A stretch of DNA of 40,658 bases from Marmoricola sp. Lineage in GTDB: Bacteria > Actinomycetota > Actinomycetes > Propionibacteriales > Nocardioidaceae. The translations under genes were made by a program, and so were the position numbers. Of the stretch, positions 1 to 40,658 are shown in pieces. Each line of letters opens with the position of its first letter. The stretch's first letter is position 1. The notes under the pieces were generated by a model. The model ran no database searches, had not been told where the DNA came from, and was given only the letters and a program-made list of their open reading frames with translations. Location: the NCBI RefSeq assembly GCF_025965085.1, contig NZ_JAOPXP010000194.1, positions 1 through 40,658 of the forward strand. The letters run 5' to 3'.

Positions 1-2
1 TC

Positions 3-1007
3 CACCCGGAGCTCTTCAAGGACTACCAGCTCAAGCCACCGAAGGGCGTCCTGCTCTACGGCCCGCCCGGCTGCGGCAAGACGCTGATCGCCAAGGCTGT
101 CGCCAACTCCCTGGCCAAGAAGGTCGCCGAGAAGACCGGCCAGTCCGGCCGTTCCTTCTTCCTCAACATCAAGGGCCCCGAGCTGCTGAACAAGTACGTC
201 GGGGAGACCGAGCGTCACATCCGGCTGGTGTTCCAGCGAGCCCGCGAGAAGGCCAGCGAGGGCACTCCGGTCATCGTGTTCTTCGACGAGATGGACTCTC
301 TGTTCCGCACGCGCGGCTCAGGCGTCTCCTCCGACGTGGAGAACACGATCGTGCCGCAGCTGCTCTCGGAGATCGACGGTGTCGAGGGCCTCGAGAACGT
401 CCTGGTCATCGGTGCGTCGAACCGTGAGGACATGATCGACCCCGCGATCCTGCGGCCCGGACGCCTCGACGTGAAGATCAAGATCGAGCGTCCCGACGCC
501 GAGTCGGCGCGGGACATCTTCACCAAGTACCTCACCGCCGAGCTGCCGCTCAACGCCGACGACCTCGCCGAGTTCGGTGACGACAGGCACGCGACAGTGG
601 CGGGGATGATCACCGCCACCGTCGAGCGGATGTACACCGAGTCGGAGGAGAACCGCTTCCTCGAGGTCACCTACGCCAACGGTGACAAGGAGGTCCTCTA
701 CTTCAAGGACTTCAACTCGGGCGCGATGATCCAGAACATCGTCGACCGTGCGAAGAAGATGGCCATCAAGGACGTCCTCGACCACGACAACCCCGGAATG
801 CGGGTCCAGCACATGCTCCAGGCCTGCGTCGACGAGTTCAAGGAGAACGAGGACCTGCCCAACACGACCAACCCCGACGACTGGGCGCGGATCTCCGGCA
901 AGAAGGGCGAGCGGATCGTGTTCATCCGCACCCTGATCACCGGCAAGCAGGGCACCGAGCCGGGTCGCTCGATCGACACGGTGGCCAACACCGGCCAGTA
1001 CCTCTGA
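3..1007 (+). CDS. arc: Proteasome-associated AAA+ ATPase ARC/Mpa, 3' part
   Basis: Unfoldase of the Pup-proteasome system: a hexameric AAA+ ring that recognises Pup on tagged proteins, unfolds them and threads them into the PrcAB core. The window opens inside the gene, and the 334 visible residues are the ATPase domain. Walker A GPPGCGKT lies at about residues 20-27, followed by the KYVGETERH pore-loop region, Walker [11 protein letters not shown] and an arginine-finger region ending RPGRLDVK. The protein ends in GQYL; a C-terminal QYL tail is the known docking element for the proteasome alpha ring. Complete family members are about 590-610 residues, so roughly 260 residues, including the coiled coil and OB domains, lie upstream. 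A strong hairpin follows the stop. Identification is very secure. Confidence 0.96.
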
Positions 1008-1040
1008 CCGAGCGCCGGCTCCCCGCCGGCCCGTGGACGA

Positions 1041-1074
1041 CGAAGGGCGCCGACCTCACGGTCGGCGCCCTTCG
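1041..1074. terminator. Bidirectional hairpin terminator between arc and the PLD gene
   Basis: A perfect 15-bp stem (1041-1055 pairing with 1060-1074) closes a four-base TCAC loop. It lies 33 bases after the arc stop and 16 bases before the stop of the convergent phospholipase-D-like gene, so it can serve both genes. The T-tract is poor on either side, as is usual for high-GC actinobacteria. Confidence 0.85.
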
Positions 1075-1090
1075 TCTGTGTCCTGCGAGG

Positions 1091-2518
1091 TCAGTCGCCG
1101 TAGGCGTTCATGTGCTTCAGCTCGCCCCTGCCGAACGCCGGCTGCTCGCTGGGCAGACCGCGCTGCTCGGCGACCGGTGCGAACGTCGGGGCACGCGAGG
1201 TGTTCTGCGCCCACGTCTTGTCGAAGTTCAGCAGGTACGCGCGGCCCGTGCCGTAGCCACCGATCTGCATCATCTGCTCGTCCGAGCTCAGCCCGACGTT
1301 GCTCCAGTTGCTGGAGCCGGACAGCGTCATGAACGCGTTGGGGTTGTCGCCGTAGTGGCCCGCGATCGTCATGTACTTGCTGTGGTTGTACTTCACGATC
1401 TCACCCGCGCCGTTCAGGATCACCGACTGCTTGACCGGGATGGCGCCACGCCCCGAACCGTTGCGCAGGATGGCCAACACCGGCCGCGTGGTCAGTGAGT
1501 AGATGACCTTGATGTCGCAGCCGGCCTCCCAGAGCGAGCGGAGCTTCTTGGCGATCCAGGTGCCGCGCGTGTCGTAGATCGAGTAGTTGATGATCCGGAT
1601 CCGGGTGCGTCCCGAGCCTCCTGGGACCCCGGTGCAGCTGACCTGGTCGAGCATCTGCATCACCGGGTCGGTGGAGGCGGTCGCCGTGGGGAACGGGAAG
1701 AAGATGCTGGTGACGTCCCCCACCGGGTAGACGCGGTAGGGCGCCGAGTTGGGGGTGTTGAGGCGCATCTCTCGGTAGATCCGCATGAAGCGGTCGTAGA
1801 CGTACGGCGAACGCACCACCTGGGCGAAGTTCCACTGGCCCGTGTAGCCGAAGGACGTCAGGTTCATCGAGCTCTGCATCACGATGTTGCGGGAGTGGTC
1901 GGCACCGACGTTGTCGAAGAGGAAGAACTTGGCGTGCGGCGTACCGCCACGGCCACGGCACGCGCCGCGGCACTCACGAGCGAAGCTGATGCGCTCCGAC
2001 GAGCCGGCCACACCGGGCTTGTAGTAACGCTGACCGAGGTGCCTCTTGAGGTAGCGCCAGGGCTTGTTCTCCTCGTTCCTGCCCTGCGCCGCCACCACCT
2101 GGACGCTGACGCCACGGTTCTTGGCAGCAACGAGCGCCCGGGCGATGCCCATGTCCTTGAACGACCACGTGGCCATCCGGATCCGGCCGTTCGAGGCCAG
2201 CGGGAGCTTGTAGCGGTCGAGGACACCGCCCCAGGTGCTCTGCACGGTGTAGAGGACGCTGAGCCGGATGGCCAGCCTCTCGGACTTGCTGCGGTTGGGG
2301 AAGGCGAACCTCGCGCCCGAGGGCACCACGTAGTTCCTGGGCGGCTGGCCGGCGACGCGCGCGGCACTCGCGGTCTGCGTCCGGACCACCGTGCCGGCGG
2401 CCGTCCGGGCCACCGTGCCGGCGGGCGAGGCGGAGGCCGACACACCGGTCGCCACGCTCAGGGAGCTGACAAGGACAACCAATCCGGCAAAGGACGCAAC
2501 CGAGCTACGTGTGAACAT
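1091..2518 (-). CDS. Secreted phospholipase D-like protein (first copy)
   Basis: Phospholipase-D superfamily protein of 475 residues, predicted to be exported. From the start at 2518 it has a basic N-terminus and hydrophobic segment (about residues 8-30, ending in an Ala/Ser-rich stretch), which looks like a signal peptide. A longer reading from 2584 would bury this. The first HxKxxxxD motif is complete at about residues 195-202 (HAKFFLFD) and is followed by SSMN. The second has HSK and a later GSSNW, but the Asp position is Ala (HSKYMTIA). Superfamily members cut phosphodiester bonds in lipids or nucleic acids with two HKD histidines; the substrate here is unknown. It sits on the opposite strand between arc and dop and has a close paralogue at 4231-5745. 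Confidence 0.85.
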
Positions 2519-2570
2519 GGAGGGTCCCCCAGTTAAAGATGGCCGAGATGCCCGGTCGAGGGGCCCGCGC

Positions 2571-2576
2571 AATCTA
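2571..2576 (-). promoter_or_regulatory. Candidate -10 element for the first PLD-like gene
   Basis: TAGATT on the minus strand, about 50 bases before the 2518 start, would give a leader of about 45 bases. A GGGGGA stretch about 8 bases before the ATG could be the ribosome binding site. I see no clear -35. Confidence 0.4.
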
Positions 2577-2649
2577 ACATGCACCGCTCGGCTCGGCCCG
2601 TCGCTGCGGGTCGTGTCGAACCAGCCACGGTCCGGGCGGTTCTCGGCCG

Positions 2650-2655
2650 TAGGCT
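2650..2655 (+). promoter_or_regulatory. Leaderless -10 element ahead of dop leader ORF
   Basis: TAGGCT followed by six bases and GTG (2662) has the same geometry as the other leaderless starts in this window. The GTG opens a 19-codon frame that overlaps the dop start, so this is the likely dop promoter. Confidence 0.55.
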
Positions 2656-2661
2656 CGAAGC

Positions 2662-2721
2662 GTGAGCATCATCTCGAGAACGTCGTCGCCGCGTTCGTGC
2701 GTCCCAGAAGTCCCAGCATGA
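2662..2721 (+). CDS. Putative 19-residue leaderless leader peptide coupled to dop
   Basis: A short frame starts with GTG six bases after a TAGGCT -10 element and ends with TGA at 2719-2721. That TGA overlaps the dop ATG (2718-2720) as ATGA. The predicted peptide is Ser/Pro/Arg-rich (VSIISRTSS... ending EVPA) and matches no family I know. dop itself lacks a convincing Shine-Dalgarno sequence, so a ribosome terminating here could restart on dop. This is inference from geometry only; a chance frame is possible because short open frames are common at this GC content. Confidence 0.45.
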
Positions 2722-4226
2722 GCGTGCGCAGGGTCATGGGGACCGAGACGGAGTTCGGCATCTCGGTGCAGGGGCACCCGCACGCCAACCCGATGGTGGC
2801 GAGCACCCGTCTGGTCAACGCCTACGCCACGGCGACGCTGAAGGCACGGCGTGCCCGCTGGGACTTCGAGGAGGAGTCGCCCCTGCGCGACGCCCGTGGC
2901 TTCGACATGTCGCGCGAGGCCGCCGACCCCAGCCAGCTCACCGACGAGGACCTCGGGCTGGCCAACGTCATCCTCACCAACGGCGCCCGTCTCTACGTGG
3001 ACCACGCCCATCCGGAGTACTCCACACCCGAGTGCACAACACCCCTGGACATCGTGCGGTGGGACAAGGCAGGGGAGCAGATCGCGCTGGACGCCGCCCG
3101 GTTCGCCTCCGTCCCGGGCGAGGGCGACCTGCTGCTCTACAAGAACAACACCGACAACAAGGGCGCCTCGTACGGCTCGCACGAGAACTACCTGGTGCGC
3201 CGCTCGACCCCGTTCGGCGACATCGTGCGACACCTGACGCCTTTCTTCGTGAGCCGCCAGGTGGTCTGTGGGGCGGGCCGCGTCGGCATCGGCCAGGACG
3301 GGCACGGGGACGGCTTCCAGCTCACGCAGCGCGCGGACTACTTCGAGGTGGAGGTCGGGCTCGAGACCACCCTGAAACGGCCCATCATCAACACCCGCGA
3401 CGAGCCGCACGCGGACCCGGAGAAGTACCGCCGCCTGCACGTGATCATCGGCGACGCCAACCTCTCCGAGATCTCCACCTACCTCAAGGTCGGCACCACG
3501 GCCATGGTCCTCACGATGATCGAGGACCGGTTCATCAGCACCGACCTGGGTGTGGCCCGTCCGGTGGCGTCGCTGAAGCAGGTCTCGCACGACCCCACGC
3601 TGACGCACCTCCTCGAGGTCGGGGACGGTCGCACGATGACGGCCGTCCAGCTCCAGTGGGAGTACCTCGACCTCGCGCACCGCTACGTCGAGCAGCGCCG
3701 CGGTGGGGAGACCGACGCGCAGACCAAGGACGTGCTGGGCTGCTGGGAGTCGGTGCTCACCAGGCTCGAGCGCGATCCCTTCGAGTGCGCCGAGGAGCTC
3801 GACTGGGTGGCCAAGCTCAAGCTGCTCAACTCCTACCGCGACCGGGACGGCCTGGCCTGGTCCGACGCCAAGCTGCACCTCATCGACCTGCAGTACTCCG
3901 ACCTGCGTCCCGAGAAGGGGCTCTACCACCGGCTGGTCAAGCTGGGCCGGATGAAGCGCCTCGTCGACGACGAGAGTGTCGAGGAGGCCATGCACGAGCC
4001 GCCGGAGGACACCAGGGCCTACTTCCGCGGCCGCTGCCTGAGCAAGTACGCCGACAACATCGCCGCCGCCTCCTGGGACTCGGTCATCTTCGACCTTCCC
4101 GGGCACGAGTCTCTGCAGCGCGTGCCCACGATCGACCCGTTGCGAGGCAGCAAGGCCCATGTGGGTGCCCTGCTGGACGCGCACCCCACCGCCGTCGGCC
4201 TCTTCGAGGCCCTGACCCGCCGCTAG
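2718..4226 (+). CDS. dop: Depupylase/Pup deamidase Dop
   Basis: Deamidates the C-terminal Gln of Pup to Glu so that PafA can ligate it, and also removes Pup from tagged proteins. At 502 residues it has the normal family length. It shares the glutamine-synthetase-like fold with PafA: the nucleotide-binding motif GTETEFGIS lies at residues 8-16, and the catalytic aspartate is D95 in [31 protein letters not shown] is strongly conserved with PafA further on. The ATG at 2718 aligns the N-terminus ([10 protein letters not shown]) with known Dop proteins; a longer open frame upstream has no family similarity. It needs the Gln-ending Pup, which is what the pup gene here encodes. It is flanked on both sides by opposite-strand PLD-like genes, and its stop is 4 bases from the stop of the second. 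Confidence 0.95.
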
Positions 4227-4230
4227 GCAC

Positions 4231-5745
4231 TCAGTCCGGGGGCAGGTAGCGGTAGATGCCCTGGCCGAACGTGGGCTCCTCGGGGATGCCCTCCGGCACC
4301 CCGTCGGGCGACTCCTGCGTGACGGCGTCCATCGTCCGGGCGAACGTGCTCACCCGGGCGACGGCCGGGGCGTTCGACGTCGTCTGGCGCCAGGTCTTGG
4401 CGAAGGTGGCGAGGTATCGCAGCGCCTCGGGCCGGCTCTGGATCCGCTGCATCTGCTCGTCGTCGCCGAAGGCGAGGTTCGCCCAGTTGGCCGACCCGCT
4501 GAAGGTCACGTACGCCGCGGTGTTGCTGCCCCAGTGGCCGGTGATGGTCATCCATTTGCTGTGGTTGTACTTCACGATGTTGCCCCAGGGGTCCGTGACC
4601 ACGGACTGCCGCATCGGGACGGCGCCGCGACCTGACCGGTTCCGCAGGATGCCGAGCACGGGGCGGCTGCTCACGGCGTAGATGATCGCCACGTCACAGC
4701 CCGAGTTCCAGAGCTGGCGGAGCCTCTTGGCGATCCAGACACCGCGGTCGCCGTAGATCGCGTACTGGATGATCCGGATGCTGCTCCGCCCGGACCCGTT
4801 GCCGGCGGTAGCCCCCCTGCAGTTGACCGCCCTGAGGGTCTGCATGACGGGGTCCTGGGCCGCTTTCGCCTGCGGGCGGGGGAAGAAGTAGTTGACGACC
4901 GGGCCGAGGGAGGCCACGTGGTACGGCTGGGGGAGGGGTCGGGCCAGCCGCGACTGGCGGAAGATCGCCGCGAAGTCGTTGTAGACGCGGGCGGAATGCA
5001 TCACCTGGGCCTGGTTCCACTGGCCCCGGTAGGCCATCCGGGTGAGGTTCATCGAGGTCTGCACGGTCACGTGCCGCAGGTGCCCGGCGCCGACGTTGTC
5101 GAACAGGAAGTACTTCGAGTGCGGCGTCCCGCCGGGACCGCGGCAGGCGCCGCGGCACTCCCGCGCGAAGCTGTACATCGGGCCGGTGACGGGGTGACCG
5201 GGGCGGAACAGCCTGGACCCCAGCCGCTTGCGCAGCCACTCCCAGGACTGATGGTCGGTGTTCGCGGCCTTCGCCGCCACCACCTGGACGCTGACGCCGC
5301 GGTTGCGGGCGGCGACGAGGGCCCGCGCGACGCCCCAGTCGTCGAAGGACCACGTCGCGATGCGGATGGTCCCGTTCGCCGGCAGCGGCGTACCCAGGGA
5401 GTTGCGCGCACCGCCCCAGACGCTCTGGATCGTGTAGAGCACCCGGTCGCGGATGGCCTTCTGCTCGATCCTGCTGCGGTTGGGGAAGCTGAAGAAGCTC
5501 GTCGCCGGCGGCACGTAGCTCCGGGGCGGCTGCCCGACCACGGGCGGGGCCGTCTTGCCCCGGGCGTGGTGGTGGGCGTGTGCCTGGACGTGCCTCGGCG
5601 TGCGCCTGGCCTCGGCGGTGCCTGCGAAGGGCACCAGCACGGCCACCATCGCAAGGGCAGCGACCATGACGACCAGGTTCACTGGGGTGGAGAGGGCGCG
5701 GGGGAAGTGCCTGCCCTGGGGGAAGGCCGCGAGCAGGAGGGACAT
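4231..5745 (-). CDS. Secreted phospholipase D-like protein (second copy)
   Basis: Paralogue of the protein at 1091-2518, 504 residues from the 5745 start. That ATG has AAGAGGAG just upstream; another ATG at 5790 would add 15 residues without a clear ribosome site. The N-terminus has a long hydrophobic segment (VVMVAALAMVAVLVPFAG) ending near AEA, so export is likely. Shared blocks with the first copy include GQPPR-Y near the start of the mature part, ATWSF-D-G-ARALVAA, CRGACRG-GGTPH-K and GRGA-P-RQSV. The first HKD is complete (HSKYFLFD); the second reads HSKWMTIT and lacks the Asp. It lies between dop and pup, transcribed against both. The substrate is unknown; lipid or nucleic acid are both possible. 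Confidence 0.85.
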   Translation of the reverse strand: MSLLLAAFPQGRHFPRALSTPVNLVVMVAALAMVAVLVPFAGTAEARRTPRHVQAHAHHHARGKTAPPVVGQPPRSYVPPATSFFSFPNRSRIEQKAIRDRVLYTIQSVWGGARNSLGTPLPANGTIRIATWSFDDWGVARALVAARNRGVSVQVVAAKAANTDHQSWEWLRKRLGSRLFRPGHPVTGPMYSFARECRGACRGPGGTPHSKYFLFDNVGAGHLRHVTVQTSMNLTRMAYRGQWNQAQVMHSARVYNDFAAIFRQSRLARPLPQPYHVASLGPVVNYFFPRPQAKAAQDPVMQTLRAVNCRGATAGNGSGRSSIRIIQYAIYGDRGVWIAKRLRQLWNSGCDVAIIYAVSSRPVLGILRNRSGRGAVPMRQSVVTDPWGNIVKYNHSKWMTITGHWGSNTAAYVTFSGSANWANLAFGDDEQMQRIQSRPEALRYLATFAKTWRQTTSNAPAVARVSTFARTMDAVTQESPDGVPEGIPEEPTFGQGIYRYLPPD

Positions 5746-5888
5746 CGCTCCTCTTACCAAGATCAATGGACGGGTCCCGCATCTGAACATGGATTCGTCC
5801 CGTTTTGTGGGAGGCGGGCCGCGACCGGCCCCGAGACATCACGCCCGCCCGCTGGGGTGTGCCGGTCCCCGTCCCGTGCGTGACTGGA

Positions 5889-5894
5889 TAGGGT
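5889..5894 (+). promoter_or_regulatory. Candidate -10 element of the pup-prcB-prcA operon
   Basis: TAGGGT lies 28 bases before the pup ATG. Initiation about seven bases downstream would leave a short leader that carries the strong GGAGG ribosome site. The -35 is unclear. Confidence 0.45.
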
Positions 5895-5922
5895 CGAGGC
5901 AACGACGTACGTAGGAGGCACC

Positions 5923-6123
5923 ATGGCGCAGGAGCAGAAGCAACCGCGCAAGTCCCACGAGGAGGAGCCAGCCGACGCAGCCCCCGCGCCGGCCGACACG
6001 GTCTCCGAGCGCAAGGAACAGCTCGACGAGGACATCGACGCGATCCTCGAGGACATCGACGACGTCCTGGAGACGAACGCCGAGGACTTCGTGAAGTCCT
6101 TCATCCAGAAGGGTGGGCAGTAG
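5923..6123 (+). CDS. pup: Prokaryotic ubiquitin-like protein Pup
   Basis: The 66-residue protein tag of the bacterial proteasome. It is Lys/Glu/Asp-rich and largely disordered, with the conserved C-terminal half (ERKEQLDEDIDAILEDID onward) that binds the ARC/Mpa coiled coil. It ends in FIQKGGQ: the last residue is Gln, so Dop must deamidate it to Glu before PafA can join it to substrate lysines. An excellent ribosome site (GGAGG, six bases before the ATG) fits high expression. prcB begins six bases after its stop, so pup, prcB and prcA form one operon. Confidence 0.97.
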   Translation: MAQEQKQPRKSHEEEPADAAPAPADTVSERKEQLDEDIDAILEDIDDVLETNAEDFVKSFIQKGGQ

Positions 6124-6129
6124 TCCTCC

Positions 6130-6960
6130 ATGAATGATGCTCGCCTGCCCGACGCCTTCATGACGCCCGGGACGTCCTCGTTCGCGGAGTTCGTCGGCTC
6201 GGTCTCGCCCGACCTGCTGCCCTCGCGGCGGCCACTGCCTCCCGGGGACGCGACGTCACTCGCCCCGCACGCGACCACGATCGTGGCGGCGACGTTCCGG
6301 GGTGGCGTGGTCATGGCTGGTGACCGGCGCGCGACCATGGGCAACATCATCGCCCAGCGCGACATCGAGAAGGTCTTCCCGGCCGACGAGTACTCCGCGG
6401 TCGGCATCGCCGGCACCGCGGGCCTCGCCGTCGAGATGGTGCGGTTGTTCCAGACCGAGCTGGAGCACTACGAGAAGATCGAGGGCACCACCCTCTCCAT
6501 CGACGGCAAGGCCAACCGGCTGTCGGCGCTGATCCGTGGCAACCTGGGCATGGCGATGCAGGGCCTGGCCGTGGTGCCGCTGTTCGCTGGCTACGACCTG
6601 GTGGGCCGTTACGGCCGGATCTTCTCCTACGACGTCACCGGCGGACGCTATGAGGAGACGGCCTTCCACTCGGTCGGGTCCGGCTCGGTGTTCGCCCGCG
6701 GCTCGCTGAAGAAGCTCTACCGCGACGACTTCGACGAGACCCAGTGCGTGACCGCCGTCGTCCAGGCGCTCTACGACGCCGCCGACGACGACTCGGCCAC
6801 CGGTGGCCCGGACCTGACACGTCGGATCTTCCCGGTGGTCAGCGTGATCACCGCTGGCGGGCACGTCCGGCTCTCCCAGGAGCAGGTGGCCGCCATCGCC
6901 GACGAGGTCGTCGACGGCCGGATGCAGCGCCCCGACGGTCCCGCCGCCCCCCTCATCTAG
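6130..6960 (+). CDS. prcB: 20S proteasome beta subunit PrcB
   Basis: Catalytic subunit of the 20S core. It is made with a propeptide of about 48 residues and is predicted to be cut before T49 in HATTIVA, exposing the N-terminal threonine nucleophile. The following [12 protein letters not shown] contains the conserved Asp-Arg region, and a Lys (DIEKVF) is present as in the Thr-Asp/Glu-Lys system. The ending VGSGS...[17 protein letters not shown] is typical of actinobacterial PrcB. The 276-residue length is normal. An in-frame ATG at 6160 is an alternative start, but 6130 keeps the tight spacing to pup. Confidence 0.96.
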
Positions 6961-6973
6961 GAGCACTCACCGC

Positions 6974-7762
6974 ATGAGCATGCCGTTCTACGTCTCGCCC
7001 GAGCAGCTGATGAAGGACCGCGCCGACTTCGCGCGCAAGGGCATCGCGCGCGGGCGATCGGTCGCGGTCGTCCGGTACGCCGACGGAGTGCTGTTCGTCT
7101 CCGAGAACGCGTCGGCCGCCCTGCACAAGGTGAGCGAGATCTACGACCGGATCGCCTTCGCCGCCGTCGGCCGCTACAACGAGTTCGAGAACCTCCGCAT
7201 CGCGGGGGTCCGCCTGGCCGACATGCGGGGCTACTCCTACGACCGGCGGGACGTGTCCGGGCGCGGTCTGGCCAACGCCTACGCGCAGACGCTCGGCACG
7301 ATCTTCTCCAGCGGGGGAGAGAAGCCCTACGAGATCGAGATCTTCGTCGCCGAGGTGGGAGACACCCCCGAGGACGACCAGGTCTTCCGCCTGACCTTCG
7401 ACGGCCAGGTCGTGGAGGAGCACGACTTCGCGGTCATGGGTGGCGCTGCCGAGTCCGTGACCAAGTACCTCGCGGAGCGGTACACCCCCGGGCTGGCACG
7501 CGACGACGCCCTGAACCTGGCGGCCGCGGCCCTCGGTCACAGCGACACCGGCCACCGCGACATCCCGGCTCGAGACCTCGAGGTCGCCGTGCTGGACCGC
7601 ACTCGGGCGCAGGAGCGCAAGTTCAAGCGCCTCAACGCCGAGGTGCTGAGCAGCGTCCTCGTGCCCCCGGCACGAGCCTCGGAGGAGGCATCCGCGGCCG
7701 ATGCGACCCCGGCGGGCGACCAGCCGCCGGCTCCCCGTGACGAACCGCCCGTGGCGCCCTGA
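6974..7762 (+). CDS. prcA: 20S proteasome alpha subunit PrcA
   Basis: Forms the outer heptameric rings that gate the core and receive the QYL tail of ARC. The N-terminus [20 protein letters not shown] matches actinobacterial PrcA, and its first residues form the gate. [20 protein letters not shown] and [19 protein letters not shown] are further signature blocks. It has no N-terminal catalytic Thr, as expected of an alpha subunit. Its 262 residues end in an Ala/Pro-rich acidic tail. It begins 13 bases after prcB with AGGAG in the gap. The next gene, pafA, appears to have its own promoter. Confidence 0.96.
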
Positions 7763-7783
7763 CCGATCTCCCCACCTGCCCCA

Positions 7784-7789
7784 TAGTCT
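7784..7789 (+). promoter_or_regulatory. Leaderless -10 element of pafA
   Basis: TAGTCT, six bases, then GTG at 7796. It selects the pafA start and gives the ligase a promoter separate from pup-prcBA. Confidence 0.6.
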
Positions 7790-7795
7790 GTGAAG

Positions 7796-9157
7796 GTGGA
7801 CCGGCGAATCTTCGGCATCGAGAACGAGTACGGCGTCACATGCACGTTCAAGGGGCAGCGACGGCTGTCTCCTGACGAGGTGGCCCGCTACCTGTTCCGC
7901 AAGGTGGTGAGCTGGGGACGAAGCAGCAACGTGTTCCTGGCCAACGGCGCGCGCCTCTACCTCGACGTCGGCAGCCACCCTGAGTACGCCACCCCCGAGT
8001 GCGACGACATCGTCGACCTGGTGGCCCACGACAAGGCGGGGGAGCGGGTGCTCGAGGGCCTGCTGGTGGACGCCGAGCGTCGACTGCGCGACGAGGGCAT
8101 CTCCGGGGACGTCTACCTGTTCAAGAACAACACCGACAGCGCCGGCAACTCCTACGGCTGCCACGAGAACTACCTGGTCAGCCGGCACGGCGAGTTCAGC
8201 AAGCTCGCCGACGTGCTGATCCCGTTCCTGGTCACCCGCCAGATCATCTGCGGTGCCGGCAAGGTGACCCAGACGCCGCGGGGGGCGTCGTACTCCGTGA
8301 GCCAGCGGGCCGAGCACATCTGGGAGGGCGTCTCCAGCGCCACCACGCGTTCCCGGCCGATCATCAACACCCGCGACGAGCCGCACGCCGACGCCGAGCG
8401 ATTCCGCCGGCTGCACGTCATCGTGGGCGACTCCAACATGAGCGAGACCACCACGATGCTCAAGGTCGCCAGCTGCGACCTGGTGCTGCGGATGATCGAG
8501 GAGGGCGTGGTGATGCGCGACCTCACCATGGAGAACCCCATCCGCGCGATCCGCGAGATCTCCCACGACATGACCGGACGGCGCAAGGTGCGTCTGGCCA
8601 ACGGCCGCGAGGCCAGCGTGCTGGACATCCAGGGGGAGTACCTCTCCCGCGCCCGCGACTTCGTCGACCGCCGCGAGCTGCACACGCCCGTCATCGAGCA
8701 GGCGCTCGACCTGTGGGAGCGCGGGCTCAAGGCGGTGGACTCGGGCGACCTCTCGCTGGTCGAGCGTGAGATCGACTGGGTGATCAAGTGGAAGCTGATC
8801 GACCGCTACCGCGCCAAGCACGGGCTGCCCCTGGGACACCCCCGGGTCGCCCAGCTCGACCTCGCCTACCACGACATCCACCGTGAGCGCGGGCTCTACT
8901 ACCTGCTCGAGAAGCGCGGTGCGGTCAAGCGGGTGACCAACGACCTGGCGGTGTTCAAGGCCAAGTCCGTGCCTCCCCAGACCACCCGGGCGCGCCTGCG
9001 TGGCAGCTTCATCAAGCGCGCCCAGGAGCGTCGACGCGACTTCACCGTCGACTGGGTGCACCTGAAGCTCAACGACCAGGCACAGCGCACCGTCTTGTGC
9101 AAGGACCCCTTCCGCTCCCACGACGAGCGCGTCGAGCGACTGATCGAGGGAATGTGA
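7796..9157 (+). CDS. pafA: Pup-protein ligase PafA
   Basis: Uses ATP to phosphorylate the C-terminal Glu of deamidated Pup, then forms an isopeptide bond with a substrate lysine. It is a glutamine-synthetase-like paralogue of Dop. Starting at GTG 7796 gives 453 residues and aligns residue for residue with mycobacterial Paf[14 protein letters not shown], with the Mg/ATP Glu at position 9 and the catalytic Asp at 57 ([16 protein letters not shown]). An in-frame GTG at 7790 directly abuts the -10 element and is less likely. [31 protein letters not shown] and the ending TVLCKDPFR are clear family blocks. The stop overlaps the next start as GTGA, so pafA and the FKBP gene are coupled. Confidence 0.95.
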
Positions 9158-10089
9158 CGCAGGCTGGTCGAGCCGCTGCCCTCCTGTTGGCACTGGCTCT
9201 CGGCGCCACAGCGTGCGGTTCGACGGGGAGGACGCGGACGGCCACCGTCAAGGACCGGATCCAGGTCAGCGGCGACTTCGCCGCGAAGCCGTCCATCAGG
9301 CTCAAGACCCCGCTGGACCTCGCCCACAGCTCCTCCTGGATCACCACGATGGGGGACGGCGACAAGGTGGGCGCGGAGGCGACCGCGATCCTGCAGCTCA
9401 CCCTGGTCAACGGCCGCACCGGCAAGGTCGCGATCTCCACGCTCGACGAGGGGCAGCGCCCGCTCGAGGTGCCGCTGGGCGACCAGGTCTTCCCGTCGCT
9501 GGCCCAGGGGCTGACGGGCAGGCCCGCCGACAGCCGGGTGGTGGTGGCCTCCACGGCGGACGACGCCTACGGCGACGACGGCGCGCCCCAGCTCGGGATC
9601 GAGGGCGGAGACCCAGTCGTCATGGTGGCCGACATCCTGTCCACCGACCCGACGTCCGTCCTCGACGGGCCCAGCGGCCCCACCTTCGCGGCTCCGGCCA
9701 CTGCGCCCGTGGTCGTAGAACGTGAAGGCCACCCCGTCGGCTTCGACTTCAGTCGCGCCAAGAAGCCCCGAAGGCTCGTGGTGATCCCGCTGCGGGAGGG
9801 GACCGGGCCCGTGGTGGAGACACCGGACCGCATCGCGGCCGACTACATCGGCCAGGTGTGGGGGGCCGCACAGCCTTTCCAGGAGACCTTCAGCAAGGAG
9901 CCCGCCGGCTTCTCGGTGGGGCTCGGGGCGGTGGTGAAGGCCTGGGACCGTGCGCTGGCCGGCCGGAAGGAAGGTGCCCGGGTGATGATCATCTGCCCGC
10001 CCGACCTGGCGTACGGTGCCACCGCACAGCCCCACATCCCGGCCAACTCGACCCTGGTCTTCATCGTCGACGTCCTCGGCGTGGGCTGA
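9154..10089 (+). CDS. FKBP-type peptidyl-prolyl isomerase lipoprotein, two domains
   Basis: Predicted exported proline isomerase or chaperone. Read from GTG 9154 (GAGGGA just upstream, overlapping the pafA stop), it has a hydrophobic leader ending GATAC-GS. This looks like a lipobox with an imperfect -3 position and would anchor the protein at Cys21. Two FKBP-like modules follow, one at about residues 60-170 and a clearer one at about 220-311. The clearer one has the usual order ADYIGQVW, a [13 protein letters not shown] helix, [15 protein letters not shown] and [13 protein letters not shown]. The first module keeps the equivalent of YGDDG but is otherwise diverged and may be inactive. A protein of this type is a frequent neighbour of paf genes in actinobacteria, but a direct role in pupylation has no support here. 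Confidence 0.85.
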
Positions 10090-10107
10090 GAACCGAGAGG
10101 GAGTGAC

Positions 10108-11091
10108 GTGAGACCACCCAAGTCCGAGCGCCTGCTCAACCTGGTGATCCTGCTGCTCGTGGCGCGGAACTACACCACCAAGGAGCAGATCCGCGCCCTG
10201 ATGGAGCCCTACCGCGTCAGCACCGACGAGGCCTTCGACCGGATGTTCGAGCGCGACAAGGACGACCTCCGGGCGCTCGGCATCCCCCTGGAGACCGGCT
10301 TCGTCGACAAGTTCTTCGAGGACGAGCAGGGCTACCGGATCAAGCGGGACGCCTTCGAGCTGCCTTCGATCGACTTCACGGCCGAGGAGGTGGCGGTCCT
10401 GGGACTCGCCGCGCGTGTCTGGCGCCACGCCGGACTCGCCGCCGCGACCTCCGACGCGCTGGTCAAGCTCAAGGCCGCCGGCCTCAGCTTCGACCGGGAG
10501 CAGCTGGACCAGGTGCAGCCCACGCTCGCAGCCGAGGAGCCTTCGTTCGAGGCGATGTGGCAGGCGACGGTGCACCGCACCCCGGTCCGGTTCGACTACA
10601 GGCGGGCTGGCCAGCGGGAGGCGTCCACCCGCCATCTGGAGCCGTGGGGTGTCGTCACCGCCCAGGGCCGCTGGTACGTCGCCGGGCTGGACACCGACCG
10701 TGGAGAGCCCCGCATGTTCCGCCTGAGCCGCATCGTCTCGGAGGTCACCTCCACCGGGAACCCCGGCTCGTTCACGGTGCCCGAGGGGACCGACCTCAGA
10801 GCCCTCTCCCAGACGCTGACTCCGCTGCAGCCCGACCGCACGGCGGTGGTCCTGGCCCGTGCCGGCGCCGCCAACGGCCTTCGCGGCCGGGCGGAGGTGC
10901 TGGCCACGGACGTGACCGGCCCGGACGGATCCGGGTCCTGGGACAGGCTCGAGGTCCCGTACGGGTCCGGGTCCGACTTCACCGGTGAGCTGCTGGGGTA
11001 CGCCGACGCCGTGATCGTCGAGTCACCCCCCGAGCTGCGCGCCTCTGTCCGTGACCGGCTCGCGGGCCTCCTCGCCGGAGCCGTCCGATGA
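10108..11091 (+). CDS. pafB: WYL-domain transcriptional regulator PafB
   Basis: One half of the PafBC regulator, which in mycobacteria activates the LexA-independent DNA-damage response. The N-terminus (RPPKSERLLNLVILLLVARNYTTKEQI) is a winged-helix region. A WYL domain follows, with the family residues visible in PWGVVTAQGRWYVAGLD and EPRMFRLSRI at about residues 180-210. GTG 10108 is preceded by GAGAGGGAG. The gene is 18 bases after the FKBP gene and overlaps pafC by four bases (ATGA), so PafB and PafC are made together. WYL domains are thought to sense nucleic-acid ligands. Confidence 0.93.
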   Translation: MRPPKSERLLNLVILLLVARNYTTKEQIRALMEPYRVSTDEAFDRMFERDKDDLRALGIPLETGFVDKFFEDEQGYRIKRDAFELPSIDFTAEEVAVLGLAARVWRHAGLAAATSDALVKLKAAGLSFDREQLDQVQPTLAAEEPSFEAMWQATVHRTPVRFDYRRAGQREASTRHLEPWGVVTAQGRWYVAGLDTDRGEPRMFRLSRIVSEVTSTGNPGSFTVPEGTDLRALSQTLTPLQPDRTAVVLARAGAANGLRGRAEVLATDVTGPDGSGSWDRLEVPYGSGSDFTGELLGYADAVIVESPPELRASVRDRLAGLLAGAVR

Positions 11092-12077
11092 GCGGCGGCG
11101 CCCGCGGTCAGGTCTCGAGGCTCCTCGCCCTCGTGCCCTATCTGCAGAGCCGCACCGACGTCTCCCTGGCCCAGGTGGCTGCGGACTTCGGCGTGCGCCC
11201 CGAGCAGATCGTGCAGGACCTCAAGGTGCTGTGGATGTGCGGACTGCCCGGCCTCACACCGGACAAGATGATCGAGGTCGACTTCGAGGCCATCGAGGAC
11301 GATCCCGAGGGCGTCGTACACATCGAGAACGCGGAGTTCCTCGCTCGCCCCGTCCGGCTCGGGAGCTCGGAGGCCTCGGCGCTCATCGTGGCGCTGCGGG
11401 CGCTGAGCGAGGGAAGCCCGGAGTCGACCCAGGAGGTCATCGACCGGTGCCTGGTCAAGCTGGAGGAGGCCGCGGCGACCGGTACGGCCATGCCACGGGT
11501 CGAGGTGCACCTGCCGCGGTCGGGAACGGGGGAGCGGCACGCGGCGGTGCTCCAGGGAGCCATCGCGAACAACCAGCAGGTCAGGCTCGACTACTACGTG
11601 CCCACGCGCGACGAGACCACCCAACGCGTGGTCGACCCGCTCGAGCTGATGACCAGTGACGGGCACGACTACCTCGACGCCTGGTGCCACCTGGCCCAGG
11701 GCAGGCGGCTGTTCCGTCTGGACCGCATGTACGCCGTCGAGGTGGTCGACGCGCCGCGTCACGAACACTCCCTGAGCCCGCGTGACCTCTCCGCGGGCCT
11801 GTTCGAGCCCGGTCCCGACGACGCCGTGGCCGTGCTGCACCTGGAGCGACACGCCCGGTGGGTCGCCGACTACTACCCGGTGGACGCCGTCGAGGAGCTG
11901 GGCGACGGCCGCATCGCCGTCACGCTGCGGGCAGGTGACCCGAGGTGGCTGGTTCGCCTGGCCATGCGCCTGGCGCCTGCCGTCACGCTCGTCGAGCCGC
12001 CCGAGCTGCGCGACGAGGTCACTCGCACCGCACTCGCCGCCCTCGACCTGTACGGCCGAGCCGCAGCGAACCCCTAG
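11088..12077 (+). CDS. pafC: WYL-domain transcriptional regulator PafC
   Basis: Partner and paralogue of PafB, of nearly the same length (329 residues). The N-terminal region (RLLALVPYLQSRTDVSLAQVAADFGV) is a DNA-binding winged helix. The centre (VRLDYYVPTRDETTQRVVDPLELMTSDGHDYLDAWCHLAQGRRLFRLDRM, about residues 163-215) is the WYL domain. The start overlaps the pafB stop as ATGA. In mycobacteria the two proteins act as one heterodimer, or as a fusion in some genera; here they are separate. Despite the name and location, PafBC is a DNA-damage regulator and not part of the Pup ligase. Confidence 0.93.
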   Translation: MSGGARGQVSRLLALVPYLQSRTDVSLAQVAADFGVRPEQIVQDLKVLWMCGLPGLTPDKMIEVDFEAIEDDPEGVVHIENAEFLARPVRLGSSEASALIVALRALSEGSPESTQEVIDRCLVKLEEAAATGTAMPRVEVHLPRSGTGERHAAVLQGAIANNQQVRLDYYVPTRDETTQRVVDPLELMTSDGHDYLDAWCHLAQGRRLFRLDRMYAVEVVDAPRHEHSLSPRDLSAGLFEPGPDDAVAVLHLERHARWVADYYPVDAVEELGDGRIAVTLRAGDPRWLVRLAMRLAPAVTLVEPPELRDEVTRTALAALDLYGRAAANP

Positions 12078-12087
12078 GTCGAGCGCG

Positions 12088-12093
12088 TAGCAT
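12088..12093 (+). promoter_or_regulatory. Leaderless -10 element of tatA
   Basis: TAGCAT, seven bases, then ATG at 12101. The upstream ATG at 12092 lies inside this element and is therefore an unlikely start. Confidence 0.55.
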
Positions 12094-12100
12094 GAATACC

Positions 12101-12388
12101 ATGACCCACCCGCTGCTCGCCCCCCTCGTACTCGGACTCGGGACGCAGGAACTCGTCATCATCTTCGCGGTGCTCGTGCTGCTCTTCGGGGCGAAGAAGC
12201 TCCCGGAGCTCGCCCGTGGCAGCGGCCGCGCGCTGCGCATCTTCAAGGCCGAGACCAAGGGCCTGATGGACGACGACGACGAGACCAAGACCCCTGAGCA
12301 GCGTCAGATCGACGCGCAGAAGCGCGCCGAGGCCGAGCGCGAGCGGCGTCCCGGGTCCGAGGGCTCCGGGCCCTCCGGCACCCTCTGA
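12101..12388 (+). CDS. tatA: Sec-independent translocase protein TatA
   Basis: Pore-forming or membrane-thinning component of the twin-arginine translocase, which exports folded proteins. It has 95 residues, with a short N-terminus, one membrane helix (GTQELVIIFAVLVLLFGAKKLPELAR), the FGAKKLPE hinge, an amphipathic helix (GSGRALRIFKAE) and a charged Asp/Glu/Lys-rich tail. Start 12101 gives MTHPLLAP and sits seven bases after a -10 element; 12092 would add three residues. tatC follows after 19 bases, so the pair is probably co-transcribed. No tatB is present, as is common in minimal actinobacterial clusters. Confidence 0.93.
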   Translation: MTHPLLAPLVLGLGTQELVIIFAVLVLLFGAKKLPELARGSGRALRIFKAETKGLMDDDDETKTPEQRQIDAQKRAEAERERRPGSEGSGPSGTL

Positions 12389-12407
12389 CCAGCGGACCAC
12401 CGCAGCA

Positions 12408-13247
12408 GTGTCAGTCGGCGGTGTTGTCGACCTCTTCCGCGGTCGGCCCCGTGATCCGGTCGGCGAAGGCGGAAGGATGTCCCTGGGGGACCACTTCCGT
12501 GAGTTGCGCGCCCGTCTCCTGCGGGCGTCCCTGTACATCGTGCTCGGCACGATCGTCGCACTGTTCTTCTGGCAGCAGCTCTTCGAGCTGATCTACCAGC
12601 CCTACCAGGATGCTTCGCGGGCCCTGAACCAGAAGGTGCAGACGCAGGCCGTCATCACCGGTATCGGCTCGCCGCTGCTCCTCCAGCTCAAGCTGTGCGG
12701 GGTCGCAGGAATCGTCGCCACCTCGCCCTTGTGGCTCTACGAGCTGTGGGCGTTCATCACCCCGGGACTGCACTCCAACGAGCGCCGCTGGACACGCCTG
12801 TTCGCGCTCGTCGCCGGTCCGCTGTTCATCGCCGGCGTGGCAGTCGGCTACTACGTGCTCCCCAAGGGCATCGCCGCCCTCATCGGGTTCACCCCACTGC
12901 AGCTGACCCAGCTGACCGAGTTCGGCGACTTCTTCACCTTCATCACCCGGATGCTCCTCGTCTTCGGAGTCGCCTTCGAGATCCCGCTGTTCATCGTGAT
13001 GCTCAACCTCGCCGGGGTGGTCTCCGGCAAGGCCCTGGGGCGCCACCGGCCGTGGATCATCCTCGGCACGTTCGTCTTCGCCGCCGTCGCGACTCCCTCG
13101 ACGGACCCCTTCTCGATGCTGATGCTGGCCCTGCCGATGCTGGTCCTCATCTTCATCAGCGAGCTCATCGCGCGCCTCGTCGATCGCCGTCGGGCACGCG
13201 GCAGGCTCGACCAGGACTGGGACGACGACGCCGCCTCGCCGCTGTAG
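12408..13247 (+). CDS. tatC: Twin-arginine translocase subunit TatC
   Basis: Polytopic receptor for twin-arginine signal peptides. Six hydrophobic segments can be followed along the 279 residues. The cytoplasmic N-terminus contains RPRDPVGEGGRMSLGDHFRELRARL, where the Leu-x-x-His/Phe-Arg-Glu-Leu-Arg segment is the TatC signature for signal-peptide binding. FGVAFEIPLFIVML is another conserved membrane block. GTG 12408 is chosen because the FRGRPRDP segment ahead of the internal Met is usual in actinobacterial TatC; the ribosome site is weak, which fits readthrough coupling from tatA. The C-terminus is charged (RRRARGRLDQDWDDD). Confidence 0.92.
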   Translation: MSVGGVVDLFRGRPRDPVGEGGRMSLGDHFRELRARLLRASLYIVLGTIVALFFWQQLFELIYQPYQDASRALNQKVQTQAVITGIGSPLLLQLKLCGVAGIVATSPLWLYELWAFITPGLHSNERRWTRLFALVAGPLFIAGVAVGYYVLPKGIAALIGFTPLQLTQLTEFGDFFTFITRMLLVFGVAFEIPLFIVMLNLAGVVSGKALGRHRPWIILGTFVFAAVATPSTDPFSMLMLALPMLVLIFISELIARLVDRRRARGRLDQDWDDDAASPL

Positions 13248-13271
13248 CCTGCTCGACCACCCCGCGGCAGA

Positions 13272-13277
13272 TAGGGT
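13272..13277 (+). promoter_or_regulatory. Leaderless -10 element of the lipid kinase gene
   Basis: TAGGGT, six bases, then GTG at 13284, in the 36-base gap after tatC. Confidence 0.6.
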
Positions 13278-13283
13278 TTCACC

Positions 13284-14159
13284 GTGTCCCCGGAGATCGC
13301 GCTTCTCACCAATCCGACGTCCGGCAAGGGAAAGGGTGCGCGCACGGTCGACACTGCGCTGCCACGCCTGCGCGACGCCGGCTACGTCGTGCGCAACCTC
13401 GTGGGACGTGATGGCGACGAGGCCCTCGACCTCGCGCGCCAGTGCGTCGACGACGGGGTCGAGACTCTGGTGGTCGTGGGTGGTGACGGCATGGTCCACC
13501 TTGCGCTGCAGGCGGTGGCGGCCAGCGAGACCCGGCTCGGGCTCATCCCGGCGGGCACCGGCAACGACGTCGCCCGCTACTTCGACATCCCGCGCAAGGA
13601 CGCCGCTGCGGCCACCGACGTGGTGATCGGCGGCAAGGAGAGGCGGGTCGACCTCGCGCGCATCGGCTCCAGGTACTTCGTGACCGTCCTCGCCGCCGGG
13701 TTCGATGCGATCGTGAACGAGCGCGCGAACGACATGACCTGGCCGAGGGGACAGATGCGCTACAACGTCGCCACCCTCGCCGAGCTGCGCACCTTCACGC
13801 CGATCCCCTACGTGCTCGACATCGACGGGGAGCAGCACCGTTTCGAGGCGATGATGGTGGCCGTCGGCAACGGACCGTCCTTCGGTGGCGGACTACGGAT
13901 CACCGAGGGCGCGGTGCTCGACGACGGGCTGCTGGACGTGGTCGTCATCAGGCCGATGAGCAAGCTCGAGCTGGTCCGGACCTACCCCAAGCTGTTCAAG
14001 GGCACCCACGTCCATCACCCGGACTACCGCCACCACCACGCGAGGAAGGTCACCATCGCCGCACCCGGCATCACGGCGTACGCCGACGGAGAGCGCATCG
14101 CGGCTCTGCCCCTGACGGTGGAGATCGCGCCGCTCGCCCTGCGCGTCCTGGTCCCATGA
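13284..14159 (+). CDS. Diacylglycerol kinase family lipid kinase
   Basis: Cytosolic or membrane-associated kinase of the DAGK/sphingosine-kinase-like family (DgkB/YegS type), which phosphorylates a lipid hydroxyl with ATP. In its 291 residues the N-terminus carries the nucleotide-binding TNPTSGKGKGA block. The catalytic signature VVVGGDGMVHLALQ with PAGTGNDVAR lies at about residues 66-95. The C-terminal beta domain includes VAVGNGPSFGGGLRI and ADGER. Likely substrates are diacylglycerol or a related lipid; exact specificity cannot be read from the sequence. The stop overlaps the helicase start as ATGA. Confidence 0.9.
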   Translation: MSPEIALLTNPTSGKGKGARTVDTALPRLRDAGYVVRNLVGRDGDEALDLARQCVDDGVETLVVVGGDGMVHLALQAVAASETRLGLIPAGTGNDVARYFDIPRKDAAAATDVVIGGKERRVDLARIGSRYFVTVLAAGFDAIVNERANDMTWPRGQMRYNVATLAELRTFTPIPYVLDIDGEQHRFEAMMVAVGNGPSFGGGLRITEGAVLDDGLLDVVVIRPMSKLELVRTYPKLFKGTHVHHPDYRHHHARKVTIAAPGITAYADGERIAALPLTVEIAPLALRVLVP

Positions 14160-16954
14160 GCTCCCCCGCTGAGCAGTACGCACGCTTCCGCCGCAACCGG
14201 GAGCACCCCGGGCTGGCCGACTTCGCCTCGCGCCTGGACTTCGAGCTCGACGACTTCCAGGTGCGTGCCTGTCGCGAGCTCGAGGAGGGGCGTTCCGTGC
14301 TGGTCGCCGCGCCCACCGGCTCCGGCAAGACGATCGTCGGTGAGTTCGCCGTGCACCTGGCGCTGGAGAGCGGACGCAAGGCGTTCTACACCACCCCGAT
14401 CAAGGCGCTGTCGAACCAGAAGTTCAACGACCTGGTCAAGCGCTACGGAGCCGACAAGGTCGGGCTGCTCACCGGCGACAACAGCATCAACGGCGAGGCA
14501 CCGGTGGTCGTGATGACCACCGAGGTGCTGCGCAACATGCTCTACGCCGGGTCGCGGACGCTCGAGGGCCTCGGCTTCGTGGTGATGGACGAGGTGCACT
14601 ACCTCGCCGACCGGATGCGTGGCGCGGTGTGGGAGGAGGTCATCATCCACCTTCCGGAGTCGGTGGCGCTGGCGTCGCTGTCGGCCACCGTGAGCAACGC
14701 CGAGGAGTTCGGTGAGTGGCTCGGAACAGTGCGCGGGGAGACGACGACGATCGTCGAGGAGCGCCGGCCAGTGCCGCTGTACCAGCACGTCGTGGTGGGT
14801 CGGCGGATGTACGACCTGTTCGCGGACGAGACGGGCACCGACCCGGCCGACTACGAGGGGGAGCGGCGCGAGCCGAAGGTGAACCCCGAGCTCGTGCGCG
14901 TGGCGCGCGACGACTGGGCCCGCGGCCAGATGAAGGACCGTCGACCGGCCCGCGGCAACAACAAGCGGCCCAACAAGGGACCGGGCAACGCCCGTGCGGC
15001 GTGGACGCCGAGCCGCAGCGACGTCGTGGAGCAGCTCGATCGCGCGGGCCTGCTTCCGGCCATCGTGTTCATCTTCAGCCGTGTCGGGTGCGACGCCGCC
15101 GTGCAGCAGTGCCTGAACGCCAACCTCCGCCTCACCTCTCCCGAGGAGCGCGCGGAGATCGTCGCGTTCGTCGAGGAACGCTGCGCCCACATCCCCGACG
15201 AGGACCTCCAAGCCCTCGGCTACCACGAGTTCCTCGACGGGCTCTCCCGCGGCATCGCCTCCCACCACGCCGGGATGCTGCCGACCTTCAAGGAGTGCGT
15301 CGAGGAGTTGTTCCTGCGCGGCCTGTGCCGGGTGGTGTTCGCGACCGAGACGCTGGCCCTGGGCATCAACATGCCGGCACGCTCGGTCGTGATCGAGAAG
15401 CTGTCGAAGTGGAACGGCGAGACGCACGCCGACATCACGCCGGGGGAGTACACCCAGCTCACGGGGCGCGCCGGACGCCGCGGCATCGACGTCGAGGGCC
15501 ACGGCGTGGTGCTCTGGCAGCAGGGTTTCGACCCCAAGGCGGTGGCCGGGCTGGCCTCGACGCGCACCTATCCGCTCAAGTCGTCGTTCCGGCCGTCGTA
15601 CAACATGGCCGTCAACCTCGTGCACCAGTTCGGGCGCGAGCGGGCACGCGAGCTGCTCGAGTCCTCCTTCGCGCAGTTCCAGGCCGACAAGGCCGTGGTC
15701 GGTCTCGCCCAGCAGCTGCGCAAGAGCGAGGACGCGTTGGCCGGGTACACCGACGCGGCCGCCTGCCACCTCGGTGACTTCATGGAGTACGCCGCCCTGC
15801 GGCACCGCCTCTCCGACACCGAGAAGAACCTCGCCAAGTCGCGTCGTTTCGACCACCGCCAGGAGGTCATCGACTCGCTGGAGTCACTGCGACCCGGCGA
15901 TGTCATCGAGGTGCCCAGCGGCCGGTTCGCCGGCATGGCCGTGGTGCTCGATCCCGGCACCCGTGCTGACCGGGAGGGACCGCGGCCCTACGTGCTCACC
16001 GAGGACAAGCACGCCCGGCGACTCAGCCTCGTCGACTTCCCCACGCCGGTGGCCTCGTTCACCCGCGTGAAGATCCCCAAGAACTTCAACGGCCGCAACG
16101 CGCAGTCCCGCCGCGACCTCGCGTCCGCCCTCCGCAGCCGCACGCACAACCTGACGCCGCCCCCACCGGACCGGCGGGGAGCCCATGGGCCCTCGCACAA
16201 CCCGATCGAGGACCGGCGCATCGAGGAGCTCCGTCGCCAGCTGAGGTCCCACCCGTGCCACGGCTGTCCCGACCGTGAGGACCACGCCCGGTGGTCGGAG
16301 CGCTACTTCAAGCTCGACCGGGACGCGAAGACCCTGAAGCGACGCATCGAGCAGCGCACGAACACCATCGCGCGGCACTTCGACCGGGTGTGCGACGTGC
16401 TCACCACCCTGGGCTACCTCGAGGGCGAGAGCCACGAGTCCACCGTGACCGAGCGTGGCCGCACGCTGATGCGGATCTACAACGAGATGGACCTGCTCAC
16501 CGCCGAGTCGCTGCGCGCAGGACTCTGGGACGGCCTGGACGCCTCCTCACTGGCGGCGGTGCTGTCCACCCTGGTCTACGAGTCGCGGCGCCCGGACGAC
16601 GCGGCAGCCCCGCGCCTGCCGGGCGGCAGGGTCAGGGACGTCCTGGGGGAGATGGTCTCGATCTGGTCGGACCTCGAGGTCCTGGAGCGCGAGCACCACC
16701 TCGACCAGCTGCACGAGCCCGACCTCGGCTTCGCCTGGGCGGCCTACCGCTGGGCAGAGGGTGACGAGCTCGACGACATCCTCGACAGCACCGGCCTGGC
16801 TGCCGGCGACTTCGTGCGCTGGGTCAAGCAGCTCCTGGACCTGACCGACCAGATCGTCGGCGCAACCGCCAGCTCCGGGCTCCGCAAGGTCGCCCGCGAG
16901 GCCTCGGCGCGGCTGCGCCGCGGTGTGGTCGCCTACTCCAGCGTCAGCGAGTAG
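14156..16954 (+). CDS. helY: Ski2/HelY-type DEVH-box helicase
   Basis: A 932-residue superfamily 2 RNA helicase of the Ski2/Mtr4-like group called HelY in mycobacteria. It has a Q-motif region DFELDDFQVRAC, Walker A AAPTGSGKT near residue 53, the DEVH box (VVMDEVHYLAD) near residue 144, SAT (LSATVSN), motif VI QLTGRAGRRG near 440, and an insert rich in Arg, Asn and Pro between the two RecA domains. The C-terminal third contains a Cys motif (CHGCPDRE) and a DSHCT-like end (EMDLLTAESLRAGLW onward). It is expected to act in RNA turnover or processing. It overlaps the lipid-kinase stop by four bases and the convergent methyltransferase 3' end by 11 bases. Confidence 0.92.
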   Translation: MSSPAEQYARFRRNREHPGLADFASRLDFELDDFQVRACRELEEGRSVLVAAPTGSGKTIVGEFAVHLALESGRKAFYTTPIKALSNQKFNDLVKRYGADKVGLLTGDNSINGEAPVVVMTTEVLRNMLYAGSRTLEGLGFVVMDEVHYLADRMRGAVWEEVIIHLPESVALASLSATVSNAEEFGEWLGTVRGETTTIVEERRPVPLYQHVVVGRRMYDLFADETGTDPADYEGERREPKVNPELVRVARDDWARGQMKDRRPARGNNKRPNKGPGNARAAWTPSRSDVVEQLDRAGLLPAIVFIFSRVGCDAAVQQCLNANLRLTSPEERAEIVAFVEERCAHIPDEDLQALGYHEFLDGLSRGIASHHAGMLPTFKECVEELFLRGLCRVVFATETLALGINMPARSVVIEKLSKWNGETHADITPGEYTQLTGRAGRRGIDVEGHGVVLWQQGFDPKAVAGLASTRTYPLKSSFRPSYNMAVNLVHQFGRERARELLESSFAQFQADKAVVGLAQQLRKSEDALAGYTDAAACHLGDFMEYAALRHRLSDTEKNLAKSRRFDHRQEVIDSLESLRPGDVIEVPSGRFAGMAVVLDPGTRADREGPRPYVLTEDKHARRLSLVDFPTPVASFTRVKIPKNFNGRNAQSRRDLASALRSRTHNLTPPPPDRRGAHGPSHNPIEDRRIEELRRQLRSHPCHGCPDREDHARWSERYFKLDRDAKTLKRRIEQRTNTIARHFDRVCDVLTTLGYLEGESHESTVTERGRTLMRIYNEMDLLTAESLRAGLWDGLDASSLAAVLSTLVYESRRPDDAAAPRLPGGRVRDVLGEMVSIWSDLEVLEREHHLDQLHEPDLGFAWAAYRWAEGDELDDILDSTGLAAGDFVRWVKQLLDLTDQIVGATASSGLRKVAREASARLRRGVVAYSSVSE

Positions 16955-17621
16955 GTCGGCGCACAGCTCGCAGCACTGTGTCGTGGAGCGTCACGTCGTA
17001 GCCGTCGGGATGGATGCCCGCGCGCGACCTCGCCTCGCAGGTGACGACCTCCCACCCGTCGTCGAGCTCGGCGACCAGATCCTCCTCGGTGAAGAAGAGG
17101 TCGGGCTCGGGCGGTCGCGGCACGACACCGATGTCGCTCGGGTGGTGGGCCACGACCAGCAAGGTCCCTCCGGGTGCCACGGCAGCCGCGAGTCCGGCGT
17201 ACACCGGGACGCGCAGAGCCGAGGGCAGGTGCAGGAACGGCACGGAGACCAGGTCGAAGGACGCCGCCGGTGGCGTCCAGGACAGGAGGTCCCTCCACTC
17301 CCAGGCAGTCCGGCCGGAGATCTCCGGGCCGGCCACGTCGGCATGCCCCCGGGCGCGCTCCAGCGCGACCTGCGAGACGTCGATTCCCAGGACCTGCCAG
17401 CCGCGGCCAGCCAGCCAGAGGGCGTCCCCACCCTCACCGCAGCCGACGTCGAGGGCACGCCCCGCTGGCAGGTCGGCCGTCTCGGTCATCACGACCGCGT
17501 TGGCATTGCCGCTCCACAGAGCCGGCTTCGAGCGGTAGCGATCGTCCCAGAACTCCGCGCTCCAGCGATCTGATCCCTGGTCGTGCATCGGGTGCCCGGA
17601 CGTCTGACCCTGCTCGCTCAT
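16944..17621 (-). CDS. Class I SAM-dependent methyltransferase
   Basis: 225-residue methyltransferase with a typical Rossmann fold: motif I ALDVGCGEGGDALWLA at about residue 57, the acidic end of strand 2 GIDVS, and motif post-I/II DLVSVPFLHL. The N-terminal block WSAEFWDDRYRSKPALWSGNANAVV resembles thiopurine/tellurite-resistance-type methyltransferases, so the substrate may be a small molecule; this is a weak inference. Start 17621 (MSEQGQ) is chosen because AGAGGA lies upstream and the longer reading to 17750 has no family similarity. Its 3' end overlaps that of the helicase gene. The exonuclease stop is 77 bases upstream on the same strand. Confidence 0.85.
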   Translation of the reverse strand: MSEQGQTSGHPMHDQGSDRWSAEFWDDRYRSKPALWSGNANAVVMTETADLPAGRALDVGCGEGGDALWLAGRGWQVLGIDVSQVALERARGHADVAGPEISGRTAWEWRDLLSWTPPAASFDLVSVPFLHLPSALRVPVYAGLAAAVAPGGTLLVVAHHPSDIGVVPRPPEPDLFFTEEDLVAELDDGWEVVTCEARSRAGIHPDGYDVTLHDTVLRAVRRPTR

Positions 17622-17698
17622 ACGCTCATCCTCTCGCGGGTGTCGGTCATGACCAGGTCCAGGTTGACGAACGCGCCGGCCATCGACCCGGTCGCGGC

Positions 17699-18622
17699 CT
17701 ACGTGCTGAGCACCGAGGTCAGCCGCTCCACCGGGCTGGTCAGGCCCCACTGCTGGGCGATCGCGGCGAGCATCTCGGGGTCGGCGGGCGAGCGCGGCAG
17801 CCTCAGGTCCGGGGTGCCCAGGTCGATGTCGCGCGCGACCGCCACCACCTTGGGTGCCACCGCCAGGTAGTCCAGGGCGGCCTTGATCTTGCCCCGTGGT
17901 CCAGGCCCCATGTCGCCCTCGGGATGCTTCGCCGCGGCGATGATCGCGGGGAGGTCACCGAAGCGGTTGAGCAGGACCGCGGCGGTCTTGTCCCCGACAC
18001 CGGCGACGCCCGGGAGGCCGTCGGAGGAGTCGCCGCGCAGCGTGGCGAAGGCGGCGTACTGGTCGGCGTCGACGCCGTACCGCTCGCGCACCCACGTGTT
18101 GTCCACACGCTCGTGCCTGCCGACGCCGCGGGCCGTGTAGAGCACGCGTACCCCGGCGTCGTCGTCGACGAGCTGGAACAGGTCACGGTCGCCGGTCACG
18201 ATGTCGACGGGCATGCCCGCGTCCGTGGCCAGGGTGCCGATGACGTCGTCGGCCTCGAAGTGGTCGGCACCCACGACGGGGAGGCCGAACGCCTCCAGCG
18301 TCGCGACGATGATCGGGATCTGCTGCTCGAGCGGGTCCGGGACCTCCTCGATGTCCGGTGCGTCTCCCGGCCGCGCCGTCACCACCCGATGGGACTTGTA
18401 CGTCGGCAGCAGGTCCACCCGCCACTGGGGGCGCCAGTCGTTGTCCCAGCAGCACGCGAGGTGCGTCGGCTCGTACTCGTCGACCAGCCGGGTGATGAAG
18501 TCCAGCAACCCGCGGACCGCGTTCACCGGCATCCCGTTCGGCGCCTGCACCGAGTCGGGCACGCCGAAGAAGGCACGGAAGTAGAGCGAGGCGGTGTCCA
18601 GCAGCATCAGTCGGTCAGGCAC
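17699..18622 (-). CDS. 5'-3' exonuclease (FEN-like, PolA N-domain type)
   Basis: Stand-alone homologue of the 5' nuclease domain of DNA polymerase I, 307 residues, expected to trim 5' flaps or RNA primers. The N-terminal LMLLDTASLYFRAFFG and the acidic metal-binding set (ACCWDND, ADHFEADDVIGTLA, IVTGDRDLFQLVDD) are present. They are followed by the helix-hairpin-helix region GLPGVAGVGDKTAAVLLNRFG. The GTG at 18622 is seven bases after a TAGACT -10 element and fits the family N-terminus (VPDRLMLLD). The gene diverges from lrp across only 43 bases. Confidence 0.92.
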   Translation of the reverse strand: MPDRLMLLDTASLYFRAFFGVPDSVQAPNGMPVNAVRGLLDFITRLVDEYEPTHLACCWDNDWRPQWRVDLLPTYKSHRVVTARPGDAPDIEEVPDPLEQQIPIIVATLEAFGLPVVGADHFEADDVIGTLATDAGMPVDIVTGDRDLFQLVDDDAGVRVLYTARGVGRHERVDNTWVRERYGVDADQYAAFATLRGDSSDGLPGVAGVGDKTAAVLLNRFGDLPAIIAAAKHPEGDMGPGPRGKIKAALDYLAVAPKVVAVARDIDLGTPDLRLPRSPADPEMLAAIAQQWGLTSPVERLTSVLST

Positions 18623-18629
18623 GATCCGG

Positions 18630-18635
18630 AGTCTA
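18630..18635 (-). promoter_or_regulatory. Leaderless -10 element of the exonuclease gene
   Basis: TAGACT on the minus strand, seven bases, then GTG at 18622. It lies only 17 bases from the opposing lrp -10 element. Confidence 0.6.
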
Positions 18636-18652
18636 GGTGCCGCACAACCCCC

Positions 18653-18658
18653 TAGGCT
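18653..18658 (+). promoter_or_regulatory. Leaderless -10 element of lrp
   Basis: TAGGCT, seven bases, then GTG at 18666. Any -35 contacts would overlap the exonuclease promoter. Confidence 0.6.
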
Positions 18659-18665
18659 TTGCCGC

Positions 18666-19103
18666 GTGGAGAAGATCGATCGCCAGATCCTGGGTCTGCT
18701 GGCCGACGACGGTCGCATGTCCTACACCGATCTCGGGAAGGCGACCGGTCTGTCGACCAGCGCGGTGCACCAGCGGGTGAAGAGGCTCGAGGAGCGCGGC
18801 CTGATCCTGGGGTACGGCGCCACCATCGACCATGCCGCCGCAGGCAAGCCGCTGACCGCGTTCATCTCGATCACGCCGTTCGACCCGTCGGAGACCGACG
18901 ACTACCCCGAGCGCCTCCACCACATCACCGAGATCGAGTCCTGCTGGTCGGTGGCGGGGGCGGAGTCCTACATCCTCAAGGTTCGAGTGGCGACACCTGC
19001 CGCACTCGAGGACCTGCTCGCGCGGGTGCGCGCAGCGGCCAACGTGTCCACGCGCACCACGATCGTGCTCTCCACGCCCTATGAGAACCGCCCCGCGCAC
19101 TGA
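18666..19103 (+). CDS. Lrp/AsnC family transcriptional regulator
   Basis: 145-residue feast/famine regulator. The N-terminal winged helix-turn-helix (KIDRQILGLLADDGRMSYTDLGKATGLSTSAVHQRVKRLEERGLI) occupies residues 3-50. A RAM/AsnC ligand-binding domain follows (ITEIESCWSVAGAESYILKVRVATPAALEDLLARVR). Such proteins usually sense an amino acid and often regulate themselves and nearby genes. It diverges from the exonuclease gene. The lysine degradation cluster 3-5 kb away is a possible target because Lrp-type proteins often control lysine metabolism, but that is only inference. The VOC gene converges on it with 4 bases between stops. Confidence 0.92.
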   Translation: MEKIDRQILGLLADDGRMSYTDLGKATGLSTSAVHQRVKRLEERGLILGYGATIDHAAAGKPLTAFISITPFDPSETDDYPERLHHITEIESCWSVAGAESYILKVRVATPAALEDLLARVRAAANVSTRTTIVLSTPYENRPAH

Positions 19104-19107
19104 CCTC

Positions 19108-19596
19108 TCAGCTTCTCCCCTCGAAGGCATCCTCGAGCTCGGCAATGTCGAACGGACGACCGTCGACCTTCATGAAGGCGGCCGTCACGCGCTGCACCTT
19201 CTCGGGGTCCGAGTCGTCGAGCATCTTGTGCAGCACCCTCGGAGTGACCTGCCAGCTGAATCCGAAGCGGTCCTTGAGCCAGCCGCACGGACCCGGTTCG
19301 CCGCCCTCGACGAGAGCAGCCCAGAACCGGTCGACCTCCTCCTGGCTGTCGCAGCCGATGGCGAACGACACGGACTCGTTGGGCGTGAACCTGGTCGCCC
19401 CGCCGTTGATCGCGACGTATTGCCGGCCCAGAAGCTCGAACCTGATGACCATCTTCTCGCCGGCGTACTCCCCGGCGTCGGGCCCGTAGTCGTTGCTGCC
19501 GGTGATCCTGCTGTCCTCGAAGAGGGAGCAGTAGAACTCGGCCGCCTCCTCGACCTTCCCGTCGTTGATCCACAGGGTGGTGGTGATCTGGTCCAT
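19108..19596 (-). CDS. VOC superfamily protein, PhnB-like
   Basis: 162-residue protein of the PhnB/glyoxalase-like (vicinal oxygen chelate) fold. It opens with the typical TLWINDGKVEEAAEFYCSLFEDSRI and continues with FELLGRQYVAINGG and FTPNESVSFAIGC. The ending GSxxDxFGFSWQ-type block appears as CGWLKDRFGFSWQVTPRVL. Members of this subfamily are often annotated as 3-demethylubiquinone methyltransferase-like, but they are not methyltransferases and most have no proven activity. Start 19596 has a strong GAGGAGG site. It stands alone between the lrp 3' end and the topoisomerase gene. Confidence 0.88.
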   Translation of the reverse strand: MDQITTTLWINDGKVEEAAEFYCSLFEDSRITGSNDYGPDAGEYAGEKMVIRFELLGRQYVAINGGATRFTPNESVSFAIGCDSQEEVDRFWAALVEGGEPGPCGWLKDRFGFSWQVTPRVLHKMLDDSDPEKVQRVTAAFMKVDGRPFDIAELEDAFEGRS

Positions 19597-19727
19597 GGTT
19601 CCTCCTCGGTGTGGGCCTCTCAGGAGTGAGGACCCGAGAGGACGCGAGGATTCATCGGCCGGTCGTGTTGCGGCCCAAGCACCTCGTGCTCGCACCGGGC
19701 TGTCCGGCAAGCCCCACGTCCCCGACC

Positions 19728-20738
19728 TCAGCTCAGCATGTCGAGCACGGCCGCCTCGATGACGCGCTGCTTGGCGGCAGGGGAGCGGTGCTTCCTGCGC
19801 ACCAGGTCCGGGTCGATGGTGACGCCGTTCTCGTAGAGGTCGATCACCCGCGGGTCGATGTAGGAGTTCTTGGCGATGGTCGGCGTGTTGCCGAGGTACT
19901 CCGAGACCTCCTGGACCGCTGCCTTCACCGCCCGTCGACGCGATGCCTTGGTGTCTCCGGGCTCCTCGCTGGCGGCCAGTGCCGCTGCCGCGAGAACCGT
20001 CGCGTGCCAGGTGCGGAAGTCCTTTGCCGTGAGGTCCTCGAGCAGCCCGTTGAGGTAGGTGTTGACGGCCGCGCTGTCGAGGTCGCGCCACCGCCGCTCG
20101 AGCTGGTAGGCCAGCAGCCGCTCGGTCCCCCCGCGCCGGCGCCGCAGGCTGTCCAGGGCGACGAGGACGTCGGGGTCCTCGATCTCGATGCTGTGCTCGA
20201 TGCCCGACTTCCCCATGAAGTGGAAGATCATCTTGTCCTTGTGCTTACGGACGTGGCGCTTCTCCAGCGTGGTGAGTCCGAAGGAGCCGTTGGTGTCGGC
20301 GTAGACGTCGCTGCCGATGCGGAAGTAGCCGAGGTCGAGCAGCCGGACGGCAACCGCGTCCGCGCGCTCGAGGGGCATGCCCTCGAGCCCGAGGTCCCGG
20401 GCGATGGCGCGTCGGGCGGCGGGCAGCTTCCGCGCTGCCTGCAGGACACGGTCGAACTTCATCTTGTCGCGCTTGATGCGCCAATCCTGGTGGTAGAGGT
20501 ACTGCCGCCGACCGGCGTCGTCGGTGCCCACTGCCTGGATGTGCCCGTTGGGGTACGGCGAGATCCACACGTCGCGCCAGGCAGGTGGGATGGCCAGGGA
20601 ACGGATGCGCTCGATCTCGTCGACGTCGGTGATCCGCCTGCCCTCCTTGTCGAGGTAGACGAAGCCCGAGCCCGCGCGTCGGCGGGTGAGACCCTTGATG
20701 CTGGGTGAGACGGTCCTCAGTCGCGGCATGAGGGGCAT
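19728..20738 (-). CDS. Poxvirus-type DNA topoisomerase IB
   Basis: 336-residue type IB topoisomerase, which relaxes supercoils through a 3'-phosphotyrosyl intermediate. Recognisable blocks are the N-terminal GSGFVYLDKEGRRITD and IPPAWRDVWISPYPNGHIQAVGTDDAGRRQYLYH. The catalytic core contains RHVRKHKDKMIFHFMGKSG, with the active-site basic residues, and DFRTWHAT. The likely nucleophile is the Tyr of KNSYIDPRVIDLY near the C-terminus. Start 20738 has GGGGA upstream; ATG 20729 is possible. Bacterial homologues are accessory enzymes. The gene shows no base-composition sign of recent transfer. Confidence 0.92.
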   Translation of the reverse strand: MPLMPRLRTVSPSIKGLTRRRAGSGFVYLDKEGRRITDVDEIERIRSLAIPPAWRDVWISPYPNGHIQAVGTDDAGRRQYLYHQDWRIKRDKMKFDRVLQAARKLPAARRAIARDLGLEGMPLERADAVAVRLLDLGYFRIGSDVYADTNGSFGLTTLEKRHVRKHKDKMIFHFMGKSGIEHSIEIEDPDVLVALDSLRRRRGGTERLLAYQLERRWRDLDSAAVNTYLNGLLEDLTAKDFRTWHATVLAAAALAASEEPGDTKASRRRAVKAAVQEVSEYLGNTPTIAKNSYIDPRVIDLYENGVTIDPDLVRRKHRSPAAKQRVIEAAVLDMLS

Positions 20739-20794
20739 GTTCCCCGAGCGGACGTGCGCATGCCGCGGAATGTGTCACACCGGTCGTGTCGTAC

Positions 20795-21676
20795 TCAACT
20801 GCGGAAGCCGGCATGCACGTGGTCGTGGTGCGTGTCGTCGCTGAACCACTGGGGCGGGGCGCCCAGCAGGTAGGGACCGCCGACGTTGTAGGACCCGGCC
20901 GCGGCCACTGCGTGCATGTAGTCGGTCACCAGCTGCCGTGAGGTCCGCGCGTCCACCACGGCATGGGCCCCGATCCGCCAGGTGTCGAAGGCGCGCCCCT
21001 GCGGATGGTCGCTGGGCCGATGCGTGCCGAAGACGAACAGCGGGTGGCCCGACCGGAGCACGCTCACGCCGATCCTGTGTGCGCGCGCGACGGCGAGCAT
21101 CGCGGTCAGCACGCTCGCGTGCACGTTCCCCGACTCGACGTCGCTGCGCGCAGCCGGTGGCAGGTCGATCCGGTGGCTGGCCAGCACCCGTCGCGCCAGC
21201 GGCGAGAGCCGGTGCGCGGGTGGCCCCGGTCGCGACGGGTGTACCGCATCGACCCGCCACCTCGCGCCGCGTCGGGTCAGCCGCACGTCGAAGGTTCGTC
21301 CGCCCCGCAGCACACGGCCGCCTGCCCGCTGCCACGAGCGGGTGATCACGAGCACGCTCGCGCTGTCGGTGAGCAGGCCGCCGTACTGCGCGTCGATGAC
21401 CTGGAGCACCCGCGACGGCGACGTTCCCGCTCGCTCGACGTGTCGCACGGCCGCGACCTTGCAACCCGGCTCACGGTCGTTCGGTGACGGCTCCCAGGGG
21501 CGTACGACGGGAAGGTCGCCCACGGAGGGTGCGGCGCCGACGGTGACCGAGCTGCCCGGGGAAGGACTGGTCCCACCCGTTGCCGTGCCAGGCGAAGGTC
21601 TCCGGGACTGCGAGGCGCAGCCGGAGACGATCGTTCCCACGCCGAGCAGGAGCACGGTGCGACGCGGCAGATCCAC
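20795..21676 (-). CDS. M15-peptidase-like lipoprotein
   Basis: 293-residue predicted lipoprotein. The N-terminus carries an Arg-Arg pair followed by VLLLGVGTIVSGC, giving a lipobox VSGC at residues 17-20 and a possible Tat-type signal. A Ser/Pro/Thr-rich linker follows. Most of the protein is unfamiliar, but the C-terminus has SDHPQGRAFD (about residues 222-231) and HDHVH (about 284-288). These match the zinc-ligand pattern of the M15/VanY DD-peptidase-like fold (SxHxxGxAxD with a terminal HxH). A cell-wall peptidase role is therefore plausible but unproven. The GTG at 21676 is six bases after a -10 element; a long reading further upstream has no family support. Confidence 0.72.
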   Translation of the reverse strand: MDLPRRTVLLLGVGTIVSGCASQSRRPSPGTATGGTSPSPGSSVTVGAAPSVGDLPVVRPWEPSPNDREPGCKVAAVRHVERAGTSPSRVLQVIDAQYGGLLTDSASVLVITRSWQRAGGRVLRGGRTFDVRLTRRGARWRVDAVHPSRPGPPAHRLSPLARRVLASHRIDLPPAARSDVESGNVHASVLTAMLAVARAHRIGVSVLRSGHPLFVFGTHRPSDHPQGRAFDTWRIGAHAVVDARTSRQLVTDYMHAVAAAGSYNVGGPYLLGAPPQWFSDDTHHDHVHAGFRS

Positions 21677-21682
21677 TGCTCC

Positions 21683-21688
21683 AGCGTA
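21683..21688 (-). promoter_or_regulatory. Leaderless -10 element of the M15-like lipoprotein gene
   Basis: TACGCT on the minus strand, six bases, then GTG at 21676. It separates this gene from kamA, whose stop is about 65 bases upstream. Confidence 0.55.
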
Positions 21689-21753
21689 GGCATGGACGGG
21701 TGTCTGAGAGCTGTGCACGACCTGTGAGCCGTCCGCCGTCCCGACCGGCCGGC

Positions 21754-23166
21754 TCACACCCGCTGGGCGGCCTCCTGCGCCTGACTGGCCCACCACGCCC
21801 GGCCCTCGGGGGGCAGCGTGTGGATCGGGTCGTAGTACTCGTAGGTGCGGGTCAGCGCCTCGGGATCGTTCGCCTCGATCGACGTCCGGTAGTTCTTGGT
21901 CCAGTAGGAGATGCCGCGGACCTCGTCGTACGACGACAGCTGGTGCACCCAGCGCTTCCCGACGAACGGCACGTCGCACACGATCCGCGGCGTCGCGAAG
22001 CCGGGAAGGTAGCCCATGATGTGGTGCTGCAGCCGCTGTGCGTCGGCGACCGAGACCCGCCAGTGCTCGGCGGCCGGGATCATGTCGCACAGGTAGAAGT
22101 AGTAGGGCAGGATCTGCGCGCCGTCGAGCAGCCGGAAGCACAGGTCGAGCAGCGCATGGGGGTCGGCGTTGACGCCGTCGAGCAGCACGCCCTGGTTGCG
22201 GACGTCGCGCACGCCGGCGTCGAACATGGCCCTGGCCGCCCTCGCCACGAGCGGGGTCACCGAGTTGGCGTGGTTGACGTGCGTGTGGATCGCGAGGCTG
22301 ACGCCCCGAGCCCGCGCGGTTGCGGCGACGCGGCTCATGCCCTCGACAACGTCGTCCTGCAGCCAGTGCTGGGGCAGCCCCATCAGCGCCTTGGTGGCCA
22401 GCCGGATGTCGCGGATGTTCTCGTTCTCGAGCAGCCGGGTGAGGAACTCCTCCAGTCGCGCCCACGGCATGTTGGCCACGTCGCCGCCCGAGACCACCAC
22501 GTCGCGCACGCCGGGGTTGCGTCGCAGGTAGTCGAGCATCTCCGCGTGCCGGTCGACCGGCTTGCCGAGGAACTTCAGCTTGTCGACGCTCGGCGTGGAG
22601 TTGCCCACGAGATCCATCCGGGTGCAGTGGCCGCAGTACTGGGGGCACGTCGGCAGCAGCTCGGCCAGCACCTTGGTGGGGTAGCGGTGGGTGAGACCCT
22701 CGGCGGCCCACATGTCGTGCTCGTGGAGGGAGTCGCGGCTGGAGTAGGGGTGCGAGTGCCAGTCGGTGCGGCGGTCGGAGAACACAGGGATCATGTAGTG
22801 CCGCACCGGGTCGGCGTAGAACGCCTCGGTCAGGGAGCCCGGGCCGCCGGGCGTGCCGTGCGGCGCCATCGTGTTCATCATCTGCGGCGGCACCAGCATC
22901 GACATCGTGGCGCGCTCGGCCTGGTCCCGCTGCAGGTCCGCGAAGAAGCGGTCGTCGACGAGGTCGCCCAGCAGCTCGCGCAGCTGACGGAGGTTCTTCA
23001 CGCAGTGCGAGCGCTGCCACTGCGCGCTCTCCCACTCCGTGGCGGTGACGTCCCTCCAGCCCGGGAAGCGCGTCCAGTCGGGCTCGACGAGCTCCACCCG
23101 GCGGTAGGGGTAGGGCTGCCCCGTCTCGCCCTCCACGAGGGAGGCGATGGACGTCTCGATGCTCAT
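21754..23166 (-). CDS. kamA: L-lysine 2,3-aminomutase KamA
   Basis: Radical SAM and PLP enzyme that converts L-lysine to L-beta-lysine, the first step of the pathway. In its 470 residues the [4Fe-4S] motif is CPQYCGHC (CxxxCxxC), followed by TRMDLVG. VVVSGGDVANM, DIRLATKALMGLPQHW and VSLAIHTHVNHANSVTP are radical-SAM barrel blocks. The PLP lysine is probably in CDVPFVGKRWVHQ; clostridial KamA has a glycine-rich PGGGGK there, so this is a diverged lineage. Start 23166 has AGGAGG six bases upstream. The gene diverges from kdd-kamD-kamE-kal. The combination with KamDE argues for lysine catabolism and not for beta-lysine as osmolyte or antibiotic building block. Confidence 0.9.
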   Translation of the reverse strand: MSIETSIASLVEGETGQPYPYRRVELVEPDWTRFPGWRDVTATEWESAQWQRSHCVKNLRQLRELLGDLVDDRFFADLQRDQAERATMSMLVPPQMMNTMAPHGTPGGPGSLTEAFYADPVRHYMIPVFSDRRTDWHSHPYSSRDSLHEHDMWAAEGLTHRYPTKVLAELLPTCPQYCGHCTRMDLVGNSTPSVDKLKFLGKPVDRHAEMLDYLRRNPGVRDVVVSGGDVANMPWARLEEFLTRLLENENIRDIRLATKALMGLPQHWLQDDVVEGMSRVAATARARGVSLAIHTHVNHANSVTPLVARAARAMFDAGVRDVRNQGVLLDGVNADPHALLDLCFRLLDGAQILPYYFYLCDMIPAAEHWRVSVADAQRLQHHIMGYLPGFATPRIVCDVPFVGKRWVHQLSSYDEVRGISYWTKNYRTSIEANDPEALTRTYEYYDPIHTLPPEGRAWWASQAQEAAQRV

Positions 23167-23222
23167 GTTTCCTCCTGCGACGTGCCGTGCGCGACGTTTG
23201 TGTCTCGCGACCCTCACCTGCG

Positions 23223-23228
23223 ACAGTA
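23223..23228 (-). promoter_or_regulatory. Candidate -10 element of kamA
   Basis: TACTGT on the minus strand, about 56 bases before the kamA ATG. The expected -35 position falls on the inverted repeat at 23237-23252. Confidence 0.4.
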
Positions 23229-23236
23229 TGAACTCA

Positions 23237-23270
23237 GGTCTTGCGGAAGACCAAGCACCGCACCGCAAGA
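23237..23270. promoter_or_regulatory. Inverted-repeat operator candidate of the lysine cluster
   Basis: Two overlapping dyads lie in the 136-base kamA-kdd divergent region. GGTCTT-GCGG-AAGACC (23237-23252) is a perfect 6-4-6 repeat. TCTTGCGG (23239-23246) also pairs perfectly with CCGCAAGA (23263-23270). The position between the divergent promoters suits one regulator controlling both arms. Confidence 0.5.
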
Positions 23271-23302
23271 TTTCCCGTCCATCATGGTATCGACAGAAAG
23301 GT

Positions 23303-24364
23303 ATGTGGCCCGTGGGATGCACGACAGGTGATCCAGTCGGCCTGCACCGGGTGCTGGAGCCGCTCGGCGTTCTGCCCCAGGCCGCCGAGCGGCTCGACAC
23401 CGACCCGGTCCTGCGCGACGACGAGGTGCGCGTGCGCGTCGAGCGGCTCAGCCTCGACGCCGCATCGTTCCGCCAGCTCGAGGGCAAGCACTGCGGGGAC
23501 GGGGACGCCGTACGCCGTGAGGTGCTCGAGACCGTCGGCCGCCGCGGGAAGATGCACAACCCGGTCACCGGGTCCGGGGGGATGCTCGTCGGTACCGTCG
23601 AGGAGGTGGGGGAGAGCTCTCCGCTCGGGCTGGCGGTGGGCGACCGGATCGCGACCCTCGTCTCGCTGACCCTGACCCCGCTCGTCATCGAGGACGGGCT
23701 CGCCGGCTGGGACGGCCGCAGCGAGCAGGTACCGGCCGACGGCTACGCCATCCTCTTCGGCCGCAGCATCGCGGCCAGGCTCCCCGAGGACCTGAGCGCA
23801 CCACTGGCCCTTGCCGTGATGGACGTCTGTGGGGCCCCCGCACTCGTGGAGCGCCACGTGAGGCGGTACGCCGATCCGGTGGTCGTGGTGATCGGCGGCG
23901 CCGGCAAGTCCGGTTCCCTGTGCCTGGCGGCGGCTCGCCGGGCCGGCGCCGGGCGCACCATCGCCGTCGTGCCGCACCGGGCGGAGGCCGACCTCCTCGG
24001 GGGGACCGGCCCGGGACATGGACTGACCGACCACGTGCTGGTCTGCGACGCTCGCGACCCGGTGGCACTCCGAGACGGGGTGGCCGCCGCCGGTGGACCG
24101 GCCGACCTCACCATCGTGTGCGTGGACGTGCCCGGCTGCGAGGGGGGCGCGATCCTGGCCACCGCCGAGGGCGGGACGGTCATCTTCTTCTCCATGGCCA
24201 CCTCCTTCAGCGCCGCGGCGCTGGGCGCCGAGGGCCTCGCCGCCGACGTCACGATGATCATCGGGAACGGCTACGTGCCCGGCCACGCCGACCTCGCCCT
24301 CGAGATCGTTCGCACCGACCCTGCCGTGCGCGCCCTCTTCGACAGGAGGCAGCTCGATGGTTGA
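23303..24364 (+). CDS. kdd: L-erythro-3,5-diaminohexanoate dehydrogenase Kdd
   Basis: NAD(P)-dependent enzyme of lysine fermentation: oxidises 3,5-diaminohexanoate to 3-keto-5-aminohexanoate. It has 353 residues from ATG 23303, which has AGAAAGG upstream; the longer open frame to 23147 would run through the control region. MHNPVTGSGGMLVGTVEEVG at about residues 83-102 is a family signature. VVVVIGGAGKSGSLCLAAARRAGA at about 193 is the Rossmann nucleotide-binding loop. It overlaps kamD by eight bases and carries that gene's AGGAGG site in its last codons, so translation is coupled. Confidence 0.88.
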   Translation: MWPVGCTTGDPVGLHRVLEPLGVLPQAAERLDTDPVLRDDEVRVRVERLSLDAASFRQLEGKHCGDGDAVRREVLETVGRRGKMHNPVTGSGGMLVGTVEEVGESSPLGLAVGDRIATLVSLTLTPLVIEDGLAGWDGRSEQVPADGYAILFGRSIAARLPEDLSAPLALAVMDVCGAPALVERHVRRYADPVVVVIGGAGKSGSLCLAAARRAGAGRTIAVVPHRAEADLLGGTGPGHGLTDHVLVCDARDPVALRDGVAAAGGPADLTIVCVDVPGCEGGAILATAEGGTVIFFSMATSFSAAALGAEGLAADVTMIIGNGYVPGHADLALEIVRTDPAVRALFDRRQLDG

Positions 24365-25949
24365 GGAGCGACGAGGCAGCGTCTCGGAACCGAAGCTGGA
24401 CCTCGATCCCGCCACCGTCCGCCGGGCGCGCAGCCTCGCCCGGAAGGTCGGCAGGCCCATCGTCGAGCTGGCGCAGGCGCACACCACGGTCTCGGTCGAG
24501 CGGGCCATGCTCCGGCTCGCCGGTCTCGGGGGTGCCGATGCCGACGGCACCCCGTGGGTCAACCGCCTGGCCGACGCGGTCCGCGCCGACGTCGGGCTGG
24601 AGCACGGCCTCGCACTGCCCGTGTGGGACGCCCTGGTGCGCGGTGAGGCCGAGGACCTCGAGACACTGGCCCAGAAGGCGTCCGCCGGCTCGGCCCGGTT
24701 CCGGCTCCCGAACGGCAAGGACGCCACCCGCGCAGCAACGGCGAGTCGTCGCAGCGTCAACCAGGGCATCCTCCGCATCGACGGCCGCCGGCGCGAACGC
24801 GAGCGGCTGGTCAAGCGCATCGGCGACGCCCCCCGCCAGCCGTGGATCTACCTGATCGTCGCGACCGGCGACATCCACGAGGACATCCCCCAGGCCCAGC
24901 AGGCGGCGCGCGAGGGGGCGGACGTGATCGCGGTCATCCGCTCGACCGGCCAGTCCCTGCTCGACTACGTCCCGGAGGGTGCCACCCGCGAGGGGTTCGC
25001 CGGCACCTACGCCACGCAGGAGAACTTCCGGCTGATGCGGGCGGCGCTCGACGAGTCCAGCAAGGAGCTCGGGCGCTACGTCCGGCTGACCAACTACGCC
25101 AGCGGCCTGTGCATGCCGGAGATCGCCGCCCTGGCGGGACTCGAGCGGCTCGACATGATGCTCAACGACTCGATGTACGGCATTCTCTTCCGGGACATCA
25201 ATCCGGTGCGCACCTTCGTCGACCAGCGGTTCAGCCGGCAGGTGCACGCCCGCGCCGGCATCATCATCAACACCGGCGAGGACAACTACCTCACCACCGA
25301 CGACGCGGTGGAGGCCGCGCACACCGTCACCACCAGTCAGCTGCTCAACGAGTACTTCGCCAAGGAGGCCGGGCTCCAGGACTGGCAGCTCGGACTCGGT
25401 CACGCCTTCGAGATCGACCCCGACCTGAAGGACTCGTTCCGGATGGAGCTCGCCCACGCCCTGCTGGCGCGCGAGCTGTTCCCCGACGCACCGCTGAAGT
25501 GGATGCCGCCCACCCGGCACATGACCGGGGACGTGTTCCGTGGCTACCTGCTGGACGGGTTCTTCAACCTGGCCGGGGCGCTCACCGGACAGGGGATCCT
25601 GCTCGTGGGGATGATGACCGAGGCCGTGGTCACCCCGTGGATCAGCGACCGCGACCTGGCGCTGCAGAACGTGCGCTACGTCCTGGACGCGGCCGGTGCG
25701 CTGCACGAGGACTTCCGACCGGCGCCCGACGGGTTCATCGCCACCCGGGCCCGCCAGGTGCTGGGGGAGTCGATCGACCTCCTCGACCGCATCGTCGAGC
25801 ACGACCATGGACTGCTCGACGCCATCGCCGACGGAACGTTCGGGCTGATGAAGCGCCCGGCGGACGCCGGCCGGGGCCTGGAGGGTGTCGCGGAGAAGTC
25901 GTCGACCTACTACAACCCCGCCACCGAGATCCTGGAGGGCGAGCAATGA
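24357..25949 (+). CDS. kamD: Beta-lysine 5,6-aminomutase alpha subunit KamD
   Basis: Large subunit of the adenosylcobalamin- and PLP-dependent aminomutase that moves the 6-amino group of beta-lysine (or D-lysine) to C5. At 530 residues it is near the usual family length. Recognisable blocks are KLDLDPATVRRARSLARKV at the N-terminus, WIYLIVATGDIHEDIPQAQ, VIAVIRSTGQSLLDYVPEGAT and YVRLTNYASGLCMPEIA. MMLNDSMYGILFRDIN, INTGEDNYLTTDDAVE and LKWMPPTRHMTGD follow. It acts only with KamE, which carries the cobalamin-binding domain; the two genes overlap as ATGA. The enzyme needs cobalamin synthesis or uptake, genes for which are not in this window. Confidence 0.93.
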   Translation: MVEERRGSVSEPKLDLDPATVRRARSLARKVGRPIVELAQAHTTVSVERAMLRLAGLGGADADGTPWVNRLADAVRADVGLEHGLALPVWDALVRGEAEDLETLAQKASAGSARFRLPNGKDATRAATASRRSVNQGILRIDGRRRERERLVKRIGDAPRQPWIYLIVATGDIHEDIPQAQQAAREGADVIAVIRSTGQSLLDYVPEGATREGFAGTYATQENFRLMRAALDESSKELGRYVRLTNYASGLCMPEIAALAGLERLDMMLNDSMYGILFRDINPVRTFVDQRFSRQVHARAGIIINTGEDNYLTTDDAVEAAHTVTTSQLLNEYFAKEAGLQDWQLGLGHAFEIDPDLKDSFRMELAHALLARELFPDAPLKWMPPTRHMTGDVFRGYLLDGFFNLAGALTGQGILLVGMMTEAVVTPWISDRDLALQNVRYVLDAAGALHEDFRPAPDGFIATRARQVLGESIDLLDRIVEHDHGLLDAIADGTFGLMKRPADAGRGLEGVAEKSSTYYNPATEILEGEQ

Positions 25950-26701
25950 TCGAGGAGAAGCGGCTTCTCCGACCGTACGGCGACACGACCGGCGACGGGA
26001 TGGTGCAGCTGTCCTTCACACTGCCGATGCCGCACTCCAAGGTCGCCGAGGGGGCCGCCGTACAGCTGGCCAACAAGATGGGGATGGACCCGGCCCTGGT
26101 CGCGCACGCGAGGCCCATGGGGCCGGACTTCACCTTCTTCGTGGTCTACGGACGGGTCAACCACCTGGTCGACCCCTCTGCCGTCGAGGTTGTGGAGCGC
26201 GACTACGAGCTGCTCACCCCCAGGGAGGTCAACGCGGCCGTCAAACGTGTGCTGCGGCGCCGGCTGGTCGTCGTCGGTGGCTGCATCGGCACCGACGCCC
26301 ACACGGTCGGCATCGATGCGATCCTGAACATCAAGGGGTTCGCGGGGGAGAAGGGCCTGGAGTACTACCGGGAGCTCAAGGTCGTGAACCTCGGTGCCCA
26401 GGTCTCGGTGCCCCAGCTGGTCGAGAGGGCGGTCACCGAGAAGGCCGACGCGGTGCTCGTCTCGCAGGTCGTCACCCAGCGTGACGCGCACCTGCTGAAC
26501 ACCCGCGAGATGTCGGCAGCCTTCCGCGAGGCGTTCCCTCCGGCACGGCGCCCGCTGCTGGTCGTGGGCGGACCGAGGTTCGACGAGACCATGTCCGAGG
26601 GGCTCGGTGTGGACCGGGTCTTCACCAGGGGCACGACGCCCGGCGAGGTCGCGAGCTACCTCGTGCACCGGCTCGTCACCGAGAGAGGGAGGGCGTCATG
26701 A
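25946..26701 (+). CDS. kamE: Beta-lysine 5,6-aminomutase beta subunit KamE
   Basis: Small subunit (251 residues) of the 5,6-aminomutase. The C-terminal half holds a B12-binding fold with the DxHxxG base-off motif, seen as GTDAHTVGID at about residues 113-122. The lysine of YYRELKVVNLGAQV just downstream corresponds to the residue that forms the PLP Schiff base in the clostridial enzyme. The N-terminal part (RPYGDTTGDGMVQLSFTLPMP) is the dimerisation region typical of KamE. The gene overlaps kamD and kal by four bases each. Confidence 0.93.
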   Translation: MIEEKRLLRPYGDTTGDGMVQLSFTLPMPHSKVAEGAAVQLANKMGMDPALVAHARPMGPDFTFFVVYGRVNHLVDPSAVEVVERDYELLTPREVNAAVKRVLRRRLVVVGGCIGTDAHTVGIDAILNIKGFAGEKGLEYYRELKVVNLGAQVSVPQLVERAVTEKADAVLVSQVVTQRDAHLLNTREMSAAFREAFPPARRPLLVVGGPRFDETMSEGLGVDRVFTRGTTPGEVASYLVHRLVTERGRAS

Positions 26702-27111
26702 CCGACACCCCGTCCGGCCGCGCGCACAGCGAGGCCCAGGTCGGCCTCAGGGTGGCGCACCGGCGCTACGTCTCCCACGCCGAGGCCCACTACGCCGGGA
26801 ACCTCGTCGACGGCGCCTGGGGCCTCGGCCTGTTCGGCGACGTCGCCACCGAGATGTGCGTCCTCACCGACGGTGACGAGGGCCTGTTCGCGTCGTACTC
26901 CGACGTCCAGTTCCGAGCACCGGTGCGGGCCGGCGACGTGGTCGAGGCGAGCGCCACGCTCGTCAGGGTCGGACGGCGGTCGCGGGAGATGGAGTTCGAG
27001 CTGCTGGTGGTGGCACGCGGCACCGACGGAGCCGCCACGGCGTCGGCGGCACGGATGCTGCCTGACCCGGTCGTCGCCACCACGGCCACCGGCACCGTCG
27101 TGGTTCCATAG
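26698..27111 (+). CDS. kal: 3-aminobutyryl-CoA ammonia-lyase Kal
   Basis: 137-residue hotdog-fold enzyme that removes ammonia from L-3-aminobutyryl-CoA to give crotonyl-CoA, a late step of lysine fermentation. Family features are VGLRVAHRRYVSHAEAHYAGNLVDGA near the N-terminus and FASYSDVQFRAPVRAGDVVEASATLVRVGRRSREMEFELLVVA, a typical hotdog core. The tight ATGA overlap with kamE and the pathway context support the call; the fold alone would only say thioesterase-like. It is the last gene before a terminator hairpin. Confidence 0.88.
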   Translation: MTDTPSGRAHSEAQVGLRVAHRRYVSHAEAHYAGNLVDGAWGLGLFGDVATEMCVLTDGDEGLFASYSDVQFRAPVRAGDVVEASATLVRVGRRSREMEFELLVVARGTDGAATASAARMLPDPVVATTATGTVVVP

Positions 27112-27125
27112 GTATGTACCACCCC

Positions 27126-27149
27126 CGGCGTGTCCAGCGGGACACGCCG
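27126..27149 (+). terminator. Terminator of the kdd-kamDE-kal operon
   Basis: Perfect 10-bp stem CGGCGTGTCC (27126-27135) with GGACACGCCG (27140-27149) and an AGCG loop, starting 14 bases after the kal stop. CACC/GGTG outside the stem can extend it with a bulge. A TTGAACTTTCT stretch follows. Confidence 0.8.
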
Positions 27150-27155
27150 TGGTGT

Positions 27156-27586
27156 TGAACTTTCTAACGTCGGATGTTCGCACGCTGTTCACCCTCTGAC
27201 CTGCACTTTCTCGACGTCCGCGCTGGTCGGGCAGGTGTTGACAGCGCCTGCCGGTTCGGGTGAAGTTCTCCGAGTTACTCCAGGCAGAACGTCAGTCGCT
27301 TGCCTGACGGATGCGGGTTCGGGCCATCTCCCCATGATGGTCGCGGAAGCCGCACTTGGCGGGTTGGGCAATGCGGCCTCGACGGGAGGACACGGAGGGA
27401 GTCGGGCGACCAGTAGACAACGCCTGTGACTCTGGCAGCCGGCCAGGGCACGAGCGGTCCGAAGGTCAACCAGCTCCCTCCGCCCTGCCGCCACTCTCGC
27501 GTGAGAGGCCCCCCGAACTCGGGCGGGGGATCCCACGGGGTCGCCCCAGGGGTGACCACCGCGCGTGGCCGGTCCCGGGTGCCGGA
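27156..27586. other. Intergenic region without a supported gene; small dyads
   Basis: About 430 bases between the kal terminator and the ppm promoter. Open frames on both strands lack ribosome sites and family similarity, so I call no gene. It holds GGCAGG/CCTGCC arms (27230-27235, 27247-27252) around a TTGACA (27238-27243), CGTCAG/CTGACG arms (27290-27295, 27304-27309), and GGTTCGGG twice (27253-27260, 27316-27323). A small RNA or a long regulatory region is possible but unproven. Confidence 0.4.
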
Positions 27587-27592
27587 TAGATT
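27587..27592 (+). promoter_or_regulatory. Leaderless -10 element of ppm
   Basis: TAGATT, seven bases, then ATG at 27600. It excludes longer starts further upstream. Confidence 0.6.
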
Positions 27593-27599
27593 TCCGCGC

Positions 27600-28427
27600 A
27601 TGGCCTCCCACCGCGCTCCCGGACCCGCCCACGGTCTGGGCAGGGTCGTGATGGTCGTCCCCACCTACAACGAGGCGCTCAACCTCGAGCTGATCGTCGA
27701 GCGGCTGCGGAGGGCCCAGCCGGAGGTGGACGTCCTCGTGGTCGACGACGGCTCCCCGGACGGCACCGGTACGATCGCCGACCGTCTCGCGGCCTCCGAC
27801 CCTCAGGTGTCGGTGCTGCACCGGGCGCACAAGGAGGGGCTCGGCGCGGCGTACCTCCACGGCTTCCGGGTCGCTCTCGAGCGCGGGTACGACGTGATCG
27901 GGGAGATGGACGCCGACGGTTCCCACCAGCCCGAGGAGCTCGACGAGATGCTCCGGGCACTGCGTGAGGCCGACCTGGTGATCGGCTCGCGGTGGGTGCC
28001 GGGCGGCAGCATCGTCAACTGGCCCAGGCACCGCGAGCTCCTCTCCCGCGGGGGCAACTTGTACACCCGCATGCTCCTCGGCATCCCGGTGCGGGACGCG
28101 ACTGCCGGCTACCGCCTGTTCCGGCGTACGACGCTCGAGCGGATCCGGCTCGACCAGATCGACTCCCTGGGCTACGTGTTCCAGGCCGACCTGGCCTACC
28201 GGACCGTCCGCGAGGGCCTCCGCGTCGTCGAGGTGCCGATCGAGTTCGTCGAGCGCGTGCGCGGGGACTCCAAGATGAGCCGCAGCGTGGCCACCGAGTC
28301 GCTGCGGCGGATCACCCGGTGGGGGATCACCGAGCGCTCCCAGCGAGTCCGATCGTTCGTACGCCGTGACCGGGCCCACCAGGAGCACCGGAACGGGCGC
28401 TCCGCCCCGGACGTTGACAGGTCATGA
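27600..28427 (+). CDS. ppm1: Polyprenol monophosphomannose synthase (GT2 family)
   Basis: Transfers mannose from GDP-mannose to polyprenyl phosphate, making the donor for protein O-mannosylation and lipoglycans. Its 275 residues match the catalytic GT2 domain alone, without the Lnt fusion seen in some mycobacteria and without added membrane helices. MVVPTYNEALNLELIVERL opens the fold. DVLVVDDGSPDGTG holds the first Asp motif, and EMDADGSHQPEEL holds the metal-binding DxD-like motif. ATAGYRLFRR and VEVPIEFVERVRGDSKMS are typical of dolichol-phosphate mannose synthases. The stop overlaps fxsA as ATGA. The order ppm-fxsA-rbpA is one I recall from Streptomyces, which supports the call. Confidence 0.92.
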   Translation: MASHRAPGPAHGLGRVVMVVPTYNEALNLELIVERLRRAQPEVDVLVVDDGSPDGTGTIADRLAASDPQVSVLHRAHKEGLGAAYLHGFRVALERGYDVIGEMDADGSHQPEELDEMLRALREADLVIGSRWVPGGSIVNWPRHRELLSRGGNLYTRMLLGIPVRDATAGYRLFRRTTLERIRLDQIDSLGYVFQADLAYRTVREGLRVVEVPIEFVERVRGDSKMSRSVATESLRRITRWGITERSQRVRSFVRRDRAHQEHRNGRSAPDVDRS

Positions 28428-28933
28428 GCGGTTCGAGGAAACGGGGCTTCCCGTGGGCGTTGCTGCTGGTGGCCTTCATCGTGGTGCCGCTGGTGGAGAT
28501 CTACGTGATCATCCAGATCGGCCAGGTGATCGGCGCCTGGTGGACCATCGTGCTGCTCATTGCCGACAGCGTCCTCGGCTCCTGGCTGGTCAAGCGTGAG
28601 GGAGCCCGTGCCTGGCAGGCACTGCGCGTCGCCCTGTCGGAGGGCCGGATGCCGGCCCGGGAGCTCGCGGACGGGATGCTGATCCTCGTGGGCGGGATCC
28701 TGATGCTGACGCCCGGCTTCGTCCTCGACGTCTTCGGGGCCCTCTGCATCCTCCCGTTCACCCGCCCGCTCGGCCGCAGGGTCCTCTCGGGGATGCTCGG
28801 CCGACGACTGGCTGGGGCGGGCCTCATGACCGACCCCCGGACGCGACAACGCCCCGGACCAGCTCATCCCGACAACGGGGTGGTCCAGGGCGAGGTCGTC
28901 GACGAGAGGCCCTACGACGGGCCGCCTCGCTGA
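28424..28933 (+). CDS. fxsA: FxsA family membrane protein
   Basis: 169-residue membrane protein of the FxsA family, named from an E. coli protein that suppresses F-plasmid exclusion of phage T7. Its cell function in actinobacteria is unknown. The conserved pattern is visible: LLLVAFIVVPLVEIYVIIQIG, then GAWWTIVLLIADSVLGSWLVKREG (the GSWLVRREG-type motif), and LADGMLILVGGILMLTPGFVLDVFG with the LTPGF motif. The N-terminal half has about three membrane segments, and the C-terminal tail is hydrophilic. It is translationally coupled to ppm. Confidence 0.92.
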   Translation: MSGSRKRGFPWALLLVAFIVVPLVEIYVIIQIGQVIGAWWTIVLLIADSVLGSWLVKREGARAWQALRVALSEGRMPARELADGMLILVGGILMLTPGFVLDVFGALCILPFTRPLGRRVLSGMLGRRLAGAGLMTDPRTRQRPGPAHPDNGVVQGEVVDERPYDGPPR

Positions 28934-28948
28934 GGAGTCAACGAGGCG

Positions 28949-29335
28949 TCAGACCGATGACTTCTTCTTGCGGGCGCTGGCACGGTGCAGGTGCGCGGGG
29001 CCGATGTCGCCACCGCGAAGCAGCTCGAGGCGCTCGGTGAGGATGTCCTCGAGCTCCTTGATGGAGCGGCGCTCCAGCAGCATGTCCCAGTGCGTGCGGG
29101 CCGGCTTCACGTCCTTCACCTCGGGCTCGATGCCCGATGTGGCACGCCCCTCGGCACCGCAGCGTGGGCACTCCCACAGCGCCGGCACGTCGGCCTCGAC
29201 CGACATGGTGATCTCGAACTCGTGCCCGTGGGCACAGCGGTAGCCGACCTGCTGACGAGCCGCGAACTCGATGCCGCGCTCATCCTCGAAGCTCTGACCC
29301 CCGAGTCGGGCTCCGCGTAGCGTGCGCTCTCCCAT
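28949..29335 (-). CDS. rbpA: RNA polymerase-binding protein RbpA
   Basis: Actinobacterial transcription factor that binds RNA polymerase and principal sigma factors and stabilises promoter complexes. It has 128 residues from ATG 29335, which has GGAGG 7-11 bases upstream; a longer in-frame reading to 29407 has no support. The zinc-ribbon-like core has C-x-H in YRCAHGHEFE and CPRCG in WECPRCGAEG. The C-terminal sigma-interaction part is KPARTHWDMLLERRSIKELEDILTERL. A tail of Arg/Lys (SARKKKSSV) closes it. It converges on fxsA with 15 bases between stops. A SigR-type promoter motif lies 155-180 bases upstream. Confidence 0.94.
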   Translation of the reverse strand: MGERTLRGARLGGQSFEDERGIEFAARQQVGYRCAHGHEFEITMSVEADVPALWECPRCGAEGRATSGIEPEVKDVKPARTHWDMLLERRSIKELEDILTERLELLRGGDIGPAHLHRASARKKKSSV

Positions 29336-29489
29336 GAGAACCTCCAAAGTTCTGCACCCACGACCGGACGGGTCGCGAGATGTCGTACCCCTCATGCGTA
29401 CCGTCATGGAGACGGTTCGGCAAGCCCGTCATGACGCGGTCCGAGGGGGTTCGTTGCCGGCGCCTCCGAGCGGCACCGGTCACTTGCTC

Positions 29490-29516
29490 AACGAGCATGA
29501 GGGGTCAAGGATTCCC
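29490..29516 (-). promoter_or_regulatory. SigR/SigH-type promoter upstream of rbpA
   Basis: On the minus strand GGGAAT (29511-29516) is followed by exactly 18 bases and GTT (29490-29492). This is the consensus recognised by the thiol-oxidative-stress sigma factor SigR (GGGAAT-N18/19-GTT). rbpA is a known SigR target in Streptomyces coelicolor. The resulting leader would be about 150 bases; a housekeeping promoter may lie inside it. Confidence 0.65.
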
Positions 29517-29593
29517 GACCGGGTCGCGGTACGCCAATTGACCGACCGTGGCGCCGGTCACCTCCGGGGCCGCTCGAAGGTGGACCAACGGGG

Positions 29594-30976
29594 TCAGACG
29601 GTGGCCGGGACCCGGTTGCCGGCCTCGCGGATGCCGCGCTCGGCGTCGAGCCGCAGCAGGAAGAAGGCTCCTATCACGAAGAAGATGATCAGCGCGAGAA
29701 TCGCGGGTCGGTAGGAGCCGGTGACCTGGAAGACCACGCCGAACAGCAGGGTGCCGAACCAGGACGTCCCACGTTCGGCGGCGCCGTAGAGGCTGAAGTA
29801 CTCGCCCTCCCGGCCTCGCGGGATCAGGAGGCTGAAGAAGGAGCGGGACAGCGCCTGCGTGCCGCCCAGCACGATGCCGATCGCGATCGCCAGGGCGAGG
29901 AACAGGGCGACGTTCTTCTCCGGCAGGAACAGCGCGACGACCACGATCACCATCCACGCGAACGTGCCCCACAGGATCGACCGGTAGGCGCCGTACCTGC
30001 TGGCGAGGCGACCGAACCACAGCGCCCCACCGAAGGCGACGAACTGGATCAGCAGGATCGTCGCGATGAGCACGCTCTGGTCGAACTTGAGCTGCTTGGA
30101 GCCGTACGTCGAGGCGGCATAGATCACCGTCTGGATGCCGTCGTTGTAGAACAGGTAGGCCAGCAGGAACGTCATCGTCATGGGGTAGTTGCGCACCTCG
30201 CGGAGCGTGGCGAAGAGCTGGCCGAAGCTGCGCTCGAAGACCGTGCCCTGCTCGGCCACGACGTTGACGGGCGCGTAGTTGCGCAGGCGGACGACCGGGA
30301 TGATCGTGAAGCCCGCCCACCACAGCGCAGCCGAGAGCAGCGAGAGCCGCACCGACATGCCCTCGTCGAGACCGAACGTGTCGTGCATCGTGTAGACGAC
30401 CAGGTTGACCAGCAGCAGCAGCCCGCCGCCGAGATACCCCCAGGCCCACCCGCGCGAGCTGGCGCGGTCGCGCTCGTCCTCGGTCGAGATGTCGACGAGG
30501 ATCGCGTAGTAGGCGACCAGGGAGCAGCCGCCCAGGATGCTGCTGAGCACGACGGCCAAGGCGCCGAGCTGCCAGCTCTCGCCCTGCAGGAAGAACAGCA
30601 GGGCGGCGAAGAAGGACCCGGCGAAGGCGTACCCCGCCATGTGCCATTTCTTGCGACCCGAGCGGTCCACGAGCGCACCGACGACGGGCAGGATGAAGGC
30701 GCTGGTGATGGTGGCGAAGCTGATCAGGTAGCTCGGCAGCGACCCGGCCGCGAGATGCAGCCCCAGGACGCTCACTGTCTTGCTGCAGGTCTCGTCCGGG
30801 TCTGCACAGCCTGCGGCCCTGCCGGCCACCGTGATCATGTACGGCGCGAACAGGACCGAGAGGACGGTGGTGTAGAAGGCCGAGTTCGCCCAGTCGTACC
30901 AGTTCCAGGCCTTCTGCTGCCGGAGCCGGTCGATGGGGGAGGTGTCGGCGATGCCGGCAGGTGCCTCGGCGGTCAT
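29594..30976 (-). CDS. UMF1-type MFS transporter
   Basis: 460-residue major facilitator of the UMF1 (Atg22-like) family with about twelve membrane segments. Family blocks include KAWNWYDWANSAFYTTVLSVLFAPYM at the N-terminus, GALVDRSGRKKWHMAGYAFAGSFFAALLF (the loop between helices 2 and 3), FYNDGIQTVIYAAS and the ending GTLLFGVVFQVTGSYRPAILALIIFFVIGAFFLL. The fungal relatives are vacuolar amino-acid exporters; the bacterial substrate is unknown. ATG 30976 is chosen because GGAGGG lies seven bases ahead and it overlaps the upstream stop as ATGA. It is co-transcribed with the phosphodiesterase gene. Confidence 0.9.
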   Translation of the reverse strand: MTAEAPAGIADTSPIDRLRQQKAWNWYDWANSAFYTTVLSVLFAPYMITVAGRAAGCADPDETCSKTVSVLGLHLAAGSLPSYLISFATITSAFILPVVGALVDRSGRKKWHMAGYAFAGSFFAALLFFLQGESWQLGALAVVLSSILGGCSLVAYYAILVDISTEDERDRASSRGWAWGYLGGGLLLLVNLVVYTMHDTFGLDEGMSVRLSLLSAALWWAGFTIIPVVRLRNYAPVNVVAEQGTVFERSFGQLFATLREVRNYPMTMTFLLAYLFYNDGIQTVIYAASTYGSKQLKFDQSVLIATILLIQFVAFGGALWFGRLASRYGAYRSILWGTFAWMVIVVVALFLPEKNVALFLALAIAIGIVLGGTQALSRSFFSLLIPRGREGEYFSLYGAAERGTSWFGTLLFGVVFQVTGSYRPAILALIIFFVIGAFFLLRLDAERGIREAGNRVPATV

Positions 30977-31779
30977 GTTCTGTCCCTCCATTGTCCGCGC
31001 CTGATGAGCACGCGCTTGAGCAGGTCGGTGCGGTCGGTGATCAGGCCGTCGACGCCCATGTCGAGCAGCTCCTCCATCTCCGCCGGCTCGTCCACGGTCC
31101 AGACGTGGACGTGGGCGGATGCCGCGTGCGCCCGTCGTACGACCGAGGCCGTGACGACCGGGAGCGGCCCGCGGCGGTGGGGAACCTGGAGCGCCGCCAC
31201 CCGACGACGGGCGAGGAACCTCCCTGCGAGCCCGGTGGGAAGTCCGAGGAACAGGGCCACCTCGGGAGGCGAGGCCGACGTCGCGACCCGCCCTGCGGTG
31301 GCCCGGCGGAACGCGTCGAGGCGCTGCTGGGAGAAGGAGCCGACGCAGACCCGGTCGAGGCTGCCGGTGCGGTGGAGCAGCTCGGCCAGGGGAGCGACCG
31401 CGCGGCGGGACTTGAGGTCGATGTTGAACCGGCAGTCCGGGAACTCCTCCAGGAGCTCGGCCATCGTGGGGACGGCGTGCTCGCCGCTGATGCGCGCCCA
31501 GGCGATCTCGGCCGCCGTCAGGTCGGCGAGGCGACCGCGGGTGTCGGTCACGCGGTCGAGCGCGGGGTCGTGGAAGGCGAGCAGCACGCCGTCGCTGGTC
31601 GCGTGGACGTCGGTCTCGAGGTAGTGGTAGCCCAGCGCCACGGCGTGCCGGAACGCGTGCAGCGTGTTCTCGAGGCCGGGGATCTCCGGGTGCAGGGCGC
31701 CGCCGCGGTGAGCCAGGGCCAGGACCGAGCCCGGCTGGTCGAGGACCGCGTCGAGAAAGGGATAGCCCGTCACGGTCAC
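30973..31779 (-). CDS. Glycerophosphodiester phosphodiesterase family protein
   Basis: Hydrolyses glycerophosphodiesters to glycerol-3-phosphate and an alcohol. It has 268 residues from GTG 31779. The TIM-barrel GDPD signature is present: VLALAHRGG with the first catalytic His, LENTLHAFRHAVALGYHYLETDVHATSDGVLLAFHD with the Glu-x-Asp metal ligands and second His, then FNIDLK further on and VWTVDEPAEMEELLDMGVDGLITDR at the end. There is no signal peptide, so it is probably cytosolic and would act on imported or recycled lipid headgroups. The start is uncertain: 31779 lies six bases after AATACT, which could be a leaderless -10. It diverges from the zinc-ribbon gene. Confidence 0.88.
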   Translation of the reverse strand: MTVTGYPFLDAVLDQPGSVLALAHRGGALHPEIPGLENTLHAFRHAVALGYHYLETDVHATSDGVLLAFHDPALDRVTDTRGRLADLTAAEIAWARISGEHAVPTMAELLEEFPDCRFNIDLKSRRAVAPLAELLHRTGSLDRVCVGSFSQQRLDAFRRATAGRVATSASPPEVALFLGLPTGLAGRFLARRRVAALQVPHRRGPLPVVTASVVRRAHAASAHVHVWTVDEPAEMEELLDMGVDGLITDRTDLLKRVLIRRGQWRDRT

Positions 31780-31869
31780 GCCCGAAGTATTCACCCGCAC
31801 CCCCCGATGGTGCCTGCGAATCGCCGCCCAGGCATCCGCGTTCCTACTCAGGTGCCGGAGACGGAGGGG

Positions 31870-31875
31870 TACCGT
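31870..31875 (+). promoter_or_regulatory. Leaderless -10 element of the zinc-ribbon gene
   Basis: TACCGT, seven bases, then ATG at 31883. The in-frame GTG at 31874 falls inside the element and is thus unlikely as a start. Confidence 0.5.
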
Positions 31876-31882
31876 GCAGAGC

Positions 31883-32140
31883 ATGGAGATGAGCTGCCCC
31901 AAGTGCGACGGCACGATGGTGGAGCGGACGCACGGCAGGGTGAGGGTCCACCGGTGCGAGTCGTGTCAGGGAGTGTTCCTCGACCACGCCGACCTCGGCA
32001 GCCTCGTCGAGGCCGAGAACGACTGGCACGCCAACCGCTCCACCGACACCGCCCGACTGCCACGCATCACCCCCGACATGCCGGCGCCCGCGCCACCTTC
32101 CAAGGCTCGGTCCTACGTCGACGGCTTGTTCCAGGGCTGA
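31883..32140 (+). CDS. Small zf-TFIIB-type zinc-ribbon protein
   Basis: 85-residue protein with one zinc ribbon at the N-terminus: CPKCDGTM (CxxC) and CESCQGVFLD (CxxC) about 18 residues later, matching the zf-TFIIB family (CPxC ... C-x-x-C-x-G-x-W/F-LD). The remainder is polar and Pro-rich (ITPDMPAPAPPS) and ends SYVDGLFQG. The function is unknown; such proteins may bind nucleic acid or protein. It stands alone, divergent from the phosphodiesterase gene and convergent with the HTH-MurA gene. Confidence 0.85.
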   Translation: MEMSCPKCDGTMVERTHGRVRVHRCESCQGVFLDHADLGSLVEAENDWHANRSTDTARLPRITPDMPAPAPPSKARSYVDGLFQG

Positions 32141-32141
32141 C

Positions 32142-32155
32142 CGTCCGGGGGGACG
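32142..32155. terminator. Small hairpin between convergent genes
   Basis: CGTCC-GGGG-GGACG in the 21-base gap between the zinc-ribbon and HTH-MurA stops. The stem is only 5 bp without a T-tract, so its role as terminator is weakly supported. Confidence 0.3.
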
Positions 32156-32161
32156 CGACCC

Positions 32162-33688
32162 TCAGAGGTCGTGGAACGTCTCGATCTGGGCGCCGATCTC
32201 GTTCAGCCGGTCGGCGAGGCCCTCGTAGCCACGGTGGATGACATACGTCGAGCGCAGCACCGACGTGCCCTTAGAGGCGAGCATCGCCAGCAGGATCACC
32301 ACGGCCGGACGCAGCGCCGGCGGGCACACGACCTCTGCGCCCGACCATCGCGTAGGTCCCTCGATCATCACCCGGTGCGGGTCCATCAACGTGACCTTGC
32401 CGCCGAGCTTGTTGAGGTCGGTCAGGTAGATCGCCCGGTTCTCATAGACCCAGTCGTGGAGCATCGTCTGGCCCTGCGCGGTCGCCGCGATGATCGCGAA
32501 GAACGGCAGGTTGTCGATGTTGAGGCCCGGGAACGGCATCGGGTGAATCTTGTCGATGGGGGAGCGCAGGGTCGAGTGCAGGGTGCTGACATCCACCAGC
32601 CGGGTGTGCTTGTTCGCGGCCAGGTACTCCTCGGAGAGCCGGTAGCGGAAGCCCATCTCCTCGAGCACTGCGAGCTCGATCTCCAGGAACTCGATCGGCA
32701 CCCGCTTCACGGTGATCTCGGAGTCGGTCACGATCGCCGCAGCCAGCAGCGACATGGCCTCGATCGGGTCCTCGCTCGGGGAGTAGTCGACGTCGACGTC
32801 GATCTCCGTGCAGCCGGTGACCACGAGCGTCGTGGTGCCGATGCCCTCGACGCGGACGCCGAGCTTCTGCAGGTAGAAGCACAGGTCCTGGACCATGTAG
32901 TTCGAGCTCGCGTTGCGGATGGTCGTCGTGCTGTCGCACAGCGCGGCCGCCATCAGCGCGTTCTCGGTGACGGTGTCGCCGCGCTCGATCAGCACGATGG
33001 GCCGGTTCGGCACGATGCCCGTCTGCACCAACGCGTGGTAGCTTCCCTCGGTCGCCTTCACCTGGAGGCCGAAGGGACGCAGTGCAGTCATGTGGGGTTC
33101 GACGGTGCGGCTGCCGAGGTCGCAGCCGCCGGCGTACGGCAGCTCGAAGTCGCTCATCCGGTGCATCAGCGGGCCGAGGAACATGATGATCGAGCGGGTA
33201 CGGCGGGCCGCCTCCGCGTCGATCCTGCTCAGGTCGAGGTTCGGCGGCGGGATGATCTCGAGGTCGTTCTCGGCGTTGAGCCAACGGGCCCTCACGCCGA
33301 TGCTCTCCAGCACCTCAAGAAGCCGGTTGACCTCCTCGATGCGCGCGACCCGGCGCAGCGTCGTACGCCCCCGGTTGAGGAGGGACGCGCACAGCAGCGC
33401 CACGCCGGCGTTCTTCGAGGTCTTGACCTCGATGGAGCCGCGGAGCGTGGTGGGTCCTGTGACGCGCAGGTGCGTGGGTCCCTGGCCGATGCTGACCAGC
33501 GGAGCCTCCAGCGCCTCGCCGATGCGCGCGAGCATGTCGAGGGAGAGGTTCTGGTGCCCGCGCTCGATGCGGTTCACCGCGCTCTGGCTGGTGCCGAGCA
33601 CCTCGGCCAGCTGCTGCTGCGTCCATCCACGATGCTTGCGGGCGTCGCGGATCAGGTTGCCGATTCGTCCCAGATAGCCCTCAGTCAC
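32162..33688 (-). CDS. HTH-fused UDP-GlcNAc 1-carboxyvinyltransferase (MurA-like)
   Basis: 508-residue fusion of an XRE-type helix-turn-helix (about residues 7-60, GWTQQQLAEVLGTSQSAVNRIERG) to an EPSP-synthase-fold MurA domain. The MurA part retains the active-site lysine region VKTSKNAG and the loop cysteine C189 in GGCDLGSRTV, matching Cys115 of the E. coli enzyme, so it may transfer enolpyruvyl from PEP to UDP-GlcNAc. The GTG at 33688 is six bases after a TACAGT -10 element and gives VTEGYLGRIGNLIRDARKH. A perfect inverted repeat adjoins that -10, suggesting self-regulation. Similar fusions exist in Streptomyces next to an ordinary murA, so this may be a second or regulatory MurA rather than the essential one. 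Confidence 0.88.
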   Translation of the reverse strand: MTEGYLGRIGNLIRDARKHRGWTQQQLAEVLGTSQSAVNRIERGHQNLSLDMLARIGEALEAPLVSIGQGPTHLRVTGPTTLRGSIEVKTSKNAGVALLCASLLNRGRTTLRRVARIEEVNRLLEVLESIGVRARWLNAENDLEIIPPPNLDLSRIDAEAARRTRSIIMFLGPLMHRMSDFELPYAGGCDLGSRTVEPHMTALRPFGLQVKATEGSYHALVQTGIVPNRPIVLIERGDTVTENALMAAALCDSTTTIRNASSNYMVQDLCFYLQKLGVRVEGIGTTTLVVTGCTEIDVDVDYSPSEDPIEAMSLLAAAIVTDSEITVKRVPIEFLEIELAVLEEMGFRYRLSEEYLAANKHTRLVDVSTLHSTLRSPIDKIHPMPFPGLNIDNLPFFAIIAATAQGQTMLHDWVYENRAIYLTDLNKLGGKVTLMDPHRVMIEGPTRWSGAEVVCPPALRPAVVILLAMLASKGTSVLRSTYVIHRGYEGLADRLNEIGAQIETFHDL

Positions 33689-33694
33689 CGCGCG

Positions 33695-33700
33695 ACTGTA
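33695..33700 (-). promoter_or_regulatory. Leaderless -10 element of the HTH-MurA gene
   Basis: TACAGT on the minus strand, six bases, then GTG at 33688. Two bases are shared with the inverted repeat at 33699-33716. Confidence 0.6.
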
Positions 33701-33716
33701 TCTCACATATGAGATA
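33699..33716. promoter_or_regulatory. Perfect inverted repeat, likely HTH-MurA operator
   Basis: TATCTCA-CATA-TGAGATA, perfect 7-bp arms around four bases, in the 54-base divergent region. It covers the region just upstream of the murA-like -10 and lies 26 bases before the alcohol dehydrogenase start. The low GC and symmetry mark it as a protein binding site. XRE-type proteins bind sites of this size. Confidence 0.65.
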
Positions 33717-33742
33717 GGTCCCCGTCTGAGACAATGCGTGTC

Positions 33743-34759
33743 ATGCGAGTCACCACCATCCACGGCACGCGCGACATCCGCCTCGAGGATCGACCCAAGC
33801 CCACGATCGACGCCCCGACGGACGCCGTCATCAAGGTCTCGGCCAGTTGCATCTGCGGCTCGGACCTGTGGCCCTACCGCGGCGAGAACACGATCACGCC
33901 CGGCGACACGATCGGACACGAGATGATCGGGATCGTCGAGGAGGTCGGGAACGACGTGCGGTCCTTCCGGCCGGGCGACTTCGTCATCGCGCCGTTCTGC
34001 CACAGCGACAACACCTGCCCGCACTGCCGGGCTGGGATGACGTCCGCCTGCGCGAACGGTGGCTTCACCACCGGGGGGCAGGGGGAGTACGCCAAGGTGA
34101 CCCAGGCCGAGGGCAGCCTGGTGAAGACCGACGGCGTCCCCGACGCCTCACTCCTGCCCTCACTGCTCACTCTCTCCGACGTCTTCCCGACGGGGTGGCA
34201 CTGTGCCGTCGCGGCCGGCGTCAAGCCCGGGTCGACCGTCGTGGTGGTCGGCGACGGGGCGGTCGGCCTCTGTGCCGTCCTCGCCGCTGCCCAGATGGGC
34301 GCCGAGCGGGTGGTGGCGATGTCACGGCACGAGGACCGCCAGAAGATCGCGCGGCAGTTCGGCGCGACCCACATCGTGGCCGAGCGTGGCAAGGAGGGCG
34401 CCGACCGCATCAAGGACCTGACGGACGGCGTCGGCGCCGACGCCGTTCTCGAGTGCGTCGGGACCCACGACTCCATGCTGCAGGCCTTCGGCTGCGCCCG
34501 ACCCGGCTCGACCGTGGGCTTCGTGGGAGCGCCCCACGGCGTCGAGCTCCCGCTGCGCCGGATGTTCACCAAGAACATCGGGCTGGCCGGCGGCATGGCT
34601 CCCGTGCGCACCTACCTTCCTGAGCTGCTCGAGCTCGTCACCTCCGGCGCCGTCGACCCCGGGCTCGTGTTCGACGCCCGGATGCCGCTGGAGCAGGTCG
34701 CCGAGGGCTACCGCGCGATGGACGAGCGCCGAGCCATCAAGGTGTACCTCGAGGTCTAG
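33743..34759 (+). CDS. Zinc-dependent alcohol dehydrogenase family protein
   Basis: 338-residue medium-chain dehydrogenase with GroES-like and Rossmann domains. The catalytic-zinc region is CICGSDLWPYRGEN and GHEMIGIVEEVG. A reduced structural-zinc loop CPHCRAGMTSAC is present. The nucleotide-binding loop is VVVVGDGAVGLCAVLAA at about residues 166-182. It closely resembles the subgroup often annotated as threonine or sorbitol dehydrogenase-like; the substrate cannot be read. ATG 33743 (MRVTTIHGTRDIRLED) fits the family start better than ATG 33734 and lies seven bases after GACAAT, a possible leaderless -10. It shares the operator with the HTH-MurA gene. Confidence 0.88.
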   Translation: MRVTTIHGTRDIRLEDRPKPTIDAPTDAVIKVSASCICGSDLWPYRGENTITPGDTIGHEMIGIVEEVGNDVRSFRPGDFVIAPFCHSDNTCPHCRAGMTSACANGGFTTGGQGEYAKVTQAEGSLVKTDGVPDASLLPSLLTLSDVFPTGWHCAVAAGVKPGSTVVVVGDGAVGLCAVLAAAQMGAERVVAMSRHEDRQKIARQFGATHIVAERGKEGADRIKDLTDGVGADAVLECVGTHDSMLQAFGCARPGSTVGFVGAPHGVELPLRRMFTKNIGLAGGMAPVRTYLPELLELVTSGAVDPGLVFDARMPLEQVAEGYRAMDERRAIKVYLEV

Positions 34760-34964
34760 GCGAAGAAACGGTTCTTAAGCGGCGGATCCGGGCAAACCGG
34801 CCCAACGGCACGCCCGGCGTCTCGGACCGTCTGCAGGAGTTCGCCGATATCATCGCGCCACAGCAGCCACAGTCGTAGAGTCGCAGCGCAGCGCCCCGGG
34901 CACGTCTCACGTCCGGTGTCAACAGCCCTGAGCCATGCATTCCGAACGATCCCAGGAAGCGACG

Positions 34965-36767
34965 ATGACTTCGACCAGCCACATCGAGCAGCTCCTCGGG
35001 CTCGCCGGCGTCCTCGCGGCCGAGACCTCGCCCGACTCCGTCCTCGCTGCGGCTCTTCCCGTCCTGGTGGACATCGCCGATGCCGATGCCGGGATCGTCG
35101 TGCACCGCACCGCCGACGGCCTCCGCACGACGGGCGCGGGACCCGACCTCGAGCAGGAGGACCTCAGGGACCTCCACGACTCCGCCGGCGAGCGGCTCGG
35201 CGGCGTCCCTGTGCCTGCCTCCTGGCTGCGCGCGGGCATCACCCAGGTCGCCGCGCAGCGGTTGCCGTCCCGGGCCGGCGCGATCGTGCTGGCATGGCGG
35301 GCCGAGCACGACCTGACCGACGTCCTCACGCTCGCGCTCGCGCACCTGACCTCCAGCCTGGTCCGGGCCCAGACGGAGGAGTCGCTCTCCGACCTCGTCA
35401 GCCGGGTCGACAATGCCCAGCACCTCGCCCACATGGGCGACTACGACTGGCACATCCCCAGCGACAAGAACACGTGGTCCGACGAGCTGTTCCGGATCTA
35501 CGGCCATGAGCCGCAGTCGTTCAACCCCTCCTACGAGACCTTCCTCTCGCTGGTGCACCCGGACGACCGGGAGCGCATCATCGCCGTGCACCAGCAGGCC
35601 TACGCCAGCGGCGAGCCCTACGAGATGATCGAGCGCATCGTGCGGCCAGGGGGAGAGGTGCGCTACCTCTCGTCCAACGGCGAGGTCATCAAGGACGAGT
35701 CCGGGCAGCCGCTGCGCTTCCGCGGGACGTGCGTGGACATCACCGAGCGCGTGCTCGCCGACCAGGAGCGCGAGCGGATCGCGGCCAGGTTCCAGGGCCT
35801 GGTCGACTCGGCGCCGGACGCCATCCTGGTGCTCGGCGAGGACCAGCGCGTGCTGGAGGCGAACCAGCGGGCTCGTGAGCTGTTGCGGGGAGACCCGCAG
35901 CACCACCGCATCGAGGAGTTCCTCCCGGGCTGGCCCCAGGGCGGGACCGCCGGGGTCGACGCCTACACGCTCGGCGGGAAGCTCCTTCAGCTCGACGTCA
36001 TCACCACGGGCGTCAACCTTGCGGACGGCACCGACCCCGGCAGCCAGGCGCAGGTGGCCCTGTTCCTCCGTGACGCGCATCCCCGGCTCGAGGGCGAGGC
36101 GGTGGCCGCACGCCTCTGCGAGGCGCAGCTGAGGCGACGCCAGGCACTGGAGATCAACGACAACGTGGTCCAGGGCCTGGTCGCCGCGGTCTACGCGCTG
36201 GACCAGGGCCTGACGGACACCTCGATGTCCTACCTCGACCGCACGCTGTCGGCTGCCCGCGCCATGATGGACGACCTCCTCGACCCGCTCGACGGTGTCG
36301 GCCTGCAACCCGGCGACCTGGTGCGTACGTCGCCCGCGGTCCTCGGCACCCGGCCCCACGCGGTCCCGCAGCCCGAAGCGGTCACGCCGGTCCAGCGCAC
36401 CCACAGCGTGCTCGTCGTCGATGATGCCGAGGACCTGCGCACCCTGCTCCGCCTGCGCATGGAGTCCTACCCCGGGCTGGCGGTGGTCGGGGAGGCCGCC
36501 GACGGCCTGGCAGCCGTGGAGCTCGCTGCCGAGCTCCAGCCGGACCTTGTCCTGCTGGACCTGGCCATGCCGCGCATGGACGGCCTGGAGGCGCTGCCGT
36601 TGATCCGGGCAGCGGTTCCGGGCGTACGGGTCATCGTGCTGTCCGGCTTCAACCAGAGCACGCTGGCGCAGAAGGCCCTCGAGGCAGGCGCCGACCACTA
36701 CGTCGTCAAGGGTGGTCCGATGAGCCGGCTCCTCGAGCTCGTCGACTCGCTGCTCGAGCCCGCCTAG
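34965..36767 (+). CDS. PAS-PAS-receiver protein with histidine-less DHp-like segment
   Basis: 600-residue signalling protein. Order: an N-terminal sensory region that may be GAF-like (residues 1-135); a clear PAS with PAC (about 145-265, LAHMGDYDWHIPSDKNTWSDELFRIYG to FRGTCVDITER); and a second PAS start (about 270, FQGLVDSAPDAILVLGED). A helical segment RRRQALEINDNVVQGLVAAVYALDQG follows at about 392-415, then a C-terminal receiver domain (about 478-600) with VDDAEDL, the phospho-acceptor Asp in PDLVLLDLAMPRMDG, and the switch Ser and Lys (VLSGF, YVVKGG). The helical segment resembles the HisKA_3 box ELHD but reads EIND, and no ATPase domain follows. It has no DNA-binding output. Start 34965 has GGAAG; ATG 34935 has no ribosome site. 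Confidence 0.82.
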   Translation: MTSTSHIEQLLGLAGVLAAETSPDSVLAAALPVLVDIADADAGIVVHRTADGLRTTGAGPDLEQEDLRDLHDSAGERLGGVPVPASWLRAGITQVAAQRLPSRAGAIVLAWRAEHDLTDVLTLALAHLTSSLVRAQTEESLSDLVSRVDNAQHLAHMGDYDWHIPSDKNTWSDELFRIYGHEPQSFNPSYETFLSLVHPDDRERIIAVHQQAYASGEPYEMIERIVRPGGEVRYLSSNGEVIKDESGQPLRFRGTCVDITERVLADQERERIAARFQGLVDSAPDAILVLGEDQRVLEANQRARELLRGDPQHHRIEEFLPGWPQGGTAGVDAYTLGGKLLQLDVITTGVNLADGTDPGSQAQVALFLRDAHPRLEGEAVAARLCEAQLRRRQALEINDNVVQGLVAAVYALDQGLTDTSMSYLDRTLSAARAMMDDLLDPLDGVGLQPGDLVRTSPAVLGTRPHAVPQPEAVTPVQRTHSVLVVDDAEDLRTLLRLRMESYPGLAVVGEAADGLAAVELAAELQPDLVLLDLAMPRMDGLEALPLIRAAVPGVRVIVLSGFNQSTLAQKALEAGADHYVVKGGPMSRLLELVDSLLEPA

Positions 36768-36789
36768 GGCGCGGCCGTGTGGGTGGGGC

Positions 36790-36795
36790 TACGGT
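36790..36795 (+). promoter_or_regulatory. Leaderless -10 element of the DUF5709 gene
   Basis: TACGGT, six bases, then ATG at 36802. Confidence 0.55.
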
Positions 36796-36801
36796 CGAGC
36801 C

Positions 36802-37185
36802 ATGAGCAACAGTGACCAGCTCCAGCCCGAGGACAGCCTGGACGACCGCGGCGTCGACGACGTGCTCGACGAGGGGTTCTCGCCGCCCGAGCGCGAGCCC
36901 GCACACCTGCGCCACCCCGAGGGCGGCGAGTCGCTCGACGAGCGGCTGGCCGAGGAGGAGCCCGAGGTCTGGGCGCAGGTCGACGCCGAGCAGGACGCCG
37001 ACATCGTGGACGGCGACGTCGGCGGCGAGGTGGGCGACCGCCGCACCGGTCGCTTGATGGCGCCCGACGAAGGCACCGGGGAGGATGTCGAGCCGGAGAT
37101 GATCGCCGAGGACGAGGGCATCGACGGCGCCGGCGCCAGCGCCGAGGAAGCCGCGATGCACACCATCGAGGACGACGAGGTCTGA
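36802..37185 (+). CDS. DUF5709 acidic protein
   Basis: 127-residue, very acidic and probably disordered protein of the actinobacterial DUF5709 family. The conserved N-terminal block QLQPEDSLDDRGVDDVLDEGFSPPERE is present, followed by ESLDERLAEEEPEV and a central RTGRLMAPDEG. The C-terminus (EDEGIDGAGASAEEAAMHTIEDDEV) is also typical. The function is unknown. It has its own leaderless promoter and lies between a PAS-receiver protein and a histidine kinase, but nothing shows that it takes part in signalling. Confidence 0.88.
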   Translation: MSNSDQLQPEDSLDDRGVDDVLDEGFSPPEREPAHLRHPEGGESLDERLAEEEPEVWAQVDAEQDADIVDGDVGGEVGDRRTGRLMAPDEGTGEDVEPEMIAEDEGIDGAGASAEEAAMHTIEDDEV

Positions 37186-37303
37186 GCAGCCCCGGGCGCA
37201 GGACGCGTCCGGGTTCGCCCGATCTCCCACACCGCGGGGTCGGCCGATGTCACGATGCACGGGACGCGGGCGCCACCGGGCTGTCCGCCCCCCACGCCAG
37301 GTG

Positions 37304-39448
37304 GTGACGGTGATCCCAGACATCTCCCTTCGCAACGTCCGCTGGTCACCGTTGAGGCTGGGGGCCGCGGGCGCCTCGGTGATGGTCGCAGTCACGTGCC
37401 TGCTGGCCTTCGGCCACTGGGCCGGCGAGACGGTGAGTGCGGCAGACGCCCTGAGCACGGTGTCCTCGTCGCTGGCAGCGGCGTGCTGCCTGTACGCAGC
37501 CACCAGGACCTCGGGGCGCTCCCGATGGTGCTGGTCCATGTTCGGCTCCACGATGGTCATGTGGACCGTCGGCGACCTCCTCTGGTTCGTGGACGGCTTC
37601 TTCGGCAGCTTCGGTCCGGTCATCGCGGTGGCCAACATCCTCTATCTCCTGGGCCTCGTCCCGGTGGTGGCCGGTCTGCTGCTGTTCCCGGTGGGGACCT
37701 GGGAGCGCGGAGCCGGGTTGAGACTCGTGCTCGACACCCTGGTGCTGGGGAGCGCACTCCTGCTGACCAGTCACCTGCTGGTGCTGCGCGAGGTCGTCGA
37801 CCGGGTGGGGGAGAGCTGGGACGCGTTCCTGTACGCCGTCTATCCCGTCACCGACATCCTGCTGGCGGGATTGGCCGTCCTCCTGGTCCTCCGCAGTGTG
37901 GGGAAGCCCCGCCGCGACCTCGTCCTGCTCGGTCTCGCCTTCACCACCTGGACTGCTGCCGACAACGGCTACGCACTGTTCTCCGCACGCGGCGAGGACT
38001 ACACGCAGACCGCTGTGGTGGTCGCCTACGTGGCGGCGCCGATGTTCCTGGGCCTCGCCGCGCTGAGCGCCTCCGCGGCGAGCACGCACGTCTCGACCCT
38101 GCAACGCAATGCCACCGGCACGCTGGCGGCACTGCTGCCCGACGCCACGGCCCTGTGTGCCGGTGCCCTGTGCGTCGCCCTCGGCCTGGACGGGCACCGG
38201 GACTGGGCGCTGGCGCTCCTGGCGCTGGTGCTCACTGCGGTACGCCAGGTCGTCCTCACCTCGGACAACCACGGCCTGCGCCAGTCGCTGGAGACCAAGG
38301 TCACCGACCGGACCGAGGAGCTGCGGCGGCTTGCCGAGCGTCACGAACGCATCCTCGAGTCGATGGGTGAGGGCATCTTCGGCATCGACGGACGCGGTCA
38401 CATCTCCTTCGTCAACCCTGCGGCCGCTCGCCTGCTCGACTGGGAACCCGCGGAGCTGCTCGGCCGGAGCGCCTGCGCCACGTTGTGCGTCCAGGACCAC
38501 GACGAGTGTCCGCTGGACATGGTGACGAAGCTGGGTGACATCGTGACGCAGTCAGAGACGGTCTACGCACGCCGCGGCGGCGACAGCCTGCCGGTCGAGA
38601 TCACCGCTGCACCGATGCAGGGTCGCGACGCACGCCAGGGTGCGGTCGTCGTCTTCCGCGACATCACCGAGCGACTCGTCGTGGACCTGATGAAGCAGGA
38701 GTTCGTGAGCGCCGTCAGCCATGAGCTGCGCACGCCACTCACCGCCATCCGGGGCTCCTTGGAGCTGCTGGCTGACGGAGCCGCCGGGGAGCTCCCGGAA
38801 GCCGCGCACGAGATCGTCGCCATGGCGGAGCGCGGCAGCCAGCGCCTGACGCGACTCGTCAACGACATCATCGACATCGAGCGGCTCGAGGCAGGGTCGT
38901 TCAGCGTCAGACCGAAGCCGCAGCCCATCGAGCCGCTGGTCCAGTCGACGGTGCGCTCGTTGCTGGCTCTCGCCGAGCAGGGACACGTCCGGCTGCTGGT
39001 CGGCGAGGCGCACGGTCACGCGCTGTGCGATGCCGACCGGGTGGTGCAGGCCTTGGTCAACCTGGTGGGCAACGCCCTGAAGTTCACCGCCCCCGGCGGC
39101 GCGGTCCGGATCAACGCCGCCCCCGAGAACCACGAGATCGTCTTCTCCGTGCGTGACGAAGGCCGCGGGATTCCCCCCGAGGAGCTCGACTCGATCTTCG
39201 AGCGGTTCCACCAGGTCAGCAGCGCCGACGCCCGCGAGAAGGGTGGCACCGGCCTGGGACTGACCATCACCAAGTCCATCGTGGAACGTCACGGTGGTCG
39301 GATCTGGGTGGACAGCGAGATCGGGATCGGCTCGACGTTCTGGTTCACGCTGCCGCTCGCCCCGGACACGATCCCGGCACCAGCCCGCGCGCAGCGCGAG
39401 CCGAGTGCGCTGTCCCGACCAGGACCCGTCGTCACGGTCCGTTGCTGA
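37304..39448 (+). CDS. Membrane PAS-domain histidine kinase
   Basis: Sensor kinase of about 714 residues. The N-terminal 320 residues hold eight to ten hydrophobic segments forming a membrane sensor of unknown ligand. A PAS domain follows (about 345-460, ILESMGEGIFGIDGRGHISFVNPAAARLLDW to VVFRDITER). HisKA comes next with the phospho-acceptor His at about 473 in SAVSHELRTPLTAIRGSLELL. The HATPase has the N box LVNLVGNALKFT, G1 VRDEGRGIPPEEL, F box IFERFHQV and G2 GGTGLGLTI, so it should be active. No response regulator is adjacent; the receiver protein at 34965-36767 is a possible partner. The start is uncertain: GTG 37304 and 37310 lie near AGGTGG, while ATG 37247 would add an Arg-rich stretch that looks non-coding. 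Confidence 0.88.
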   Translation: MTVIPDISLRNVRWSPLRLGAAGASVMVAVTCLLAFGHWAGETVSAADALSTVSSSLAAACCLYAATRTSGRSRWCWSMFGSTMVMWTVGDLLWFVDGFFGSFGPVIAVANILYLLGLVPVVAGLLLFPVGTWERGAGLRLVLDTLVLGSALLLTSHLLVLREVVDRVGESWDAFLYAVYPVTDILLAGLAVLLVLRSVGKPRRDLVLLGLAFTTWTAADNGYALFSARGEDYTQTAVVVAYVAAPMFLGLAALSASAASTHVSTLQRNATGTLAALLPDATALCAGALCVALGLDGHRDWALALLALVLTAVRQVVLTSDNHGLRQSLETKVTDRTEELRRLAERHERILESMGEGIFGIDGRGHISFVNPAAARLLDWEPAELLGRSACATLCVQDHDECPLDMVTKLGDIVTQSETVYARRGGDSLPVEITAAPMQGRDARQGAVVVFRDITERLVVDLMKQEFVSAVSHELRTPLTAIRGSLELLADGAAGELPEAAHEIVAMAERGSQRLTRLVNDIIDIERLEAGSFSVRPKPQPIEPLVQSTVRSLLALAEQGHVRLLVGEAHGHALCDADRVVQALVNLVGNALKFTAPGGAVRINAAPENHEIVFSVRDEGRGIPPEELDSIFERFHQVSSADAREKGGTGLGLTITKSIVERHGGRIWVDSEIGIGSTFWFTLPLAPDTIPAPARAQREPSALSRPGPVVTVRC

Positions 39449-39490
39449 GCGGAGTCTGACCCGGCGGCCGAGCGAGGTCTCTGCACGACA

Positions 39491-39521
39491 AATGTATCGC
39501 CGATAAGGTACATTATGTCAA
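39491..39521. promoter_or_regulatory. AT-rich dyad with MerR-like promoter spacing
   Basis: AATGTA (39491-39496) and TACATT (39509-39514) are perfect arms, with TATCG-C-CGATA (39495-39505) nested inside. GGTACA (39507-39512) and TGTACC (39524-39529) overlap them. On the minus strand TTGACA (39516-39521) and TACATT (39491-39496) are spaced by 19 bases, as in MerR-type promoters. It overlaps the stop of the DksA-like gene and would read antisense into the kinase gene; no target gene is obvious. Confidence 0.4.
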
Positions 39522-39889
39522 TCTGTACCTGTCGAACCCCGCCCACCCCTCTCCCGGGCACCGGCGCACCCGATGCATGTGCGCGCAGTCGGCCGGGCCT
39601 CCAGTCGTCCGGACGCTATGACCTGTCCGCAGCTCTCGCACCTGCCGTAGGTCCCGTCGCGCACGCGCACCAACGCTGCCTCGACCTCGAGAAGATGGCG
39701 TTCGGCCTGCTGCACCAGCGCGACCGTCTGGGAACGCTCGTAGGCGATCGTGTGCCCCTCGGGGTCGTGCTCGTCGTCGGAGTTGGCGTCACGGGTGGCG
39801 TCCACGACACCGGAGAAGTCGTCACGCAGCCGTGCGAGTCGCTGCTCGGTCTCCGCCCGTTCGGCGGCGAGCAGGTCACGGGGGTCCAT
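39518..39889 (-). CDS. TraR/DksA-type C4 zinc-finger protein
   Basis: 123-residue DksA/TraR family protein. The N-terminal two-thirds form a coiled-coil hairpin (DLLAAERAETEQRLARLRDDFSGV to VALVQQAERHLLEVEAALVRVRDGTYGRC). The C-terminal zinc finger has CESC and CIGC, with a 17-residue spacer. Proteins of this type in actinobacteria are thought to act on RNA polymerase, but many lack the DxxDxA tip of DksA; here the coiled-coil turn reads DANSDDEHDPEG, an acidic loop without that motif. The start at 39889 (MDPRDLLAAE) is seven bases after a TAGCGT -10 element; longer readings have no support. Confidence 0.88.
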   Translation of the reverse strand: MDPRDLLAAERAETEQRLARLRDDFSGVVDATRDANSDDEHDPEGHTIAYERSQTVALVQQAERHLLEVEAALVRVRDGTYGRCESCGQVIASGRLEARPTARTCIGCAGARERGGRGSTGTD

Positions 39890-39896
39890 CCGTACG

Positions 39897-39902
39897 ACGC
39901 TA
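39897..39902 (-). promoter_or_regulatory. Leaderless -10 element of the DksA-like gene
   Basis: TAGCGT on the minus strand, seven bases, then ATG at 39889. It sits in the 76-base divergent region with the oxidoreductase gene. Confidence 0.6.
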
Positions 39903-39965
39903 CCGCCGCTCCGGGCGAGCCGGTCGGCCGGGAATGACTCTCGCGCCCGCCGCGTTGCGCCGGGC

Positions 39966-40658
39966 ATGACGACGATCGGACTCATCGGCAGCGGACACAT
40001 CGGCAGCACGCTCGCACGGCTGGCGGTCGCCGCCGGTCATGACGTGGTGCTGAGCAACAGTCGCGGACCGGAGACGCTCACCGACCTGGTCGACGAGCTC
40101 GGGCCGCAGGCCCGGGCAGCGACGCCGGCGGAGGCCGCGGCTGCCGGGGACATCGTGGTGGTGACGGTCCCCCTCAAGGCCTACCGGGAGGTTCCCGCCG
40201 AACCGCTGCGCGGCAAGGTGGTCATCGACACCAACAACTACTACCCGCAGCGTGACGGCCAGATCGCCGAGCTCGACGACGAGTCGACGACCGTCAGCGA
40301 GCTGCTCCAGGCGCACCTGCCGGAGTCGCGGGTCGTGAAGGCGTTCAACAACATCTACTTCGGCCACCTGGGCACGTTGCAGCGTCCCCACGGCGACCCG
40401 GAGCGGTCGGTGCTGGCCATCGCCGGCGACGACGCGGAGGCCAAGCAGTCGGTGACCGACCTCCTCGACGACCTGGGCTACGACGCGTACGACGTCGGCC
40501 CGCTCTCCGAGGGCTGGCGCTACCAGCGCGACACCCCGGCGTACGCGAGCCTCTACTCCCCCGAAGGCGCGGGCTGGCCGCCCCCGGCCGGTCGCCAGGT
40601 GACGGCGGACCTGTTGAAGGAGAAGCTCGACGCGGCCGTTCGCTACTCCGACATGTGA
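39966..40658 (+). CDS. NADPH-dependent F420 reductase-like oxidoreductase
   Basis: 230-residue NAD(P)-binding protein of the F420-dependent NADP reductase family (NADP_oxidoreductase, coenzyme F420-dependent). The Rossmann loop GLIGSGHIGSTLARLAVAAGHDVVLSNSRGPETL at residues 4-37 has the Ser-Asn-Ser-Arg end suited to NADPH phosphate. VVVTVPLKAYREVP and KVVIDTNNYYPQRDGQIAELDD follow, then VVKAFNNIYFGHLGTLQRP. Many actinobacterial members are annotated simply as NAD(P)-binding; true F420 use is not certain. The ATG at 39966 has no good ribosome site or clear -10 element. The stop codon is the last three bases of the window, so the gene is complete. Confidence 0.88.
   Translation: MTTIGLIGSGHIGSTLARLAVAAGHDVVLSNSRGPETLTDLVDELGPQARAATPAEAAAAGDIVVVTVPLKAYREVPAEPLRGKVVIDTNNYYPQRDGQIAELDDESTTVSELLQAHLPESRVVKAFNNIYFGHLGTLQRPHGDPERSVLAIAGDDAEAKQSVTDLLDDLGYDAYDVGPLSEGWRYQRDTPAYASLYSPEGAGWPPPAGRQVTADLLKEKLDAAVRYSDM

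Follow-up and report, generated by a model that had tools for sequence, protein, structure and literature searches.

Upstream of genes that encode MurA fused to an N-terminal DNA-binding domain (HTH-MurA), a palindrome is kept in many actinobacteria and, judged by sequence comparison, is a conserved operator of those genes and no local curiosity. MurA, the UDP-GlcNAc enolpyruvyl transferase, catalyzes the first committed step of peptidoglycan synthesis, and its amount is controlled by proteolysis in some bacteria. In the window studied here (the whole stretch of DNA that was analyzed, 40,658 nucleotides from Marmoricola sp.), the N-terminal XRE domain of the enzyme is predicted to recognize an 18-bp palindrome over its own -10 box (Table 1). 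Autoregulation of HTH-MurA is strongly supported by the comparison, with repression as its most likely sign, and we regard autorepression through the fused helix-turn-helix (HTH) domain as the best reading and a highly likely one. When the protein is abundant, it would settle as a dimer on the palindrome and block RNA polymerase, so the enzyme would keep its own level constant. The binding of protein to site, the dimerization, and the sign of the control are features that we infer from sequence.

Table 1. Features of the HTH-MurA locus, in window coordinates.
Feature	Position	Strand	Remark
HTH-MurA gene, MurA2-type, 508 aa	32162..33688	-	GTG start; probably leaderless
MurA (enolpyruvyl transferase) domain, residues 76-495	32204..33463	-	EPSP_synthase match
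Cys189 codon	33122..33124	-	at the E. coli MurA Cys115 position
XRE/HTH_3 domain, residues 13-64	33497..33652	-	E 2.2e-15
Recognition helix, residues 35-42 (QSAVNRIE)	33563..33586	-	conserved with the operator; rewritten in seven site-less loci
Candidate -10 element TACAGT (TA-N3-T) of the HTH-MurA gene	33695..33700	-	inferred; sixth-position T kept
Candidate operator palindrome TATCTCA-CATA-TGAGATA	33699..33716	.	perfect repeat, conserved before homologues
Divergent zinc-dependent alcohol dehydrogenase	33743..34759	+	neighbor; linkage not conserved

The initial annotation described an XRE-MurA fusion with its Cys loop and Lys region intact, and closer analysis bears this out (GGCDLGSR with Cys189; SKNAG with Lys92). 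The HTH_3 match scores 56.9 bits, above the gathering score of 23. An AlphaFold model of the protein (mean pLDDT 87) matches MurA structures, among them 1naw with a TM score of 0.93 by target length, and places the XRE helices at residues 5-20, 24-31, 35-42, and 50-59. All six catalytic residues checked are present, namely Lys92, Asn93, Cys189, Arg194, Asp392, and Arg486, which we take to be the counterparts of Lys22, Asn23, Cys115, Arg120, Asp305, and Arg397 in E. coli MurA. These six, together with Arg165 and Arg460, are kept family-wide; Lys, Asn, and Cys occur in 94 of 96 family rows, and in L239 and L245 as well once these are read in the correct frame. Canonical MurA (TIGR01072) has the same fold and shares the catalytic Lys, Asn, Cys, Arg, Asp, and Arg. 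HTH-MurA differs from it by the added XRE domain, by a residue other than Asp at the E. coli Asp369 position (PPALRP), and by a score below the TIGR01072 equivalog cutoff (304.7 versus 392.7 bits); it does reach the cutoff of the subfamily model NF006873 (317 versus 297).

The repeat noted upstream of this gene is real: its two 7-nt arms are perfect inverted copies separated by 4 nt, and it lies 10 nt from the GTG start (33688). It is the sole match in the 3.55-Mb genome at up to two mismatches, where a reversed-pattern control gives 0. At three mismatches, six further places appear versus three in the control, none of them on contig C178, and a wider regulon in the window's own genome was rejected on these counts; the palindrome is the only recurrent site found for HTH-MurA. 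The claim that the repeat touches the -10 element also fits: on the minus strand, TACAGT (33700-33695) begins with the last two bases of the palindrome, TA, and lies 6 nt before the GTG. This spacing has the geometry of a leaderless promoter, and the HTH-MurA gene is probably leaderless. A generic sigma-70 scan of both strands of 33600-33850 found no promoter, so the -10 box rests on conservation.

Upstream regions of homologous fusions offered a comparison that the initial annotation had itself proposed. From at least 591 matched stretches, we kept 80 homologous loci (73-95% identity) from Nocardioides, Marmoricola, Aeromicrobium, Mumia, Kribbella, Brachybacterium, Stackebrandtia, Streptomyces, and some metagenome-assembled genomes. 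All 80 genes are immediately preceded by the palindrome or a close variant of it, while the flanks vary. The best arm score is 14/14 in 40 loci, 13 in 38, and 12 and 11 in one each. A broader set of 137 loci comprises the window, these 80 (L002-L081), and L127-L182; the last group includes all 29 order genomes that lack a pattern match, so the set is enriched for weak or absent sites. Here 50 loci reach a best score of 14, 53 reach 13, 11 reach 12, 14 reach 11, two reach 10, and seven stay at 7-9. Chance palindromes were rejected as an explanation, as 2,740 single-base shuffles of the upstream sequences never exceeded 11/14 (a score attained in 9 shuffles, with 10 attained in 45), versus 114 of 137 loci at 12-14. 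Because shuffles do reach 10-11, such scores taken alone are weak evidence, and genera g9 and g13 have sites of this weak kind (11/14).

From the 130 sites scoring at least 10, 126 had enough flanking sequence, yielding 123 unique sites in which positions 2, 6, 13, and 17 of the 18 are invariant. Most columns flanking the palindrome carry less than 0.5 bit, and 119 of the 123 retain the sixth-position T of TA-N3-T. The right arm is followed 9-12 nt later by an in-frame start in 113 of the 114 loci scoring at least 12 (8 nt in L156); some of these loci have an additional, earlier in-frame GTG or TTG. Covariation between the arms beyond column conservation was not detected (719 matches versus a permuted mean of 718.5), so the symmetric variants in L074 and G711 are anecdotes. 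In L074, a single case, both arms of the operator are changed (TATCGCATATATGCGATA) and the recognition helix reads TTQSV in place of TSQSA. A search of 197 family genomes for a second case of TATCGCA-N4-TGCGATA found it in one, which is apparently the L074 genome itself.

Site and recognition helix are also lost together. Across 157 loci, 155 of them distinct (duplicates L013/L179 and L045/L175), the strict Q-S helix occurs in 148, all of which keep a site scoring at least 10/14. The nine others comprise seven site-less loci (L144-L148, L149, and L169; scores 7-9/14), in every one of which the helix TSQSA-VNRIE is rewritten, and two that keep the site, L048 (QPA) and G711 (QGA); L048 has a 13/14 site despite its changed helix. 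Twenty of the 157, drawn from the class, have sites of 11-14/14 and a Q-S helix or, once, Q-G. The repeat is thus kept before homologues and missing where the recognition helix has been rewritten. The site-less loci belong to genus g16 (five), genus g12 (one), and family f9 (one), and they fall in three places in a tree of the MurA domain. Other fetched members of g12 retain helix and site, and both are present in the f9 relatives G667 and G711. In the tree, G068 and its intact relative G019 form a pair (support 100/100); support is weak for the fork that unites the five g16 rows (83/22), and the tree leaves several deep forks open. In the g16 proteins, the catalytic residues inspected are retained. 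In G255 (L239), the helix is rewritten and the operator absent, but the gene carries a frameshift near residue 386, so this joint absence may be decay.

The association of site and helix bears on the question of which protein reads the palindrome. The Streptomyces members, 17 of the 80 loci at 73-74% identity, carry the palindrome and by similarity and their aconitase neighbor appear to correspond to MurA2 (SCO5998; sven5810/vnz_28735); in L060, the aconitase gene lies upstream on the other strand, as in SCO5998/SCO5999 (PMC12161575). Published control of MurA2 involves other factors. It is a BldM-WhiI target (PMC4125116), a SigB-dependent promoter has been described at murA2 (PMC8346170), and a predicted DmdR1 site is common to murA2 and aconitase (PMC12161575); the accessible portions of these reports mention neither an HTH domain nor self-control. 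MurA2 overexpression did not reproduce the whiI-overexpression phenotype in exploration (PMC11005364). Binding by BldM-WhiI and the SigB promoter lend some weight to the view that a regulator other than the fused HTH domain recognizes the conserved site. The BldM-WhiI motif, however, is described as non-palindromic in the available text, and the absence of the site tracks rewriting of the fused helix in three places in the tree, which makes a separate regulator most unlikely. A related palindrome, TATCTCGATGTCGAGATA, occurs 218-1,868 nt before the gene in 12 of the 80, every one of them from Streptomyces (L060, L061, L063-L068, L071, L075, L079, and L080); in L060 it adjoins the divergent aconitase gene.

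Recognition by the fused domain is compatible with either sign of control, as binding followed by activation of transcription predicts the same conservation. Yet the site shares two bases with the -10 element and occupies the sequence immediately upstream of it, a placement typical of repression. We therefore consider activation very unlikely and retain autorepression.

The self-repression proposal had included a second element, an operator shared with the divergent alcohol dehydrogenase, and here the comparison parts from it: autoregulation draws strong support, but shared control of the dehydrogenase is not conserved. In the window, the palindrome lies 26 nt from the dehydrogenase ATG (33743), and a candidate -10 element picked by eye, GACAAT (33730-33735), would put its -35 on the right arm; both are in line with a shared operator. 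A dehydrogenase homologue lies upstream in 34 of the 80 loci, divergent in all 34, and its distance from the palindrome varies from 26-110 nt in 31 loci to more than 1,500 nt in three. The other 46 have no dehydrogenase match (E ≤1e-20) in the upstream sequence searched, which extended up to 3 kb (less than 3,000 nt in L008, L020, L037, L049, and L078). These 46 include L002 and L003, the nearest relatives, which have the palindrome and no dehydrogenase. The palindrome was accordingly rejected as a dehydrogenase operator. Outside the window's genome the link appears incidental, since it occurs in only 34 of 80 loci and is missing from the nearest relatives, and coordinated control of both genes from one operator is improbable; dehydrogenase co-regulation in the window's own genome is possible.

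Genome surveys place gene and site in a wider context. HTH-MurA was found in all 117 order genomes, and the site, at one mismatch or fewer, in 88 of them, nearly always once. Among the 75 order sites listed, 70 (in 69 genomes) sit 10-50 nt before the HTH-MurA match, and the remaining five all have one mismatch. The 29 genomes without a pattern match divide into six with no site and 23 with a diverged site scoring 10-12; G039 has a pattern match but reaches just 11/14 within 400 nt before its HTH-MurA match. In a sample of the phylum, 12 of 296 genomes carry the gene. Nine of these have the site (up to one mismatch) beside it, G298 and G124 have 12/14 sites, and G255 has none; a one-mismatch pattern somewhere in 42 of the 284 gene-less genomes represents the chance background. 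The gene is present in 52 of 197 genomes in a sample of the class. G114 has two HTH-MurA copies (contigs C1 and C5), each with the palindrome, possibly as an assembly duplicate (7% contamination).

In many of these genomes no other MurA is detected. At E ≤1e-60 with the murA profile, HTH-MurA is the only MurA-type match in 68 of the 117 order genomes, all of them in f2 and in genera g2, g3, and g4 of f1, and 49 have a match above the murA cutoff. Extra murA-profile matches at E ≤0.001 in 23 genomes are weak (about 19-54 bits) and are probably AroA. Its place as the sole MurA in 68 genomes implies that HTH-MurA provides the MurA step there, a prediction from gene content, and it must be essential where no second MurA is detected. 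Unlike HTH-MurA, the best-scoring canonical MurA carries Asp rather than Cys in 13 of 13 order genomes; among second canonical copies, those of six f4 genomes have Cys in all six.

In the window's genus, HTH-MurA and canonical MurA occur together in three of three genomes. The canonical MurA of the window's own genome (L260, contig C178:2580-3833) carries Asp where E. coli MurA has Cys115 (GGDAIGSR). We rejected the idea that this copy stems from contamination, as both other sampled genomes of the genus have two MurA matches; the G+C content of C178 (0.686 over 12 kb versus 0.695 for the window) also opposes it. Eight f4 genomes (G004, G008, G011, G015, G018, G022, G026, and G029) have three MurA-type genes each. 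In six of the eight, the operator keeps an intact right arm but differs at two or more positions of its left arm. In several f4 genomes, two of the three MurA-type genes are found near each other, and one of the pair has Asp, the other Cys.

Enzymes that regulate transcription in response to a substrate or effector, known as trigger enzymes, include PutA, BirA, and NadR. HTH-MurA resembles them in that its enzyme is joined to a DNA-binding domain predicted here to control transcription, including that of its own gene; it differs in that their effector responses are known, whereas HTH-MurA is known here from its sequence. The titles and abstract openings listed in a search of the trigger-enzyme literature contained no MurA member, and those listed for HTH-MurA self-regulation, a coverage that mostly excludes subscription journals, contained no report of it. 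The initial annotation suggested metabolite sensing by the enzyme, and the ligand state of the MurA domain may alter DNA binding, so that the promoter would track demand for peptidoglycan precursors; UDP-GlcNAc, a PEP adduct on the Cys, the UDP-MurNAc feedback complex, and fosfomycin were considered as ligands. Consistent with this, the fusion is kept in 117 of 117 order genomes, though with the helix rewritten in six; it retains the Cys that is Asp in the best canonical MurA of 13 order genomes; and titles of PDB entries show Cys-type MurA with covalent PEP and UDP-MurNAc. Against it, the interdomain linker (residues 63-68) is modeled at pLDDT below 50, giving no sign of rigid coupling, and the Cys is not specific to the fusion, being found in the second canonical MurA of the six f4 genomes. 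We consider ligand control a tentative possibility. A narrower version, in which the sole MurA of whole families would act as a feedback sensor, with the XRE domain binding its operator more or less tightly according to a Cys-dependent state locked by PEP/UDP-MurNAc, is unlikely.

Autorepression itself can be examined in nature: where the enzyme has been kept but helix and operator are gone, natural cases make the model directly testable. If the feedback-sensor reading were true, one protein would be enzyme, sensor, and repressor of the committed peptidoglycan step, and fosfomycin would also change HTH-MurA transcription. More broadly, HTH-MurA seems to regulate its own transcription, as predicted here, and because no other MurA is detected in 68 of the 117 order genomes, those organisms would rely on the fusion for an essential step that is also a known drug target.
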